NCBI GenBank assembly: GCA_024697065.1
Contig: JAILGE010000010.1
Location: forward strand, 1 to 64,000
From: Lachnospiraceae bacterium
Lineage (GTDB): Bacteria > Bacillota > Clostridia > Lachnospirales > Lachnospiraceae
DNA length: 64,000 bases
Direction of reading: 5' to 3'
This document shows positions 1-64,000 of the stretch, piece by piece. Both the position numbers and the translations under genes were made by a program. Position 1 is the stretch's first letter. Every line of letters begins with the position of its first letter. The notes under the pieces are model-generated. The model was not told the DNA's origin. It did no database searches and saw nothing but the letters and a program-made list of their open reading frames with translations.

Positions 1-132
1 ATGAATGAAGGCAGAGTGATCCTGGATATCCGGGGTGAAGAGAAGGCCAGGCTGACCGTTGAAGATCTGCTTCACAAGTTTACTTCCGTATCAGGCGAAG
101 AATTTGCCAGTGACAAAGCACTGCTCTCATGA
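1..132 (+). CDS. C-terminal end of an ABC transporter ATP-binding protein (partial)
   Basis: The window opens inside a reading frame that ends with TGA at 130-132; the upstream part is outside the window. The visible 43 residues (NEGRVILDIRGEEK, then LTVEDLLHKF, SGEEFASDKALLS) match, from memory, the C-terminus of the ATPase of the uncharacterised TrpX/TrpY/TrpZ-like ABC importers (COG1101), which usually finish with an LTVEDLL..F...SGEE..NDR.LL pattern. The ATG at base 1 is probably an internal methionine. A terminator follows about 70 bases later, so this is the last gene of an upstream operon unrelated to the uronate genes. No catalytic motif is visible. Confidence 0.6.
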   Translation: MNEGRVILDIRGEEKARLTVEDLLHKFTSVSGEEFASDKALLS

Positions 133-198
133 AGAGTACCAATGTACGACTGGCTGATAGGATAGTTTAAAGTCCTGAATATCAACGTTTTTACATAT

Positions 199-240
199 AA
201 AGACACTTTTCCGGAACAGGCCCCGAAAGGTGTCTTTTTT
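199..240 (+). terminator. Rho-independent terminator after the ABC transporter gene
   Basis: AGACAC at 201-206 pairs with GTGTCT at 230-235, extended inward by T/A pairs, and is followed by a run of T. It separates the upstream ABC operon from the TRAP operon. Confidence 0.8.
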
Positions 241-312
241 ATTGAATGCAGTTTATATTCACAGAGCCTTATGGGCGATGAGACGAAAAAAAAATGAAAA
301 TTATGTGAATTA

Positions 313-373
313 TTGCATATTTACGCTAACATGCTAGTATGTTAACCTATATTCATAACAGCTAACATGTTAG
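313..373 (+). promoter_or_regulatory. dctP promoter with palindromic GntR-type operators
   Basis: A possible sigma-A promoter is TTGCAT (313-318), 16 bases, TAGTAT (335-340). It is overlapped by CTAACATGCTAG (326-337), then the overlapping near-copy CTAGTATGTTAA (334-345), and is followed by the perfect 12-base palindrome CTAACATGTTAG (362-373). Short perfect dyads of this kind are typical operators of FCD-family GntR repressors. The GntR gene at 4407-5078 closes this operon and is the obvious candidate (inference). The dyads are seen directly; the promoter hexamers are weaker. Confidence 0.65.
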
Positions 374-413
374 GTGGTGCTTTAGCCACGTATTTCATCA
401 GGAGGGTATTTTC

Positions 414-1553
414 ATGAGGAAAAAATTATTATCAATTGTTTTGACTGCTACCATGGCTGCCAGCATGCTCATCGGATGTGGTCTTCAGAGCGTGGATCAG
501 GGTGGTGCCCAGAATCCCGGTCAGGAGCCCGCAGGACAGGCAACAGATGCAGCCGTTGCTGCAACCGATGCTGCAACCGATGCAACTTCTGCAACAGATG
601 CTACTGTTGAGTTTGCAGCAGCAAATGATCCTAAGGTTACATTTGTTATGGCAGAGGTTAATCCACTTGATACTATCGTTGGTATGACTGATACAAAGTT
701 CAAGGAAGAAGTTGAGAGACTTTCCGGCGGATCCATCGAGATCGACCTCCAGGCCGGCGGGGTTCTCGGATCAGAGAATGATATCCTTGACGGTATGCTT
801 GCAGACAACGGAATCTGCGATATCTCACGTATTTCCGCTTTCTCTCTTACAAACTACGGCGGAACAAAGTCACTGCTTCTTTCTCTTCCTTACACATTCG
901 TAAGCAGAGAGCATTTCTGGAATTTCGCTCAGAGCGATCTTGCAAAGGAATTCCTTGAGGAGCCCCAGCAGAACGGCGCCGGCGTACGCGGCATCTTCTA
1001 CGGTGAGGAAGGTTTCCGTCATTTCTTCACATCAAAGGATGTTTCCGGAATCGAAGATCTTAAGGGGCTCAAGATCCGTGTTTCAAATGACCCTGTTATG
1101 AACGGTCTTGTTGAAGGTCTTGGCGCATCTCCTACAGTAGTTGCTTTCGGTGAGCTTTATTCAGCTCTTCAGACAGGCGTTGTAGATGCAGCTGAACAGC
1201 CTATCGCAAACTACAAGTCCAATGCATTCCCTGAGGTTGCAAACACAATGATCCTTGACGGTCATACACTTGGTGCTATCGAAGTTATCATCACTGACTC
1301 TGCATGGGAAAAGATGACTCCCGCTCAGCAGGATGCAATGATGGAAGCAGGTAAGCTTGCCGGTGAGTACTGCAAAGAGATCTCTGCACAGAAGGAAGCA
1401 GAAGTTCTTCAGCAGCTTAAGGATGAAGGATGCAATATCGTTGAAGTTACAGATATCAAGCCCTGGCAGGATGCTGTTGCGCCTGTAATCGATGCACAGG
1501 TTAACACAGACGAGCTCAAGGACCTTTATCAGCAGCTTCTTGATCTTCAGTAA
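414..1553 (+). CDS. dctP: TRAP transporter solute-binding lipoprotein (DctP family)
   Basis: This is the extracytoplasmic substrate receptor of a tripartite ATP-independent periplasmic transporter, here anchored as a lipoprotein as in Gram-positives. The first 22 residues form a lipoprotein signal peptide with lipobox LIGC (Cys22). An Ala/Thr/Asp-rich linker (about residues 40-70, with repeated ATDA units) precedes a DctP domain with the conserved EDLKGLKIRV segment and a GVVDAAEQP motif. GGAGGG at 401-406 sets the ATG start. The neighbours are the DctQ and DctM membrane subunits and uronate-catabolism genes, so hexuronate or an unsaturated uronate is the likely ligand (inference). A hairpin with a T-tract after the stop may raise its level relative to the membrane subunits. 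Confidence 0.93.
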   Translation: MRKKLLSIVLTATMAASMLIGCGLQSVDQGGAQNPGQEPAGQATDAAVAATDAATDATSATDATVEFAAANDPKVTFVMAEVNPLDTIVGMTDTKFKEEVERLSGGSIEIDLQAGGVLGSENDILDGMLADNGICDISRISAFSLTNYGGTKSLLLSLPYTFVSREHFWNFAQSDLAKEFLEEPQQNGAGVRGIFYGEEGFRHFFTSKDVSGIEDLKGLKIRVSNDPVMNGLVEGLGASPTVVAFGELYSALQTGVVDAAEQPIANYKSNAFPEVANTMILDGHTLGAIEVIITDSAWEKMTPAQQDAMMEAGKLAGEYCKEISAQKEAEVLQQLKDEGCNIVEVTDIKPWQDAVAPVIDAQVNTDELKDLYQQLLDLQ

Positions 1554-1602
1554 GAACAATGTTTGAACCCTACAAAAAAAGTAATAGCTGACACTTACGA
1601 AA

Positions 1603-1636
1603 AGGGCACTGCACCTGTTGTAGTGCCCTGTTTTTA
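1603..1636 (+). terminator. Intra-operon terminator/attenuator between dctP and dctQ
   Basis: GGGCACT (1604-1610) pairs with AGTGCCC (1622-1628), followed by TGTTTTT. It lies 70 bases after the dctP stop and just before the dctQ ribosome site. A partial terminator here would give more binding protein than permease, a common arrangement in transporter operons. Confidence 0.7.
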
Positions 1637-1652
1637 AAAGAAGGTACACGAT

Positions 1653-2261
1653 ATGTTTGAAAAACTTGATAAGATCAAGCCGTTTTATGACTGGGTATAT
1701 AAAGCGGTACTGGTAATATGCAAAGTATTGCTTATTGCGGATATACTGATCACAACCTTTGCCGTAATGGGCAGATACATATCTTTTATTCCCGATCCGT
1801 CATGGAGTGAGGAGGTTGTTCTTACACTCATGTCTTACATGGCTGTGTTATCGGCTGCGCTTGCGATCAGACGCGGAGCACATATCAGGATGACGGCTTT
1901 CGACAGATTTCTGCCGACCGGAGTTCTTAAGTTTTTAGATCTGCTTGCGGATATCATGGTAATGACTTTTGCCGTGATAATGCTTGTCGTTGGTACAAAG
2001 TATGCTATGACCATAGGTGCAAAAGGTACTTATGTTTCAATGCCTACGGTATCGAGGGTCTGGATGTATCTTCCGGTTCCAGTAGCAGGTGCCGCAATGA
2101 TCATTTTTGAACTTGAGACACTTTATTCCCATATAAAGTCAATAGTTCTTAAAACCGAATATATGGCAGGTGCTGTAGAAGATAAGAATGATGAGATAAA
2201 TGCAGCACTAAAAAAAGCAAAAGAAGAAGAAAAGAACATGGGAAAGGAGGGTAAAAACTAA
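1653..2261 (+). CDS. dctQ: TRAP transporter small permease subunit (DctQ family)
   Basis: This is the small integral membrane subunit that pairs with DctM to form the permease. The 202-residue protein has four hydrophobic segments (about 18-40, 52-70, 93-112, 135-155). The conserved DctQ features RYISFIPDPSWSEEVV and the RRGAHIRM loop after helix 2 are visible. The C-terminal 35 residues are a highly charged Lys/Glu tail of unusual length that should face the cytoplasm. Its TAA overlaps the ATG of dctM by one base, so translation is probably coupled. Confidence 0.92.
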   Translation: MFEKLDKIKPFYDWVYKAVLVICKVLLIADILITTFAVMGRYISFIPDPSWSEEVVLTLMSYMAVLSAALAIRRGAHIRMTAFDRFLPTGVLKFLDLLADIMVMTFAVIMLVVGTKYAMTIGAKGTYVSMPTVSRVWMYLPVPVAGAAMIIFELETLYSHIKSIVLKTEYMAGAVEDKNDEINAALKKAKEEEKNMGKEGKN

Positions 2262-3556
2262 TGAGTGTACAGACTCTTGCGATAATAGTTTTACTCGGTA
2301 GCTTCCTTCTCATGGTGTTACTCCGTTTCCCGGTTGCATATGCGGTAGGTTTCTCATCCGTATTGTGCCTTTTGGTACAGGGGCAGTCACTTGCTACCAT
2401 GTGCCAGTATATGGTAAAGGGAATAAGTTCATTTTCATTGATGGCGGTCCCGTTCTTTATTACAATGGGTGTTATCATGGGAACGGGTGGAATATCAGAG
2501 AAGCTTATTGCGCTGGCTGATTCCATAGTCGGCTGGATGACAGGCGGAATGGCAATGGTCAATATCGTTGCTTCATACTTCTTCGGAGGTATATCCGGAT
2601 CTGCAGCTGCTGATACTGCATCTATCGGTTCGATCATGATACCTATGATGGTGGATCAGGGATACGATGATGATTTCTCAACTGCTGTTACGATAACATC
2701 ATCCTGTGAAGGACTGCTGGTTCCGCCCAGCCACAATATGGTCATATATGCCATGAGTGCCGGCGGTGTATCTGTAGGAGCGCTTTTCCTGGCAGGTTAT
2801 ATTCCCGGAGCTCTTCTTGCAGCTTCTCTCATGATAGGATCGTTCATCATTTCAAAGAAGCGCAAATATCCCAAGGGAGATAAGTTCTCCTTGAAACGTC
2901 TCGGAAAACAGCTTATAGTTTCTTTCTGGGCACTTGCTGCGGTCATCATAGTTGTTATCGGCGTTGTAGCCGGTGTATTTACAGCAACCGAGTCTGCTGC
3001 GATCGCTGTTATCTACAGCCTTATAGTTTCGGTATTCATCTATAAGGGACTTGACTGGAAGGGCGTTTGGAAGGTCCTGGACAAGTGCATAGATACGCTT
3101 GCTATCGTGCTTATACTTATTTCAACATCAGCCGTTTTCGGATTCTGTCTCACAAGACTTCATGTTCCGGATATGGCCAGCAGAGCGATACTGGGAGTAT
3201 CAAACAACCCGTATGTTATAGCAATACTTATTGATATCATCCTGCTGCTGCTTGGATGCATCATGGATATGGCACCGATCATCCTTATCGCAACACCTAT
3301 CCTTCTGCCTATAGCAACATCGATAGGTATCACACCTGTTCAGTTCGGAATCATCATGGTTCTCAACTGCGGTATAGGATTGCTGACACCTCCTGTTGGA
3401 GCAGTGCTCTTTATCGGATCTGCTGTCGGACATTGTAAGATGGAAAAAGTTGTTAAAGCTACGCTTCCGTTCTATCTGTGTATGATAGTGACCTTATTGC
3501 TTGTAACATTCTTCCCGCCTATTGCAATGTTCCTTCCTAATCTTTTTGGCAACTGA
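2261..3556 (+). CDS. dctM: TRAP transporter large permease subunit (DctM family)
   Basis: This 431-residue polytopic protein is the transport channel subunit of the TRAP system, driven by an ion gradient (sodium in characterised members). It has the DctM-type pattern of a dozen or more hydrophobic segments, with the conserved SGSAAADTASIGSIMIPMM and PPSHNMVIYAMS regions in the first half and the TPPVGAVLF motif near the C-terminus. Length is normal for the family (about 425-430). The start overlaps the dctQ stop, so dctQ and dctM should be made in equal amounts. Confidence 0.94.
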   Translation: MSVQTLAIIVLLGSFLLMVLLRFPVAYAVGFSSVLCLLVQGQSLATMCQYMVKGISSFSLMAVPFFITMGVIMGTGGISEKLIALADSIVGWMTGGMAMVNIVASYFFGGISGSAAADTASIGSIMIPMMVDQGYDDDFSTAVTITSSCEGLLVPPSHNMVIYAMSAGGVSVGALFLAGYIPGALLAASLMIGSFIISKKRKYPKGDKFSLKRLGKQLIVSFWALAAVIIVVIGVVAGVFTATESAAIAVIYSLIVSVFIYKGLDWKGVWKVLDKCIDTLAIVLILISTSAVFGFCLTRLHVPDMASRAILGVSNNPYVIAILIDIILLLLGCIMDMAPIILIATPILLPIATSIGITPVQFGIIMVLNCGIGLLTPPVGAVLFIGSAVGHCKMEKVVKATLPFYLCMIVTLLLVTFFPPIAMFLPNLFGN

Positions 3557-3589
3557 TGTATAAATATTAATGCTACATAAGGTGATACA

Positions 3590-4069
3590 ATGCAGTATAA
3601 TTACAGATATCGTGTGAAAACTTCAGATCTGTGGCAGGCTTCCATGTATTATGCTTATTCTTCTTACATGGGAGTGGTGAATATTGCATGTATCGCTGCG
3701 TCCATAGCGCTTATCGTGAGTAAGTGGAGGGGGGCATCGGACTTTTTTCGTGCGGTGCTCATCCTCTTTCTTTTGACTTTTACGGTAATACAACCGGTTA
3801 TGATCTGGTTTCGCGCAAAAGCTTCATTGAAGGGTCATTATCCCGAGCTTGATCTGACATTTTCAGATTCGGGGATGATCATCGAAGCGGACGGAAAAAG
3901 GCAGCATAAGGGCTGGAAGGATGTAAAGGGAGTAGTTAAGAAGCCGACCATTTTAGTTGTATATATGGGAGACGGACAGGGATACATTTTAAGGAACAGT
4001 ATTCTCGGGAATACGAAGAAGGGGCTGTTTAAGCTGATAAATGATATGACGGCAACCGGTAAGAAATGA
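3590..4069 (+). CDS. YcxB-like membrane protein
   Basis: This 159-residue protein has two hydrophobic helices (about 24-45 and 54-74) and a C-terminal soluble part containing LTFSDSGMIIEADGK, followed by the KGWKDVKGVV turn. That order matches YcxB-like proteins (PF14317), whose function is unknown. It lies 33 bases after dctM and 12 bases before kdgF in the same direction, so it is co-transcribed with the uronate transporter. No catalytic residues are evident. A link to uronate uptake is suggested only by position. Confidence 0.7.
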   Translation: MQYNYRYRVKTSDLWQASMYYAYSSYMGVVNIACIAASIALIVSKWRGASDFFRAVLILFLLTFTVIQPVMIWFRAKASLKGHYPELDLTFSDSGMIIEADGKRQHKGWKDVKGVVKKPTILVVYMGDGQGYILRNSILGNTKKGLFKLINDMTATGKK

Positions 4070-4081
4070 GAGGAATATATC

Positions 4082-4405
4082 ATGTATGTTCTGAACAAAG
4101 ATAAGGAATATAAAAAAGTTGGCGAGGGTACCTTGAGAAAGGTACTGGCTTATAGTGATAATATAATGAATGTGGAGCTTAGATTTGAAAAGGGCGCAGT
4201 AGGTGCCATGCACAGCCATCCCCATGAGCAGATAGGATATGTTATCGAAGGAACTCTCATCTATAAAGAAGAGGGCAAGGCTGATGTAACATTGAATGCC
4301 GGAGATACATATCTTGTACCGTCAAATGTTATGCATGGTATCGAATGTGTTACGGATGTCAAGCTTTTGGATATATTTACACCTATGAGAGAGGACTTTA
4401 TTTAA
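4082..4405 (+). CDS. kdgF: KdgF-type cupin, uronate linearisation
   Basis: KdgF catalyses linearisation of the 4,5-unsaturated monouronates released from pectin or alginate, giving the keto form used by KduI. The 107-residue protein is a single cupin. The metal-site cluster HSHPHEQ spans residues 44-50, a further His is residue 85 in the MHG motif, and the C-terminus LLDIFTPMREDFI is almost a KdgF signature. It sits between the TRAP genes and a GntR regulator and near kduI, which supports the assignment. An unassigned small cupin is the fallback call. Confidence 0.85.
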   Translation: MYVLNKDKEYKKVGEGTLRKVLAYSDNIMNVELRFEKGAVGAMHSHPHEQIGYVIEGTLIYKEEGKADVTLNAGDTYLVPSNVMHGIECVTDVKLLDIFTPMREDFI

Positions 4406-4406
4406 T

Positions 4407-5078
4407 ATGGCCAGATCTTTAAATGATCAGACATACTATAACCTTAGACGGGATATAATGACACTGGCTCTCATGCCGGGAGAACCTGTATCGGCAGCGA
4501 AGATAGCTGAGAGATATGATGTAAGCAGAACCCCCGCCAGGGAAGCACTGGTTAAGCTTGAAACTGAGGCTTTGGTAGATATATATCCTCAGGTCGGTTC
4601 TGAAATATCAATGATAAATGAAGACAGAGCAAAGCAGGAATGGTTCGTCAGAAGAACACTTGAAATGGGTGTGATAGACGGGCTGTTTAAAAATGTGACA
4701 AATAAAGATATCGAAAAGATGCGTGAATACTGCCACAAGATGGAACTGGTGGCAGGCAGGATGAACAATCCTGATATGACTTTTGAATATTTAAGGTGCG
4801 ACAACGAATTTCATAAGATCGCTTATGTTGTTGCAGGGCAGAAACTTGCGGCCGAGCTTGTAGACAATTCAATGGCTCATTACAACAGGATAAGACTTCT
4901 CATAGATATGGAGAATACCAATAAGGACAGAACTCTTGCTACCCATGAGAAGCTTATTAAGAGTATTGAAATAAAGGATAAAGAAACCTACAGAGAAATT
5001 CTTGGCAAACATATAGGTTATTTCGAACAGGATATTGAAGATCTTAAAGCACGTAAGCCTGAAATGTTCAAGCATTAG
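4407..5078 (+). CDS. GntR-family transcriptional regulator (FCD subfamily), uronate operon
   Basis: A winged-helix DNA-binding domain occupies about residues 8-75 (AAKIAERYDVSRTPAREAL recognition region, then a GSEIS wing). An FCD effector domain follows, with the usual metal-site residues in DNEFHKIAY and in ATHEKLIKSIE/GKHIGYF. FCD regulators commonly sense sugar acids. The gene starts one base after the kdgF stop, so it is the last gene of the TRAP-kdgF operon. It probably controls its own operon through the CTAACATGTTAG dyads near 326-373 (inference). It differs clearly from the second GntR protein at 12766. Confidence 0.9.
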   Translation: MARSLNDQTYYNLRRDIMTLALMPGEPVSAAKIAERYDVSRTPAREALVKLETEALVDIYPQVGSEISMINEDRAKQEWFVRRTLEMGVIDGLFKNVTNKDIEKMREYCHKMELVAGRMNNPDMTFEYLRCDNEFHKIAYVVAGQKLAAELVDNSMAHYNRIRLLIDMENTNKDRTLATHEKLIKSIEIKDKETYREILGKHIGYFEQDIEDLKARKPEMFKH

Positions 5079-5085
5079 CTTTAAG

Positions 5086-5115
5086 AGCAAGCCATGATAT
5101 TCATCATGACTTGCT
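5086..5115. terminator. Possible bidirectional hairpin between convergent genes
   Basis: AGCAAG (5086-5091) pairs with CTTGCT (5110-5115), with ATGAT/ATCAT pairing inside. It overlaps the stop codon of the minus-strand SDR gene. No clear T-run follows on either strand, so terminator function is uncertain. Confidence 0.3.
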
Positions 5116-5931
5116 GTCGTCAATATTGGAAGGATCCTGACCTATATAAGCACTGATACCGCCGTCGATATAAATGATCTGCCCGTTAATGAAATCGGAA
5201 GCGGGAGAAGCGAGAAAGACTGCGAGGCCTTTAAGCTCTTCGGCATGTCCCCATCGCTGGGCGGGTGTCTTGGAACGGATAAAACGGTCAAAAGGATTCA
5301 TACTTCCGTCTGCACCTCTTTCACGTAAAGGTGCGGTCTGAACGGTATCGATGTAACCGGGGCCTATTCCGTTGCACTGAATATTGTATCTGCCATATTC
5401 GGAACATATATTACGTGTCAGCATCTTTAAACCGCCTTTAGCGGCAGCATAGGCTGATACGGTCTCACGGCCGAATTCACTCATCATTGAACAGGCGTTG
5501 ATTATCTTACCGCCGCCTCTTTTGATCATACCCGGTATTACTGCTTTACTGCAGATAAAGGGACCGGTGAGATCCACATTTATTACTTTGTTCCATTCAT
5601 CAAGTGACATATCCGTCATGGGAATACGCCTGATGATACCTGCATTGTTTACCAGTATATCGATCGGTCCGAATTTATCTTCAACTTCTTTTACGAAAGC
5701 GGCTACTGCTTTTTCATCTGTGACATCACATACAGCACCGTATATATCGAACCCTTTTTTCCTGTACTCCTCGGTGGCTGCATTTACGCGCCCGGTATCA
5801 GAACTGTTAAAAACAACTTTTGCGCCTGCCTCTGCAAATGCCTCTGCGTAGGCCATTCCAAGACCGTAAGAAGCGCCTGTTACCCATGCAACCTTTCCGT
5901 CAAGACGGAAACTGTCAAGTATTCCTGCCAT
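5104..5931 (-). CDS. SDR oxidoreductase, KduD / gluconate 5-dehydrogenase type
   Basis: This is a classical short-chain dehydrogenase of 275 residues. The N-terminal nucleotide site is TGASYGLGMA (Gly motif), followed by NNAGI, then the catalytic Tyr and Lys in SAYAAAKGG and the GPGYIDT loop. Family members reduce 5-keto-gluconate or interconvert 2,5-diketo-3-deoxygluconate and 2-keto-3-deoxygluconate (KduD). Divergence from kduI across a 120-base gap makes the KduD reaction, the step after KduI, the most likely role. The sequence pattern is closer to the gluconate 5-dehydrogenase branch than to E. coli KduD, so I leave the symbol blank. Confidence 0.85.
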   Translation of the reverse strand: MAGILDSFRLDGKVAWVTGASYGLGMAYAEAFAEAGAKVVFNSSDTGRVNAATEEYRKKGFDIYGAVCDVTDEKAVAAFVKEVEDKFGPIDILVNNAGIIRRIPMTDMSLDEWNKVINVDLTGPFICSKAVIPGMIKRGGGKIINACSMMSEFGRETVSAYAAAKGGLKMLTRNICSEYGRYNIQCNGIGPGYIDTVQTAPLRERGADGSMNPFDRFIRSKTPAQRWGHAEELKGLAVFLASPASDFINGQIIYIDGGISAYIGQDPSNIDDSKS

Positions 5932-6021
5932 GATATGTCCTCCAATTGGATTTATCGTTTATTTAATCATAATAATTGTAAAAGTAAAAAAATAAAAGCA
6001 AAAATATAACTAAATATTTAA

Positions 6022-6047
6022 GGCTGATATCAAAACAGCCGGAAAGG
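6022..6047 (+). promoter_or_regulatory. Hairpin abutting the kduI ribosome site
   Basis: GGCTG (6022-6026) pairs with CAGCC (6036-6040), immediately before the GGAAAGG ribosome site (6041-6047). The rest of the 5932-6052 divergent gap is AT-rich. I see no copy there of either GntR operator from this island. A role for the hairpin is not shown. Confidence 0.3.
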
Positions 6048-6052
6048 AAAAT

Positions 6053-6916
6053 ATGGAAATCAGAAAAGCTTGTTCGCCGGAAGATGTAAAGAACTACGAT
6101 ACAGGGAGATTACGAAAGGAATTTCTGATCGAGGATCTTTTTAAAAAAGATGAGATCATATTCATCTACAGTCACATAGACAGAATGATCACAGGCTCTG
6201 CTGTTCCCGTAAAGGAAAAACTCGATCTTACGGCAGGTGAAGAGCTCCGTGCGAGATTCTTCCTGGAAAGAAGAGAAATGGGAGTGATCAATATCGGTGG
6301 CTCCGGCGTCATCACTGTAGACGGAAGACGCTACAACGTCGGATATAAAGAGGCAATGTATATCGGGATGGGAAGCAGGGATATTTCATTCGAGTCCGAT
6401 GATCAGGCTGCTCCTTCGAAATTCTATATCAATTCAGTACCTGCACATAAGACGTATCCGACTGTTTTGATCAAACGTGAAGGCGAAGCAGGTGATGGGA
6501 TCGTCATCATAAAGGATGAAAACAAAAAAGAACTGGGAAGCCCGGAAGCATCCAACCACAGAGTTATCAATAAATATATACTTCCCGGACAGGTGGAAAC
6601 CTGCCAGCTTGAGATGGGAATGACAGAGCTTGCCCCGGGAAGTGTATGGAATACCATGCCCTGCCATACTCATGAAAGAAGAATGGAAGTATATCTGTAT
6701 TTTGATATCCCTGAAGAAGCTTATGTATGTCATTTTTGCGGTGAACCCAAAGAAACAAGGCACCTTATAGTAAGGAACGAACAGGCTGTGATAAGTCCCA
6801 GCTGGTCGATCCATGCGGGTGCAGGAACACAGGCATATACATTTATATGGGGAATGGCAGGAGAAAACCAGGACTTCGACGACATGGATAATATAGCCAA
6901 CAGTGAACTCATGTAA
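6053..6916 (+). CDS. kduI: 5-dehydro-4-deoxy-D-glucuronate isomerase (KduI)
   Basis: KduI isomerises 5-keto-4-deoxyuronate to 2,5-diketo-3-deoxygluconate in unsaturated uronate breakdown. The 287 residues are close to the usual 275-280. A zinc-binding cupin cluster is visible as MPCHTHERRMEVYLYFD, and a further His lies in SPSWSIHAGAGT, followed by the family ending GMAGENQDFDDMD. It leads the operon kduI-uxaB-uxaA and is divergent from the SDR that likely does the next step. The start is fixed by GGAAAGG eight bases upstream. Confidence 0.95.
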   Translation: MEIRKACSPEDVKNYDTGRLRKEFLIEDLFKKDEIIFIYSHIDRMITGSAVPVKEKLDLTAGEELRARFFLERREMGVINIGGSGVITVDGRRYNVGYKEAMYIGMGSRDISFESDDQAAPSKFYINSVPAHKTYPTVLIKREGEAGDGIVIIKDENKKELGSPEASNHRVINKYILPGQVETCQLEMGMTELAPGSVWNTMPCHTHERRMEVYLYFDIPEEAYVCHFCGEPKETRHLIVRNEQAVISPSWSIHAGAGTQAYTFIWGMAGENQDFDDMDNIANSELM

Positions 6917-6937
6917 TGGGAAAAGGCAGGTAAAGTT

Positions 6938-8422
6938 ATGGAAAGGTTAAGCTACGAAACGCTTCAAAAGAACGGATATGAGGGGTACTTATTGAAACAG
7001 GCGCCTGAGAAGATCCTTCAGTTTGGAGAGGGAAATTTTCTCAGGGCCTTTACCGATCATTTTGTGGATGTACTTAATGAAAAATGCGGATTTAACGGAA
7101 AAGTTGTTATCGTACAGCCCCGCGGTACCGGAAGAAAGTGTGAAGTTATAAACGGTCAGGAAGGTCTTTATACACTTTTGCTTAGGGGAAATGATAAAGG
7201 CAGGAAGGTTGATGAGAAACGTGTCATATCATGTATCTCAAGATGTATCAATCCTTACAGTGATTTCGAAGGATTCCTGAAATGCGCGCAGAATCCGGAA
7301 CTGAGATTCATAGTGAGCAATACAACTGAGGCAGGTATCGTTTATGATCCTTCATGCAGTCAAAATGATGCTCCACCTTCAAGTTTTCCGGCAAAGCTTA
7401 CCAGATTTTTGTATGAAAGATTTTTGAATGATCTGCCCGGTTTTATCATCCTCTCATGTGAACTGATAGACAGGAACGGAGACGAGCTCTTAAAGTGCGT
7501 AAGAGAATATGCTGATAAATGGGAGCTTTCAGGGGATTTTAAGAACTGGCTGGAAAAGGAGAATCTTTTCTGCTCGACACTGGTTGACAGGATCGTTCCC
7601 GGTTTTCCTGCGGCCGAAGCAGACAGCATATGCGAAGAACTTGGATATAAAGATGAACTTCTTGATGCGGGGGAAGTATTTGCATCATGGGTTATAGAGG
7701 GTCCTGAGACAATACTGGATGAATTCCCCGCAGATAAGGCAGGACTTCCCGTAAAGGCAGTGGCCAATGTTGATCCCTATAAGAAGCGAAAGGTGAGGAT
7801 ATTAAACGGAGCGCATACTTCTATGGTACTCGCGGCATTTCTTGCGGGAAAAGACATAGTAAGAGACTGCATGGATGATGAGTGTATAAAGGGCTTCATG
7901 GATAAGGCTCTTAATGAAGAGATAATACCTGTTCTTAAAGGACTTGATGCAAGTGAGCTTACGGTATTTGCCGGAGCGGTATCGGACAGATTTGCGAATC
8001 CCTTTATCGACCACGAGCTTTTATCCATCGCACTTAATTCAACCGCAAAATGGAAGGCGAGAGTGATGCCGTCACTGTTAGATTATTATGAACAGAAAAA
8101 CAGCCTTCCCGTAATCCTTACATTTTCCTTTGCGGCTTATTTAATGTTCTACCATTGCGGAAGGACCTTGGAGGAAGGTGCGCTCAAAGGCAGGCGCGGC
8201 GACAGTGATTTCTTTATCAGGGATGACGGGTGGGTCCTTGAAGAATTCCATAAACTCAAGGATGCTGATCTTGAAACTCTCGCTAGTACGATCATTGATG
8301 ATGAAAGAATGTGGGACAGCAAATTAAAGGATCTGCCCGGATTTAAAGAAGCCGTGATAAAGGATATGAAGCTTATTGGCGAAAAAGGTATGTATGAAGC
8401 GATGCGGCTGATCAGTGCATAA
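6938..8422 (+). CDS. uxaB: Tagaturonate reductase (UxaB, mannitol dehydrogenase family)
   Basis: The 494-residue protein is a polyol/uronate dehydrogenase that reduces D-tagaturonate to D-altronate with NADH in galacturonate breakdown. The N-terminal Rossmann motif is ILQFGEGNFLRAF and the central core is RILNGAHTS, both typical of UxaB rather than UxuB. It starts 21 bases after kduI and precedes uxaA, the enzyme for its product. UxaC, which would supply tagaturonate, is not in this window. Confidence 0.93.
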   Translation: MERLSYETLQKNGYEGYLLKQAPEKILQFGEGNFLRAFTDHFVDVLNEKCGFNGKVVIVQPRGTGRKCEVINGQEGLYTLLLRGNDKGRKVDEKRVISCISRCINPYSDFEGFLKCAQNPELRFIVSNTTEAGIVYDPSCSQNDAPPSSFPAKLTRFLYERFLNDLPGFIILSCELIDRNGDELLKCVREYADKWELSGDFKNWLEKENLFCSTLVDRIVPGFPAAEADSICEELGYKDELLDAGEVFASWVIEGPETILDEFPADKAGLPVKAVANVDPYKKRKVRILNGAHTSMVLAAFLAGKDIVRDCMDDECIKGFMDKALNEEIIPVLKGLDASELTVFAGAVSDRFANPFIDHELLSIALNSTAKWKARVMPSLLDYYEQKNSLPVILTFSFAAYLMFYHCGRTLEEGALKGRRGDSDFFIRDDGWVLEEFHKLKDADLETLASTIIDDERMWDSKLKDLPGFKEAVIKDMKLIGEKGMYEAMRLISA

Positions 8423-8450
8423 AGGCCGGAAAAACGGAGGAATCGATAAG

Positions 8451-9926
8451 ATGATAAAGATACATCCGAAAGATAATGTGGCAGTGGCTCTTCATGATAT
8501 CCAAAAAGGTGAGAGCGTAACGGCAGATAACATCCGTATCACGGCAGCGGAGCCTGTGGCGAGAGGACATAAGATAGCGCTTGAAGATATAAAGGAAGGC
8601 ACTCCGGTGATCAAATACGGCTGCAGGATAGGAATTGCCGGCAGTGATATCAAAACAGGAGAGCATGTACATATACACAATCTAAAGACTGCTTTATCGG
8701 AAAGCGAAAGCTATACTTATGAGCCGGAAATCAAAGATGAATCTGTCTTTCCTGCCGGGACCTTTATGGGATACAGGAGGAAGGACGGCAGTGTCGGCAT
8801 CAGAAACGAACTGTGGATCATACCTACGGTGGGATGTGTTAATTCCGTTGCGGAGCAGCTTGTCAGGGAAAATACAGATCTGGCGGGAGGCGCTGTAGAA
8901 GGGATTCACTGCTTCAGACATCCTTATGGCTGTTCACAGACCGGTGAGGATCACGACACTACCAAGAGGATACTGGCAGATCTTGTGAGACATCCCAACG
9001 CAGGCGGAGTGCTTGTTTTGGCTCTCGGCTGCGAGAATCTTACATTGGATCAGTTCAAAGAAGAACTGGGCGAGTGGGATCCGGAGAGAGTTAAGTTCCT
9101 TGTCTGTCAGAATTCGGAAGATGAATTAAGAGAAGGCAGGAAGCTGCTTGAAGAATTAAAAGAGTATGCTTCGACTTTCTCAAGAGAAGTGATAAGTGCA
9201 TCGGAGCTTATAGTGGGTCTTAAGTGCGGCGGATCGGACGGACTGTCCGGTATAACTGCGAATCCTGCAGTAGGCAGATTTTCGGATCTGCTTATAGGAA
9301 TGGGCGGCTCAACTGTTTTGACTGAGGTGCCTGAGATGTTCGGGGCTGAATCGATCCTATTTAACAGATGCAAAAACAGGGAGATATTCGATAAGGCTGT
9401 GGGAATGGTAAATTCCTTTAAGAAATATTTTACGGACCACGGCCAGGTTGTATACGAGAATCCCAGTCCGGGGAACAAAGCCGGAGGCATCACTACCCTG
9501 GAGGATAAATCCTGCGGATGTGTTCAAAAGGGCGGAAGTGCGCAGATATCGGATGTACTACGATACGGTGAACGAGTGAAGGAGAGAGGTCTGACGCTTC
9601 TTTCGGGGCCGGGGAATGATATGGTTTCAACTACGGTTCTTACGGCTGCGGGAGCCCACATGATACTTTTCACAACAGGCAGGGGAACTCCCTTCGGAGC
9701 ACCTGTGCCGACGTTAAAGATCTCAACCAATACTGAACTTTATTTAAAGAAGAGCAACTGGATAGACTTTAATGCCGGGGAGATCGCAGGAGGTAATGAG
9801 ACCATAGAAGCCGCTGCCGACAGGCTTCTTTCACTGGTTTTGACAACTGCTTCCGGTACCTTGACGAGACAGGAAATAAACGAATTCAGGGACATAGCGA
9901 TCTTTAAGGATGGAATAACATTATAA
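8451..9926 (+). CDS. uxaA: Altronate dehydratase (UxaA)
   Basis: UxaA removes water from D-altronate to give 2-keto-3-deoxygluconate and needs iron. The 491-residue protein has an N-terminal SAF domain (about 1-75, MIKIHPKDNVAVAL start) and the large UxaA/GarD domain with YRRKDGSVGIRNELWIIPTVGCVN, GLKCGGSDG and CGCVQKGG. The ATG at 8451 is chosen over an in-frame ATG 36 bases upstream because GGAGG lies at 8436-8440. It is the third gene of kduI-uxaB-uxaA. Confidence 0.94.
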   Translation: MIKIHPKDNVAVALHDIQKGESVTADNIRITAAEPVARGHKIALEDIKEGTPVIKYGCRIGIAGSDIKTGEHVHIHNLKTALSESESYTYEPEIKDESVFPAGTFMGYRRKDGSVGIRNELWIIPTVGCVNSVAEQLVRENTDLAGGAVEGIHCFRHPYGCSQTGEDHDTTKRILADLVRHPNAGGVLVLALGCENLTLDQFKEELGEWDPERVKFLVCQNSEDELREGRKLLEELKEYASTFSREVISASELIVGLKCGGSDGLSGITANPAVGRFSDLLIGMGGSTVLTEVPEMFGAESILFNRCKNREIFDKAVGMVNSFKKYFTDHGQVVYENPSPGNKAGGITTLEDKSCGCVQKGGSAQISDVLRYGERVKERGLTLLSGPGNDMVSTTVLTAAGAHMILFTTGRGTPFGAPVPTLKISTNTELYLKKSNWIDFNAGEIAGGNETIEAAADRLLSLVLTTASGTLTRQEINEFRDIAIFKDGITL

Positions 9927-9996
9927 ATTCAACAAAAATTACGTGAACTTTCTTGGAAATTTTGGTATGGAAAAAGATAGTATCACGTGGTAATAT

Positions 9997-10010
9997 ACTT
10001 GTATACAAGT
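9997..10010 (+). promoter_or_regulatory. Palindromic operator upstream of uxuA
   Basis: ACTTGTATACAAGT is a perfect 14-base palindrome in the gap before uxuA. It contains TTGTATACAA, the core form of ExuR/UxuR and other FCD GntR operators. It differs from the CTAACATGTTAG dyad before dctP, which suggests that this operon answers to its own regulator, the GntR gene at 12766. The palindrome is seen directly; the regulator pairing is inferred. Confidence 0.7.
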
Positions 10011-10048
10011 GAACAAGAAGCCGGAATGGCAGAAAGAGGATGAATAAA

Positions 10049-11122
10049 ATGGAAATGACAATGAGGTGGTTTGGAACCGGATTTGACACAGTTACACTTA
10101 AGCAGATCAGACAGGTTCCGGGTGTTACAGGTGTTATTACAACGCTTTACGATACTACTCCGGGTGAGGTATGGACCCGTGAGAGGATCCGTGCCCTCAA
10201 AGATGAGGTTGCAGCATCAGGCCTTCACATATCCGGTATCGAGTCTGTAAATATCCATGACTCGATCAAAATCGGTTCGCCTGACCGTGATAAATATATT
10301 GATAACTATATCGAGACTTTAAAGAACCTCGGTGAAGAAGATATACATCTTGTATGCTATAACTTCATGCCTGTATTCGACTGGACCAGATCTGAACTTG
10401 CAAGAAAGCGTCCTGACGGTTCAACAGTACTTGCTTATTCCCAGAAGGCTATTGATGCGCTTGATCCCGAGACTATGTTTGACTCCATCAAAAATGATGC
10501 AAACGGTGCGATCCTTCCCGGATGGGAGCCTGAGAGAATGGCTATCATCAAGCAGCTCTTTGAAGATTATAAAGATGTTGATGAGGAAAAGCTTTTTGAT
10601 AATCTCAAATATTTCCTTGAAAAGATCATGCCTGTCTGCGACAAGTATGACATAAACATGGCTATCCATCCCGATGATCCCGCATGGTCTGTATTCGGAC
10701 TTCCCAGGATCATAATCAATCTCCCCAACATACAGAGAATGATGAAGATGGTAGATAATCCGCATAATGGTGTTACTTTCTGCTCCGGTTCTTACGGGAC
10801 CAACAGAGAAAATGATCTTCCCGGAATGATCAGAGCTCTTAAGGGCAGGATCCATTTTGCACATGTAAGAAATCTTAAATTTAATTCTGATGATGATTTT
10901 GAAGAGGCTGCACATCTTTCAAGTGATGGTGACTTTGACCTTTACGAGATCATGAAAGCGCTTTACGAGATCGATTTTACAGGCCCTATCCGTCCCGATC
11001 ACGGAAGAATGATCTGGGATGAGGTTGCTATGCCGGGCTACGGTCTCTATGACAGAGCATTGGGAGCAACATACTTAAACGGTCTGTGGGAAGCAATCGA
11101 TAAGAATGCAAAAAGAGCATGA
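10049..11122 (+). CDS. uxuA: Mannonate dehydratase (UxuA)
   Basis: UxuA dehydrates D-mannonate to 2-keto-3-deoxygluconate in glucuronate breakdown. The TIM-barrel protein begins MEMTMRWFG and shows CYNFMPVFDWTR, AIHPDDPAWSVFGLPRI, TFCSGSYG, HFAHVRNLK and the C-terminal RPDHGRMIWDE, which carry the family metal-binding Cys/His/Asp residues. An ATG at 10040 is also in frame but sits directly against AGAAAGAGG; ATG 10049 gives a normal nine-base spacing and aligns with other UxuA starts. uxuB follows after 15 bases. Confidence 0.95.
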   Translation: MEMTMRWFGTGFDTVTLKQIRQVPGVTGVITTLYDTTPGEVWTRERIRALKDEVAASGLHISGIESVNIHDSIKIGSPDRDKYIDNYIETLKNLGEEDIHLVCYNFMPVFDWTRSELARKRPDGSTVLAYSQKAIDALDPETMFDSIKNDANGAILPGWEPERMAIIKQLFEDYKDVDEEKLFDNLKYFLEKIMPVCDKYDINMAIHPDDPAWSVFGLPRIIINLPNIQRMMKMVDNPHNGVTFCSGSYGTNRENDLPGMIRALKGRIHFAHVRNLKFNSDDDFEEAAHLSSDGDFDLYEIMKALYEIDFTGPIRPDHGRMIWDEVAMPGYGLYDRALGATYLNGLWEAIDKNAKRA

Positions 11123-11137
11123 TAGGAGGATATTGAT

Positions 11138-12748
11138 ATGAAGCTGCAACAGATAAATGATGAAGCTGCAAAGAAGGCATTTAATGAAAAGGGATATCTT
11201 CTTCCTGAATATGACAGAGAAAAGATAAAAGAGCGTACTGCAAAAGAACCTGCATGGGTTCATTTCGGAACAGGAAATATCTTTCGTGCTTTCCCTGCCG
11301 CAGTTATCGATGATCTCCTTAACAAGGGTGAGTATGATAAGGGTGTTATCGCAGTTGAAGGATTCGATTTTGATATCATCAGCAAGGCATACAAGCCTTT
11401 CGATGATCTTAGTCTTCTTGTTACTCTTAAGAGCGACGGAAATATCGAGAAGAAGGTGGTTGGTTCCGTTACCGAATCTCTTACTGCTGATTTTTCAAGA
11501 GAAGATGATATGGCCAGATTAAAAGAGATATTCTGCAGCGCATCACTTCAGATGGTTTCCTTTACCATAACCGAGAAGGGATATTCACTTAACGGTCCCG
11601 ACGGTTCATTATCCGGTGTGGTTAAGGATGATTTTGACAATAAGTGTTTCCATCCCAAGCATCTCATGGGAAAGATGGCTTACCTTCTTAATGAGCGTTA
11701 TAAAGCAGGTGCATGCCCTGTAGCCATGGCCAGCATGGATAACTGCTCACACAACGGCGATAAGCTCAAGGCTGCAGTATTTGCATATGCAGATAAGTGG
11801 CTGGAACAGGGACTTGTGGATGAAGGCTTTGTTAATTATTTAAAGGATGAAAGCAAGGTTACTTTCCCTTTAAGCATGATCGACAAGATCACTCCGAGAC
11901 CGGACGGCAATGTTGTTGAGATGCTTAAGAAGGACGGTTTTGAAGATACCGATATCATCATCACTGATAAGAATACATACACAGCAGCTTTTGTTAATGC
12001 AGAGGAGACTCAGTATCTGGTAGTAGAGGACAAATTCCCCAACGGTCGTCCTCCCTTTGATAAGGGCGGTGTATACTTTACCGACAGAGAGACTGTTGAT
12101 AAGGTTGAGAAGATGAAGGTATGTACATGTCTCAATCCTCTTCATACCGCACTTGCGATTTTCGGATGTCTTCTTTCCTATGATACGATATGGAAGGAAA
12201 TGAAGGATGAAGATCTTTCTGCACTGGTAAGAGAAATGGGATACAAGGAAGGTATGCCCGTAGTTATCAATCCGGGAATAATCAAGCCTGAGGATTTTAT
12301 CGACAGCGTGCTTAACAAGAGGCTTGTAAATCCTTTCATGCCTGATACTCCGCAGAGAATTGCCTGCGATACATCCCAGAAGCTTCCCATCAGATTCGGT
12401 GAGACACTCAAGGCATATATAGCCAAAGGAGAGAGCGTAACAAAGCTTCATTATATCCCTGTTGTGCTTGCAGGATATTTAAGGTATCTTACAGGTGTAA
12501 ATGACGAAGGAAAGGATTTCGAACAGAGTCCGGATCCGCTCCTTTCCGAACTTTCTGCTATCATGGCTCCTTATAAGGAATTTAAGCCTGCAACTTCAGA
12601 AGCCCTTAAGCCTATCCTTTCAAGAAAAGATATCTTTGCAGTGGATCTTTATGAGGCAGGCCTTGCAGAGAAGATTACAGATATCTTCAATGAAATGAAT
12701 GAAGGACCCGGAAAGGTCAGAGAAGTTCTTCATAAAACTGTTAAATGA
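11138..12748 (+). CDS. uxuB: Fructuronate reductase (UxuB, mannitol dehydrogenase family)
   Basis: UxuB reduces D-fructuronate to D-mannonate with NADH, the step before UxuA. The 536-residue protein has the family Rossmann motif WVHFGTGNIFRAF at about residue 38 and the C-terminal polyol dehydrogenase core with KVCTCLNPLHTALAIFGCLL. GGAGG ten bases upstream supports the ATG. It belongs to the uxuA-uxuB-gntR unit. It is only distantly related to UxaB at 6938, so the pair reflects two pathway branches and not a recent duplication. Confidence 0.93.
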   Translation: MKLQQINDEAAKKAFNEKGYLLPEYDREKIKERTAKEPAWVHFGTGNIFRAFPAAVIDDLLNKGEYDKGVIAVEGFDFDIISKAYKPFDDLSLLVTLKSDGNIEKKVVGSVTESLTADFSREDDMARLKEIFCSASLQMVSFTITEKGYSLNGPDGSLSGVVKDDFDNKCFHPKHLMGKMAYLLNERYKAGACPVAMASMDNCSHNGDKLKAAVFAYADKWLEQGLVDEGFVNYLKDESKVTFPLSMIDKITPRPDGNVVEMLKKDGFEDTDIIITDKNTYTAAFVNAEETQYLVVEDKFPNGRPPFDKGGVYFTDRETVDKVEKMKVCTCLNPLHTALAIFGCLLSYDTIWKEMKDEDLSALVREMGYKEGMPVVINPGIIKPEDFIDSVLNKRLVNPFMPDTPQRIACDTSQKLPIRFGETLKAYIAKGESVTKLHYIPVVLAGYLRYLTGVNDEGKDFEQSPDPLLSELSAIMAPYKEFKPATSEALKPILSRKDIFAVDLYEAGLAEKITDIFNEMNEGPGKVREVLHKTVK

Positions 12749-12765
12749 TTTGATGGAGTGAATCG

Positions 12766-13443
12766 ATGGTCCGCTACCAAGACAGACTCGCCGGTGAAAG
12801 TGCGAAGGCATATGCACTGCGGGAGCTTACGGAAAATATAATAAAGATGGAGCTTAAGCCCGGTGCGCTTATCAGCGAGAACGAGCTGTCCAGGACCCTT
12901 GGGGTCAGCAGGACGCCCATCAGGGAAGCTATTCAGGAACTGGTCAAGGCAAGGCTCATAGAAGTATTTCCACAGAAGGGAAGTTATGTTGCTTCTATAT
13001 CATTTGATGCGGTGGAGGAAGCAGCTTTCCTCAGGAGGACCATCGAATCGGCTATCGTCGAGGAATTATGTGACAGTATTACGGATGCTCAGTTAAAGAG
13101 TCTGTATGAGAATATAGATCTGCAGGAATTTTATTTAAAGAGCGGAACGTCCGAGAAGATAATGAATCTTGATAATGAATTCCACGAGATGCTCTTTGTT
13201 ATTTCCGGAAAGGAACAGACCTATAAGCTCATGCATTCGGCTATGGGACAGTTTGACAGACTCAGAACTCTCTCATTATATTCTGTCAAGGATATAAAGA
13301 TTGTATCCGATCATCGTGCTATCGTTGATGCTATCAGGGATAAGGATAAAGAAAATGCCAGATCCCTTATGATAAAGCATCTTATGCGATATAAACTGGA
13401 TAAGGACGAAGTGATCAGGGCATATCCGGATTATTTCAAATGA
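12766..13443 (+). CDS. GntR-family transcriptional regulator (FCD subfamily), uxu operon
   Basis: The 225-residue protein has a GntR winged helix (LISENELSRTLGVSRTPIREAIQEL at about 40-65) and an FCD domain with LDNEFHEMLF, VSDHRAIVDAI and MIKHLMRY carrying the expected metal-site Asp and His residues. It follows uxuB by 17 bases and ends the operon, before a terminator. Position makes it the likely UxuR-like controller of uxuAB through the ACTTGTATACAAGT operator; the effector could be fructuronate or mannonate (inference). Confidence 0.9.
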   Translation: MVRYQDRLAGESAKAYALRELTENIIKMELKPGALISENELSRTLGVSRTPIREAIQELVKARLIEVFPQKGSYVASISFDAVEEAAFLRRTIESAIVEELCDSITDAQLKSLYENIDLQEFYLKSGTSEKIMNLDNEFHEMLFVISGKEQTYKLMHSAMGQFDRLRTLSLYSVKDIKIVSDHRAIVDAIRDKDKENARSLMIKHLMRYKLDKDEVIRAYPDYFK

Positions 13444-13489
13444 TACGGGTCTGAAAGGCTGTTTGTTCGTTATCCAAGTATTTGTGCTG

Positions 13490-13520
13490 AAAAGGCAGGG
13501 AGAAGTTCCTGTCTTTTCTT
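13490..13520 (+). terminator. Terminator of the uxuA-uxuB-gntR operon
   Basis: AAAAGGCAGG (13490-13499) pairs with CCTGTCTTTT (13508-13517) with one G-U pair, and the 3' arm is T-rich. Confidence 0.75.
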
Positions 13521-13540
13521 ATTGTATCGGCATAAAAATA

Positions 13541-13803
13541 AACCACCTGCTATGCAGGTGTGTTCCCAAAAAGCTTTAGCTTCAAGAAAAAAACTCCAAG
13601 AGTAAAATTAGTGCAGGTTCGCCAACCGCAAAAATTACATCAAGGAGGTATCCGAAATGGATAAAAATAGTTTAGCACACACGACATGGGAGTGTAAGTA
13701 TCATATAGGGCTTCCATTGATTAATGAACATGCCGGTTATATAATTCCATTAAATGAAATTTTGAATGAAAAATACATATAAAAAGGGCCACATCGGTGG
13801 TTC
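13541..13803 (+). mobile_element. Relic of an IS200/IS605-family element
   Basis: The left part carries the hairpin CACCTGC-TAT-GCAGGTG (13544-13560), of the kind recognised by IS200 transposases near their left end. A leader, a GGAGG site and the first codons of TnpA follow, and then coding similarity is lost. A second hairpin (GGGCCAC/GTGGTTC, 13786-13803) may be what is left of the right end. Only about 260 bases remain of a roughly 700-base element. It lies between the uxu operon terminator and rqcH, a neutral site. Boundaries are approximate. Confidence 0.65.
13657..13782 (+). pseudogene. tnpA: Truncated IS200-type TnpA transposase fragment (41 codons)
   Basis: The frame starts MDKNSLAHTTWECKYHI, matching the N-terminus of IS200/IS605 TnpA (usually MDKNSLSHTKWNCKYHIVF). 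After residue 17 the sequence diverges to an unrelated tail and stops at codon 42. The catalytic HUH pair and Tyr of the full enzyme (about 150 residues) are absent, so it cannot transpose. AAGGAGG is still present seven bases upstream of the ATG, so a short peptide could be made. Deletion with a new junction after codon 17 is the simplest explanation. Confidence 0.75.
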
Positions 13804-13835
13804 TTTTCATATGAAGGGAGATATCTTACAGATTA

Positions 13836-15590
13836 ATGGCTTACGACGGACTTACCGTGGCAGCGGTCACGGATGAATTAAATAAAAAACTTACAGGCGG
13901 GCGTATATACAGGATCGCGCAGCCTGAAAATGATGCGCTTTTGCTCACTGTCAAGACAGGGGACGGTCAGTACAGGCTTCTTTTGTCAGCCAACGCTTCA
14001 CTTCCTATGGTGACTCTTACGCAGGACAACAGGCCCAATCCAATGACGGCGCCGAATTTTTGCATGCTCCTTAGGAAGCATCTTCAAAATGCAAGGATCC
14101 TGGGATTTTCCCAACCGGGACTGGAACGTGTTATCAGGCTTGAGGCGGAGCATTATAACGAAATGGGAGATCTGTGCAGTATAACACTTGTAACGGAGAT
14201 AATGGGCAAACACAGCAATATCATCCTCACGGAAGACCGCAACGGTGAAGAGATCATACTTGACAGCATCAAGCATATATCGGGGATGGTAAGCTCGGTC
14301 AGAGAGGTGCTTCCGGGAAGAAAATATTTTATCCCCGAGACCAGAGGGAAAAGCGAGCCACTTGATGCTGTAAGGGATGATTTCTTTGAGAATCTGGGAA
14401 ACAGGAATATGTCCGTATCTTCCGCTTTGTGTACGGCATACAGAGGAATATCAAATCAGATCGCCGGTGAGATAGTAAGGATGGCCGGTATCGATCCGGA
14501 TATGGATATACGAACTGTGCTTGCTGATGAAAATGGTACAAGACTGAGGCTTTGGGAATCCTTTTCGGATATCATGGAGGATGTCAGAAATGCAGCTTTC
14601 ACACCGGTTATCTATTATGAGAATGGCATTCCCGCGGAATTTTCTGCTGTTGATACGGGAATGTATGAGAACAGAAAAAATTTTAAGAGTATTTCTGAAC
14701 TGCTGTATGTCTTTTACAGTGAGAAGGAAGCCCATGTCAGGATCAGGCAGCGCAGTGCGGAACTCAGACATGTGGTACAGACTGCATCGGAACGTGTTTC
14801 AAGAAAACTCGATCTGCAGGAGAAGCAGTTAAAGGATACTGAGAAGCGCGAGAAGAACAGACTGTACGGAGAACTGCTGACGGCTTATGCATATCAGATA
14901 CCCGAAGGATCAAAGTATTATGATGCCCTGAATTATAATGACGGCAGTACTGTCAGGATCAATCTGGATGAGACTTTGAGCGTCAGGGAAAATGCAGCCA
15001 GATTCTTTGAAAAATATCAAAAACAAAAGAGAACGTTCGAAGCGCTTTCCGTATATGTAAAGCAGTCACAGGATGAACTGGCTTATCTGGACAGTATCAA
15101 AGTAGCACTGGATATCGCCCTTAAGGAAGAGGATCTTCTTGAGATCAAAGAGGAACTTGCGGAAGCCGGCTATATCAGAAAACATAACAATCCAAAGAAG
15201 AAGATCAGGATTACGTCCAAACCCTTCCATTATGTTACGGAAGACGGTTATGACATTTATGTGGGCAAGAATAATTATCAGAATGAAGAGCTTACATTTA
15301 AATTCGCCGATGGCGGAGATATGTGGTTCCATTCAAAGAAGATCCCGGGTTCCCACGTAATAGTAAGGACCGGAGGGAAAGAACTCCCGGATCATGTATA
15401 TGAGCAGGCAGCGGCCCTTGCGGCTTATTATTCCGGCGCCAGAGACCAGGATAAGGCGGAGATTGATTATACGGTAAAGAAAAATGTTAAAAAGCCTTCG
15501 GGAGCGGCACCGGGATTTGTGATCTATTATACGAATTATTCCATGACGGTAAGACCCGGTATCGACGGACTTACACTGTTGAGTGAGTAA
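13836..15590 (+). CDS. rqcH: Ribosome-associated quality control factor RqcH (NFACT family)
   Basis: RqcH binds stalled 50S subunits carrying peptidyl-tRNA and directs addition of C-terminal alanine tails that mark nascent chains for degradation. The 584-residue protein has the order NFACT-N (from MAYDGLTVAAVTDEL), a long coiled-coil middle with the charged KQLKDTEKREKNR stretch, and NFACT-R near the C-terminus (DIYVGKNNYQNE, DMWFHSKKIPGSHVI). It was formerly annotated as fibronectin-binding protein A. Length and domain order are complete. It follows the IS relic and appears monocistronic. Confidence 0.93.
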   Translation: MAYDGLTVAAVTDELNKKLTGGRIYRIAQPENDALLLTVKTGDGQYRLLLSANASLPMVTLTQDNRPNPMTAPNFCMLLRKHLQNARILGFSQPGLERVIRLEAEHYNEMGDLCSITLVTEIMGKHSNIILTEDRNGEEIILDSIKHISGMVSSVREVLPGRKYFIPETRGKSEPLDAVRDDFFENLGNRNMSVSSALCTAYRGISNQIAGEIVRMAGIDPDMDIRTVLADENGTRLRLWESFSDIMEDVRNAAFTPVIYYENGIPAEFSAVDTGMYENRKNFKSISELLYVFYSEKEAHVRIRQRSAELRHVVQTASERVSRKLDLQEKQLKDTEKREKNRLYGELLTAYAYQIPEGSKYYDALNYNDGSTVRINLDETLSVRENAARFFEKYQKQKRTFEALSVYVKQSQDELAYLDSIKVALDIALKEEDLLEIKEELAEAGYIRKHNNPKKKIRITSKPFHYVTEDGYDIYVGKNNYQNEELTFKFADGGDMWFHSKKIPGSHVIVRTGGKELPDHVYEQAAALAAYYSGARDQDKAEIDYTVKKNVKKPSGAAPGFVIYYTNYSMTVRPGIDGLTLLSE

Positions 15591-15637
15591 ACTGTATAAC
15601 CTTGCTTTTAAAGGTGGAAAAGGTATTCTTTTTAAGA

Positions 15638-15643
15638 TATAAT
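15638..15643 (+). promoter_or_regulatory. Possible -10 element for the zinc-ribbon gene
   Basis: TATAAT occurs at 15638-15643 in the 134-base gap after rqcH. The best -35 with a 17-base spacer is TGGAAA (15615-15620), which is weak. Transcription from here would give a leader of about 75 bases. Confidence 0.35.
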
Positions 15644-15724
15644 ATTATTTGGTCAGGAAAGTGCCGTGGCTTTAATGGACGGTTTTCTGTAACACGCTTA
15701 TGAGAGGCTTTGGAGGTTATAGTT

Positions 15725-16153
15725 ATGGGATTCGGCAGTTCTGTATCCGCTTTTACAAGGGGCGTAAGTGAGAAGGCTAAAGGAAATGCGGAGATAATGA
15801 AGTTGCGTAATCAGATCTCGGGTGAAGAGCGTACCATGAACGATCTGATGCTTCAGTTAGGAAAGAAGTATTATGAACTTCATAAGAACGGTACTGCAGA
15901 GAGCGACTGCGCCGAGCTCGTTAATGATATTCTTTTCCATGAAAACAGAGCACTGGACCTAGAGCGACAGGCCAGTGAAGTAAGACAGGCTACCGATGCG
16001 GTGTCCTTCAAGGCAGATCCGGGACAGGGGGCTGATTACGGAGAATTCAAATCCGGAAACAAGCCCGAAGTGAATAATTTCTGCACAAAGTGCGGCTCGC
16101 CGCTTCAGCCCGGAATGATATACTGCACTAAGTGCGGTGCTAAGATAAGCTGA
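15725..16153 (+). CDS. Zinc-ribbon protein with an N-terminal helical region
   Basis: The 142-residue protein has a mostly helical, charged N-terminal two-thirds and a C-terminal zinc ribbon with two CxxC pairs (FCTKCGSPLQPGMIYCTKCG). It resembles the widespread short zinc-ribbon proteins of Firmicutes, whose role is unknown. ATG 15725 is chosen over an upstream in-frame TTG because GGAGGT at 15712-15717 overlaps that TTG. A terminator follows, so it is a single-gene unit. Confidence 0.8.
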   Translation: MGFGSSVSAFTRGVSEKAKGNAEIMKLRNQISGEERTMNDLMLQLGKKYYELHKNGTAESDCAELVNDILFHENRALDLERQASEVRQATDAVSFKADPGQGADYGEFKSGNKPEVNNFCTKCGSPLQPGMIYCTKCGAKIS

Positions 16154-16178
16154 CCTTATAGATTAAGATGATAACAAA

Positions 16179-16215
16179 GTCCGTGTTCCGGAGGTTTCCG
16201 GCACGGGCTTTTTTA
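16179..16215 (+). terminator. Terminator after the zinc-ribbon gene
   Basis: CCGTG...CACGG with inner CCGG/CCGG pairing (16181-16205), followed by GCTTTTTT. Confidence 0.8.
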
Positions 16216-16260
16216 CTGAAAAAAGGCTGTGCGTTATGTGATACTTCTACAATTTTTAAC

Positions 16261-16289
16261 TTGTGGATTATAAATACTTGTTGTAGTAT
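16261..16289 (+). promoter_or_regulatory. Promoter of the aminotransferase gene
   Basis: TTGTGG (16261-16266), a 17-base spacer, then TAGTAT (16284-16289). It is about 55 bases before the ATG, directly after the previous terminator. Confidence 0.5.
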
Positions 16290-16343
16290 AGAGAAGTTAA
16301 AAAAGAAAACCAGGCGGGGAAATACCGCCACGTGGAGGTCAAA

Positions 16344-17540
16344 ATGTCACTTTCATTGTCAAAGAGATCGGAACAGGTTAAGCCGTCATCAACTTTAGCT
16401 ATAACAGCTAAGGCTAAAGAATTACGTGCACAGGGCAGAGATGTTGTAGGATTCGGAGCAGGAGAACCGGATTTCGCTACTCCCTCCAATATCTGTGATG
16501 CTGCCATTAATGCCATAAAGGAAGGCTTCACAAAATACACACCTGCTGCAGGTACTGTTGAATTAAAGCAGGCTGTAAGTGCAAAGCTTGAGAAGTTTAA
16601 CCATCTTCATTATGATCCCGCTCAGATCATTATCTGTAACGGAGGAAAGCATGCACTGACCAATATCTTTGACGCTATCGTTAATCCCGGAGATGAAGTT
16701 ATCATCCCCGCACCGTACTGGCTCAGCTACCCTGAGATGGTTAAGCTTTCCGACGGTGTACCCGTGATCGTATACAGCACCAAGGAGAACGGATATAAGG
16801 TTACCGCTGAGCAGATAGCTGCTGCCGTAACAGATAAGACCAAGGCCATCGTTCTCAACACACCCAATAATCCTACCGGTATGGTATACAGCCGCGCAGA
16901 GCTTGAAGCTATCGCAAAGGTTGCTGTAGAGAAGGATTTCTATGTTGTTGCGGATGAGATGTACGAAGCACTTATCTATACAGGTGAGGAGCATGTAAGT
17001 ATCGCTTCTCTCGGTGATGAGATATACAGCAGGACCATCACTTGCAGTGGACTTTCCAAGAGCTATGCCATGACCGGATGGAGAGTCGGTTATGCAGCTG
17101 CTCCGCTTGAGATCACAAAGCGTATGAGCGCTATGCAGTCTCATGCAACAAGTAATGTTAACTCCATCGCACAGAAGGCTGCCGTTGAGGCTCTTACAGG
17201 TCCCGATGAAGCGATGAAGAAGATGAAGGAAGAATTTGATCGCCGCAGACAGTATATGTATGGAAGAGTGAAGGAAATGCCTCTTGTTTCCTGCCTTGAG
17301 CCCGAAGGTGCTTTCTACGTATTCATCGATATGTCTGCAGTATGTGAAAAGGAATACAAAGGTGAAAAGATCGAGAAGGCAGCAAAGATCGCTGACATCC
17401 TTCTTAATGAATTTGATACAGCGGTTGTTCCCTGCGCCGACTTCGGATATCCCGAGCATATGAGACTTTCATATGCCATCAGCATGGAGCAGATCGAAAA
17501 GGGACTTGACCGTATCGAGAAGTTCTTAAAGAGTCTTTGA
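16344..17540 (+). CDS. Pyridoxal-phosphate aminotransferase, aspartate aminotransferase type (class I)
   Basis: This 398-residue class I/II aminotransferase is of the AspB/AAT-Ib type that moves amino groups between aspartate (or aromatic amino acids) and 2-oxoglutarate. Visible landmarks are GAGEPDF near the N-terminus, NTPNNPTG, the Tyr of VADEMYE, the PLP lysine in SGLSKSYAMTGWRVGY and the substrate Arg in MRLSYA. ATG 16344 fits GGAGGT at 16334-16339; an in-frame GTG at 16332 overlaps that site. Aspartate is the usual substrate, but close relatives act on tyrosine or prephenate. Confidence 0.92.
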   Translation: MSLSLSKRSEQVKPSSTLAITAKAKELRAQGRDVVGFGAGEPDFATPSNICDAAINAIKEGFTKYTPAAGTVELKQAVSAKLEKFNHLHYDPAQIIICNGGKHALTNIFDAIVNPGDEVIIPAPYWLSYPEMVKLSDGVPVIVYSTKENGYKVTAEQIAAAVTDKTKAIVLNTPNNPTGMVYSRAELEAIAKVAVEKDFYVVADEMYEALIYTGEEHVSIASLGDEIYSRTITCSGLSKSYAMTGWRVGYAAAPLEITKRMSAMQSHATSNVNSIAQKAAVEALTGPDEAMKKMKEEFDRRRQYMYGRVKEMPLVSCLEPEGAFYVFIDMSAVCEKEYKGEKIEKAAKIADILLNEFDTAVVPCADFGYPEHMRLSYAISMEQIEKGLDRIEKFLKSL

Positions 17541-17566
17541 TCAAATAGGATATAGAAATATAACAG

Positions 17567-17597
17567 CTGCCCGGTGATACAAACCGGGCAGTTTTTC
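17567..17597 (+). terminator. Terminator after the aminotransferase gene
   Basis: CTGCCCGGT (17567-17575) pairs perfectly with ACCGGGCAG (17583-17591), followed by TTTTT. Confidence 0.9.
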
Positions 17598-17637
17598 TGG
17601 GCAGGTATAATAAACAGACCAGGTCAGGAGTTTTACG

Positions 17638-18222
17638 GTGGAAGATAAGCATATTCTTTTGGAACAGGATGATCTTGAAAATATGAAGATCACAAGGCTT
17701 AAGAGAACAGAGATAGCAAAGGGAACCATAATCACATATTGTCATGATACGGTAAAAGTGCCTAACGGTCATATCTGCGATTATGATTTTGTGAAGCATC
17801 AGGGGGCTGCTGCTGTTCTTCCCGTGCTTGATGACGGAAGGATACTTCTTGTAAGACAATACAGGAATGCACTGGATCGTTTTACTCTTGAGATCCCGGC
17901 AGGAGGATTGGACGGCCCTGACGAACCGACTATAAATGCTGCCGCCCGTGAGCTTACGGAGGAGACGGGGTATGTGGCTAAGGAGCTTTCTTTTTTGATA
18001 TCCGTATATCCGGCAGTGGCTTATTGTAATGAGAAGATCGACATCTATCTTGCAAGGGGGCTAAAAAAAGCTGAGCGCGCACTGGATCCTGATGAATTTA
18101 TCAATGTTGAAGCCTGGGATATAAAGGAGATCGCAAAGCTCATATTTGAAGGCAGGCTTCAGGATGCCAAAACAAGCGCCGCGGTAATGTCTTATTATTA
18201 CATGATCTCAAAACAGTCATGA
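17638..18222 (+). CDS. nudF: Nudix hydrolase, ADP-ribose pyrophosphatase type (NudF)
   Basis: The 194-residue protein carries a full Nudix box (GGLDGPDEP then AARELTEETGYV) and upstream VRQYRNAL/FTLEIPAGG, the pattern of ADP-sugar pyrophosphatases that cleave ADP-ribose to AMP and ribose 5-phosphate. It starts with GTG, preceded by CAGGAG. A nudF-like gene close to xerD is also found in Bacillus subtilis, which supports the call. A second, diverged Nudix gene lies at 39244. Confidence 0.85.
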   Translation: MEDKHILLEQDDLENMKITRLKRTEIAKGTIITYCHDTVKVPNGHICDYDFVKHQGAAAVLPVLDDGRILLVRQYRNALDRFTLEIPAGGLDGPDEPTINAAARELTEETGYVAKELSFLISVYPAVAYCNEKIDIYLARGLKKAERALDPDEFINVEAWDIKEIAKLIFEGRLQDAKTSAAVMSYYYMISKQS

Positions 18223-18264
18223 TAAGGAATAAATTCTTATTCCGAGGAAAAAAATTCTTTCGCG

Positions 18265-18292
18265 ATTTCCCATAAAATTTGTTATGTAACTA
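18265..18292 (+). other. dif-like sequence upstream of xerD
   Basis: The 28 bases divide as ATTTCCCATAA, AATTTG, TTATGTAACTA. By my alignment each 11-base arm matches the Bacillus subtilis dif arm (recalled as ACTTCCTAGAA and TTATGTAAACT) at 8 of 11 positions, with the same six-base centre length. It lies 260 bases upstream of a XerD-type recombinase gene. Against a true dif, genes on both sides keep the same orientation. See findings. Confidence 0.3.
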
Positions 18293-18299
18293 CAGGTTG

Positions 18300-18334
18300 T
18301 GTTGACATAGTTTGTTGACACAAGTCTGTTGACT
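18300..18334 (+). repeat. Three TGTTGAC direct repeats
   Basis: TGTTGACA at 18300-18307 and 18313-18320 and TGTTGACT at 18327-18334, at steps of 13 and 14 bases. No matching -10 hexamers follow, so these are not three promoters. They may be binding sites. The rest of the 18223-18551 gap is AT-rich with no open frame. Confidence 0.5.
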
Positions 18335-18457
18335 GAGACGGTCATTTTCTTTTAAATCTTTTTTCAAGATGTGGTGGACATAAAAATATTATTTTCGAGA
18401 TGTTGTGGAAACCCCAAAAACCGCTATTTTTAGGCAAAAATTAAGCAAAAAAAGGGT

Positions 18458-18486
18458 TTGATTTTCTGAAAAACGACTTTTATAAT
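18458..18486 (+). promoter_or_regulatory. xerD promoter
   Basis: TTGATT (18458-18463), 17-base spacer, TATAAT (18481-18486). A small hairpin GGTCG/CGACC (18498-18514) lies near the expected transcription start, ahead of the GGTGGGGA ribosome site. Confidence 0.65.
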
Positions 18487-18551
18487 CAACTTACACCGGT
18501 CGGGATGAACGACCACAAAAAAATATTAACTGGTGGGGACGGTAACATAAA

Positions 18552-19442
18552 ATGAAAATTGAGAATGTATTAGATGAATTTATCACTTATATGAAAGATG
18601 TAAAAAAGACATCAAATAATACAGAGATGTCTTATAAGCGTGATCTTGATAAATTCGGAAAATATCTTGAGCTTCACGGTAACGGTGATGTGACCAGGGT
18701 CACACTTACAACTCTGCAGAGCTATGTACTCGATCTTGAAAAGAATCATTTTGCCGCTGCGACGGTATCAAGAAATATCGCATCGATCAAGGCATTTTAT
18801 CATTTTATGCTTCGCAGTCATTATATAATGGATGATCCTTCGGACGGATTAAAGGCTCCTCATATCGATAAGAAGATGCCCGAGATCTTATCAACCGATG
18901 AAGTCAACAGACTTCTTGACCAGCCCAAGGGCAATACACCCAAGGATCTTCGTGACAGAGCAATGTTGGAGCTTTTATATGCAACGGGTATCCGCGTATC
19001 GGAGCTTATCAATCTTAAGGTAACGGATGTTAATCTGCAGGTCAGCTACATCATGTGCAGAGATGCGAAGAAAGAAAGAGTCATTCCTTTCGGCGCTCCT
19101 GCAAAGCGTGCGCTCACCGATTATTTAAAGAATGCAAGAAGTCTTATGGTTTCGGACAGTAAAAGTAAAACACTGTTTACTAACTGTTCCGGTCAACCCA
19201 TGAGCAGACAGGGGTTCTGGAAACTTGTTAAGTATTATGCGAGAAAGGCCGGTATTACATCCGATATCACACCGCATACTTTAAGACATTCATTTGCGGC
19301 GCATCTTGTGGAGAACGGTGCCGATCTCAGAAGCGTTCAGGAGATGCTTGGGCATTCCGATATTTCCACTACTCAGATCTACGCAAATATGACACAGAAT
19401 AAGCTTCGTGAAGTATATGCCAAGAATTTCCCCCGTGGATGA
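18552..19442 (+). CDS. xerD: Tyrosine recombinase, XerD type
   Basis: XerD-type recombinases resolve chromosome dimers at dif. The 296-residue protein has an N-terminal SAM-like core-binding domain (about 1-88) and the catalytic domain with all expected residues: Arg148 in GIRVSEL, Lys174 region, His242 and Arg245 in PHTLRHSF, His268 in LGHSDIS and nucleophile Tyr277. Length is standard. It has its own promoter and a terminator. I cannot tell XerD from XerC with certainty, and a single-recombinase system is possible because a dif-like sequence is nearby. Confidence 0.88.
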   Translation: MKIENVLDEFITYMKDVKKTSNNTEMSYKRDLDKFGKYLELHGNGDVTRVTLTTLQSYVLDLEKNHFAAATVSRNIASIKAFYHFMLRSHYIMDDPSDGLKAPHIDKKMPEILSTDEVNRLLDQPKGNTPKDLRDRAMLELLYATGIRVSELINLKVTDVNLQVSYIMCRDAKKERVIPFGAPAKRALTDYLKNARSLMVSDSKSKTLFTNCSGQPMSRQGFWKLVKYYARKAGITSDITPHTLRHSFAAHLVENGADLRSVQEMLGHSDISTTQIYANMTQNKLREVYAKNFPRG

Positions 19443-19468
19443 TTTAGGATTTTCATTATGGATTACTG

Positions 19469-19508
19469 ACGGTCGTTTTGATATAATTTCAAAACGACCG
19501 TTTTTTTT
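19469..19508 (+). terminator. Terminator after xerD
   Basis: ACGGTCGTTTTGA (19469-19481) pairs perfectly with TCAAAACGACCGT (19489-19501), followed by a run of T. Confidence 0.92.
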
Positions 19509-19531
19509 CACACATACAGGAGATATACAAA

Positions 19532-20560
19532 ATGTCATTCGAATTCGTAAGAAAACTTCCGACCCCTACGGAGATCAGAGAGCAATATCCCGTTCCCGAG
19601 AAGCTTCAGGAACTTAAGAAAGAAAGAGATAAGGAGATCTGTGATGTTATCGCAGGAAAGAGCGATAAGTTTCTGGTCATCATCGGTCCCTGCTCGGCAG
19701 ATAACGAGGAAGCTGTTGTTGACTATACCAACAGACTCTCAAGGATCTATGATAAGGTTAAGGACAGAGTCATCCTTGTTCCGAGAGTTTATACAAACAA
19801 GCCCAGGACAAACGGAGACGGATATAAGGGGATTACAGCGCAGCCTGATCCCACAGAAGATCCTGATTTCTTAAAGGGTCTTATTGCCATGCGCCAGATG
19901 CATATCAGAGTCATGAAGGAATCAAATCTCACAAGCGCGGATGAGATGCTTTATCCTGAAAACTGGAGATATGTATCGGATATCCTTTCTTATGTGGCCA
20001 TCGGAGCAAGGTCCGTAGAGGATCAGCAGCACAGACTGGCAGCCAGCGGATTTGATGTTCCTGCGGGAATGAAGAATCCCACCAGCGGACATCTGTCTGT
20101 TATGATCAATTCCATACATGCGGCTCAGAATCCTCATTCTTTTATATACAGAGGATGGGAAGTCAAGACCTCCGGGGATCCCTATGCTCATGCCATACTC
20201 AGAGGTGCCGTAAATAAGCACGGGAGATCCATACCCAATTATCATTATGAGGATCTTGCGCTTCTTATGGAACTTTACGGAGAAGCGGATGTTATCAATC
20301 CTGCATGTATCATCGATACGAATCATGCCAATTCGGGAAAGAAATTTGCGGAACAGCCGAGAATCGTCAAGGAGGTATTGCATTCACGCCGCGTGAACGC
20401 AGATATCAGAAAGCTTGTTAAGGGTGTGATGATCGAAAGCTATATAAAAGAAGGCTGTCAGAAGATAGGAGAGGGAATATACGGCAAGTCCATTACAGAT
20501 CCCTGTCTCGGATGGGCAGATACGGAACAGCTTATTTACGATATAGCAGATCTCGTCTGA
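19532..20560 (+). CDS. 3-deoxy-7-phosphoheptulonate synthase (DAHP synthase, class I alpha)
   Basis: This is the first enzyme of the shikimate pathway, condensing phosphoenolpyruvate and erythrose 4-phosphate. The 342-residue protein matches the AroF/AroG/AroH type: EIREQYP, IIGPCSADN, RVYTNKPRTN, GARSVEDQQHR, GMKNPTSG, IDTNHANSGKK and IESYIKEG. Type I-alpha enzymes are feedback-inhibited by an aromatic amino acid; which one cannot be read here. Later aromatic-pathway genes (aroA, tyrA) occur 32 kb away on the other strand, so the pathway is scattered. Confidence 0.94.
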   Translation: MSFEFVRKLPTPTEIREQYPVPEKLQELKKERDKEICDVIAGKSDKFLVIIGPCSADNEEAVVDYTNRLSRIYDKVKDRVILVPRVYTNKPRTNGDGYKGITAQPDPTEDPDFLKGLIAMRQMHIRVMKESNLTSADEMLYPENWRYVSDILSYVAIGARSVEDQQHRLAASGFDVPAGMKNPTSGHLSVMINSIHAAQNPHSFIYRGWEVKTSGDPYAHAILRGAVNKHGRSIPNYHYEDLALLMELYGEADVINPACIIDTNHANSGKKFAEQPRIVKEVLHSRRVNADIRKLVKGVMIESYIKEGCQKIGEGIYGKSITDPCLGWADTEQLIYDIADLV

Positions 20561-20563
20561 GTA

Positions 20564-21559
20564 TTATGATGTCTCCCTGTGAACCAGATCGCAATGGATC
20601 ATTTCACAGCTCGGGACATCGGTTTCTCCGTTAAGAACTCGTATCAGCCTGTCGATGGTGATACTGCAGACTTTTTCTACTTTATTATCGATACTGGTCA
20701 GTTCCGGAGCGGATACTTCACAGATGGAAGAATTATTATAACCTATGATATCAAGGTCTTCGGGTACACGGAGACCTTTTTTCAATGCATATTTCAGCGC
20801 GCCGATAGCCATTCCGTCATCGGTAGCTATGACTGCATCAAAATCAAGATCCCTTTCATTAAGGAGATCCGATACTGTATGAACGTTATTCTGTGTATGG
20901 ATGATAAGCTCGGGATCGGGCATTAAAGATGCTTCTTTCAAAGCCTGTTCGAATCCTATTTTCTTATGATTTGCGGCATAGGATCTTGAATCCGTGAGGA
21001 AAAGTATCTTTCTGCGGCCTTTTTTTACAAGTGCCGAAGTCACGTCATAAACTGCTTTTTCATCATAGGTGGCGGTGCAGTAGATATTTTTTCCTTCAAT
21101 TATGCCGTTGATTATAAAGATGGGCTTTTCTCCGGCTGCTTCAAGGATGTAGTCGGTATTGTGGGTCTCATCTTCCGAACCCGCATAGGTTGATCCTACG
21201 AGGATGATGGCGTCGATCCTTTTTTCAAGGAGAAGCTTTAAATGCTTTTCTTTTTCCACTGCATCGTAACCGCTGCATCCTAAGATACAGTCGTAGCCAT
21301 AGGATACAAGGAGTTTTTCGAGAGCTGAAAAAGCAGAAGCCATATACTGGTCGGCGATGTCAGGTACCAGGATGCCAATGGTATGCATGCTGTCGGAACC
21401 GAGCCCCTGTGCGAAAACATTGGGACGGTAATCATTTCTGTCGATTATGGCCATAACCTTTTCTTTTGTACTCTTGCTTACCTTGTCGCTGTTATGAAGT
21501 ACTCTGGAAACGGTGGCGATGGATACGCCGGCTTCTTCTGCTATGTCATAAATATTCAT
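20564..21559 (-). CDS. LacI-family transcriptional regulator
   Basis: The 331-residue protein begins with a LacI helix-turn-helix (MNIYDIAEEAGVSIATVSRVL) and hinge-like region followed by a periplasmic-binding-protein fold (TIGILVPDI start, then ATDDGMAIGALKYALKKGLRVPEDLDIIGYNN). Its stop is three bases from the convergent DAHP synthase stop. There is no sugar gene nearby, so the target and effector are unknown; it may act on genes elsewhere. The sequence is complete with no sign of decay. Confidence 0.9.
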   Translation of the reverse strand: MNIYDIAEEAGVSIATVSRVLHNSDKVSKSTKEKVMAIIDRNDYRPNVFAQGLGSDSMHTIGILVPDIADQYMASAFSALEKLLVSYGYDCILGCSGYDAVEKEKHLKLLLEKRIDAIILVGSTYAGSEDETHNTDYILEAAGEKPIFIINGIIEGKNIYCTATYDEKAVYDVTSALVKKGRRKILFLTDSRSYAANHKKIGFEQALKEASLMPDPELIIHTQNNVHTVSDLLNERDLDFDAVIATDDGMAIGALKYALKKGLRVPEDLDIIGYNNSSICEVSAPELTSIDNKVEKVCSITIDRLIRVLNGETDVPSCEMIHCDLVHRETS

Positions 21560-21729
21560 ATAATCGATGCCTCATCTTTTTTGTAAGCCCTTTCATAATA
21601 TTAAATTATAATCTGAAGGCATACAAGGGAACATACGTGCGGGATATGCCTTGAAAAATGAAAACAAATGTTCTATAATTCATTCTGCTGTCCAATATTT
21701 AGCGCAGATCAGCAGTAATATGCCTTATC

Positions 21730-21759
21730 TTGTATTTTTCGGGCGTGTTCTGATATAAT
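21730..21759 (+). promoter_or_regulatory. Promoter of the type IIA topoisomerase genes
   Basis: TTGTAT (21730-21735), 18-base spacer, TATAAT (21754-21759), about 40 bases before the ATG of the B subunit. The 21560-21801 gap also has to hold the divergent lacI-type promoter. Confidence 0.6.
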
Positions 21760-21801
21760 AGCGCTTGCCGCAGAGGTAGACATAACAGGGAGGAACTTAT
21801 A

Positions 21802-23736
21802 ATGCCTGATAAAAATAATGCCGCATCGTCCTACGGCGCGGAAAATATTGTTGTCCTGGAAGGACTGGAGCCTGTCCGCGAGAGACCGGGAATGTATATC
21901 GGTTCCACCAGCACAAAGGGTCTGAACCATCTCGTATATGAGATAGTTGATAACTCGGTGGATGAACATCTTGCGGGATGCTGCGATCATATACATGTTA
22001 CATTGGAGAAAGACGGCTCCGCCACCGTTGAAGATAACGGACGTGGCATGCCTGTTGAGATGCATGCCAAGGGAATGTCCGCAGAGCGAGTTATCTTTAC
22101 GACACTTCATGCCGGCGGAAAGTTTGATAACAAAGCATATAAAACAAGCGGAGGACTTCACGGTGTAGGTTCTTCGGTGGTTAATGCTCTTTCGAATCAT
22201 ATGACTGTTACGATCAAAAGAAACGGTCATATATATGAAGACAAATATGAAAAGGGAAAGCCCGTAACCAAACTCATAAACGGATTACTTCCGGAGATCG
22301 GAAATACGAGACAGACCGGAACCAAAGTAAACTTTATCCCCGATGATACCATCTTCGATAAGACGGTATTTAAGGCTGAAGATATCAAGAGCAGACTTCA
22401 TGAGACTTCATATCTCAATCCGGGACTTACGATCACCTTCTCGGATCTTCGCGGAGATGAGCCTGAGACAGTTGAATATCATGAGCCGGAGGGAATCATT
22501 GGTTTTGTAAAAGCGCTCACCAACGGTAAAGAGACAGTGACGGAAGTCATTGATTACAAGGGTGAGGCAGAGGGTGTTGAGGTCGAGGTTGCTTTCCAGT
22601 ATATAAATGAATTCCAGGAAAATGTCCTCGGTTTCTGTAATAATATCTACAATTCGGACGGCGGTACCCATATCACAGGCTTCAAGACCATGTTCACTAC
22701 CATTATCAACAGCTATGCAAGACAGCTGGGGATACTTAAGGATAAGGATTCCAATTTTACGGGCCCCGATGTCAGAAACGGACTTACCGCTGTTGTAAGT
22801 ATCAAGCATCACGACCCGAGATTTGAGGGGCAGACCAAGACAAAGCTTGATAACCAGGATGCGGCAAAGGCAGTGAGCAAGGTCACCGGCGACGAAGTGG
22901 TACGTTTCTTCGACCGTAATCTTGAAGTGCTTAAGGCTGTTATCGGATGTGCGGAGAAAGCCGCCAAGATCAGAAAGACGGAGGAAAAGGCCAAGACCAA
23001 TCTCCTCACAAAGCAGAAGTATTCTTTTGATTCAAACGGAAAGCTTGCAAATTGCGGCTCAAAGGATGCATCAAAATGCGAGATCTTCATCGTCGAAGGT
23101 GATTCTGCCGGCGGCTCTGCAAAAACAGCAAGAAATCGTGAATATCAGGCCATCCTTCCCATAAGAGGTAAGATCTTAAACGTAGAGAAGGCTTCCATTG
23201 ACAAAGTACTTGCAAATGCTGAGATAAAGACCATGATAAATGCATTCGGATGTGGTTTTTCGGAAGGATACGGTAATGATTTTGATATCACAAAGCTCAG
23301 ATATGACAAGATAATAATCATGGCCGATGCCGATGTGGACGGTGCCCATATCTGTACACTGCTTCTTACTTTATTTTACAGATTCATGCCCGAGCTTATC
23401 TCAGATGGACATGTATATATAGCAATGCCGCCTCTTTACAAGGCTATGCCTTCAAAGGGACAGGAGGAATATCTCTATGATGATGCGGCCCTTGCGAGAT
23501 ACAGGAAGAACCACAAGGGTGCATTTACGCTTCAGCGATACAAGGGTCTCGGAGAGATGGATCCCGAACAGCTTTGGGAGACAACGCTTGACCCCGAACG
23601 CCGTATGCTTAAGAGAGTTAATATAGAAGACCCCATGATCGCATCAAGGACTACCGAACTCCTGATGGGAGCGGATGTACTTCCAAGGAAAGAATTCATA
23701 CATGAAAATGCTACGGAAGCTATGCTTGATATCTGA
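21802..23736 (+). CDS. parE: Type IIA DNA topoisomerase subunit B (ParE-like)
   Basis: This is the ATPase and TOPRIM subunit of topoisomerase IV or gyrase. The 644-residue protein shows the GHKL ATP site (YEIVDNSVDEHLAG, VEDNGRGMPV, SGGLHGVGSSVVNAL), the transducer domain, TOPRIM (EIFIVEGDSAGGSAK, then MADADVDGAHI) and the C-terminal YKGLGEMDPEQLW motif. The A subunit follows after 83 bases. I favour topoisomerase IV because the partner lacks a GyrA box and there are no dnaA-region genes, but GyrB is the alternative. Confidence 0.85.
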   Translation: MPDKNNAASSYGAENIVVLEGLEPVRERPGMYIGSTSTKGLNHLVYEIVDNSVDEHLAGCCDHIHVTLEKDGSATVEDNGRGMPVEMHAKGMSAERVIFTTLHAGGKFDNKAYKTSGGLHGVGSSVVNALSNHMTVTIKRNGHIYEDKYEKGKPVTKLINGLLPEIGNTRQTGTKVNFIPDDTIFDKTVFKAEDIKSRLHETSYLNPGLTITFSDLRGDEPETVEYHEPEGIIGFVKALTNGKETVTEVIDYKGEAEGVEVEVAFQYINEFQENVLGFCNNIYNSDGGTHITGFKTMFTTIINSYARQLGILKDKDSNFTGPDVRNGLTAVVSIKHHDPRFEGQTKTKLDNQDAAKAVSKVTGDEVVRFFDRNLEVLKAVIGCAEKAAKIRKTEEKAKTNLLTKQKYSFDSNGKLANCGSKDASKCEIFIVEGDSAGGSAKTARNREYQAILPIRGKILNVEKASIDKVLANAEIKTMINAFGCGFSEGYGNDFDITKLRYDKIIIMADADVDGAHICTLLLTLFYRFMPELISDGHVYIAMPPLYKAMPSKGQEEYLYDDAALARYRKNHKGAFTLQRYKGLGEMDPEQLWETTLDPERRMLKRVNIEDPMIASRTTELLMGADVLPRKEFIHENATEAMLDI

Positions 23737-23819
23737 TCCGTGAGATCTGATCACGTAACGAAGCGAAAAATCCCAATTCAGAGCTCTGTCAAATGACGGA
23801 TCTCTTCCCGAGGTAATAT

Positions 23820-26069
23820 ATGAAAGAAAAAGAACAGGATAGAATAATCAAAACGGCATATTCCGATGTGATGCAGAAATCTTATATCGATTATGCCATG
23901 AGTGTTATCATTGCCCGTGCGCTTCCGGACGTAAGGGACGGACTTAAGCCGGTTCAGAGAAGAACACTTTATGATATGCACGAACTCGGCATACATTACA
24001 ACGGAGCCTACAGAAAGAGTGCACGTATTGTCGGTGATACCATGGGTAAATATCATCCCCACGGTGATTCATCCATCTATGATGCTCTTGTTGTCATGAG
24101 CCAGGATTTCAAGAAGGGTCTTGCACTTGTTGACGGTCATGGTAACTTTGGTAACATCGAAGGAGACGGCGCCGCTGCCATGCGATATACCGAGGCAAGA
24201 CTTACCAAGATCGCGGAAGAAAATCTCCTGTCGGACCTTGATAAGGATGTGGTTGATTTCATTCCCAACTTTGATGAGACCGAAAAAGAGCCTTCCGTGC
24301 TCCCGGCCAGATTCTCCAATCTGTTGGTAAACGGATCTGAGGGTATCGCTGTAGGTATGGCGACAAATATACCGCCTCATAACCTTGCGGAAGTTATAGA
24401 AGCGACCAAGGCTTATATCAAAAATGAGGATATAACCACTGATGAACTTATGAAATACGTCAGCGGGCCGGATTTCCCCACGGGAGGCATCATAACCAAT
24501 AAGGATGAGCTTCCGGAGATCTACAGGACCGGTGTCGGTAAGGTAAAGATCCGGGGAAAGATAGAAGTGGAACAGGCAAAGGGCGGACATATCCTTGTTG
24601 TTATCACTGAGATCCCTTATACAATGATAGGTGCAGGAATATCCAAGTTCCTTCAGGACGTGGCTGCGCTTCAGGAGACAAGAAAGACTACAGATATCGT
24701 AGATATCTCAAACCAGTCATCCAAAGAAGGTATCCGCATTGTAATAGAATTAAAGAAGGATGCTGACGTAGAGAATTTCAAAAATCTTTTATACAAGAAG
24801 ACAAGGCTTGAAGATACTTTCGGCGTAAATATGCTGGCTATCGCCAACAGCCGTCCCGAGACTCTCTCACTCCGCGAAGCCATCAGATACAATGTTGAAT
24901 TCCAGTTTGAGGTCAACAGGAGAAAATATACAACGCTCCTTAAAAAAGAACGGGAGAAGAAGGAAGTTCAGGAAGGTCTTATCAAAGCCTGCAACGTTAT
25001 CGATCTGATCATTGAGATACTCAGAGGCTCCAGAGACCGCGCCCAGGCTAAAGCCTGCCTTGTGGAGGGAAAGACTGACGGCATTAAATTCAAAGCCAAC
25101 GAATCAAAGATCATGGCGGGAATGCTTCATTTTACCGAACGTCAGGCAGATGCGATACTTGAGCTCAGACTCTACAGACTTATCGGCCTGGAGATCGATG
25201 CTTTAAAGAAGCAGTATGAAGAGACTACTGCCAATATCTACAAATATGAGGATATCCTTGACAGAAAGGATTCCATGGCCCGGGAGATCATAAAGGATCT
25301 TGATCTCATCAAGAAGCAGTTCTCAAGAGAGCGCCGTACCATCATCGATAATGTGGCTGAAGCGGTTGTTGTGGAGAAGCCCGTTGAAGAGATCGATATG
25401 GTATTCCTTATGGATCGTTTCGGATATTGCAGAGTTATAGATACCGCTACTTATGAGCGCAATAAGGAAGCTGCCGATACGGAGAATTCATATATAGTCA
25501 ATTGTAAGAATACGGGTAAACTCTGTGTATTTACCAATAAGGGAAATATGCACAGCTTTAAGGTAAGCGATCTTCCCTACGGTAAATTCAGAGACAAAGG
25601 TTTGCCCATCGATAATATCAGCGGATTTGATTCCAAGGAAGAAGATCCTGTTCTTGTTATGAGCAGAGATGATATATCCGCAATTAAATTCATATTTGTG
25701 ACAAAACAGAGTATGATCAAATACGTTGACGGCAGTGAGTTCGATGTTGCCAAGAAGACCGTTGCAGCAACAAAGCTCAATGACGACGATGAGCTTAAGG
25801 GCGTCTGCGTCATGACGCCTGAGACCTATGTTGTAATGGCTTCGCATAAGGGATATCTGCTCAAGATCGACACAACACAGATCCCCGAAAAGAAGAAAGC
25901 CGCAGTGGGTGTACGCGGAATGAAGCTTGGTTCGGACGATCATATTGAGGAAGTATTCTTTGGCAATTCCGCAGAAGAGAAGAATATTGTAAAATTCCAT
26001 GAGAAGCATATCGATCTTCAGATCCTTAAGCCTGCGAACCGTGACGGCAAAGGATCGAAGATGCGATAA
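23820..26069 (+). CDS. parC: Type IIA DNA topoisomerase subunit A (ParC-like)
   Basis: This is the DNA-cleaving subunit. The 749-residue protein has the winged helix with KPVQRRTLYDM, catalytic Tyr123 in AAAMRYTEARL, and beta-propeller blades in the C-terminal third. The canonical GyrA box (QRRGGKG) is absent; the nearest equivalents are GKFRDKG and AAVGVRGMK. This argues for decatenating topoisomerase IV rather than supercoiling gyrase. The quinolone region keeps Ser84 and Asp88 (HGDSSIYD), the drug-sensitive form. Length is shorter than typical GyrA (about 820-870). Confidence 0.85.
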   Translation: MKEKEQDRIIKTAYSDVMQKSYIDYAMSVIIARALPDVRDGLKPVQRRTLYDMHELGIHYNGAYRKSARIVGDTMGKYHPHGDSSIYDALVVMSQDFKKGLALVDGHGNFGNIEGDGAAAMRYTEARLTKIAEENLLSDLDKDVVDFIPNFDETEKEPSVLPARFSNLLVNGSEGIAVGMATNIPPHNLAEVIEATKAYIKNEDITTDELMKYVSGPDFPTGGIITNKDELPEIYRTGVGKVKIRGKIEVEQAKGGHILVVITEIPYTMIGAGISKFLQDVAALQETRKTTDIVDISNQSSKEGIRIVIELKKDADVENFKNLLYKKTRLEDTFGVNMLAIANSRPETLSLREAIRYNVEFQFEVNRRKYTTLLKKEREKKEVQEGLIKACNVIDLIIEILRGSRDRAQAKACLVEGKTDGIKFKANESKIMAGMLHFTERQADAILELRLYRLIGLEIDALKKQYEETTANIYKYEDILDRKDSMAREIIKDLDLIKKQFSRERRTIIDNVAEAVVVEKPVEEIDMVFLMDRFGYCRVIDTATYERNKEAADTENSYIVNCKNTGKLCVFTNKGNMHSFKVSDLPYGKFRDKGLPIDNISGFDSKEEDPVLVMSRDDISAIKFIFVTKQSMIKYVDGSEFDVAKKTVAATKLNDDDELKGVCVMTPETYVVMASHKGYLLKIDTTQIPEKKKAAVGVRGMKLGSDDHIEEVFFGNSAEEKNIVKFHEKHIDLQILKPANRDGKGSKMR

Positions 26070-26080
26070 AATGCTTTTGA

Positions 26081-26128
26081 CAGTCCGGGTGCCGGTCCGG
26101 TGGACGGACTGAAGACAGCAGCGGACTG
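26081..26128 (+). other. GC-rich alternative hairpins between parC and rsmD
   Basis: CAGTCCG (26081-26087) can pair with CGGACTG at 26105-26111 or with the identical CGGACTG at 26122-26128; GTCC/GGAC can also pair inside. No T-run follows. It may be a processing or attenuation element. Confidence 0.4.
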
Positions 26129-26154
26129 TTACAAGGATTATTTGGAGGGATAAT

Positions 26155-26703
26155 ATGCGTGTTATCGCAGGAAGCGCCAGAAGTCTTATACTTAAGACTC
26201 CGGCCGGTGATACAACCAGACCTACAAGTGACAGGATCAAGGAGACACTCTTTAATATCCTGATGAATGACATACCTGATTCCGTTTTTGTGGATCTTTG
26301 TTCCGGAAGCGGACAGATCGGTATCGAGGCTTTAAGCCGTGGGGCGGGTAAGGCTTATTTTATTGATAATGATTCCACAGCTATCGGATGTATAGATGCA
26401 AATCTCAAACATACAAAGATGATGGATAAGTCAGTGGTCCTTAAACAGGATGCCGTGACTTCCCTTAGCTATGGTATACGCGAGAGGGCCGATATCATCT
26501 TTGCGGATCCTCCTTACGGCAAGGGGATAGATGAACAGATACTAGCTGCGGCTGCCGGTTCAAAGGCGGTGGACAAGGATACTCTCATCATAGTCGAAGA
26601 GCTTAAAGATCGTGATTTTGCCTTTGCAAACGATCTGGGATTTGATATCATCAGAGAGAAAATTTACAAGACAAATAAGCATGTTTTTTTGAGAAAGGCC
26701 TGA
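26155..26703 (+). CDS. rsmD: 16S rRNA (guanine(966)-N(2))-methyltransferase RsmD
   Basis: RsmD methylates G966 of 16S rRNA using S-adenosylmethionine. The 182-residue protein opens with the family signature MRVIAGSARSL, then RPTSDRIKETLFNIL, the SAM-binding loop DLCSGSGQIGIEALSRGA and the catalytic DPPY tetrad (IIFADPPYGKG). It precedes coaD by 22 bases, the standard rsmD-coaD order in Firmicutes. TGGAGGG lies eight bases before the ATG. Confidence 0.95.
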   Translation: MRVIAGSARSLILKTPAGDTTRPTSDRIKETLFNILMNDIPDSVFVDLCSGSGQIGIEALSRGAGKAYFIDNDSTAIGCIDANLKHTKMMDKSVVLKQDAVTSLSYGIRERADIIFADPPYGKGIDEQILAAAAGSKAVDKDTLIIVEELKDRDFAFANDLGFDIIREKIYKTNKHVFLRKA

Positions 26704-26725
26704 AATAAAGGGCAAGGGTTTATAA

Positions 26726-27211
26726 ATGAAAAAGGCTGTCTATCCCGGAAGCTTTGATCCGATGACATTCGGACATCTTGATGTTATAAGGCGTGCGGCC
26801 AGCATGTTCGATGAGCTGACCGTTGCTGTGCTTAATAACACGACAAAGTCTCCGTTGTTTTCCATTGATGAACGTGTTAAAATACTTGCGGAAGCGACGA
26901 AGGATCTGACTAATGTCAGGATTGACTCCTTCAGCGGTCTTCTTGTAGATTATTGCAGGGAGAAAGATGTACATATTATTATCCGAGGTCTCCGTGCCAT
27001 TACGGATTTTGAGTATGAGCTTCAGACCGCACAGACCAACAGAAAGCTTTCGGATGATGATGTGGATACAATATTCCTGACTACAAGTCTGGCTTATTCT
27101 TATCTGAGTTCATCCGCAGTTAAACAGATCGCAACATTCGGCGGAGATATATCACAGTTTGTTCCTGATTTTGAAGTCCCGCTTATTGTTGAGAAATATC
27201 GTAAGAATTGA
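26726..27211 (+). CDS. coaD: Phosphopantetheine adenylyltransferase (CoaD)
   Basis: CoaD transfers AMP from ATP to 4'-phosphopantetheine, the penultimate step of coenzyme A synthesis. The 161-residue protein has the nucleotidyltransferase motif TFGH at 14-17 after [20 protein letters not shown], and the [12 protein letters not shown] motif for ATP binding. Length and motifs are complete. It is translated with rsmD and followed by a coiled-coil gene often placed next to it in Clostridia. Confidence 0.96.
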
Positions 27212-27248
27212 TTTGAGCTTTTAGCTCTTTGGGGGAAAGGAACCAAAT

Positions 27249-28004
27249 ATGGCTAAGACTAAAGCGAAGTTGAAGATCAATCAGACTATTGATGAAATTT
27301 TCACTTTTCTTGATAACGGCAAAGCTTCTTTTATGCATCCTGAACTTGTCAGGGTCAATCGTGAAGAGCTCACCGATCTTTTAAATGATCTTAGGAAGAA
27401 CACTCCTTCGGAAGTGGCGCGCTATGCGGAAATCTGCGACCAGAAGGAAACCATTATCAGCGAGGCTGAGGAAGAGGCTGCCCGCATCAGACGTGAGGCC
27501 AAGGAACAGTCTACTCAGATGCTCAGTGAAGTGACTGAGAAGACAAATGAGATGGTCAGTGAAAATGAGATCTATCTCAGAGCCAAGAAAAATGCCGATC
27601 AGGTGATCGATCAGGCCAGAGAACATGCTGAGCAGATGCTGGCAGATGCTGAGAATCAGGCAAGGAGAACCTTATCTGAGGCGCAGGCAGAGGCTGATCG
27701 TATAATGAATGAAGCTGATGCTTACGCCAGAGATTATTATACGGGCACCAAGGATTATCTTGATTCCATGCTCCGTAATATGCAGATGCTTGTAGCGGAT
27801 TGTATCAGCTCTACAACAAGCAATACGGACAGACTTCTTTCATCTCTGAATCAGGTTCAGCAGACAGTGACCCAGAATCTGGAAGCTCTCAATCAGGTAC
27901 CTGAACAGACAGCTGAAGATAATGCCGGGGTATCGGAATATACAGAGGGTCAGGACACATTGCAACTCGATACTGCAGAGGGCACCGGTCAGGCAGAATC
28001 ATAA
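27249..28004 (+). CDS. Coiled-coil protein of unknown function, DivIVA/ATPase-subunit-like
   Basis: The 251-residue protein has a short N-terminal globular region (about 1-60), a long Glu/Ala/Arg-rich coiled coil (about 60-160, with heptads such as EEEAARIRREAKEQ and EAEADRIMNEADAYARDYY), and an acidic, Gln/Thr-rich disordered tail. No enzyme motif is seen. Similar proteins downstream of coaD in Clostridia are often labelled ATPase or DivIVA-like; a role in cell-pole or envelope organisation is only a guess. A terminator follows. Confidence 0.75.
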   Translation: MAKTKAKLKINQTIDEIFTFLDNGKASFMHPELVRVNREELTDLLNDLRKNTPSEVARYAEICDQKETIISEAEEEAARIRREAKEQSTQMLSEVTEKTNEMVSENEIYLRAKKNADQVIDQAREHAEQMLADAENQARRTLSEAQAEADRIMNEADAYARDYYTGTKDYLDSMLRNMQMLVADCISSTTSNTDRLLSSLNQVQQTVTQNLEALNQVPEQTAEDNAGVSEYTEGQDTLQLDTAEGTGQAES

Positions 28005-28015
28005 ATATAATTACT

Positions 28016-28041
28016 AAAACCGGCGGATGCCGGTTTTTTTG
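28016..28041 (+). terminator. Terminator after the coiled-coil gene
   Basis: ACCGGC (28019-28024), loop GGAT, GCCGGT (28029-28034), then TTTTTT. It abuts the ribosome site of the next gene, so read-through is needed or a promoter lies within. Confidence 0.85.
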
Positions 28042-28053
28042 TGGAGGCATGGT

Positions 28054-28653
28054 TTGGATAACGGAAATAATAAAAAGATCATAAAAGGTGAATATGGTTA
28101 TCTGAAAGCCGAAAGAAAGAGAGTGATGTTATTTACTTTGTTATTGTTTGCTTCTTCCTTCGGCATACTGGCAGTGGGACTTATTATCTGGAAAACTAAC
28201 AGAAATTTTCTCTCCATTGCGGCAGTGCTTGGGCTTTTACCGGCCGTCAGATATCTGACCAATGCCATAATCTGTGAGAAGGCTGTAAAATCCGCTGTCT
28301 GCGATAAGGAGCTGGCGGATAAGATTAAGAAGACAGGATACGATTATGTGCTCATGGATCTGTATATGACTTCATATGATGCTTCATTCCCGATACCTGC
28401 TCTCGCTGCCGATGATTCGTCCGTTATCGGGATTCTTAAAGATGATGGCAAGATTAAGTCTGATGCAGCCAAGGCTGAAAAACACATTACCGATATGATG
28501 TCTCAAAACGGTATAAAGAATAAGACTGTTAAACTTTTTGAATCCGAAGATAAATTTCTTGAGAGAGTAAAACAGCTCGCATCCAGAGAAAACGATATTG
28601 ATGAAGAAACTGTTAAAGCTATCCTGAAACTTATGATGGAGATCTCACTCTGA
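28054..28653 (+). CDS. Small membrane protein of unknown function
   Basis: I read the start as TTG 28054 because GTGGAGG (28041-28047) is six bases away; the only upstream in-frame ATG (28027) lies in the loop of the preceding terminator. The 199-residue product has two hydrophobic segments (about 22-45 and 52-72) and a soluble C-terminal region of about 120 residues with EKHITDMMSQNGIKNK and a charged ending. I do not recognise a family. It is followed three bases later by an RluA-type gene, so the two are translated together. Confidence 0.7.
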   Translation: MDNGNNKKIIKGEYGYLKAERKRVMLFTLLLFASSFGILAVGLIIWKTNRNFLSIAAVLGLLPAVRYLTNAIICEKAVKSAVCDKELADKIKKTGYDYVLMDLYMTSYDASFPIPALAADDSSVIGILKDDGKIKSDAAKAEKHITDMMSQNGIKNKTVKLFESEDKFLERVKQLASRENDIDEETVKAILKLMMEISL

Positions 28654-28656
28654 GCA

Positions 28657-29664
28657 ATGAAGGAGATAATAATAAACGAAAAAGATTCCGGACAGCGTCT
28701 TGATAAGTATCTGAAGAAGTATATGCCTTCTGCAGGTACAGGTTTTTTATATAAAATGCTTCGCAAGAAGAATATAGTTTTAAACGGAAAGAAAGCGGAA
28801 GGCAATGAGCTGCTTAAAGCAGGTGATGGCATCCGCATCTTTTTTTCTGATGGGACTTTGGAAAAGATGCGACATAAGACGGAGGAACCTGCCGGTAACG
28901 GGGGGGCATATCCGGAAAAAACCGGTAAAGGAAAAGGCTCAAAGGGAAGTCCGGATGAGGGTGATATCAGGATAAATGTCATCTATGAGAATGAAGATAT
29001 CCTGATAATGGATAAGCCTGCCGGGCTCCTCAGTCAGGGAGATGAAAGCGGAGAAATATCAGCCAATGATCTGCTCAGACGATACTGCCTTGATAAGGGA
29101 GCAGCTCCCGATGAAACCTACAGACCTTCGGTCTGCAACAGACTTGACCGTAATACTTCCGGACTTCTTTTATGCGCCAAGAGCTATGCCGGAAGCAGGT
29201 TCCTGAATCATATGATCAAAAGCCATCTGCTGAAAAAAATCTATCTGGCAACAGCAGAAGGTTTGATAGAAAAAGGCGGGAGGCTGGACGGATATCTGGA
29301 AAAGGACGGAGCATCCAATAAAGTGTTTATACGTAATTCCGGAAAAGAGTCCGGACATATCATCACTGTATACAGACCCCTGAAGCATGATGGGCGATAT
29401 ACGGAGATCGAGGTTGAACTGATAACGGGAAAATCTCATCAGATAAGGGCTCATATGGCTTCCATAGGGCACCCGCTTGCGGGTGATGTTAAATACGGCG
29501 GACATCCTTTTAAAGGGAAACGTGTCCAGCAATTATGTGCATATAAGATAATCTTTCCGAAAGCTGTTGATGATACAAAAGATGATAACATTCAGCGTCT
29601 TTTGAAGGAACTGTTAAAAGACAAGCCTGACGGGACATTCACTTCAAACACCGGAGGGTTGTAA
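28657..29664 (+). CDS. RluA-family pseudouridine synthase with S4 domain
   Basis: It converts uridine to pseudouridine in rRNA or tRNA. The 335-residue protein has an N-terminal S4 RNA-binding domain (about 10-65, LDKYLKKYMPSAGTGFLYKML and IVLNGKKAE) and a synthase domain with the catalytic Asp in NRLDRNTSGLLL and KSHQIRAHMASIGHPLAGD. A charged, Gly/Lys-rich linker of about 30 residues joins them. The exact target among RluC/RluD-like enzymes cannot be read from the sequence. Confidence 0.9.
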   Translation: MKEIIINEKDSGQRLDKYLKKYMPSAGTGFLYKMLRKKNIVLNGKKAEGNELLKAGDGIRIFFSDGTLEKMRHKTEEPAGNGGAYPEKTGKGKGSKGSPDEGDIRINVIYENEDILIMDKPAGLLSQGDESGEISANDLLRRYCLDKGAAPDETYRPSVCNRLDRNTSGLLLCAKSYAGSRFLNHMIKSHLLKKIYLATAEGLIEKGGRLDGYLEKDGASNKVFIRNSGKESGHIITVYRPLKHDGRYTEIEVELITGKSHQIRAHMASIGHPLAGDVKYGGHPFKGKRVQQLCAYKIIFPKAVDDTKDDNIQRLLKELLKDKPDGTFTSNTGGL

Positions 29665-29687
29665 ATAACGCTTCCCATCTGCGATTG

Positions 29688-29717
29688 TTGACATAAGATC
29701 AGGATTTAAGATATACT
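29688..29717 (+). promoter_or_regulatory. Promoter of the his operon
   Basis: TTGACA (29688-29693), 18-base spacer, TATACT (29712-29717), 43 bases before the hisZ ATG. I see no T-box or leader peptide in this short leader. Confidence 0.65.
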
Positions 29718-29759
29718 TTAAGTTCGGAAAGAAGCGAAATATTAAGACCGGAGAATGAT

Positions 29760-30872
29760 ATGGAACAAAAATTGATCCACACGCCGGATGGGGTACGTGA
29801 TCTGTACGGTACCGAGCTGCGTGCAAAGAAGAATACAGAAAAGAAGATAATCGAAAAATTCAGGATGTATGGCTATAAAGAAATAGAAACGCCTGCTTTC
29901 GAATATTTTGATATTTTTTCGAATGAAATAGGAACCACTCCTTCCAGAGAATTGTACAAATTCTTTGATAAAGAAGGGGATACACTGGTCCTCAGACCTG
30001 ATTTTACGCCGTCCATTGCAAGGTGTGCTTCAAAATATTTCCTTGAAAACGGCGAAGAAGCAAGACTTTGCTACAGCGGCAGAGCCTATAATAACACATT
30101 AAGCCTTCAGGGTAAGCTTAAGGAGACGACACAGGTTGGCGCTGAGTTCATCAACGACGGAAAGGCTGATGCCGATGCCGATGTACTGGCCATGGTCATA
30201 GAGACCATGAAAGAGATCGGATTTAAGGATTTCACCGTAAGCATCGGACAGGTTGATTTCTTTAAAGGCCTTTGCGACGAGGCGGGGCTTGATGATGATG
30301 CTATCGCCAGATTAAGAGAACAGATTTCCGTAAAGAACTATTTCGGTGCTGCGGAATTCTTAAGCGAACATAATGTTTCAGACAAGATCCAGGAGTTGTT
30401 ACTTAAATCCGGAGATGTTCTTGATGCTGATGAACTGAATGTTCTTATAGATGAGACCGGCAACGAAAAATCAAAGAAAGCATTATTAAGACTTAAGGAA
30501 GTTTATGAACTGATGGAGCTGCAGGGTCTGTCACAGTATATTTCCATCGATCTCGGAATGCTCAGCAAGTTTCATTATTATACCGGCATAATCTTCAAGG
30601 CTTATACATACGGCGCAGCAGATGCTGTTGTTAAAGGCGGAAGATATGACGGACTCCTTGAAAAGTTCGGAAAGAAAGCGCCTGCTATAGGCTGTGTATT
30701 CCTTTTGGATGATATCATGAGCGCACTCAATGCTCTGGGACTTATCGAAGATGATGATGAAAGCCCGGAAGTCATTGAATATACAGATGCGGACAGAGAG
30801 GAAGCATTTAAGAAGATAGCAGCACTCAGAGCATCAGGTAAGCCTGCGTACGGCCGACATTGCCGCAGATAA
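29760..30872 (+). CDS. hisZ: ATP phosphoribosyltransferase regulatory subunit (HisZ)
   Basis: HisZ is a catalytically inactive histidyl-tRNA-synthetase relative that activates short-form HisG and carries histidine feedback. The 370-residue protein starts TPDGVRDLYGTE and shows the class II motif 2 region (LVLRPDFTPSIARC) and YYTGIIFKAYTYG. The last residues (KPAYGRHCRR) look unlike a normal HisZ end. The next frame is open from 30820 into hisG without a stop and encodes a protein-like segment (TADIAADNGASTFYLLV), so a frameshift near 30840 is possible. Confidence 0.9.
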   Translation: MEQKLIHTPDGVRDLYGTELRAKKNTEKKIIEKFRMYGYKEIETPAFEYFDIFSNEIGTTPSRELYKFFDKEGDTLVLRPDFTPSIARCASKYFLENGEEARLCYSGRAYNNTLSLQGKLKETTQVGAEFINDGKADADADVLAMVIETMKEIGFKDFTVSIGQVDFFKGLCDEAGLDDDAIARLREQISVKNYFGAAEFLSEHNVSDKIQELLLKSGDVLDADELNVLIDETGNEKSKKALLRLKEVYELMELQGLSQYISIDLGMLSKFHYYTGIIFKAYTYGAADAVVKGGRYDGLLEKFGKKAPAIGCVFLLDDIMSALNALGLIEDDDESPEVIEYTDADREEAFKKIAALRASGKPAYGRHCRR

Positions 30873-30921
30873 TGGCGCGTCAACATTTTATTTATTGGTA
30901 AAACCAAGGATTGGTCATAAT

Positions 30922-31572
30922 ATGAACGGAGAAAGATATCTTACATTTGCACTTACAAAAGGCAGACTTGCGGAAAAAACATTAAAACTTCTCGAGAAGA
31001 CAGGCATAACCTGTAAAGAGATGGAAGATAAAGAAACGAGAAAGCTTATTTTCGTTAATGAAGAACAGAAGGTAAGATTTTTCCTTGCCAAAGGTCCGGA
31101 CGTACCTACATATGTGGAGTATGGTGTTGCCGACATAGGTGTTACCGGCAAGGATATCATAATGGAAGAAGGCAGAAGATGTTTCGAAGTGCTGGATCTC
31201 GGATTTGGGAAGTGCCGTATGTGCGTATGCGGTCCCGAGAGTGCCAGAGAATTGCTTGAGCACCATCAGATGATCCGTGTCGCCAGCAAATATCCGAATA
31301 TTGCCCGTGATTATTTCTTTAATCGCAAGAATCAGACGGTTGATATAATCAAGCTTAACGGTTCGGTTGAACTCGGACCCGTTGTAGGACTTTCGGATGT
31401 TATAGTTGATATTGTGGAGACCGGATCGACTTTAAAAGCAAACGGACTTGGGGTCCTTGAGGAGGTTTGCCCCCTGTCTGCAAGAGTTATCGTAAATCAG
31501 GTATCAATGCGCATGGAGAATGAACGCATCAAGAAATTGATCGCGGATCTTAAAGCTGCGCTTTCGGAATAA
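30922..31572 (+). CDS. hisG: ATP phosphoribosyltransferase catalytic subunit, short form (HisG)
   Basis: HisG joins ATP and phosphoribosyl pyrophosphate in the first step of histidine synthesis. I choose ATG 30922 (MNGERYLTFALTKGRL) over an upstream in-frame TTG at 30895 because the family starts at RYLTFALTKGRL. The 216-residue length is the short form that needs HisZ, which is directly upstream. The PRPP site is visible as DIVETGSTLKANGL. The ribosome site (AAGGA) is weak, which fits translation coupled to hisZ. Confidence 0.93.
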   Translation: MNGERYLTFALTKGRLAEKTLKLLEKTGITCKEMEDKETRKLIFVNEEQKVRFFLAKGPDVPTYVEYGVADIGVTGKDIIMEEGRRCFEVLDLGFGKCRMCVCGPESARELLEHHQMIRVASKYPNIARDYFFNRKNQTVDIIKLNGSVELGPVVGLSDVIVDIVETGSTLKANGLGVLEEVCPLSARVIVNQVSMRMENERIKKLIADLKAALSE

Positions 31573-31587
31573 TTACAGAGGTGCAAA

Positions 31588-32892
31588 ATGAACATAATAA
31601 CTTTAAATGAAGAAAATAAGAATGTGCTGCGTGAAACCCTTGCCAGGAGAAGTACTTCAGGCTTTAAGGATATTGAGGATAAGGTAGCGGCTATAATAGC
31701 AAATGTCAGAGAAAATGGTGACAAAGCTCTTTTTGAATATTCTGCACAGTTCGATCACTTTGATCTGAACAAGGATAATATCCGTATTACCGAAGAAGAG
31801 ATGCAGGCTGCTGTTGACGAATGCGATCCCGAATTTATCGCTGTGCTCAAGCGCGCGGCTGATAATATACGTGAATTCCACGAGAAACAGCGCCGCCAGT
31901 CATGGATGGAGCCCAAGGCCGACGGTTCCATACTGGGTATCAGATTTACACCGATCGAAATTGCGGGTGTATATGTTCCCGGAGGCAAGGCTGCGTATCC
32001 CTCATCACTTCTTATGAATGTGATACCCGCAAAAGTTGCGGGCGTTGAGCGTATCATAATGTTTACACCCCCCGGACAGGATGGGCATGTAAGTCCCGCC
32101 ACCCTTGCTGCAGCAAAGATCGCAGGGGTTACGGAAGCATACCGCGTGGGTGGAGCACAGGCTGTTGCGGCTATGGCATACGGAACAGAGAGTATCCCAA
32201 GAGTACACAAGATCTGCGGACCCGGAAATATATTTGTAGCTATGGCCAAGAAGGCGGTATACGGACAGGTCAGCATAGATTCCGTTGCAGGTCCCAGTGA
32301 GATACTCGTTCTTGCGGATGAGACAGCAAATCCCCGCTTTGTTGCTGCCGATCTTTTAAGCCAGGCCGAGCATGATGAGATGGCTTCGGCAATCCTTGTG
32401 ACAACTTCAAAGAAGCTTGCCGAGGACGTTAAGAAAGAGATCGAAGGTTTCGTACCGAAGCTTGAGAGAAAAGAGATCATTCAGAAATCTCTTGATAATT
32501 ACGGATTCCTTTTTGTTGCCGACGATATGGACTCCGCTATACTTGCAGTCAATGATATCGCATCCGAACACCTTGAGATCATGACAAAGGATCCTTATGA
32601 GACCATGACAAAGGTAAGAAATGCAGGTGCGATATTCCTGGGAACATATTCATCCGAGCCTCTCGGAGATTATTTTGCGGGACCCAATCACATTCTTCCC
32701 ACTAACGGAACGGCGAAATTCTTCTCGCCTCTTAATGTGGATGACTTTATGAAGAAGACCAGCATCATCTCTTATTCGGAGGATGCGCTTAGAAGGGACT
32801 GCGACGATATCATTTATTTTGCAAATAAGGAAGGTCTGACGGCACATGCCAATTCCATTGCTGTCAGATTCGGGAAGGAAGGCAAATGCTGA
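31588..32892 (+). CDS. hisD: Histidinol dehydrogenase (HisD)
   Basis: HisD oxidises L-histidinol to L-histidine in two NAD-dependent, zinc-requiring steps. The 434-residue protein has the family signature IDSVAGPSEILVLAD, GPGNIFVAMAKK, the catalytic Glu/His in ASEHLEIM, and zinc ligands in LSQAEHDE and GPNHILPT. It is complete. The last codons overlap the start of hisB (TGATG), indicating coupled translation. Confidence 0.96.
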   Translation: MNIITLNEENKNVLRETLARRSTSGFKDIEDKVAAIIANVRENGDKALFEYSAQFDHFDLNKDNIRITEEEMQAAVDECDPEFIAVLKRAADNIREFHEKQRRQSWMEPKADGSILGIRFTPIEIAGVYVPGGKAAYPSSLLMNVIPAKVAGVERIIMFTPPGQDGHVSPATLAAAKIAGVTEAYRVGGAQAVAAMAYGTESIPRVHKICGPGNIFVAMAKKAVYGQVSIDSVAGPSEILVLADETANPRFVAADLLSQAEHDEMASAILVTTSKKLAEDVKKEIEGFVPKLERKEIIQKSLDNYGFLFVADDMDSAILAVNDIASEHLEIMTKDPYETMTKVRNAGAIFLGTYSSEPLGDYFAGPNHILPTNGTAKFFSPLNVDDFMKKTSIISYSEDALRRDCDDIIYFANKEGLTAHANSIAVRFGKEGKC

Positions 32893-33476
32893 TGAGAAAA
32901 GCGACCGTAAAAAGAACCACAAAAGAAACCGATATCGAGATCACGATCAATCTTGACGGTACCGGCAAGGCAGACATTTCAACAGGCATCGGATTTTTCG
33001 ATCACATGCTGGAAGGTTTTGCAAAGCATGGTTTCTTCGATCTTACCGTTAAGGTAAAGGGAGATCTTGTTGTGGACGGTCATCATACTGTAGAAGATAC
33101 GGGAATCGTTCTCGGAGAAGCGATAATGAAAGCACTTGGCGATAAAGCCGGCATCAGGAGATTCGGCAATTTCACGCTTCCCATGGATGATGCTCTTGTT
33201 CTTTGCAGTATAGATCTTTGCGGCAGACCTTATCTTGGATATGATCTTACATTACTTACGGAAAAGGTTGGTGAGTTTGAGACAGAGCTTGCAAGAGAGT
33301 TCTTCTATGCTTTATCTTACGGTGCGATGATGAATCTCCACTTAAAGCAGTTTTCCGGAGAAAACACACATCACATAATCGAGGCATCGTTTAAGGCTTT
33401 CGGTAAAGCCCTTGACCAGGCTACCGGATTTGATGAAAGAGTAAAGGGTGTTCTCAGCACCAAGGGAAAACTTTGA
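32886..33476 (+). CDS. hisB: Imidazoleglycerol-phosphate dehydratase (HisB)
   Basis: HisB removes water from imidazole glycerol phosphate; this is the monofunctional form (196 residues, no phosphatase domain). The two metal-binding histidine clusters are GFFDHMLEGFAKHGFFD / DGHHTVEDTGI and LKQFSGENTHHIIEASFKAFGKAL. Two in-frame ATGs, 32886 and 32892, both overlap the end of hisD; AAGGAAGG at 32875-32882 does not decide between them. Confidence 0.95.
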   Translation: MLMRKATVKRTTKETDIEITINLDGTGKADISTGIGFFDHMLEGFAKHGFFDLTVKVKGDLVVDGHHTVEDTGIVLGEAIMKALGDKAGIRRFGNFTLPMDDALVLCSIDLCGRPYLGYDLTLLTEKVGEFETELAREFFYALSYGAMMNLHLKQFSGENTHHIIEASFKAFGKALDQATGFDERVKGVLSTKGKL

Positions 33477-33492
33477 AAGGAATCAGATAAAA

Positions 33493-34794
33493 ATGGCAGA
33501 GAAAAAATTCTGTGCGTCGATTTATTTATATCAGGGAAAGGCTGTAAAGAACCGCAGGGACAGAGCAGTCATATCGGAAGAACCCGAAAAACTTGCAGTT
33601 CATTATTGCGATAATTATGCGGATGAGATCATCATCTTTGACCTCTCCGAGACCGATGCGGAACATGAAGAATCATTGCTCATCATGAAGAAGATCGCTT
33701 CAGCTTCGGAAGTACCTGTGATCGGTTGCGGCAATGTAAAGCGTTTCGAAGATATCAAGAAGATTCTTTATACAGGATGCAGCAGGGCCGCGCTCAATTA
33801 CAGCAAAGATGCCAATGTTGAGCTTACTGAGGAAGTGTCCAAGCGTTTCGGCAAAGAAAAGATAGCTGTATGCGTAAAGAAAGCTGATGAAGTAAAGAAT
33901 GCCGAAGACAGGATCCGTGAGTTTGCAAGTCTTGTTATATGCGTAAATGCGGCAGATGAATATGATACCGATCAGGTGCAGAGCGTTGTGGCGGCATCTC
34001 CGACAGAAGTTCTGCTTCCCATGCCGGATGCGGTTCCGGGTAAGCTTGCGGAAGTATTATCCAAGGACGGTATCAACGGATTTTTCGGCCCTCATATAAA
34101 TGCATCCATTGATTCTCTTATGGGGATCAAGTCTTTTTGCGCAGAGCAGGGCGTAACGGTTAACGGTTTTGATGCGAAGCTTAAGTTTTCAGATCTTAAG
34201 ACTGATAAAGACGGACTTATCCCTGTTGTAGTACAGGAGTACAGGACCAATCAGGTGCTTATGGTCGCATATATGAACGAGGAAGCTTTTGAATCCACCA
34301 TAAAGACCGGAAGGATGACATATTATTCAAGAAGCAGACAGTCTCAGTGGGTTAAGGGTGAAACAAGCGGACATTTCCAGTATGTTAAGTCCCTTTCTGC
34401 CGATTGTGATAAGGATACTCTTTTGGCAAAGGTCAGCCAGGTCGGTGTTGCCTGCCATACCGGAAGCTACAGCTGCTTCTTCAATGAGATCGTTAAGAAA
34501 GAATATATTAACAGGGATCCACACAAGGTTCTTGAGGATGTATACGGAGTTATTGCTGACAGAAAGGCCAATCCCAAGGAAGGATCCTATACAAATTATC
34601 TCTTCGATAAGGGTATCGATAAGATATTAAAGAAGGTGGGCGAGGAGGCTACGGAGATAATAATCGCAGCCAAGAATCCGGAAAAAGAAGAAGTGAAATA
34701 CGAGATCTCGGATTTCCTCTACCATTGCATGGTCCTTATGGTTGAAAAGGGCGTGACATGGGATGAGATCATGAGTGATCTTGCCAGCAGGTAA
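33493..34794 (+). CDS. hisIE: HisIE with an extra N-terminal HisA/HisF-like domain
   Basis: The C-terminal half is phosphoribosyl-AMP cyclohydrolase (HisI: MTYYSRSRQSQWVKGETSG, SADCDKDTLL, CHTGSYSCFFNE) followed by phosphoribosyl-ATP pyrophosphatase (HisE: YTNYLFDKGIDKILKKVGEEATE). In front is a region of about 210 residues like a HisA/HisF barrel (CASIYLYQGKAVKN, EIIIFDLSET, PVIGCGNVKR). The first catalytic Asp of HisF (CLDV) is Tyr11 here, so this domain is probably inactive. ATG 33493 is chosen because residues encoded upstream overlap hisB. The full length is 433 residues; ordinary HisIE has about 200. Confidence 0.92.
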   Translation: MAEKKFCASIYLYQGKAVKNRRDRAVISEEPEKLAVHYCDNYADEIIIFDLSETDAEHEESLLIMKKIASASEVPVIGCGNVKRFEDIKKILYTGCSRAALNYSKDANVELTEEVSKRFGKEKIAVCVKKADEVKNAEDRIREFASLVICVNAADEYDTDQVQSVVAASPTEVLLPMPDAVPGKLAEVLSKDGINGFFGPHINASIDSLMGIKSFCAEQGVTVNGFDAKLKFSDLKTDKDGLIPVVVQEYRTNQVLMVAYMNEEAFESTIKTGRMTYYSRSRQSQWVKGETSGHFQYVKSLSADCDKDTLLAKVSQVGVACHTGSYSCFFNEIVKKEYINRDPHKVLEDVYGVIADRKANPKEGSYTNYLFDKGIDKILKKVGEEATEIIIAAKNPEKEEVKYEISDFLYHCMVLMVEKGVTWDEIMSDLASR

Positions 34795-34802
34795 AATTAT
34801 AT

Positions 34803-36680
34803 ATGATAGTAAAAGCTGAGGACAGAAAGCTTGCTCTTACTCATGAGATACTCATGAGTATAGACAAGCCATCACGCTATACCGGTGGAGAACCCAACAG
34901 CGTGATGAAAGATCCTGACAAAACAAAAGTAAGATTTGTCATGTGCTTTCCGGATGTATACGAGATAGGAATGAGCCATCTCGGAATCCAGATATTATAC
35001 GGAATGTTCAATTCCTGGGAAGATGTCTGGTGTGAGAGGGTATACAGCCCCTGGACTGATCTTGACAAGATAATGCGGGACCGAAAGATCCCGCTTTTTT
35101 CACTGGAAAGCCAGCGCCCTGTTAAGGATGCTGATTTTCTGGGGATCACCATACAGTATGAGATGTGTTATACGAATATACTTCAGATCCTTGATCTTGC
35201 GGATATTCCTTTTTATTCAAAAGACAGGACGGATGCTGATCCCATAGTTATCGGCGGTGGCCCCTGTATCTATAATACCGAGCCTATAGCTGATTTTTTC
35301 GATATATTCTATATAGGCGAAGGCGAAGTAAGATACAGAGAGCTTTTGGATCTGTATGAAGAATGCAGGGAAGCCGGTATCGGAAGAGAAGAATTCCTTA
35401 AGAGAGCTGTTGCCATAGAGGGAATCTATGTTCCTTCACTTTATGATGTCACATATGATGAAAATATGAGATTTGTCTCTATGGAGCCGAAGTACGATTT
35501 TGTTCCTGCCAGGATTAAAAAGCAGCTTGTCAAAGATATGAATGAGGCTTTTTATCCCACCGCACCGGTGGTTCCTTTTATCAGAGCGACTCAGGATCGT
35601 GCCGTAATAGAAGTTCAGCGCGGCTGCATACGAAATTGCAGATTCTGTCAGGCGGGCCAGATCTATAAGCCTGTGAGGGAACGCAGTGTTGATTATCTTC
35701 TGGACCATGCCAAGGCTATCCTTAAGAATACCGGATATGAAGAGCTGTCTCTCAGCTCACTTTCGACCAGTGACTACACCGGTCTGAAGAGATTGTTGGA
35801 AGAACTTATCGACTATTGCAGTCAGAAGAAGATAAACATCTCACTTCCTTCGCTGCGTATCGACGCATTCTCTCTTGATGTAATGAATAAAGTTCAGGAT
35901 ATCAAGAAGAGCTCGGTGACCTTTGCTCCGGAAGCCGGGAGTCAGAGGATGCGTAATGTCATAAATAAAGGTCTTACGAAAGAAGATATTTTAAACGGTG
36001 CCGAGATGGCTTTTAGAGGAGGCTGGAATAAGGTAAAGCTTTATTTCATGCTGGGTCTTCCCTTTGAGGAACATGAGGATGCGGAAGCCATAGCAGTTCT
36101 TTGCAATGATATCGCAAAGGTATATTTTGATACTGTGCCGAAAGAAGAGCGCAAGGGCAGTGTACAGATAACAGCCAGCTCATCTTTCTTCGTGCCCAAG
36201 CCTTTTACTGCTTTCCAGTGGGCGCCAATGAATAAACCGGAAGAATTCCTCGAAAAGGCAAAGATCACAAAGGCTGCCGTCAGAGCGCAGCTCAATCAAA
36301 AGAGGATTTCATATCATTATCACGATTGCGGTACCACCATCATAGAAGGGGTACTTGCAAGAGGCGACAGGCGGTTGTCCGCATCTATAGAATATGTTTA
36401 CAGACACGGAGCTATATTTGATGCGTGGACTGAGACCTTCTCCTATGAGAATTGGATTAAGGCTTTTGAGGAAACGGGTGTAGACTATGAGGATTATATC
36501 TTCAGGACAAGACCCGATGATGAGGAATTCCCCTGGGATTTCATTGATTCCGGAGTGCGTAAGGAATTCTTATTGCGTGAGTGGAAAAACGCATCCATGG
36601 CGAAGAAATCGTCTAACTGCCGTGAGCAGTGTATGGGCTGCGGATGTACCGGGTTCGGTTGCGGAGTGTGTGTGGAATGA
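34803..36680 (+). CDS. Radical SAM protein of the TIGR03960 type
   Basis: The 625-residue protein has a B12-binding-like N-terminal domain (FPDVYEIGMSHLG), the radical SAM cluster motif with Cys275, Cys279 and Cys282 (GCIRNCRFCQAG), and a Cys-rich C-terminus (CREQCMGCGCTGFGCGVC). This family is nearly always followed by the DUF2344 protein, and in Firmicutes often by rng and the L21/L27 ribosomal genes. Its substrate is unknown; a tRNA- or rRNA-related modification is often suggested by context. Here the DUF2344 gene overlaps its stop by four bases. Confidence 0.9.
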   Translation: MIVKAEDRKLALTHEILMSIDKPSRYTGGEPNSVMKDPDKTKVRFVMCFPDVYEIGMSHLGIQILYGMFNSWEDVWCERVYSPWTDLDKIMRDRKIPLFSLESQRPVKDADFLGITIQYEMCYTNILQILDLADIPFYSKDRTDADPIVIGGGPCIYNTEPIADFFDIFYIGEGEVRYRELLDLYEECREAGIGREEFLKRAVAIEGIYVPSLYDVTYDENMRFVSMEPKYDFVPARIKKQLVKDMNEAFYPTAPVVPFIRATQDRAVIEVQRGCIRNCRFCQAGQIYKPVRERSVDYLLDHAKAILKNTGYEELSLSSLSTSDYTGLKRLLEELIDYCSQKKINISLPSLRIDAFSLDVMNKVQDIKKSSVTFAPEAGSQRMRNVINKGLTKEDILNGAEMAFRGGWNKVKLYFMLGLPFEEHEDAEAIAVLCNDIAKVYFDTVPKEERKGSVQITASSSFFVPKPFTAFQWAPMNKPEEFLEKAKITKAAVRAQLNQKRISYHYHDCGTTIIEGVLARGDRRLSASIEYVYRHGAIFDAWTETFSYENWIKAFEETGVDYEDYIFRTRPDDEEFPWDFIDSGVRKEFLLREWKNASMAKKSSNCREQCMGCGCTGFGCGVCVE

Positions 36681-37390
36681 TCATAAGATTTAAGTTTTCA
36701 AGAAGGGGGCCTGTAAGATATCTGGGACACCTGGACATGATGAGATATTTCCAGAAAGTCGTGATGAAAGCCGGAGTCAGTGCCAGATATTCCGAAGGAT
36801 TTCATCCTCATCAGCTCATGTCTTTTGCTTACCCGCTGGGGGTTGGCATGGAGACCGACGGTGATTATATGGATCTTGAGATGGAAGACGGCAATGATCC
36901 GGAGACTGTAATGGATGAGCTTAATGCAGTGATGAATGAAGGTGTGAAGATATCTGCTGCCGTGGCTCTTAAAGATAATGCCGAAAATGCCATGGCTGCT
37001 GTTTCAGCGGCGACTTATGAGCTTATCATTGATTGCGGTGCACCTGAAGAAGGCCGTAAAGTGATAAAGGCGGCTGTTAGTGAAATGCTTGCTTCGGATA
37101 CCATTATGGCTGAGACGAAGAAATCTTCGAAAAATATCAGACCCGGAATATTTGCTCTTGATATAGAGCCCGAAGAAAATGTGAACGATCAGATAAAGAT
37201 TTCAATGTTCTTATCCAGCGGATCGAAATTGAATGTAAGACCGGCAGATCTGTTTGATACACTCCTTACAATGCCTTCGGTTGCGGGATCCGGACTGTCA
37301 TTCAGACTCTCGCTGCTCAGGCGTCTGGAAATTTTCGGACTGACGGAAGACGGACGGAATGTGCCGCTTGATCATGCGGATGTTTTGTAG
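36677..37390 (+). CDS. Radical SAM-associated DUF2344 protein (TIGR03936)
   Basis: The 237-residue protein starts at ATG 36677, overlapping the upstream TGA as ATGA; a longer frame beginning at 36629 would overlap the radical SAM gene. The N-terminus RFKFSRRGPVRYLGHLDMMRYFQ and YSEGFHPHQLMSFAYPLGVG define the family. It is the constant partner of the TIGR03960 radical SAM protein, and in some bacteria the two are fused. Function is unknown. Confidence 0.9.
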   Translation: MIIRFKFSRRGPVRYLGHLDMMRYFQKVVMKAGVSARYSEGFHPHQLMSFAYPLGVGMETDGDYMDLEMEDGNDPETVMDELNAVMNEGVKISAAVALKDNAENAMAAVSAATYELIIDCGAPEEGRKVIKAAVSEMLASDTIMAETKKSSKNIRPGIFALDIEPEENVNDQIKISMFLSSGSKLNVRPADLFDTLLTMPSVAGSGLSFRLSLLRRLEIFGLTEDGRNVPLDHADVL

Positions 37391-37517
37391 ATGTAAAAAT
37401 ACACAATTATTTTTCACATTTCGGAGATTTTTTGTTCATGATTTAGTATAATTGATTTGTATTTTCCGTGATTGGATAAAGTCTGGTTTTATATTTGGAG
37501 AAAAGAGGGGTTGTACC

Positions 37518-39179
37518 ATGACAATATCTGATGCTCGTAAACATAGACTGGAGGGGCTGTTTCGGGCTTTTTCCATAGTTGCTGACGGCACGTATGTTTA
37601 TGTCTGTGATATGATCAACAACTATTCAAAGTGGTCTAAGAGTGCTGTAGACTATTTCGGACTGCCTGACGAATATATGGAAGATGCCGGTAAGATCTGG
37701 GGGGAACATGTTCATCCGGATGATAAGGCAAGCTATGATGAGAGCATTAATGAGCTTTTTTCCGGAAAATCTTCATCTCATGATATGCAATACAGAGCAC
37801 TCGGAAGAGACGGCAATTATGTAATGTGCACCTGCAGAGGGGTTATATTATACAATGAGGATCATGTTCCGGAGTATTTCTGCGGTGCCATCAGAAATCA
37901 CGGACTTTACGGACATGTCAATGGTTTGACGGGATTACGTAATAAATACGGTTTCTTCGAAGATCTTAAGGTTGCCATTTCCAAGGAACAGGGCTTTGTA
38001 GTTTCTGCGCTGAGTCTTACACATTTCTCTGCCATAAATACGGTATATGGATATGAGTTTGGAAATCTGGTAGTCCAGAAATTTGCCAGAAAGCTTGTTG
38101 AAGTTATCGGTAATCGTGGCCTTATCTACAGACTGGACGGAGTAAAATTCGGTATCATCAGCGATATATTGAGTATTGATGAGCTTAAATCCTACTATGA
38201 ACGTATCCGCAAAATGTTGAATGACGGATTTGTGGTAGATAACAGAGCAGTCAGTCTCCAGACCAGCGCAGGTGCTCTTGAAGTTGACCATTTTCCTGTA
38301 TCCGATAAAGTAGTTTATTCATGTCTTGTTTATTCCGTTGGGAATTCCAAGCGGTACAGACAGGGAGACATGGAAGTATTCGATAATAAGGTTTCAGGGG
38401 AAAATATTGAAAAACTCGATAAACTTGAAGCCATAAGAAACAGCGTGGCTAATGATTATGAGGGTTTCTGCCTTTATTATCAGCCTGTCATAGATGCCGA
38501 GACGGAGAAACTCAAGGGTGCTGAGGCGCTGATCAGATGGCGCAACGATAAATTCGGGCTTGTTTTCCCTAATGATTTTATTCCCGTTCTTGAGAATGAC
38601 ACCATATTTCCGGCGCTGGGGGAATGGATATTAATACAGGCCATGACTGATGCTAAGCGTTTTATAGCGAAGTATCCGGATTTTGTTATCAATATAAATC
38701 TGTCATATGTTCAGTTAAAAAGAACAGACTTTGTGGAAACAGTATGCAGGATCCTTGCTGAGACCGGCTTCCCCACAAGGAATCTGTGCTTTGAGCTTAC
38801 GGAGAGATGCCGTTTTATCGATAAGGAGATCCTCTATTCAACACTGACAACCTTCAGGGATATGGGGATCAGGATTGCGCTGGATGATTTCGGAACAGGT
38901 TTCGCTTCCATCGATATCTTAAAATATATTCCTTTTGATACCATTAAGATCGAGAGAGTATTTGTTAAAGATATCACTTTTAATGAAAAAGAAAAAAAAC
39001 TCCTTGGATTTTTTACCGGAGTAGCAGCGATCTATGGAAGTGATGTCTGTGTTGAAGGAGTGGAAGATGAAGTGATACGGGATATCGTAAAGAAATATCA
39101 TGTTGATTCATTACAGGGATATTTTTACTCAAAAGCCATAGCGTTTGAGGATTTCAATGCAAAATATATCGATGTATGA
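37518..39179 (+). CDS. PAS - degenerate GGDEF - EAL protein, likely cyclic di-GMP phosphodiesterase
   Basis: The 553-residue protein has an N-terminal PAS-like sensor (about 15-128), a GGDEF domain (about 133-290) whose active site reads LDGVKF at 206-211 and should not make cyclic di-GMP, and an EAL domain (about 305-553). The EAL domain keeps Glu336 (EALIRW), NINLS, ELTER, the metal pair ALDDFGTGFAS and EGVED, so hydrolysis of cyclic di-GMP is likely. ATG 37518 follows GAGGGG at the right spacing. No transmembrane helix. It sits between two parts of the usual DUF2344-rng set. A PilZ receptor gene lies 11 kb away. Confidence 0.88.
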   Translation: MTISDARKHRLEGLFRAFSIVADGTYVYVCDMINNYSKWSKSAVDYFGLPDEYMEDAGKIWGEHVHPDDKASYDESINELFSGKSSSHDMQYRALGRDGNYVMCTCRGVILYNEDHVPEYFCGAIRNHGLYGHVNGLTGLRNKYGFFEDLKVAISKEQGFVVSALSLTHFSAINTVYGYEFGNLVVQKFARKLVEVIGNRGLIYRLDGVKFGIISDILSIDELKSYYERIRKMLNDGFVVDNRAVSLQTSAGALEVDHFPVSDKVVYSCLVYSVGNSKRYRQGDMEVFDNKVSGENIEKLDKLEAIRNSVANDYEGFCLYYQPVIDAETEKLKGAEALIRWRNDKFGLVFPNDFIPVLENDTIFPALGEWILIQAMTDAKRFIAKYPDFVININLSYVQLKRTDFVETVCRILAETGFPTRNLCFELTERCRFIDKEILYSTLTTFRDMGIRIALDDFGTGFASIDILKYIPFDTIKIERVFVKDITFNEKEKKLLGFFTGVAAIYGSDVCVEGVEDEVIRDIVKKYHVDSLQGYFYSKAIAFEDFNAKYIDV

Positions 39180-39243
39180 AAGCAGTCAGAGAAAACGGTT
39201 ATTATAAAAACAATAATTTTGAAAGGCTTTAAAACTGACAGAT

Positions 39244-39807
39244 ATGAGGATTGATAACACGGAAAGCAATACGCATCTTGTATGGGAGCCGGTTAAAGAA
39301 GAACATCTCATAAATGATGAATGGATAGATTTCAGAGTTTCTTCATGGAGATTTCCAAACGGAAAGATATTTGAACCGTATTACAGCTATTCCAGAAAAG
39401 ATTATGTAGTCATAGTGGCAACCGATGAGGCGGGACGCTATATCTGCGTCAGACAGTTTCGACAGGGGATCAGAGAGATCACCACGGAGTTTACTGCTGG
39501 CGGGATAGAAAAAGGTGAAGATCCCATAGCAGCTGCCAAAAGAGAACTCGCTGAGGAAACCGGATATGTTTCAGATGACTGGGAATTACTGACAAAGATC
39601 CCTTCCAATGCGACCATGGCGGACAATCATGCATATATCATAACTGCCGGAGGCTGCAGGAAGGAAAAAGAAAGACATCTGGATCCGATGGAATTCATAG
39701 ATGTGGAACTGATCGAGGCTCAGGATCTGAAAGCGCTGATCGATGATGGTGATTTCAAGCAGGCAGTGCACATTGCCGCTTATTATATTGCATCGGATAA
39801 GGGTTGA
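39244..39807 (+). CDS. Nudix hydrolase, ADP-sugar pyrophosphatase-like
   Basis: The 187-residue protein has a full Nudix box (GGIEKGEDP then AAKRELAEETGY) with VRQFRQGIREITTEF before it, as in ADP-ribose/nucleoside-diphosphate-sugar pyrophosphatases of the NudF/YffH group. It is only moderately similar to the other Nudix protein at 17638. It ends three bases before the RNase E/G gene. The substrate is not determined. Confidence 0.82.
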   Translation: MRIDNTESNTHLVWEPVKEEHLINDEWIDFRVSSWRFPNGKIFEPYYSYSRKDYVVIVATDEAGRYICVRQFRQGIREITTEFTAGGIEKGEDPIAAAKRELAEETGYVSDDWELLTKIPSNATMADNHAYIITAGGCRKEKERHLDPMEFIDVELIEAQDLKALIDDGDFKQAVHIAAYYIASDKG

Positions 39808-39810
39808 ATC

Positions 39811-40887
39811 ATGGCTATCAGGACAGGCAAAGACCGACCGGGTGTTGCAAAAGAAGAGATGATGACAGATGCCGAAAGAGTGATCGTACTGCGATGCGTA
39901 TCACCGGAAGAAGGCAGACTGATCTTATACATCAGGAATAAAAGGATAAATAAAGTCTTTTTTGAAAAAGAAACACCGGGGTATATCACCGGTGATATTT
40001 ATTTGGCGAGAGTAAAAAATACAATTCCTTCATCCGGCGCAGCATATCTTGATGCGGGGCTGGATGAGCCGCTGTTTTTGAATACAGGGAACAGATCGCA
40101 TTTTGCGCCGGCCAACCGCAGGGAAGACTCTGTATTAAAGCCCGGAGACGAGATCGCAGTAAAGGTCAGGAGTACCGCTATAGGGAAAAAGGCAGCCAGA
40201 GCGATATGTGCGGATGAAGTGCCCAGAGAAGAATATATTCACAAAAAAGCTCCCTGTGTCCTTCACAGAGCTCCGGATGAATTTGAAAAAAGCATAAGAT
40301 ATGCGATGTCCTCTCCGGACTGCATCTGGTATACGGATGATAAGGCGATCTATGAAGATGCCCGCAGCTTAAAAGATAAAAAGCTTTCTGAAGAGAGCAC
40401 GTCTTCACAGCGGGATAAGAGCTGCGGTGAAGTGATCAGATTTTATGATGATGAGTCCATATCCATAAAGGCGCTGTTTGATCTAAGGCGGGCGGCGCAG
40501 GATATACTGGACCGCAGGGTCAGATTAAAAAGCGGAGCGGAGATAGTCATAGACCGGACGGAAGCAATGACGGTCATAGATGTCAACAGCGCATCATCGA
40601 GGCATGATTCCGTTCTTGCACTAAATCTAGAGGCAGCAAAAGAAGTTGTATACCAGATAGAGGCCAGAAATCTTGACGGGATGATCCTGGTGGATTTTGT
40701 CAACATGGATTCAACTGAAAGTGAAACGATATTGATTGAGGCTTTGAATGCAGATCTTAAGTCTCTCCAACCTGCGGCAAAGGCTGAAGATATAACAAAA
40801 TTAGGCATTGCAGAAATAGTAAGACCCAAATCAGGTAAAAACACCGGCAGTATAAAAGAGGCTATCAATAGTACTATATTAGCCTAA
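39811..40887 (+). CDS. rng: Ribonuclease E/G family protein, short form
   Basis: RNase E/G enzymes cut single-stranded AU-rich RNA. The 358-residue protein has an N-terminal S1 domain (about 50-130, GDIYLARVKNTIPSSGAAYLD) and the DNase-I-like catalytic region with Asp residues in MTVIDVNSAS and MILVDFVNM. It ends soon after EIVRPKSGK, where other members have EMTRKR followed by the zinc-link Cys pair CPxC; both the usual motif and the cysteines are missing here. It is shorter than the usual 400 or more. The rplU/rpmA genes that often follow are absent. Confidence 0.85.
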   Translation: MAIRTGKDRPGVAKEEMMTDAERVIVLRCVSPEEGRLILYIRNKRINKVFFEKETPGYITGDIYLARVKNTIPSSGAAYLDAGLDEPLFLNTGNRSHFAPANRREDSVLKPGDEIAVKVRSTAIGKKAARAICADEVPREEYIHKKAPCVLHRAPDEFEKSIRYAMSSPDCIWYTDDKAIYEDARSLKDKKLSEESTSSQRDKSCGEVIRFYDDESISIKALFDLRRAAQDILDRRVRLKSGAEIVIDRTEAMTVIDVNSASSRHDSVLALNLEAAKEVVYQIEARNLDGMILVDFVNMDSTESETILIEALNADLKSLQPAAKAEDITKLGIAEIVRPKSGKNTGSIKEAINSTILA

Positions 40888-40891
40888 GATG

Positions 40892-40991
40892 AAAAAAACG
40901 TATTCATATTCCGACGATTTTTAACAGAATATGGGTTAAAAATCGGAAACCCATTGTTTCTAAGGTTCGGCGGGGTTGAAGACGTTTTTTT
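40892..40991 (+). other. Candidate structured RNA downstream of rng
   Basis: AAAAAAACGT (40892-40901) and ACGTTTTTTT (40982-40991) form a perfect 10-base closing stem around a 100-base region. Inside are CGATTTTTAAC (40915-40925) with GTTAAAAATCG (40935-40945), and the mutually exclusive ATGGGTT (40931-40937) with AACCCAT (40948-40954). AACCC can also pair with GGGTT at 40973-40977. It could be a switch, a terminator with a large insert or an independent RNA. I recognise no known class. Confidence 0.45.
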
Positions 40992-41007
40992 ATATTGCTA
41001 ATATAAA

Positions 41008-41035
41008 TTTACGGAAAACGTATTTGGTATATAAG
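41008..41035 (+). promoter_or_regulatory. Possible promoter before the SHOCT-repeat gene
   Basis: TTTACG (41008-41013), 16-base spacer, TATAAG (41030-41035), about 48 bases before the ATG; an AGGAGG site lies at 41069-41074. AAAACGTATT at 41016-41025 repeats the sequence near 40895-40904. Confidence 0.4.
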
Positions 41036-41082
41036 CGGATCAGATATGTCCGTAATAATAAAAAACAGGAGGAACAATAAGG

Positions 41083-42735
41083 ATGGCAGTAGAAGTATTC
41101 CAGTGTAACTGGGGAAGTTCACTTAAGAGTTTTCTCTCAGCTAAGAGCCAGGAGAAACTTTTTCTTCAGATCGACGACACCAAGAGTGAAGTCAAGGTAA
41201 CCGGTAAGGGTTACATCTGTAATGAAGATGGTAAGAATGAATATGTATCCCAGTATGATTATCCCGCTAAGGATATCAGAGAGGTTAAGAAAGGTGAGTT
41301 CCAGGGTTCGGATGCCCTGATCATCGTTACAAAGCTTCAGACTCTTTACGGAGCTAAGAAGACACAGACTATTCTTCCCGGTCTTAAGGATATGGACAAG
41401 GCTATTGAGAGACTCACTGAGATCTCCAAGAATGCCGGCGGAATGTCCGGAGATTCCAAGTCAAAATCTGCAGCAGCACCTGCACCCGCACCTGCACCTG
41501 CAGCAGCAAGACCCGCTCCGAAGCCCGCACCTTCACGTCCTGCAGCAGCACCTGCGCCCGCACCTGCACCCGCACCTGCGGCAGCACCTGCACCCGCTCC
41601 GGCACCGGCACCCGCACCTGCACCTGTAGCAGCACCGGCTCCCGCAGCAGCACCTGCGCCTGCAGCAACTACACCCGTAGTTCCTGCATATACACCGTCC
41701 AGAACAGCATCATCTGCGCCTAAGACACCCGTTAAGGCAGCTGCCCCCGCTAAGAGCAAGGAATCTTATGAAGAAAAGAGACAGAAGCTTGAGATCCTGC
41801 ATGAGTCAGGAATGATCTCCGAGACAGAATACAAGGATAAGACCCTTAAGCTTATCTGCGAAGAGAGAGGCATGGGTGAGTACTACGACCAGATCAGCAA
41901 GGTTATCACAATGCATGAGTCTCATCTCCTCAGTGATGCTGAGTACGAGACCAGCCGTGATGCACTTGTAAGAGAGGCATTTGATCCTTCGATCCGTGAT
42001 CTTTCCAAGTTCCGCAGCAATACAGCCAAGCTTCCCATTATCCTTATCAGCGGTATCGTTTCCCAGGAAGAGTTCGATAACGGTAAGGATCAGCTCCTTG
42101 CAAGCGTTCAGTATGATGAGATGGATAACAATGATGACTTTACTCTTAAGCTTCAGAAGCTTCCCATCCTTATCGATGCAGAGCTTGTTACAAAGGAAGA
42201 GTACCAGTCTGATGTAAGCGAGCTTAAGGAGATGTTAAGCCCTTCAACATCCGATTCAATGGATGTTCTCGAGATGAAGCTTTCAAGATGGCCGGCAATG
42301 GTGGTTGCAGGCGCAGCTTCACAGCAGGAATACCAGCAGAAGCAGCAGACGCTTATCGCTGATGTAATGGCACTTCCCGCAGGTGATGAGTTCTCACTCC
42401 AGAACAAGATCGAGAGAGTAGTAATGCTCCGCGATAAGACATGGCTCACAGAGATGGCATATCACGACAAGAAGCTCGAGATCTTAAAGGGAATCATCGA
42501 GAATCCGGATGTTGTATCCAGAATGAAGCTTCTCCTTGTTGCTAGAGATTGCAAGCTTTCCTCAAACGAAGAGTTCGAGACAAAGAAGCAGGAAGTTATC
42601 AAGGACATCTTTGCTCCTTACAAGGATATGACAGAATTCAAGGAGAAGGCAAACCTGCTTAAGAATATCAGCGAAGCCGGTATCATCTCACTTGACGAGT
42701 ACAACAACTACAAAGAAAAACTTATGGGAATCTGA
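41083..42735 (+). CDS. Protein with N-terminal PH-like domain, Pro-Ala linker and eight SHOCT-like repeats
   Basis: The 550-residue protein has three parts. Residues 1-120 look like a small beta-rich PH-like domain (FLQIDDTKSEVKVTGKGYI, then an amphipathic helix DMDKAIERLTEI). Residues 129-224 are a Pro-Ala linker. From about 235 to 548 there are eight units of a helical hairpin shaped like the SHOCT motif, where a Leu-rich helix, a Gly/Leu-Ile/Val-Ser/Thr turn and a (D/E)EY/F-xxxK-xxLL helix recur every 43 residues or so. No signal peptide or membrane segment. SHOCT domains usually occur singly at protein C-termini and may bind nucleic acid or mediate oligomerisation; function here is unknown. 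It has its own terminator. Confidence 0.85.
   Translation: MAVEVFQCNWGSSLKSFLSAKSQEKLFLQIDDTKSEVKVTGKGYICNEDGKNEYVSQYDYPAKDIREVKKGEFQGSDALIIVTKLQTLYGAKKTQTILPGLKDMDKAIERLTEISKNAGGMSGDSKSKSAAAPAPAPAPAAARPAPKPAPSRPAAAPAPAPAPAPAAAPAPAPAPAPAPAPVAAPAPAAAPAPAATTPVVPAYTPSRTASSAPKTPVKAAAPAKSKESYEEKRQKLEILHESGMISETEYKDKTLKLICEERGMGEYYDQISKVITMHESHLLSDAEYETSRDALVREAFDPSIRDLSKFRSNTAKLPIILISGIVSQEEFDNGKDQLLASVQYDEMDNNDDFTLKLQKLPILIDAELVTKEEYQSDVSELKEMLSPSTSDSMDVLEMKLSRWPAMVVAGAASQQEYQQKQQTLIADVMALPAGDEFSLQNKIERVVMLRDKTWLTEMAYHDKKLEILKGIIENPDVVSRMKLLLVARDCKLSSNEEFETKKQEVIKDIFAPYKDMTEFKEKANLLKNISEAGIISLDEYNNYKEKLMGI
41467..41754 (+). repeat. Ala-Pro codon repeat encoding the linker
   Basis: Runs of GCA/CCT/CCC/CCG codons encode the Pro-Ala linker. 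The repeat is imperfect at third positions, so it is kept by protein selection rather than being a pure microsatellite, but copy number may still vary between strains. Confidence 0.85.
41785..42726 (+). repeat. Eight SHOCT-like protein repeats
   Basis: Units begin near residues 235, 273, 316, 359, 402, 445, 485 and 525. Each has the core form (R/K)(L/V)xxLxxxGxIS(x)EEYxxKKxxLL, for example KLEILHESGMISETEY, KLPIILISGIVSQEEF, KLPILIDAELVTKEEY and LLKNISEAGIISLDEY. DNA identity between units is low, so this is an old array. Confidence 0.75.
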
Positions 42736-42748
42736 TAAGTTTGATCTC

Positions 42749-42786
42749 ATACAGCCGGGCAGCAATGCCCGGCTGTATTATTTTTA
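42749..42786 (+). terminator. Terminator after the SHOCT-repeat gene
   Basis: ATACAGCCGGGC (42749-42760) pairs perfectly with GCCCGGCTGTAT (42767-42778), followed by TATTTTT. Confidence 0.93.
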
Positions 42787-42800
42787 AAACCTTCAATTAC

Positions 42801-42829
42801 TTGTAATGAAAGCGTTTTTCGGATATAAT
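42801..42829 (+). promoter_or_regulatory. 6S RNA promoter
   Basis: TTGTAA (42801-42806), 17-base spacer, TATAAT (42824-42829). The predicted start, about 42836, coincides with the first base of the 6S closing stem. Confidence 0.75.
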
Positions 42830-42835
42830 ATAGTT

Positions 42836-43016
42836 ACCGGATGTCAACTTAAGGTCTTCTGTTTTTTGAGCCTACATTACTTTAAACGGGATTCCTAAAT
42901 TGCTCGGCCGATGTCATGCCCCGGCAAGTATTTCAGGGAAGGCAGACGTTGATGCTGCGGTTGCCCACCTAGACATGTCTAGGAGTCAAAGAGGGAGACT
43001 GGACATTCGGTTTTTG
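42836..43016 (+). ncRNA. ssrS: 6S RNA
   Basis: 6S RNA mimics an open promoter and holds sigma-A RNA polymerase. The closing stem is ACCGGATGTC (42836-42845) with GACATTCGGT (43002-43011), one G-U pair, followed by TTTTT. Next inside, GTCTTC pairs with the GAGGGAGAC side. The Clostridia-type conserved blocks TTGAGCCTACAT, AACGGGATTCCTAAAT, GGTTGCCCACCT and AGACATGTCTAGGAGTC are present in order. Length, about 180 bases, is normal. It has its own promoter and ends 27 bases before the BrkB-like gene. Confidence 0.88.
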
Positions 43017-43042
43017 ATTGATCTGCCTATAGGGACGTGGTT

Positions 43043-43906
43043 ATGATAAGACTGTTCAAGGATATCCGCGGCTTCATGCGGGCATTGAAAGAGAATAATA
43101 CATCTTCATTCGCTGCCGCTGCAGCGTTTTTTATGTTTCTCTCACTTATTCCCATTGTAGTTCTGTTTTGCAGTATCCTTCCTTATACCAGAGTTTCTTT
43201 TGAACTGGTGGAGGAGATAGGTGTTCAGCTTGTACCGAAGGATTTTGCGACTCTGATCACCGAAGTTGCCCATGAATTCTCGGGCGGTTCGGCAGCTGCC
43301 ATCTCTTTGTCTGCTCTTATCATGCTCTGGATCGCTGGCAAGGGGGTCTTTGCTCTAATAAACGGATTAAATGCGGTTCATGGCGTTATCGAGAAGAGAA
43401 ACTGGATAGTACTCAGGATAAAGAGCAGTTTTTATACTGTCATCTTTATATTTATGATCATATTTTCTCTGGTCATTCTTGTCCTTGGAACCAGGATAAA
43501 TGAGTTACTTGTGACATATATCCCTGATTTTCATATTGTCATCAGGGTGCTGCTTCATTTCAGATTTGCATTTGTATGGGCGATACTTACATTGATATTT
43601 CAGGTTCTCTATACAATCCTGCCCAGTGTTAAATTAAGATACAGGGAACAGTTTCCGGGGGCATTATTCGTAAGCGTATGCTGGTCGGGATTGTCTTTTG
43701 CTTTTTCCGCATATATAAACAGGTTTCACGGATTTGCACTCTACGGATCATTTGCTGCCATTATTATAGCTATGTTCTGGCTTTATTCCTGCATGTATAT
43801 AATATTTATCGGAGCGCAGATAAATCTTTATTTCAGACCGGTCTTCAGTAAGATAGCCCAAAAAGGAAGAGAACATCTGCCTGTGATCAGGAACAGAAAT
43901 AAATGA
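43043..43906 (+). CDS. YihY/BrkB-family inner membrane protein
   Basis: The 287-residue protein has six hydrophobic segments and the family landmarks SSFAAAAAFFMFLSLIPIVVLF, GKGVFALINGLNAVHG and the C-terminal YGSFAAIIIAMFWLYSCMYIIFIGAQIN. Members were once called ribonuclease BN, wrongly, and are now seen as conserved envelope proteins of uncertain role, possibly exporters. ATG 43043 is preferred to the upstream GTG because AGGGA lies at 43031-43035. It may be transcribed by read-through from 6S RNA. Confidence 0.88.
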   Translation: MIRLFKDIRGFMRALKENNTSSFAAAAAFFMFLSLIPIVVLFCSILPYTRVSFELVEEIGVQLVPKDFATLITEVAHEFSGGSAAAISLSALIMLWIAGKGVFALINGLNAVHGVIEKRNWIVLRIKSSFYTVIFIFMIIFSLVILVLGTRINELLVTYIPDFHIVIRVLLHFRFAFVWAILTLIFQVLYTILPSVKLRYREQFPGALFVSVCWSGLSFAFSAYINRFHGFALYGSFAAIIIAMFWLYSCMYIIFIGAQINLYFRPVFSKIAQKGREHLPVIRNRNK

Positions 43907-43910
43907 TGGC

Positions 43911-43938
43911 TTGACTTTAAAGGTTAAAATGCTATTAT
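43911..43938 (+). promoter_or_regulatory. Promoter of the T-box-pheST operon
   Basis: TTGACT (43911-43916), 16-base spacer, TATTAT (43933-43938). Confidence 0.65.
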
Positions 43939-43944
43939 AGTAAA

Positions 43945-44228
43945 AGTTTATAAGTAAAAGCTGTGATGGTGCACAGTAAGAGATGTTTCCGGATATATAT
44001 CCGGTCTTGTCACAGAGAAGGCGATCGTCGGCTGAGAGTCGCCAGACATTATCAGATCTGAAATTCACACCGGAGCCTGCAGGCTGAAATATTTCTTTAA
44101 TAACAGTAAGTCTGCACGTTACCATGCGTTAAATGGATAGAGGCGTCCGATCTGTAAGATCGGGAACCAGGGTGGTATCGCGGATAAACATTTCGTCCCC
44201 GGATGGCTTTTTAGCCATCCGTTTTTTA
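43945..44228 (+). promoter_or_regulatory. T-box riboswitch (tRNA-Phe) with terminator, upstream of pheST
   Basis: This T-box leader senses uncharged tRNA-Phe. The T-box antiterminator sequence AACCAGGGTGGTATCGCG is at 44165-44182, and the terminator GGATGGCT/AGCCATCC with T6 is at 44201-44228. A candidate specifier UUC (Phe) sits at 44064-44066 in the Stem I internal loop region (AAATTCACACC). When tRNA-Phe is uncharged, its 3' end stabilises the antiterminator and pheST is transcribed. The leader start is estimated from the promoter. Confidence 0.9.
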
Positions 44229-44259
44229 TTGCTATCAAAACATAGGGAAAGGAAAGAGT

Positions 44260-45279
44260 ATGAAAGAAAAACTTGAACAGATCAAAGAAGAAGCTTTTAA
44301 GAAGATCAAGGAGAGCGAGACTCTTGATAAGCTTAATGACATTAAAGTAGCTTATCTCGGTAAAAAGGGTGAGCTCACTGCTGTCCTTAAGTCTATGAAG
44401 GACGTTGCTGCAGAGGATCGTCCCAAGATCGGTGCATTGGTAAACGAAGCCCGCACTCAGATCGAGAATATGCTTGAAGAAAGCCGCAGAAAATTCGAAG
44501 CGGCTGCAATGAATGAGAAGATGAAGAAGGAAGTCATTGACGTTACCCTTCCCGCAAATATGCCCAGGATGGGACACAGACATCCCAATACCATCGCTCT
44601 TGAAGAGGTTGAGAGGATCTTTATCGGACTTGGATATGAAGTAGTAAGCGGTCCGGAAGTAGAAAAGGATTATTATAACTTCGAAGCCCTTAATATTCCT
44701 GCCGATCATCCCGCTAAAGATGAGCAGGATACGTTCTATATCAACGGGGATATACTTCTCAGAACACAGACATCATCCGTACAGATCCATGAGATGGAAA
44801 AGGGAAGACTTCCCATCAGAATGATCGCACCGGGAAGAGTGTTCCGTTCGGATGAAGTGGATGCTACACATTCACCCTGCTTCCATCAGATAGAGGGGCT
44901 TGTGGTTGATAAGCATGTTACATTTGCAGATCTTAAGGGAACGCTTGATTCATTTGCAAAGCAGTTATTCGGTGAGGATACAAAGGTTAAGTTCAGACCT
45001 CATCATTTCCCTTTCACGGAGCCTTCTGCCGAAATGGACGTAAGCTGCTTTAAGTGCGGCGGCAAGGGATGCAGATTCTGTAAGGGATCAGGCTGGATAG
45101 AGATCCTGGGCTGCGGAATGGTTCACCCTCATGTCCTTGAGATGAGAGGTATCGATCCTGAAGAGTATGTAGGATTTGCATTCGGTGTCGGACTTGAGCG
45201 TATCGCTCTTCTTAAGTACGAGATCGATGATATGAGACTGATGTATGAGAATGATGACAGATTCCTGTCACAGTTCTGA
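44260..45279 (+). CDS. pheS: Phenylalanyl-tRNA synthetase alpha subunit (PheS)
   Basis: PheS is the catalytic subunit of the alpha2-beta2 enzyme. The 339-residue protein has an N-terminal coiled coil (1-85), motif 2 (GRVFRSDEVDATHSPCFHQIEGL) and motif 3 (FGVGLERIALLKY), plus the Cys-rich insert CFKCGGKGCRFCKGSG. The preceding T-box and the following pheT confirm the operon. It is complete. Confidence 0.97.
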   Translation: MKEKLEQIKEEAFKKIKESETLDKLNDIKVAYLGKKGELTAVLKSMKDVAAEDRPKIGALVNEARTQIENMLEESRRKFEAAAMNEKMKKEVIDVTLPANMPRMGHRHPNTIALEEVERIFIGLGYEVVSGPEVEKDYYNFEALNIPADHPAKDEQDTFYINGDILLRTQTSSVQIHEMEKGRLPIRMIAPGRVFRSDEVDATHSPCFHQIEGLVVDKHVTFADLKGTLDSFAKQLFGEDTKVKFRPHHFPFTEPSAEMDVSCFKCGGKGCRFCKGSGWIEILGCGMVHPHVLEMRGIDPEEYVGFAFGVGLERIALLKYEIDDMRLMYENDDRFLSQF

Positions 45280-45350
45280 TGAGACTGCATTGATGTAAAC
45301 GTTAGCTCAGAGAGATCATCTTCATGATTTCTCTTCGTGGAGGTAAAAAA

Positions 45351-47774
45351 ATGAATTCAGCATTATCATGGATAAAAGCATATGTACCCGGACTTGAATG
45401 TACCGATCAGGAATATTTCGACAGAATGACGCTTTCGGGTACCAAGGTTGAAGGTTTTACAAGACTTGACAAGAATCTTGCAAAGATCGTTGTAGGTAAG
45501 ATACTCAGCATTGAGAAACATCCCGATGCGGATAAGCTTATCATCTGTCAGGTTGATGTAGGAACCGAAAAGCTTCAGATCGTTACAGGCGCGCCCAATG
45601 TCAGCGAGGGGGATCTGGTTCCCGTAGTCCTGGATGGCGGAAAAGTCGCAGGAGGCCACGATGGCGGTCCTCTTCCCGAAGACGGAATAGAGATAAAGAA
45701 CGGAAAGCTTCGCGGCGTTGATTCTTACGGTATGATGTGTTCCATTGAGGAGCTTGGCTCTGACAGGAACTTTTATCCCGAAGCACCGGAGTACGGTATC
45801 TATATCTTCGATAAAGATGATGTAAAGCCCGGGGATGATGCTATCGAAGCTCTCGGACTTCACGATACAGTATTTGAATATGAGATCACATCAAACAGAG
45901 TAGATTGCTATTCGATCATCGGTATCGCAAGAGAAGCTGCCGCTACTTTCGACAAGCCGTTTAATCCTCCTGTTGTTAAGGAGACAGGCAATTCCGAAGA
46001 TATCAATGATATAGTGAAGGTTGAAGTTAAGGATGCTGATCTTTGCCCCAGATACTGTGCAAGAATGGTAAAGAACATCAAGATCGGACCCAGCCCCAAG
46101 TGGATGAGACAGAGACTGGCAGCAAGCGGTATACGTCCCATCAACAACATCGTTGATATCACCAACTATGTTATGGAAGAGTATGGCCAGCCTATGCATG
46201 CTTTCGATCTGGATAAGGTATCCGGCAACAAGATCGTTGTTAAGCGTGCTGCCGATGGCGACAAGTTCGTGACTCTTGACGGTCAGGAGAGAACACTTGA
46301 TAAGGATATCCTTATGATATGTGATGCTGATAAGGCTATCGGTATAGCAGGTATCATGGGTGGTGAGAATTCCAAGATCACCGATGATGTTCATACAATG
46401 CTTTTTGAGGCTGCTACATTTAACGGCCCCAATATCAGAAAGTCTGCAAAGCGTCTCGGTCTTCGTACTGATGCTTCAGGAAAGTTTGAGAAGGGACTTG
46501 ATCCCAGAAATGCACCTGAAGCCATCAACCGTGCATGTGCCCTCATTGAAGAGCTCGGAGCAGGTGAAGTTGTAGGCGGAATGATCGATGTATGTGCTCC
46601 TTTAAAAGATGAAGTCGAGCTGGAATTCAAGCCGGAGAAGTACAACAGACTCCTTGGTACGGATATCTCTTCCGAGAGGATGCTTGAGATCTTTAAGAAG
46701 ATCGATCTTACATATGATGAGAAAACCAATAAGCTCCATATCCCTTCATTCCGTCAGGATCTCTTAGGTCAGGCGGATATCGCGGAGGAAGTGGCAAGAT
46801 TCTATGGCTATGACAAGATCCCCACAACTCTTCCCGGCGGAGAAGGAATGGAAGGTAAGCTCTCATATCCCATGAGGATAGAGGCTAAAGCACGTGATAT
46901 CGCAGAGTACTGCGGCTTCTCACAGGCTATGTGCTATTCATTCGAAAGCCCGAAAGTATTTGATAAGCTTCTTATTGATGGAGCTGATCCCATGCGTCAG
47001 GCAATCACAATATCCAATCCTCTGGGTGAAGATTTTTCCATAATGAGGACCACTACACTTAACGGTATGCTTACCAGCCTGTCCGTTAACTATAACCGAA
47101 GAAATAAAGATGTAAGATTATATGAACTTGGTAATATCTATGTTCCCAAGTCGCTTCCTCTTACAGAACTTCCGGATGAGAGAATGCAGCTTACACTTGG
47201 TTTCTATGGTGAAGGGGACTTCTATTCACTCAAGGGCGTTATCGAGGAATTCCTGTTATCCGTAGGTATGAAGAAGAGACCCGAGTACGATGCAAAGTCA
47301 GGTCTCTCATTCCTTCACCCCGGACGTCAGGCTTCCATCTCCTATGAAGAGGTTAAGATCGGATTCCTTGGAGAAGTTCATCCCATGGTAGTATCAAATT
47401 ACGATATGAAGGGTCGTGTATATGTTGCAGTGCTTGATATGCCTGCTATCGTTCCTCTTACAAGCTTTGCCAGAAAGTATACCGGAATCGCCAAATTCCC
47501 TGCAGTGACCAGAGATCTGTCCATGGTGGTACCGAAGGAAGTACAGGCAGGAGATATCGAGAAGATGATCAGACAGCGCGGCGGCAAGATCCTTGAGAGC
47601 GTAAAACTCTTCGATCTTTACGAAGGTGATCAGGTTAAGGAAGGCTGCAAGTCCATCGCTTACTCATTATCATTCAGAGACATGGAGAAGACACTTTCGG
47701 ATGATGAAGTAGGTGCTTCAATGAAGAAGATATTAAACGGTCTGCAGAGCATGAACATTGAACTGAGATCTTAA
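45351..47774 (+). CDS. pheT: Phenylalanyl-tRNA synthetase beta subunit (PheT)
   Basis: PheT binds tRNA and edits mischarged Tyr-tRNA-Phe. The 807-residue protein has the N-terminal OB-fold tRNA-binding domain (VVGKILSIEKHPDADKL), the B3/B4 editing domain, the B5 domain with metal-site residues, the catalytic-like core and the C-terminal ferredoxin-like anticodon domain (KFPAVTRDLSMVVP). ATG 45351 follows GGAGG by eight bases; an upstream in-frame ATG at 45324 has no ribosome site. Complete. Confidence 0.97.
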   Translation: MNSALSWIKAYVPGLECTDQEYFDRMTLSGTKVEGFTRLDKNLAKIVVGKILSIEKHPDADKLIICQVDVGTEKLQIVTGAPNVSEGDLVPVVLDGGKVAGGHDGGPLPEDGIEIKNGKLRGVDSYGMMCSIEELGSDRNFYPEAPEYGIYIFDKDDVKPGDDAIEALGLHDTVFEYEITSNRVDCYSIIGIAREAAATFDKPFNPPVVKETGNSEDINDIVKVEVKDADLCPRYCARMVKNIKIGPSPKWMRQRLAASGIRPINNIVDITNYVMEEYGQPMHAFDLDKVSGNKIVVKRAADGDKFVTLDGQERTLDKDILMICDADKAIGIAGIMGGENSKITDDVHTMLFEAATFNGPNIRKSAKRLGLRTDASGKFEKGLDPRNAPEAINRACALIEELGAGEVVGGMIDVCAPLKDEVELEFKPEKYNRLLGTDISSERMLEIFKKIDLTYDEKTNKLHIPSFRQDLLGQADIAEEVARFYGYDKIPTTLPGGEGMEGKLSYPMRIEAKARDIAEYCGFSQAMCYSFESPKVFDKLLIDGADPMRQAITISNPLGEDFSIMRTTTLNGMLTSLSVNYNRRNKDVRLYELGNIYVPKSLPLTELPDERMQLTLGFYGEGDFYSLKGVIEEFLLSVGMKKRPEYDAKSGLSFLHPGRQASISYEEVKIGFLGEVHPMVVSNYDMKGRVYVAVLDMPAIVPLTSFARKYTGIAKFPAVTRDLSMVVPKEVQAGDIEKMIRQRGGKILESVKLFDLYEGDQVKEGCKSIAYSLSFRDMEKTLSDDEVGASMKKILNGLQSMNIELRS

Positions 47775-47803
47775 TACAGGCATTGGTGGAGGTATTGGTT
47801 GAA

Positions 47804-49252
47804 ATGGAAAATAAATCTGTTTGGGAAAAATATACTGAAGCAGACAGGAAGAAAGCTTTTGCTTTTGCAGAGGGATACAAAGCATTTTTGAGCAGCTGCA
47901 AAACCGAAAGAGAGGCTGTTGAATATGTCATAAATGATATAGAAAAACAGGGGTTTATTGAATTTTCCAAGGCAGTTAAGAGCCGACGGAAGCTTAAAGC
48001 GGGAGATAAAGTATACTTCTGCAACATGAATAAGGGTATCATATTATTCAGGATCGGAAAGAAGTCATTGGAAAACGGAATGGCCATACTTGGAGCGCAT
48101 ATCGATTCTCCCAGGCTTGATGTAAAGCAGAATCCTCTTTACGAAGACGGCGGTATGGCTTATCTTGATACACATTATTACGGCGGTATCAAGAAGTATC
48201 AATGGGTAACGGTTCCTCTTGCTCTTCACGGAGTGATCGCAAAGAAGGACGGTACTTCAGTGATCGTAAATATAGGAGAGGATGAAGACGATCCCGTATT
48301 CTTCGTATCCGATCTTCTTATACACCTTGCTTCGGAACAGATGGAGAAGAAAGCAGCCAAGGTCATCGAGGGCGAAGCGCTTGATGTCATAGTAGGCAAT
48401 ATGCCTCTTAAGATCGAGCCTGCAAAAAAGGGCGCAAAAACCGCAAAGGCTGCTGATGAGAAGAATGATGCCAAAGATGCCGTAAAGTCAAATGTTCTTG
48501 CTATATTAAAGGAGTATTACGGTATTGAGGAGGAAGATTTCTTAAGCGCCGAGATAGAAGTCGTTCCTGCCGGAAAAGCTCGTGATGCAGGCTTTGACAG
48601 GAGCCTGATACTCGGATACGGTCATGACGACAGAGTCTGCGCATATCCTTCCTACAAGGCTCTCATCGATGTGAAGGATCCCGAATTTACAGGATGCTGT
48701 ATTCTTGTGGATAAAGAGGAGATAGGTTCTGTCGGCGCAACGGGAATGCAGTCGAGATATTTTGAAAACTGTCTGGCTGAACTCATGAATGCTGCAGGAT
48801 GCTATTCGGAGCTTGCTCTTCGGAGGGCACTTGCCAACTCATTCATGTTAAGCTCTGATGTAACTGCGGGTTTCGATCCTTCCTATGCATCTAAATTTGA
48901 TAAGAAGAATGTTGCCTATATGGGTAAAGGTTTTGCTTTTAATAAGTTTACCGGTTCAAGAGGCAAATCAGGATCAAATGATGCCAATGCGGAATATCTT
49001 GCCGCGATCCGTAAAGTTATGGATGATGAGGATGCACAGTATCAGTTTTGCGAGCTTGGCGCAGTAGATGCAGGGGGCGGCGGAACCATAGCTTATATCA
49101 TGGCATTATATGCAATGAATGTTATTGATGCAGGTGTACCTGTGCTCAATATGCATGCGCCTCATGAGGCAATAAGCAAGGCTGATCTTTATGAGGCTTA
49201 TCGTGGTTATATAGCGTTCCTTAAAGGTATAGATAAAGCATTTAATCGTTAA
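47804..49252 (+). CDS. M18-family aminopeptidase
   Basis: This is a zinc-dependent aminopeptidase of the yeast aminopeptidase I / ApeB family. The 482-residue protein shows the metal ligands His in [11 protein letters not shown], Asp in [13 protein letters not shown], the Glu pair in DKEEIGS and the C-terminal His in [17 protein letters not shown] Lys/Ala-rich insert ([17 protein letters not shown]) lies near the middle. The start is uncertain: ATG 47804 has GGAGG at 11 bases; TTG codons upstream overlap that site. Confidence 0.92.
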
Positions 49253-49262
49253 GAATATTGTA

Positions 49263-50312
49263 ATGACAAATACGGATAATGAAATTTTAAAAAAATCTGA
49301 TTATTTCTACGATCTCCCGGAAGAGCTTATCGCTCAGGACCCCTTAAGCGACAGATCTTCTTCCAGGCTTATGTGCCTGGATAAGGAAAGCGGTGCGGTG
49401 AGTCATCATCATTTTTACGAACTGCCTGATTTCCTTAAGCCGGGAGATTGCCTTGTGCTGAATAATACCAGGGTTTTGCCGGCAAGACTTTACGGAGTTA
49501 AAAAAGATACCGGGGCGATGATCGAAGTGCTTCTTTTAAAGCGTCTGGAAGATTCCTGCTGGGAAGTGCTTGTGCGTCCCGGAAAAAAGGCCAGACCCGG
49601 CACGGTTATCGATTTCGGGGACGGGATCATGACAGGAACGGTTGAAGATATCCTTGAAGAGGGTAACCGAAAGATACGGTTTGAATTTAAGGGGATCTTT
49701 GAAGAGATACTGGATAAACTCGGGGAGATGCCGCTTCCGCCCTATATACATCATAAGCTTCAGGACAGGGAAAGATATCAGACTGTTTATTCCAAGGAAG
49801 AAGGTTCGGCGGCAGCGCCTACAGCAGGTCTTCATTTTACAAGAGAACTGCTTGATAAAATATCCGCCATGGGAGTTCATGAGGTCTATGTGACTCTTCA
49901 TGTGGGACTGGGGACCTTCAGACCGGTTAAGGAAGAAAATATACTTGATCATCATATGCATACAGAATTTTGCAGGATAGACAAAGCGGCGGCTGATGAG
50001 ATCAATGCCGCAAGGGCTGCAGGCGGCAGGATAATCTGCGTCGGCACGACTTCGGTACGGACCCTTGAGAGTCTGACGGATGATGAGGGCATTGTTCATG
50101 CAGGCTGCAGGGATACAGATATATTCATTTATCCGGGGTACAGGTTCAAAGCGGCGGATGCCCTTATCACCAATTTTCATTTGCCTGAATCAACCTTGTT
50201 GATGCTTGTGTCCGCATTGGCCGGCAGGAAGAATATCCTTTCAGCATATGAGGAGGCTGTCAGGGAAAAGTATCGTTTCTTCTCCTTCGGAGATGCGATG
50301 TTTATCAGCTGA
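49263..50312 (+). CDS. queA: tRNA preQ1(34) S-adenosylmethionine ribosyltransferase-isomerase (QueA)
   Basis: QueA transfers and rearranges the ribosyl of S-adenosylmethionine onto preQ1-modified tRNA, forming epoxyqueuosine. The 349-residue protein shows [57 protein letters not shown] and [13 protein letters not shown], all family motifs. Tgt, which usually follows, is not here. A ribosome site is poor, so translation may depend on the M18 gene ending ten bases before. Confidence 0.95.
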
Positions 50313-50327
50313 TACTTGCTATGGGTA

Positions 50328-50336
50328 TGTTATAAT
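50328..50336 (+). promoter_or_regulatory. Extended -10 promoter before the PilZ gene
   Basis: TGTTATAAT gives a TGn extended -10 directly after queA, without a clear -35. Transcription would start near 50343, ahead of all candidate PilZ starts. Confidence 0.5.
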
Positions 50337-50386
50337 GCTAAAATTGTATTGATTTCTTTATGTTAACAATGCATGGGTATGGTGCT

Positions 50387-50740
50387 ATGGAAGAAAAGAG
50401 AAAAAATAAAAGGATCGATCTTGAATGCAATCTTATAGTTAAGCGACTCTGCAATGATGATTCCGCCGAAGTTTCGACAGGTCTTTCCATCGAACTTATC
50501 AATGTATCCAAGAGCGGTATCGGCTTTAAGTGCTCCGAGCAGCTTTCCATAGGCGAAGTATATGAATGTTATCTGACCATATGGACCAAAGAGACCATAC
50601 ATGCATTTATCCAGATTGTCAGAGTTCAGAAGAACGAAAATGATTATTCTTACGGAAGTATCTTTATCGGTATGACCGAGACAGATACCAACCGTATCAG
50701 TATTTATTCCGAATTTAATGATTGCGATTTTAACAGCTGA
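50387..50740 (+). CDS. PilZ-domain protein, likely cyclic di-GMP receptor
   Basis: This is a single-domain PilZ protein. The binding signature is present as KRKNKR (RxxxR type) near residue 4 and NVSKSGIGF (D/NxSxxG) near residue 43. It has no output domain, so it likely acts through a partner protein. The start is uncertain: ATG codons at 50360, 50369 and 50387 are in frame, none with a good ribosome site; I take 50387 because family proteins usually begin just before the KR motif. The EAL gene at 37518 could lower the ligand it senses. Confidence 0.82.
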   Translation: MEEKRKNKRIDLECNLIVKRLCNDDSAEVSTGLSIELINVSKSGIGFKCSEQLSIGEVYECYLTIWTKETIHAFIQIVRVQKNENDYSYGSIFIGMTETDTNRISIYSEFNDCDFNS

Positions 50741-50752
50741 AAGGACCGTCGA

Positions 50753-51613
50753 ATGAAAACCGCTGTAGTAACGGATTCAAACAGTGGAATCTTTGGGCCT
50801 GAAGCAAGAGCGCTCGGTATTCATGTAGTTCCGATGCCGATCATTATTGAAGGACATACATTCTTTGAAAATGAAAATCTCAAACCCGGTGATTTCTATG
50901 ATGCTTTGATCTCAGGAAGAGAAACCGGGTCTTCACAACCGTCTCCTGCGTCACTTTTTGATATATGGGATGTGGCTCTTCAGAATGCTGATGAGCTTAT
51001 TTATATTCCCATGTCTTCCGGATTGTCCGGTTCATGCAATACAGCCTTGGCCCTGTCGGATGAATATGAGGGAAGAGTGTGTGTTGCAGACAACCATCGT
51101 ATTTCAGTGACTTTAAGAGGTGCGGTGGATCATGCTGTGAAGCTTGCGGCTGAGGGGAAGAGCGCTCTTGAGATAAAGCAGGCATTGGAAGAAGATGCAA
51201 AGAATTCAAGTATTTATCTGACGGTTGAGACTCTTAAGTTTTTTAAGAAGACCGGAAGGATAACTCCGGCTACAGCGCTGATAGGAGATATTCTATCCAT
51301 AAAACCTGTCCTTTACTCCGACGGAGATACCTTTGAAGCTGTTGCCAAAGTAAGAGGAACAGCCAAGGCAAGGCAGTCGCTTATCGATATGATAAAGCAT
51401 GACAGGGAGAATAAATTTGCAGATCATGATGATAAAGATATTTGGATAATGGGAGCCGGATCCTTTGTTGATCAGGCTGATGCCGAAAGCTGGCGCCTTG
51501 AAGTTACAAAGGCTTTCCCCGGATATGACATCATGTATGATCCCTTATCCCTTTCTATCGCCTGTCATACCGGCCCCAATGCCTTTGGAGCAGGTATCAT
51601 GTTAAAACATTAA
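50753..51613 (+). CDS. DegV-family fatty-acid-binding protein
   Basis: DegV-type proteins bind fatty acids and include FakB subunits that present them to FakA kinase. The 286-residue protein starts AVVTDSNSGI, has the ligand-side motif IPMSSGLSGSCNTA, a C-terminal KTGRI... loop and ends HTGPNAFGAGIM. A fakA gene is not in view. It follows the PilZ gene by 12 bases and ends at a terminator. Confidence 0.9.
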   Translation: MKTAVVTDSNSGIFGPEARALGIHVVPMPIIIEGHTFFENENLKPGDFYDALISGRETGSSQPSPASLFDIWDVALQNADELIYIPMSSGLSGSCNTALALSDEYEGRVCVADNHRISVTLRGAVDHAVKLAAEGKSALEIKQALEEDAKNSSIYLTVETLKFFKKTGRITPATALIGDILSIKPVLYSDGDTFEAVAKVRGTAKARQSLIDMIKHDRENKFADHDDKDIWIMGAGSFVDQADAESWRLEVTKAFPGYDIMYDPLSLSIACHTGPNAFGAGIMLKH

Positions 51614-51629
51614 TACCGAAGATATTCAA

Positions 51630-51657
51630 AGCCACGGGGGATTCCTTGTGGTTTTTG
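51630..51657 (+). terminator. Terminator after the DegV gene
   Basis: CCACGGGG (51632-51639), loop GATT, CCTTGTGG (51644-51651), two G-U pairs, then TTTTT. Confidence 0.8.
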
Positions 51658-51730
51658 GTTTTAAAAGGTACCTGTAAGATTTTTAAAAGATATTTAAAAG
51701 AAATTATACAGAAATTTGAAAGGAAGAAAT

Positions 51731-52567
51731 ATGGCTAATCTGATAATGAGGTTTCCCAAAGGGAAGCCAAAGGCTCTTACATTGAGTTACGATGATGGGG
51801 TGGAACAGGATGAGAAACTCCTTGAGATAACGGCAAAATACGGCCTGAAGGGGACTTTTAATATAAACAGCGGTTGCTTCCCCGATGAAAATGTGAAATA
51901 TGAAGCGGGAACTATCCACAGACGTATGCCTCTTGAGAGATTGAAAAATACTTATAAAGACAGCGGATGGGAGATCGCGGCGCATGCTTATACCCATGCG
52001 GCACTGGTGGGGCTGCCGGGCAATCTTGCTACCCGGGAGGTCATAAAGGACAGAAAGACTCTTGAAGATATATTCGGCAATGTTATCAGAGGCTTTGCTT
52101 ATCCTTACGGAGCTTATGATGATGATTGTGTTGAGATATTAAGAGCTTGCGGAATGGTATATGCAAGAACAGTAAACTCATCTCATGATTTTTTTATCCC
52201 GAAAGACTGGCTCAGACTTCCGGCCACATGTCATCATGACGATCCGATGCTCATGGATCTGGTCAGGAGATTTACCGAAGCAAAGAACAGCTGGCATCCC
52301 ATGCTTTTTTATCTTTGGGGTCACAGCTATGAATTCGAAGCTAACGATAACTGGGAAGTATTGGAAAATTTCTCAGCCACAGTGGGTGGAAGAGATGATA
52401 TATGGTATGCGACAAATATAGAGATCTATGATTATTGTGATGCATTCGGAAGACTTATATTTGATACTGACATGAAGAAATGCATAAATCCCTCGGCTAC
52501 AGACCTCTGGTTTACTTATGATGATAAAGATGTCTTCGCTCCGGCAGGAGGTACCGTGGCTTTTTAG
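51731..52567 (+). CDS. Polysaccharide deacetylase-family protein (NodB/CE4 fold), cytoplasmic
   Basis: The 278-residue protein has the CE4 start motif LTLSYDDGVEQD, the metal His pair in AHAYTHAAL and AYPYGAYDDDCVEIL. There is no signal peptide. It belongs to the group seen in Clostridia and Bacteroidetes that may deacetylate small molecules or oligosaccharides; the true substrate is unknown. ATG 51731 follows AAAGGAAG; an in-frame TTG 15 bases upstream is rejected. It stands alone between two terminators. Confidence 0.85.
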   Translation: MANLIMRFPKGKPKALTLSYDDGVEQDEKLLEITAKYGLKGTFNINSGCFPDENVKYEAGTIHRRMPLERLKNTYKDSGWEIAAHAYTHAALVGLPGNLATREVIKDRKTLEDIFGNVIRGFAYPYGAYDDDCVEILRACGMVYARTVNSSHDFFIPKDWLRLPATCHHDDPMLMDLVRRFTEAKNSWHPMLFYLWGHSYEFEANDNWEVLENFSATVGGRDDIWYATNIEIYDYCDAFGRLIFDTDMKKCINPSATDLWFTYDDKDVFAPAGGTVAF

Positions 52568-52584
52568 AGCTGATATTTCTCATT

Positions 52585-52622
52585 AAAAAAGCTGACATGC
52601 CTTTGGACCTGTCAGCTTTTTG
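52585..52622. terminator. Bidirectional terminator between deacetylase and aroA
   Basis: AAAAAGCTGACA (52586-52597) pairs perfectly with TGTCAGCTTTTT (52610-52621). It is A-rich on one side and T-rich on the other, so it can end both convergent transcripts. Confidence 0.92.
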
Positions 52623-52646
52623 TATTGATAATTGAGAAAAACGTGC

Positions 52647-53930
52647 TTACAAACTCTCTAAAGTTGAGAAGAATGTGGGATAGGAGATGCTTACGCATTT
52701 TTCGTCATCGATGGTCACAGGAGAATCGGATATGAGACCTGCTATGGCAAAACTCATGGATATACGGTGGTCATTGTAACTCTTTATGGTACCGCCGTTT
52801 AAATGTCCGTTGCCCTTTATTATCATGCCATCATCCGTGGCTGTGATATCAGCACCCAGGATCTTCAGATTATTATCCATAGCATCGATCCTGTCGCATT
52901 CCTTAACGTGGAGTTCTGCGGCGTCTTTGATGGTAGTGGTTCCGGACGCATATGCGGCAAGTATAGCGATAACGGGGATCTCATCGATGAGGGCAGGTAT
53001 TATATCTCCGCTTACGGTTGTGCCCTTTAAACAGTCTCTGCTGTATTCAACATAAATATCTGCAGTCTTCTCACCGCCGGATATACGTTCATTTTGGAGC
53101 TTGATCTTTCCGCCCATATTTTTAACAATTTCTATGATACCGGCACGTGTGGGATTGATCCCGACATTTTTTATAAGGAGTTCCGAACCGGGAACAAGGA
53201 GAGCTGCAACGATAAAATATGCCGCAGAGGATATATCCGAAGGAACATCTATATCACATGCATACAGGTTGGATGCAGGTTTAATGCTGGCTGTGAGTCC
53301 GTTTGAAGTCACATCCGCCCCGAAGCCTTTGAGCATTACTTCCGTATGGTTTCTGGATAATGCCGGTTCCGTAACGGAAGTGATCCCGTCTGCATAAAGA
53401 CCGGCCAATAAAACTGACGATTTAACCTGTGCTGATGCAACGGGTGAAGAGTAATCAATAGCGTGCAGTTTTTTTCCTTTGATGATAAGAGGCACACATC
53501 CGTTATCCTTTTCGCTGACTATATCAGCACCCATCATGGAAAGGGGAGTCATGATCCTTTTCATGGGGCGTTTTTCTATGGAAGCGTCACCTGTCAGCCT
53601 GCATTCAAAATCCTGTGCCGCAAGTATTCCGGAAATAAGTCTTGTGGTCGTTCCCGAGTTTCCCGTATACAGAGTTTCATCGGGTTTTGAGAGCCCGTGA
53701 AGACCCTTGCCGTGTACCAGGATCTCTTTGTCTGATACATCGATGGTGATACCCATCTTTCTGAATACGGATATGGTTGAAAGGCAGTCATCTGCCATGA
53801 GGAAATTGGTGACTCTTGTAACACCTTCCGCCAAAGCTCCGAACATTATACTGCGGTGTGATATGGATTTATCTCCGGGAACCGTGATGGTGCCTTTTAA
53901 AGGGGATGTTTTTTGAATAACGGTTTTCAA
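52647..53930 (-). CDS. aroA: 3-phosphoshikimate 1-carboxyvinyltransferase (EPSP synthase)
   Basis: AroA makes 5-enolpyruvylshikimate 3-phosphate. The 427-residue protein shows PGDKSISHRSIMFGALAEG, YTGNSGTTTRLISG (the PEP site), RLTGDASIEKRPMKR and the C-terminal NDHRISMSFAIAGL. The LFxGNSGTTxR-type motif is intact, with Gly and Thr residues as in ordinary glyphosate-sensitive class I enzymes (the sensitivity is inferred from family knowledge). It ends the minus-strand set ybaK-tyrA-aroA. Confidence 0.95.
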   Translation of the reverse strand: MKTVIQKTSPLKGTITVPGDKSISHRSIMFGALAEGVTRVTNFLMADDCLSTISVFRKMGITIDVSDKEILVHGKGLHGLSKPDETLYTGNSGTTTRLISGILAAQDFECRLTGDASIEKRPMKRIMTPLSMMGADIVSEKDNGCVPLIIKGKKLHAIDYSSPVASAQVKSSVLLAGLYADGITSVTEPALSRNHTEVMLKGFGADVTSNGLTASIKPASNLYACDIDVPSDISSAAYFIVAALLVPGSELLIKNVGINPTRAGIIEIVKNMGGKIKLQNERISGGEKTADIYVEYSRDCLKGTTVSGDIIPALIDEIPVIAILAAYASGTTTIKDAAELHVKECDRIDAMDNNLKILGADITATDDGMIIKGNGHLNGGTIKSYNDHRISMSFAIAGLISDSPVTIDDEKCVSISYPTFFSTLESL

Positions 53931-53986
53931 GTATTTACCTCCGTGTGGATACGGTCTTCGATATATCGGTTTGTCTGAACCGGTGA

Positions 53987-55114
53987 TCAGAAGATCAGTT
54001 TATATCCTGCTTCTTTAACAATAGGGATAGCCTTATTCATGGCATTCTCGTCATAGAATTCGATATAAAGGGCTCCCTCTGCCTGTTCTCTGTTATGAGT
54101 GATGCCGGTGTTCATGATGCTGATATCATATTTTGCAAGCAGTGTAGCGATCCCTGCGATAGCACCGCTTTCGTCCGGGATATCCACATAAATGCGGAAT
54201 ATGGGCGGGATAGGTCCACGACCTTTCTCCGGCATCGAAGCTCTGTAAGCCCCGCTTTCTTTAAAAAGTTCATTGATCTTATCAAAGTCACCTGATGCAA
54301 GTACTGCGTCGGTTTTTTCAAGTTCACGGATGTAATCGCGTAATAATACTCTGATATTTTCCGTATTGCTTCTGCAGATATTTTCCCACATTGAAGGGTC
54401 GGAAGAAGCGATACGTGTGATATCCTTAAATCCTCCGGCTGCAATGGTCTTCATGAATTCATCGGAACTGTCGTGATCCTTCACTGTTTTGACCAGGGAT
54501 GCGGCGATCAGATGCGGCAGGTGGCTAATGGCTGCTGTCGCAAAATCGTGTTCTTTAGGTGCCGCACAAAGAGGGATAGAGTGGATCTGTTTTACAAATT
54601 CCGAAAATCTTTCGGTGAATTCGGCCCCGGTTTCCTTGGATGGCGTCAATATATAATATGCATTTTCAAGAATGGCTGCATCTGCACTTTCATATCCGGT
54701 TTTCTCTTTTCCGGTCATGGGGTGGCCGCCTAAGAAAGAGGCTGATAATCCCATATCATCAACAGCATTTTGGATATCTCCCTTAACACTTCCAACATCG
54801 GTAATAAGGACATGGGGATTGATACCGGAAATGTATTTTTTGATATTCTCCAGATTTTTGATGTTTGCACCTGTAGGGGCACAGAGAAATATAACATCGG
54901 TATCTTTATCGATATCAGTGATACTGCCATTTACTCTGTTTACTACTTTATCGGAAAGCGCGTGGCATAATTTCTCAGGGTGTCTTGCATAAACGTTGAT
55001 CACTGCGTCCGGCTGTGTTTTTCTGACAGCTTTGGCGATGGAACCGCCGATAAGGCCCAGACCGATAAAATGGAATTTTTGGAAAGGAAAATTTTGAGTT
55101 GAAGATTCTGACAT
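53987..55114 (-). CDS. tyrA: Prephenate dehydrogenase with C-terminal ACT domain (TyrA)
   Basis: TyrA oxidises prephenate to 4-hydroxyphenylpyruvate for tyrosine synthesis. The 375-residue protein has an N-terminal NAD site GLGLIGGSIAKAV, the central GGHPMTGKEKTGYE and SHLPHLIAASLV motifs, and a C-terminal ACT-like domain (about 300-375, IYVDIPDESGAIAGIATLLAKY) for feedback by tyrosine. It is 56 bases upstream of aroA on the same strand, so both belong to one aromatic operon. Confidence 0.94.
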   Translation of the reverse strand: MSESSTQNFPFQKFHFIGLGLIGGSIAKAVRKTQPDAVINVYARHPEKLCHALSDKVVNRVNGSITDIDKDTDVIFLCAPTGANIKNLENIKKYISGINPHVLITDVGSVKGDIQNAVDDMGLSASFLGGHPMTGKEKTGYESADAAILENAYYILTPSKETGAEFTERFSEFVKQIHSIPLCAAPKEHDFATAAISHLPHLIAASLVKTVKDHDSSDEFMKTIAAGGFKDITRIASSDPSMWENICRSNTENIRVLLRDYIRELEKTDAVLASGDFDKINELFKESGAYRASMPEKGRGPIPPIFRIYVDIPDESGAIAGIATLLAKYDISIMNTGITHNREQAEGALYIEFYDENAMNKAIPIVKEAGYKLIF

Positions 55115-55131
55115 TGTTTTATCCTAACGAT

Positions 55132-55611
55132 TTATTGAATAATGTCTGCAAATTCCGCGCCTGATGCTTTTGCCAGATCGGAAGGAGAAAGCTCAAGCTG
55201 CATGCCGAGTCTGCCACCGCTGACTATCATCCGGTCAAGGGATAATGCAGTTTCGGATATCCTTGTGACGAACTGCTTTTTCATCCCTATGGCAGTGCAT
55301 CCGCCTCTGATATATCCGGTTATATTATTGATGTCCTTTACGTGGATCATCTCAACATTTTTTTCGCCAACGCTCTTCGCTGCTTTTTTCATATCAAGTT
55401 CGGCGTCGATGGGGAGGACAAATACATAATGATCTCCGCTGTGTCCTTTGGTCACCAGCGTCTTGTATACAAGATGGTGGTCAAGCCCCAGCATATCAGC
55501 GATCTGTCCGCCGTCTATGAATTCGTCACACTCATAAGTGTGCATCTCATAAGGTATCTTTAATGTGTCGAGCTTACGCATCGCATTTGTCTTGTTTTCT
55601 TTTTTAGCCAT
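55132..55611 (-). CDS. ybaK: Cys-tRNA(Pro)/Cys-tRNA(Cys) deacylase, YbaK/EbsC type
   Basis: YbaK removes wrongly attached cysteine from tRNA-Pro. The 159-residue protein has the family pattern: KTNAMRKLDTLKIPYEMHTYE at the N-terminus, YKTLVTKG, and the C-terminal MIVSGGRLGMQLELSPSDLAKA. I take ATG at 55611 (MAKKENKTNA) because it fits the family start; a longer frame reaches 55689 but the extra 26 residues look non-coding. It is the first gene of the minus-strand set with tyrA and aroA. Confidence 0.88.
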   Translation of the reverse strand: MAKKENKTNAMRKLDTLKIPYEMHTYECDEFIDGGQIADMLGLDHHLVYKTLVTKGHSGDHYVFVLPIDAELDMKKAAKSVGEKNVEMIHVKDINNITGYIRGGCTAIGMKKQFVTRISETALSLDRMIVSGGRLGMQLELSPSDLAKASGAEFADIIQ

Positions 55612-55675
55612 AGGCTTTAGTTTATCATAAACAATGGGATTTGACACCTGTATAGGGCTTTTTTGGAAGTATTTT

Positions 55676-55702
55676 TTTACACTTATCATATTATGTTAAA
55701 AT
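55676..55702 (+). promoter_or_regulatory. Promoter of the lipoprotein gene
   Basis: TTTACA (55676-55681), 15-base spacer, TAAAAT (55697-55702) with TG one base upstream, an extended -10. It is in the divergent gap with ybaK. Confidence 0.5.
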
Positions 55703-55776
55703 AGTTGAGACGAGGACATTTGTGTATATCAACTCACAGAGATCCGGATCGGGATTTCTTTTTGCGGAGGAACAGT

Positions 55777-57681
55777 ATGAAAAAACGTTTATTGGGAATA
55801 TTGATCATTTCGACTATGGCTATGGCTCTCACATCCTGTTCTTCTATATTTTCCGGGGATAACGGGAATGAAGCGGATGAAGATAAAGATGACAGAAAGT
55901 ATACGGATGATGAGAAAGAAGCGGATGATCCGACGGATACTCCGACTGATACCGTTAAAGCACCTGCTGCCGGATCCGATGACTGGCTGTATTATTATGG
56001 CAGGAGATGTTTTGTGATCGACGACGATGGGAATGAGATCGCTTCATATGATATAGAAAAATTATCAGAGACTTTATCTGAAAAAAACGGGCAAAATTAT
56101 AATAGCTTTGAATGTTATGGAGACGGTATCTTATTTTTTGCTGCCACAACTTATTCCGATAACGGAGCGAATACAACTTTTTATGGCATGGATCCTGTTA
56201 CGGAAGAATATACGGAAATCTATAAAACCGATCCCGACTGGCATATGGAAAGGCTGGATTACTACAACGGTAAGCTTTATATCGATATTGCAAATTCGGG
56301 ATCATATGATGAAAAAGTATTTGAAAAAAGCAAGGACAGCCTGCTCTTTAATGAAGTGACCGGAAAATATGCAGATCTGTTTGATAAAGATTTCGCTGAA
56401 TTCGGAATACAGGGAGCATCGTTACTTACGGACGGCTGCTATGAAAAAAGGTATTGCTCCTATACCAGAGCTCTAGATAATGCAGGCTTTCTGTTAGGTA
56501 ATAATGATTCGGGGATTGAGATGATCACACCGGACGGAAATATCAAAAATCTTGATACCATCGATCAGTCGGCTTTGATCGAAGCTTATGATGAAGATTA
56601 TATCATTTGCGGAGAATATGATGATGATTATATCAATTATTCTTTAAGTGTATATGATGTGAAAGCTGATAAGATGATCCGGCCGGATCCGGGAGATGAT
56701 ATATACAGGTTCATTACGTATCTGGACGGAAGGGTCTATTATAGTGTTTGTGATAATACGGAATACGGTCATCCTGTCATAAACGTATATTATTATGATT
56801 GCAAAAATGATAAGACAACCTTATTTTTCACGCAAGAGCCTGTCCCGGGAACTCAGATACCCTCCGTTGCAGACTGCTTCAGGATAATTGACGGGAAAGC
56901 TTATTTCATGAAAGTTGTCGATAAGAGTATCAATTGGGTGAGCGCTGATCCTGATACCTGTGAAATAAAGGATACCGGGATCGTTGTTGATGAGATCCAT
57001 ACATTTGAATTCGGAAGGATCGAATATGCTTCCGACACAAAATTCTGCCCCGGTTGCGGGATACCTGTGGAAAAGTATTACATTGAGAAATTCATTCTGG
57101 ATGATTCTTTCAAAAATGCAGATGCTGTTAATGGCAGACTTGATGAATTGTTTGAGAGTGAGGTTGCTTATCATGATACGGATCCGGTGATCGAGGATGA
57201 CATATGTGAATATCATCAGGAATATCCCGAGCAGTATTGTGAGACTGATGATGTTTACATTTCCGATGTGGGACTTATCGGTAAAGATTATTTATATGTT
57301 GATTTCGGCGGATACTGGTATGGCGGAGGGGCTCACGGGTATCCTGACAGAAGCCAGGTGCTTTTTGATCTGAAAACAGGTAAGCAGGTTACTTTTGCTG
57401 ATCTTTACGGGGGGACGCAAGAAGATTATAAAAAACTGGTAGCCGAAAAGACGCTGGAAGATTATAATTCATACGATGAGACGGATACGCCTTATTTCCC
57501 ATCCGACGAGGAATCTTTATATGAAAAGGCCTATGAAGAGGCAGATATGAACAAGGAAAACTTTGAGTTTACGGAAGACGGGGTTTATCTGTATTATTTT
57601 CCGTATGATATGGGACCGTATGCATCCGGCTTTATAGAAGTTTTACTTACCTATGACGAATTGGGCTTCAGCTTAGAATGA
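55777..57681 (+). CDS. Lipoprotein with a C-terminal DUF3298/RsiV-like domain
   Basis: The 634-residue protein begins with a lipoprotein signal (MKKRLLGILI then LTSCSS; lipobox Cys21). An acidic Asp/Glu/Thr linker follows (about 28-60), then a large Tyr/Asp-rich region in which YY/DY-Asp/Gly units recur, like a surface beta-propeller. The final 150 residues contain YWYGGGAHGYPD and FDLKTGKQVTFADLY, as in DUF3298, the lysozyme-binding fold of RsiV. GGAGG fixes ATG 55777. It lies upstream of an unknown membrane protein and may work with it. The role is not known. Confidence 0.75.
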   Translation: MKKRLLGILIISTMAMALTSCSSIFSGDNGNEADEDKDDRKYTDDEKEADDPTDTPTDTVKAPAAGSDDWLYYYGRRCFVIDDDGNEIASYDIEKLSETLSEKNGQNYNSFECYGDGILFFAATTYSDNGANTTFYGMDPVTEEYTEIYKTDPDWHMERLDYYNGKLYIDIANSGSYDEKVFEKSKDSLLFNEVTGKYADLFDKDFAEFGIQGASLLTDGCYEKRYCSYTRALDNAGFLLGNNDSGIEMITPDGNIKNLDTIDQSALIEAYDEDYIICGEYDDDYINYSLSVYDVKADKMIRPDPGDDIYRFITYLDGRVYYSVCDNTEYGHPVINVYYYDCKNDKTTLFFTQEPVPGTQIPSVADCFRIIDGKAYFMKVVDKSINWVSADPDTCEIKDTGIVVDEIHTFEFGRIEYASDTKFCPGCGIPVEKYYIEKFILDDSFKNADAVNGRLDELFESEVAYHDTDPVIEDDICEYHQEYPEQYCETDDVYISDVGLIGKDYLYVDFGGYWYGGGAHGYPDRSQVLFDLKTGKQVTFADLYGGTQEDYKKLVAEKTLEDYNSYDETDTPYFPSDEESLYEKAYEEADMNKENFEFTEDGVYLYYFPYDMGPYASGFIEVLLTYDELGFSLE

Positions 57682-57711
57682 CAGACTTAATAAAGTGATT
57701 TGAGGGAAATT

Positions 57712-59088
57712 ATGAAAAAAAGAAATAAAGACAGATATGATGATATCAGGGATAAGGTATTGATGTACTTAGCTGTATTTATCGTTATGGTTACTGCAAC
57801 GGTATTTGCAGATATGCATTTCGTTCATTCTTCCGATGATGTTGAAATGACCGTTAACAGCACTCTTGCATCCAATGCCGAATATTATGCGGGGATGTTT
57901 TCGACAGCGGTAACACAGTCGGTCAATCCGACGGCTACTTTGGCAGCCCTTTCCGTAATGGGGACAGTTGAAAACAGTGAGATATACTTTGATGGAACGG
58001 AGTGGCTTGAAAAGACAGCGGCTTTTCTGGATAAAGTACCTTTTATACGCACGGCAAAGACTCTGCCTATTGCCAATCCTACAGCGGCTGTGGTGCTTGT
58101 TCTTATCACGGTAACTCTGTATGTATTGAGGTCTATAGCTGCTGCCAAAGCCGTTTCTGAAGTATCTTTGGACAAGATAGAAGAGATCCTTGGATATATT
58201 ACCGTTGTTGCTTTATCGCTTCTTCCTGTAGCAAGTTCACAGGTTGTTGAGGCTGCCGGAAAAGAGAAGAATTATGTTACGGCGGGGACTTATGCAGCGC
58301 TTATCATCATCGCGGTCATCTGCGCAGTGATAAATGTTCTGATCTATATGATAGTTCATACATGCATGGATGCTGTTGAGTTTATCCTTACTATGGCTCC
58401 GGCACCCGGAACAGGGGTTATAGGTCAGATCGGAAAGGGCATTCTTCATTTCTTTCTGATATTACTTCAGATATTTGCCCCGGTTATAAGTCTGGTATTA
58501 AGCTTACTGATACTTGTAGCTTGCTTTTTCCTCTTTAAATATCTTACGAGACTCAGTATCTATTACACTCATATATATGCGAGTCCGCTGCTTAAGAAGA
58601 TATTCGGCAAAAAAGAACCTTCGAAGCTTATTCATAAGAAACTCCCCAAATCCGTATCGAAGACATATCCGGATATCACAATGGCTTTGCCGGTATTCTC
58701 AATGAGAGTACACGGAAAGATTGTTAAGAAGCGTGAATTGCTCTGGCTAGCTGATAAAAATCCCGGGATATGTCTTATCAGGTCACATATGTTTAAGAAA
58801 CCTGATGAGATAACCATCGATTCGCTGAATTATTATAAAAGAGATCTCTATCTCCAAAAGGATTTCAGATTCATCAGGATACTTTCCGAAGATAAGACTG
58901 TTGAACTGATATTCAGTTCGGAATACGGTGACAGATTTGATGAACTGCTTGAGCGACTGAGGCTGCCGGATTACCGGATCGTTAAGGACAGGAAGAGTGC
59001 CGAACAGGCAGAAAAAAGAGAAAATGTAAAGAATGCAGCTAAAAATGCCCTGTTTGGTATTAAAAAGCGCTTTTCCGGGAAGACATGA
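57712..59088 (+). CDS. Membrane protein of unknown function
   Basis: The 458-residue protein has about six hydrophobic segments: an N-terminal helix (about 17-36), segments near 125-145, 160-182, 195-225, and a long one at 243-280, then a cytoplasmic C-terminal region of 170 basic residues that ends KKRFSGKT. I do not recognise the family. ATG 57712 follows GAGGG by five bases. It is placed 30 bases after the lipoprotein gene, so they probably share a transcript. A terminator overlaps its stop. Confidence 0.7.
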   Translation: MKKRNKDRYDDIRDKVLMYLAVFIVMVTATVFADMHFVHSSDDVEMTVNSTLASNAEYYAGMFSTAVTQSVNPTATLAALSVMGTVENSEIYFDGTEWLEKTAAFLDKVPFIRTAKTLPIANPTAAVVLVLITVTLYVLRSIAAAKAVSEVSLDKIEEILGYITVVALSLLPVASSQVVEAAGKEKNYVTAGTYAALIIIAVICAVINVLIYMIVHTCMDAVEFILTMAPAPGTGVIGQIGKGILHFFLILLQIFAPVISLVLSLLILVACFFLFKYLTRLSIYYTHIYASPLLKKIFGKKEPSKLIHKKLPKSVSKTYPDITMALPVFSMRVHGKIVKKRELLWLADKNPGICLIRSHMFKKPDEITIDSLNYYKRDLYLQKDFRFIRILSEDKTVELIFSSEYGDRFDELLERLRLPDYRIVKDRKSAEQAEKRENVKNAAKNALFGIKKRFSGKT

Positions 59089-59104
59089 TCTTCCCGGTTT
59101 TTTT
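59075..59104 (+). terminator. Terminator overlapping the stop of the membrane-protein gene
   Basis: CCGGGAAGA (59075-59083) pairs perfectly with TCTTCCCGG (59089-59097), followed by a T-run. The 5' arm is part of the last codons. The gap from there to 59293 is AT-rich; a TATAAT at about 59175 has no good -35, and nothing else clear is seen. Confidence 0.9.
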
Positions 59105-59293
59105 ATGGATTTTTTATCCGGGGCTGTAGCATTTAAAAAGTGTAATCAAATCCGGAAGTTTGAAGAAAATGCACATATAATTCTTGAGAAAGGGAGGATT
59201 ATCTGTTAAAATTAACAAGGACTTAATGCAGGAAGCCTGATCATATTGTCATAATTAACAAATCTGCAAAACTATACCCGAGGAGGACAGAAC

Positions 59294-61387
59294 ATGAACG
59301 TTTATACGACAGACAAGATCCGAAACGTTGTTTTACTTGGCCACAGTGGTGCCGGTAAGACTTCATTGGCTGAGTCCATGGCTTATCTTGCCGGACTGAC
59401 CAATCGTATGGGCAGCGTCGAGGACGGAAGCACCATTTCTGATTTCACCAAGGAAGAGCAGAAGAGAAAGATCTCTCTTACAACGAGTCTGATCCCTCTT
59501 GAATGGGAAGGCGCCAAGATCAATCTCATGGATGCTCCGGGAATGTTTGATTTTGTGGGTGAAGCCGAAGAAGCATGTTCTGCGGCGGGAGCTGCAATAA
59601 TAGTTGTATCCGGTAAGGCGGGAATAGAAGTAGGCACCGAGAAGGCATGGGATCTTTGCGAGAAGTTCGGACTTCCAAGAATGTTCTATGTTACGGATAT
59701 GGATCTGGATAATGCATCCTTCAGAAAGGTCGTTGAGGACCTTACGGAAAAATACGGAAAGAAGATAGCACCTCTTCATTTCCCTATCAGGGAAAATGAG
59801 AAATTTGTGGGTTACGTTAATGTCATTTCAGGGAAGGCACAAAAGTGGGTAGGCAAAGATGTTCAGGAATGTGAGATGCCTGATTATGCAAAAGAATATC
59901 TCGAAAAATATCACGATACACTTATGGAAGCGGTTGCCGAGACCAGCGAGGATATGATGGACAGATACTTTGCCGGAGAGACTTTCTCCGAAGATGAAGT
60001 ACGTGCCGCATTGAGGATCAGTGTTAACAATAATGAGATATATCCTATATCCATGGGTTCCAATCTGCTTTGTCAGGGAACATTCGCACTTATGGATGAT
60101 ATTGTTAAGCTTTGCCCGCCGCCTACCATCAGAAAGGCTGCAGGTGTATCTCTTAAGACCAATGAGATATTCCAGGCCGATTATGATTTCTCCAAGCCAA
60201 AGAGTGCTTATATATGGAAGACCATAGTGGATCCTTTTATCGGAAAGTACTCACTCATCAAAGTAATGAGTGGTGTATTCAAAGCCGATGATGTGATCTA
60301 TAACAAGGATAAAGATATAGAGGAAAAAGTGTCAAAGCTTTATATACTCTGCGGGTCGAAAGCCACAGAGATCAAGGAGCTTCATGCCGGAGATATCGGA
60401 GCCATTGCCAAGCTCACCGCTGCCAGAACCGGTAACACTCTTTCTACCAGAGCCAATACCATCCAGTTCGGCAAAACACAGCTTTCAATCCCTTACACCT
60501 GCAAGCGGTATAAGCCTAAGAATAAGGCGGATGTGGATAAGCTTTCCCAGGCGCTTCAGAAAATGGGCCATGAGGATCTGACTTTAAGAAATGTCAATGA
60601 CGGTGAAAACCGCCAGACACTTCTGTACGGTATAGGTGATATGCAGCTTGATGTTGTGGCATCAAAGCTCAAAGATCAGTATAATATCGAGATCGAGCTT
60701 TCAGATCCCAAGGTTGCTTACAAAGAGACCATCAGGAAAAGATCCGATGTGGAATTTAAGTACAAAAAGCAGACCGGAGGTCACGGCCAGTATGGTCATG
60801 TTAAGATGAAATTTGAATCATCCGGAGATCTTGAGACTCCTTATGTTTTCGAGCAGGAAGTTGTGGGAGGCTCTGTTCCCAAGACTTATTTCCCTGCGGT
60901 TGAAAAGGGTATCGCCGAGTCCATGTCCAGAGGGCCTCTTGCAGCATATCCTGTTGTGGGCGTGAAGGCCATTCTCTATGACGGATCCTATCATCCCGTC
61001 GATTCTTCCGAAATGGCATTTAAGACAGCTGCCAGAGAAGCTTTCAAGAAGGGCTTTATGGAGGCGGGACCCATACTTCTGGAGCCTATCTCAACACTTA
61101 AGGTCACCATTCCCGACAGTTTCACCGGAGATGTTATGAGTGATCTCAATAAGCGCAGGGGCAGAGTTATGGGCATGAATCCCATAGGCCAGGGTAAGAC
61201 TCTCGTAGAAGCGGAGATCCCCACATCATGTCTTAAGGGATATTGTACCGATCTCAGATCGATGACAGGAGGCAGAGGAGATTACTCTTATGAATTCAAC
61301 CGCTATGAGCAGGCTCCGTCCGATGTTCAGGAAGCTGAAGTAAAAGCAAGGGCTGAGGCGGTAGCTGCAGACAATAAGGAAGATTAA
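59294..61387 (+). CDS. Elongation factor G-like GTPase paralogue (EF-G2 group)
   Basis: The 697-residue protein has the full EF-G domain order: GTPase domain, domain II, domain III (QTLLYGIGDMQLDVV), domain IV with KKQTGGHGQYGHVKM, and domain V. The G1 loop is GHSGAGKT at 16-23, where EF-G has AHVDAGKT. G3 is DAPGM at 80-84 instead of DTPGH, so the catalytic His is lost. G4 is TDMD at 134-137 instead of NKxD. It is therefore not the main translocase. Related clostridial EF-G-like proteins have no settled role. GAGGAGG gives strong initiation. Confidence 0.9.
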   Translation: MNVYTTDKIRNVVLLGHSGAGKTSLAESMAYLAGLTNRMGSVEDGSTISDFTKEEQKRKISLTTSLIPLEWEGAKINLMDAPGMFDFVGEAEEACSAAGAAIIVVSGKAGIEVGTEKAWDLCEKFGLPRMFYVTDMDLDNASFRKVVEDLTEKYGKKIAPLHFPIRENEKFVGYVNVISGKAQKWVGKDVQECEMPDYAKEYLEKYHDTLMEAVAETSEDMMDRYFAGETFSEDEVRAALRISVNNNEIYPISMGSNLLCQGTFALMDDIVKLCPPPTIRKAAGVSLKTNEIFQADYDFSKPKSAYIWKTIVDPFIGKYSLIKVMSGVFKADDVIYNKDKDIEEKVSKLYILCGSKATEIKELHAGDIGAIAKLTAARTGNTLSTRANTIQFGKTQLSIPYTCKRYKPKNKADVDKLSQALQKMGHEDLTLRNVNDGENRQTLLYGIGDMQLDVVASKLKDQYNIEIELSDPKVAYKETIRKRSDVEFKYKKQTGGHGQYGHVKMKFESSGDLETPYVFEQEVVGGSVPKTYFPAVEKGIAESMSRGPLAAYPVVGVKAILYDGSYHPVDSSEMAFKTAAREAFKKGFMEAGPILLEPISTLKVTIPDSFTGDVMSDLNKRRGRVMGMNPIGQGKTLVEAEIPTSCLKGYCTDLRSMTGGRGDYSYEFNRYEQAPSDVQEAEVKARAEAVAADNKED

Positions 61388-61417
61388 ATAACCACCGTCG
61401 GGAAAGCGTTAAACTAT

Positions 61418-61454
61418 AGCGGCACAGGACAGACAGATGTCATGTGCCGCTTTT
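61418..61454 (+). terminator. Terminator after the EF-G-like gene
   Basis: AGCGGCACA (61418-61426) pairs with TGTGCCGCT (61443-61451), inner GACA/TGTC pairing, then TTTT. Confidence 0.8.
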
Positions 61455-61460
61455 AACTTC

Positions 61461-61497
61461 TTGAAAAATATACACGATACAAGTAAAATATACTTGT
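61461..61497 (+). promoter_or_regulatory. Sortase promoter overlapped by an inverted repeat
   Basis: TTGAAA (61461-61466), 17-base spacer, TAAAAT (61484-61489). ACAAGTA (61479-61485) and TACTTGT (61491-61497), five bases apart, form an inverted repeat that covers the -10. Repression is plausible. The half-sites ACAAGT/ACTTGT also occur in the uxuA operator, but in the opposite order. Confidence 0.55.
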
Positions 61498-61561
61498 TGA
61501 ATTATGTAAATCAGAAAGTACGTTTTGCTCTTTTGGAACAAGGCGTTTTGTTTGGTTTAAT

Positions 61562-62464
61562 ATGGCTTCGGAAAACAGGAAGAATTCGGATAAAAATAAG
61601 GGTACCAGTTTAGAGGATTATGATTCCAAAATGCAGACCCTTATAAGGATCGAGATGGAAAAGGCCGAAAAGAGGAGAAAGCTCCTTATGGTCTTTTTAG
61701 CGCTGATCGCTGTGGGAAGTCTGGGATATTTCGGATTGTATTATCTCACTTCTTCCAGATCCGGAGGACGCATGGACGAGTTATCCGGTCTTGTGGGGTC
61801 CGATGTATTATCCAATATGGATAAAAACAGCGGAGCAGGTTATATAGCCAGTCTGTCACAGAAGGATACGGATGAAGCTGCGCCGGAAATACTTGAAAAA
61901 TACAGGACTTTATATAATTCAAACAGGGATCTGATCGGATGGATAAAGATCGCTGATACGGTGATCGATTATCCTGTGATGCAGTCTGATGATAATGAAT
62001 ATTACCTGTCTCATAATTTTGACAGGAAAGATGATAAAGCGGGATGCCTTTTCCTTGATCATAAGTGCGATGCCATACGGGGAAATGATAATTTTATTAT
62101 TTACGGGCATCATTTAACCAGTGGGAGGATGTTTTCGTCTCTTTCGGACTATGAATCTGAGAGCTATTACAAAAAGCACCCGACAATTATCTTCGATACG
62201 ATCTATGAGGAAGGTACTTATCAGGTCATGTATGCTTTCCGGTCCAGGGTCTATGATGAAACGGATGTCAAATTTAAATATTATGAATTTATAGATACCG
62301 ACTCCGAACAGGAATTCAATTCTTATATGAACGAGATGAAGGCCGCCAGCTATTATGACACCGGTATAACGGCGGTCAGAGGAGACAAGCTCCTTACGCT
62401 TTCGACCTGTGATTATAAAGAAGAAAACGGAAGATTCGTGGTTGTTGCCAAAAAGATCAAGTGA
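61562..62464 (+). CDS. srtB: Class B sortase
   Basis: Sortase B is a membrane-anchored transpeptidase that links surface proteins to the cell wall. The 300-residue protein has a charged N-terminal region, one membrane helix (about 40-62) and an SrtB catalytic domain with His183 (IIYGHHLTSG), Cys283 (TLSTCDY) and Arg291 (NGRFVVVAKK). The fold-specific YPVMQSDDN..YYL motif is present. The following gene encodes a secreted leucine-rich-repeat protein that could be its substrate. The ribosome site is weak. Confidence 0.93.
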   Translation: MASENRKNSDKNKGTSLEDYDSKMQTLIRIEMEKAEKRRKLLMVFLALIAVGSLGYFGLYYLTSSRSGGRMDELSGLVGSDVLSNMDKNSGAGYIASLSQKDTDEAAPEILEKYRTLYNSNRDLIGWIKIADTVIDYPVMQSDDNEYYLSHNFDRKDDKAGCLFLDHKCDAIRGNDNFIIYGHHLTSGRMFSSLSDYESESYYKKHPTIIFDTIYEEGTYQVMYAFRSRVYDETDVKFKYYEFIDTDSEQEFNSYMNEMKAASYYDTGITAVRGDKLLTLSTCDYKEENGRFVVVAKKIK

Positions 62465-62490
62465 TCTATGAAGGTTTTTCTGCTAAATCT

Positions 62491-62518
62491 TTGCGGAAAA
62501 AATGCCGAAATATATAAC
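62491..62518 (+). promoter_or_regulatory. Possible promoter before the surface protein
   Basis: TTGCGG (62491-62496), 16-base spacer, TATAAC (62513-62518). Two hairpins follow in the leader: GTGAGTC/GACTCAC (62554-62580) and AGAGAT/ATCTCT (62595-62616), the second just before GGAGGG. Confidence 0.4.
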
Positions 62519-62632
62519 GGGTTTTTATGATATCAAAAATTACAGGGGAGCAGGTGAGTCGGGATCATACGGAGACTCACTGTTTTCAGGACTCAGAGAT
62601 TTTAAGTAAGATCTCTACGTGGAGGGATAAAA

Positions 62633-64000
62633 ATGGCTGTGAATAGTAATAAAAAAGGAACTTCCGGAAAGAATCCCGGGAAGACTCCGGCTAAGAGTAC
62701 AGGCAGAAATTCCGGTAAAAAGAGATTTGCCAGGGGAACGGTCCGTAAAGCTGTTGCGGGTGTGCTTCTTGCAAGTTCGCTTTTTGTTGCTGCCATACCT
62801 GCGGACAAATCCGGCGTAGGCCAGGCGGGAACCGATACTATGGTCTCTTATGATACCAGAAAGAGTTATTCCTCCAACGATGATTTTAATCCCGGAAAGG
62901 ACAGTGCAGGAATTGATATCTCCGGTATCCTCGATAAAAGCGGTAAGACCATTTATAACTCATTCGTATTGACCGGATCGGGCTCTACGCTTAAAGTGTC
63001 ACGTGAATACTTCTATTATCTCGATAAGATCAATGACGAGACTGTTCCTATTATTTCCGGCTACAATACAAATATAGGCGGAACCCAGCTGGATCTTGAT
63101 TTCCTCTATATCTATGACTTTGTTAATCCCTCTGCTTTTGAATCATATAAAACAACAAAGATCGATGTGATCGATTATGAACTTGATACTTCTCCTTATG
63201 CGACTGATCAAAACTCCAAGACGTATATAGATTTCTTCACCACATATTTTGCGGATGATTATGATAGCTGGAAGTCTGATTTTGATGCAGCATATGCGGA
63301 ATATAAGGCGAAGGTGGAAGAAAAAGGCGGGACTCCTCTTCAGCTGGTTAATGTTACTGTTTCGGATATTGCTGCCGAGGCTACAGAGCACAGTATCGAT
63401 ACTTTCCACAGAAAGGGCGAAGAACTTTCGGAAGAACAGTGTTCTCAGATATATTGCAATGATACTTCGAATAAGAGTGCAGGCGGATTATCTCTCAAGG
63501 GATTCAATATTGTTTCTGCCACCAAGGCATCTACAGATGAATATCCCTATGCATACGTAGGTGAAGGCAATTCCACTATAACAGGAAACCTTCCTTCGGG
63601 TACTTCAGTTTATCTTGTTAAAGGAGATACCAATACAGCTAACTGTGATGAGAACGGCTTCAGATATCTTAACAAGATGGAGCCTATGGCTATTTCTTCT
63701 GAGGCTTTCTGCGATGCGACTTCTGTTGCTACCGTTACAGTGGGAAGAAATATCAGATATATCGGAGATGATGCTTTTAACATCTCCAGATCAAGCTCCA
63801 CATCTACCACTAACCTTGAGACACTTGATCTTAAGGGTGTTAGTTATATCGGAAACAGAGTTTTCTACGGATGCACCAATCTTAAGAATGTGAATTTTAA
63901 TGACTCCACTGCCAAGATCGGTAAGGAAGCTTTCTATAATTGCACCAGCATCACGGATCTGACCATTCCTACGGTTACAACGGATATCGGATTCGGTGCT
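62633..64000 (+). CDS. BspA-like leucine-rich-repeat surface protein, N-terminal part (runs off the end)
   Basis: The frame is open from ATG 62633 to the window end (456 codons) and has GGAGGG eight bases upstream. The N-terminus is a 40-residue Lys/Gly/Ser-rich stretch followed by a hydrophobic signal segment (VRKAVAGVLLASSLFVAAIPA), an unusually long n-region. A 200-residue Tyr/Asp-rich domain comes next. From about residue 335 there are BspA-type leucine-rich repeats (IRYIGDDAF, YIGNRVFYGCTNL, IGKEAFYNCTSITDLTI). The C-terminal sorting signal, if any, is outside the window. Sortase B upstream suggests wall anchoring. Confidence 0.85.
   Translation, partial: MAVNSNKKGTSGKNPGKTPAKSTGRNSGKKRFARGTVRKAVAGVLLASSLFVAAIPADKSGVGQAGTDTMVSYDTRKSYSSNDDFNPGKDSAGIDISGILDKSGKTIYNSFVLTGSGSTLKVSREYFYYLDKINDETVPIISGYNTNIGGTQLDLDFLYIYDFVNPSAFESYKTTKIDVIDYELDTSPYATDQNSKTYIDFFTTYFADDYDSWKSDFDAAYAEYKAKVEEKGGTPLQLVNVTVSDIAAEATEHSIDTFHRKGEELSEEQCSQIYCNDTSNKSAGGLSLKGFNIVSATKASTDEYPYAYVGEGNSTITGNLPSGTSVYLVKGDTNTANCDENGFRYLNKMEPMAISSEAFCDATSVATVTVGRNIRYIGDDAFNISRSSSTSTTNLETLDLKGVSYIGNRVFYGCTNLKNVNFNDSTAKIGKEAFYNCTSITDLTIPTVTTDIGFGA

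Follow-up and report, generated by a model that had tools for sequence, protein, structure and literature searches.

The SHOCT domain (PF09851) is widespread in bacteria, and several functions have been proposed for it. As described by Eberhardt et al. (2013, PMC3581485), it usually occurs in one copy, which lies in 89.2% of cases within 50 residues of the C-terminus. The proposals made there comprise oligomerisation, nucleic acid or protein binding and localisation, and a test of oligomerisation with one isolated SHOCT domain was negative (PMC3581485). In 2024, membrane anchoring was proposed for SHOCT-like domains (PMC11237479). The 2013 description also includes PH-SHOCT pairs in bacteria and a protein of Naegleria gruberi, D2VS68, with eight SHOCT repeats (PMC3581485). 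The statement of the initial annotation that SHOCT occurs once, at the C-terminus of a protein, is therefore right as a rule, but a protein with eight copies was published as early as 2013 (PMC3581485), and an eight-copy SHOCT protein is not new in itself.

The gene described here lies in a window of 64,000 nucleotides from a Lachnospiraceae bacterium (positions 1 to 64,000 of contig JAILGE010000010.1, GenBank assembly GCA_024697065.1). The open reading frame, its coordinates and the presence of a Pro-Ala spacer are as initially annotated (Table 1), and results of our analysis strongly support the division of the C-terminal 327 residues into eight diverged, non-identical SHOCT units. The protein resembles other SHOCT proteins in its predicted two-helix unit, in the turn G-I-I-S/T-x-x-E-Y/F and in the C-terminal location of the last unit, but it differs from them in having eight tandem units of fixed number, a long Pro-Ala linker and an N-terminal domain (N-domain) without a Pfam family. 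Compared by description only, the Naegleria protein (PMC3581485) also consists of eight non-identical SHOCT units, but its host is a eukaryotic amoeba. A search of the open-licence literature revealed no bacterial eight-SHOCT protein of fixed unit number and such architecture, and no paper naming both SHOCT and Lachnospiraceae. What is new here is a bacterial protein of this kind, in which eight SHOCT units of fixed number are combined with the N-domain and the Pro-Ala linker.

Table 1. The eight-SHOCT protein gene and adjoining features in the window (residues of the protein in brackets)
Feature	Position	Strand	Remarks
Upstream neighbour, RNase E/G family	39811..40887	+	PF10150
Structured leader between RNase E/G gene and array gene	40888..41082	+	fold z -4.66; 0/200 shuffles equally stable
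Eight-SHOCT protein gene	41083..42735	+	ORF, 550 aa
N-terminal conserved domain (1-122)	41083..41448	+	A1 mean pairwise column identity 0.81
Pro-Ala-rich linker (126-223)	41458..41751	+	composition
Array of eight SHOCT units (224-550)	41752..42732	+	PF09851 39.5 bits on 229-550; 16 modelled helices
SHOCT unit 1 (224-265)	41752..41877	+	
SHOCT unit 2 (266-307)	41878..42003	+	
SHOCT unit 3 (308-349)	42004..42129	+	
SHOCT unit 4 (350-391)	42130..42255	+	without Pfam match singly
SHOCT unit 5 (392-434), divergent	42256..42384	+	weak in window alone; without Pfam match singly
SHOCT unit 6 (435-475), divergent	42385..42507	+	weak in window alone; without Pfam match singly
SHOCT unit 7 (476-515)	42508..42627	+	without Pfam match singly
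SHOCT unit 8 (516-550), C-terminal as in canonical SHOCT proteins	42628..42732	+	without SHOCT match singly
Intrinsic terminator of array gene	42749..42778	+	13 pairs, then T-rich tail

Two alignments were used, namely, A1, which comprises the window protein and nine homologues (10 sequences), and A4, which comprises the window protein and 14 homologues (15 sequences). Conservation is higher in the N-domain than in the array (0.81 vs. 0.61 as mean pairwise column identity within A1). The linker that separates them contains 43 Ala and 31 Pro among 99 residues (126-224), and its length varies between homologues. The highest mean hydropathy of the window protein over 19 residues is 1.02, so there is no membrane-like stretch, in agreement with the earlier statement that a membrane helix is lacking. 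Every one of 15 sequences has an acidic array, with a net charge of -10 to -26.

The PF09851 profile matches the whole window protein with 31.2 bits and its residues 229-550 with 39.5 bits, where the curated Pfam cut-off is 27 bits, and it matches all 10 members of A1, the window protein included (E ≤ 1). In the case of units scanned singly, SHOCT was detected in units 1-3 with 16, 13.4 and 14.7 bits, each below the cut-off, and was not found in any of units 4-8. A scan of the own genome with PF09851 gave nothing above the cut-off, with three units of the array listed at E values of 0.22-0.54. Since single units score weakly or have no match, the count of eight needs evidence beyond Pfam. In a test limited to the window protein, each unit was scored by a model built from the remaining seven, and 2000 residue shuffles served as controls; the scores of units 1, 2, 3, 4, and 7 were reached by none of the shuffles, that of unit 8 by three, that of unit 5 by 25, and that of unit 6 by 91. 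In A4, where each unit was given its mean score across the 15 sequences, all eight units surpassed each of 300 column shuffles under the model built from the other seven, and the result was the same (0/300 for each unit) with a SHOCT model derived from six other proteins (L036, L037, L061, L067, L076, and L078). This set of six includes the two single-SHOCT relatives to which we return below (L036 and L037) and a pair of nearly identical proteins (L076 and L078). The assumption that the resemblance of the units is unlikely to result from chance is thus borne out for every one of them, and so is their number, by these tests together with the Pfam score of the repeat region.

A sliding scan of the window protein with the six-protein model gave peaks at units 1-7, of which that of unit 6 is at 4.5 bits, and an extra shoulder at residues 486-492, while unit 8 is located at the edge of the scan, outside the listed peaks. 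The consensus pooled from eight units of 15 sequences reads approximately K-L-x-K-L-x-x-L-x-x-x-G-I-I-S-E-E-E-Y/F-x-x-K-K-x-E-L-I. Its E-Y/F anchors are 38, 43, 43, 43, 43, 38, and 42 residues apart in consecutive units, so the step is near the 43 residues noticed at first, but it is not strictly regular. Of the eight units, the last one alone is within 50 residues of the C-terminus, and the protein departs from the single copy that is a typical trait of SHOCT proteins, though not a requirement. The gas vesicle protein family GvpG (PF05120) is matched by eight of 10 members of A1 at E ≤ 1 (best E 4.4e-7), but the repeat region of the window protein scores 17.3 bits with it, below the Pfam cut-off of 30.6 bits.

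An AlphaFold2 model based on A1 predicts 16 helices in the array, which pair as eight hairpins, with pLDDT of about 90 across most of residues 231-550 and below 50 for residues 1-225. The repeated helical hairpins that had been expected of such a model are thus present in it, and the units of the array are predicted to be alpha-helical hairpins. AlphaFold2 can be overconfident on repeats, as indicated by work that concerns beta-solenoids (PMC11795689). A Foldseek search of the PDB with the model gave 389 matches at E ≤ 10 and none at E ≤ 0.001, and a search of viral models also gave nothing at E ≤ 0.001. As no solved or viral structure matched at this threshold, the stacking of the hairpins as a solenoid is a feature of the model. 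In their predicted series of hairpins and a probable docking surface, the units resemble HEAT, ARM and TPR alpha-solenoids, but the array has no structural match at E ≤ 0.001. By sequence, the sole PDB match of the array profile was GroEL (E 0.54), and the single SHOCT of L061 also had one match (E 0.46); both were taken as chance.

The weak Foldseek matches include HEAT-like solenoids, e.g., importins, which would be compatible with a generic HEAT-like alpha-helical solenoid that resembles SHOCT by convergence, as would the absence of SHOCT matches for units 4-8 scanned singly and of any match over the cut-off in the own-genome scan. We consider this explanation very improbable, as SHOCT scores above the curated cut-off for both the protein and the repeat region, the six-protein SHOCT model detects all eight units in the average of 15 sequences, and a similar N-domain occurs also with a single SHOCT.

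The array model (E ≤ 1e-10) matches 31 of 35 genomes of the genus to which the window belongs, and 22 of 23 when only genomes of at least 90% completeness and at most 5% contamination are counted. Among the 35 array matches in the genus, which were judged by span, most without individual reading, 33 span 324-325 aa, one spans 326, and the remaining one covers the model from position 16 to 326 only. Tandem pairs of complete genes are present in four of the 35 genomes. In the order as a whole, the N-domain was detected in 11 of 392 genomes, representing four of 173 genera, own genome included, and the nine of these that lie outside the genus are 27-53% identical in this domain. The array of all nine distant homologues outside the genus, each of which was read individually, is 327-329 aa long; together with the spans in the genus this answers in the affirmative the question, raised initially, of whether the repeat number is conserved across Lachnospiraceae. 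Ten loci were found in named genomes, nine of them titled Lachnospiraceae and the tenth a Bacillota MAG, and the nearest relative among them is that of Lachnospiraceae bacterium XPB1003, with 97% identity in the best segment.

The order of units is conserved as well, with 87 of 112 units being nearest to the window unit of the same number. This holds for all 56 units in five rows from named genomes and two rows of genus g28, and for 31 of 56 in the rows of genera g6 and g39. The conservation of length and unit order indicates that the array is old and held at eight, and is not a product of tandem duplication that is recent or still fluctuating. When 398 genomes of the phylum were searched with the array (E ≤ 1e-4), that of the window was the only array found; the second match, in G1047, is L067, a protein of membrane type that ends in a single SHOCT and has no array.

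A search of 397 genomes with the N-domain profile (E ≤ 0.01) gave matches in 18 genomes, comprising six strong ones (E ≤ 3.7e-45), two that represent relatives with a single SHOCT, and ten (E 0.001-0.007) that we attributed to chance: eight of the latter are in frames that we take to be HisH-type, and two in unrelated short frames. The two single-SHOCT relatives are L036 (genome G587; N-domain E 2.6e-6), whose C-terminal SHOCT scores 28.7 bits, above the cut-off, and L037 (genome G613; N-domain E 1.7e-4), whose C-terminal SHOCT scores 18.9 bits, below it. They share with the window protein an N-domain match and a C-terminal SHOCT, but have one SHOCT only, a different middle region and no Pro-Ala linker. 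The frame of L037 contains one internal stop. Because these two distant relatives join a similar N-domain to one C-terminal SHOCT, the array gives the impression of a SHOCT tail that has expanded, and its origin through the expansion of an ordinary tail of this kind is, in our opinion, the simplest reading of the sequence comparisons.

The N-domain was initially described as PH-like, and this label found no support in Pfam, in the PDB sequence search or in a profile comparison with bPH_3. No Pfam family matched the N-domain of the window protein at E ≤ 10, and six weak matches obtained in a Pfam scan of 13 N-domain members do not include any PH family. The comparison by hhalign, which was made with shallow profiles and with bPH_3 (PF14470) only, gave a probability of 0.3% with five relatives and 0.2% with seven, and the scores were no better than those of one reversed and eight shuffled versions. 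Searched against PDB sequences, the N-domain had 26 matches at E ≤ 10, the best of which, to designed TIM barrels (E 1.2e-5 and weaker), were rejected as effects of composition, since no stretch passes alone. The PH fold consists of a barrel of seven strands with a C-terminal helix as its cap. Both the full model and that of the N-domain alone contain strands and a last helix (residues 104-117), but their confidence in this region is too low for a judgement on the fold (pLDDT below 50 in the former and, with 11 sequences, a mean of 39.5 in the latter). In the succession of a small N-terminal domain and SHOCT, the window protein is similar to bacterial proteins with PH and C-terminal SHOCT (PMC3581485). 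It differs from those represented by L061, which has a PF14470 match and a SHOCT tail read by eye, in that its N-domain has no detectable relation to bPH_3 and that it contains eight units instead of one.

Codon usage suggests that the protein is probably abundant. With the region of the ribosomal S10 cluster (19 ORFs) as a reference and Ala and Pro codons left out, the codon adaptation of the array gene is 0.795, which is the highest value among 54 ORFs of the window (median 0.548); the S10-cluster ORFs themselves, in a leave-one-out calculation, are in the range of 0.602-0.800. At 12 loci of relatives, to which the reference of the window genome was applied, the array gene has the highest rank nine times, the second rank twice, and the third rank once. 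Outside this codon test are the other loci with the whole gene or a part of it, namely, L005, L009, L010, L048, L049, L051, L054, L069-L072, L057, and L058. The last two lie in genomes G352 and G660 of the window's genus. On the same reference, the values for the array gene of L050 and L053 (genus g6) are modest (0.523 and 0.524). Codon adaptation is a proxy for abundance.

The upstream RNase E/G gene has a codon adaptation of only 0.406. As the array gene also has a terminator of its own, which had been predicted and is in place, it is probably expressed separately from the RNase gene. The leader was right to be called structured, as it folds well, but clear similarity to it was seen by eye in only one (L001) of eight relatives aligned. 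It may contain the terminal part of the upstream transcript. A promoter scan from position 40880 to the start codon listed no sigma-70-like site. Individual control of the gene, proposed earlier, is thus plausible: the terminator and the difference in codon adaptation speak for it, but a promoter of this type was not listed and the leader is not clearly kept beyond L001.

An RNase E/G ORF match precedes the array gene in all ten loci of named genomes and in L055, from another genus. In L004, the array gene is located between the RNase gene and rplU, as identified by Pfam, and the same order was read by eye from the ORFs of L007, L009, and L055. Such an arrangement could suggest a scaffolding role in RNA decay or in the assembly of ribosomes, which would be exerted in trans to RNase E/G or be tied to the rplU-rpmA-obgE cluster that the gene often precedes. 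However, an RNase ORF match is absent in eight loci of two other genera (L048, L049, L050, L051, L053, and L054 of g6; L052 and L056 of g28), and in L052, the array gene is adjoined by genes of a protein kinase and a phosphoesterase. In addition, the codon adaptation values of 0.795 and 0.406 do not point to a fixed stoichiometry with RNase, and the array is acidic. We regard a role of this kind as quite unlikely. As the neighbourhood differs between genera, the gene context names no partner.

The probable abundance of the protein, its two ends joined by a flexible linker, and its unequal hairpins of conserved order make a cytosolic adaptor or scaffold, present in abundance, the best reading, to which we give an even chance. 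According to it, the eight hairpins would stack as one rigid rod or alpha-solenoid, the unequal units of which could present several docking surfaces to protein partners. The N-domain would bind another partner or self-associate, and the flexible Pro-Ala linker may permit both ends to work independently, so that the protein could keep components together in the cytosol. The initial annotation had supposed a large cytoplasmic scaffold; the cytoplasmic location is consistent with the lack of a hydrophobic segment, and the scaffold role is what we infer from the above features. A bolder and doubtful version of the scaffold reading is a ‘SHOCT solenoid’, i.e., a new class of bacterial scaffold that would have arisen by a single expansion of a SHOCT tail, become frozen at eight units, rank among the most abundant cytosolic proteins and organise an undescribed cell-wide structure or enzyme assembly.

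The window protein lacks a hydrophobic segment and its array is acidic, neither of which favours binding to membranes or nucleic acids. This concerns in particular the possibility that SHOCT units are peripheral membrane anchors, eight of which would together grip the inner leaflet and let the tethered N-domain act in the cytosol. Typical binders of acidic bacterial lipid differ from an acidic array such as this one, with its net charge of -10 to -26 in 15 of 15 sequences. Although a proposal of membrane anchoring for SHOCT-like domains has been made in the phage shock protein study (PMC11237479), and amphipathic hairpins would be compatible with it, we find this function unlikely for the window protein. 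Self-assembly to a filament, ring or other large structure, with the array as a structural rod, could also account for the predicted hairpins, the likely abundance and the fixed length, and the tandem gene pairs of four genomes of the genus could give mixed assemblies. An isolated SHOCT, however, failed to oligomerise a carrier protein in the experiment reported in 2013 (PMC3581485), and self-assembly seems to us improbable to a similar degree.

Whichever partners an adaptor or scaffold of this type would have, a soluble, probably abundant protein that consists mostly of SHOCT, with units of conserved number and order, could be purified, solved, and used as bait, which would open the question of what SHOCT binds to direct tests. 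Its relatives with one SHOCT and a similar N-domain provide a natural comparison.

A scan of 148 genomes of the class with PF09851 (E ≤ 0.05) revealed, among the matches listed, frames with two or three SHOCT matches, and none of the units of the window array itself. Because the scan misses these units, diverged arrays elsewhere could escape it. In the case of L075 and L077 from Clostridia, several SHOCT-like units are present per frame as in the window protein, but by eye they are nearly identical to each other, and L075 differs further in a hydrophobic, secretion-like segment at its start (also by eye). In L076 and L078, inspection by eye indicates two units, preceded by a hydrophobic segment at the N-terminus and followed by one that contains Cys, an arrangement unlike that of the window protein.

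The Rfam score of the 6S RNA candidate downstream of the eight-SHOCT gene (29.2 bits) falls under the gathering score of 46.4, and this segment is possibly a 6S RNA. Among the relatives' loci carrying the eight-SHOCT gene, L006 has a candidate at the corresponding position that scores 32.2 bits, and L001 has one of 29.2 bits; the same search (E <= 0.05) returned none in L002, L003, and L008. The T-box leader is also matched in L001, L002, L003, and L008; L006, searched alike, is without a listed match.

Features of the window and of two other Clostridia loci
Feature	Locus	Positions	Strand	Remarks
Candidate 6S RNA	window	42832-43016	+	Rfam; between eight-SHOCT gene and yihY/brkB
T-box leader	window	43954-44203	+	107.4 bits; upstream of phenylalanyl-tRNA synthetase genes
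379-aa ORF	window	414-1550	+	lipoprotein-like start, judged by eye
Protein with near-identical SHOCT-like repeats	L075	146-889	-	
Protein with near-identical SHOCT-like repeats	L077	764-1225	-	

Two complete eight-SHOCT genes lie in tandem in 4 of the 35 genomes of the genus (L069, L070, L071, and L072). The N-domains of the two copies are not alike, and the ORF that precedes these pairs was taken for a putative RNase E/G gene.

In the two loci of another genus, g28 (L052 and L056), the eight-SHOCT gene is followed by genes of a protein kinase with DUF6273 and of a calcineurin-like phosphoesterase, the Pfam basis for these neighbours being the L052 locus. The start of this kinase is, as judged by eye, zinc-ribbon-like. 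On the opposite flank lies a gene that we take to encode a pilus-type ATPase.

The L075 and L077 proteins have two or three SHOCT-like repeats each, and the N-terminal segment of the former is hydrophobic and secretion-like. The codon adaptation of the 379-aa ORF (0.786) is the second-highest in the window.
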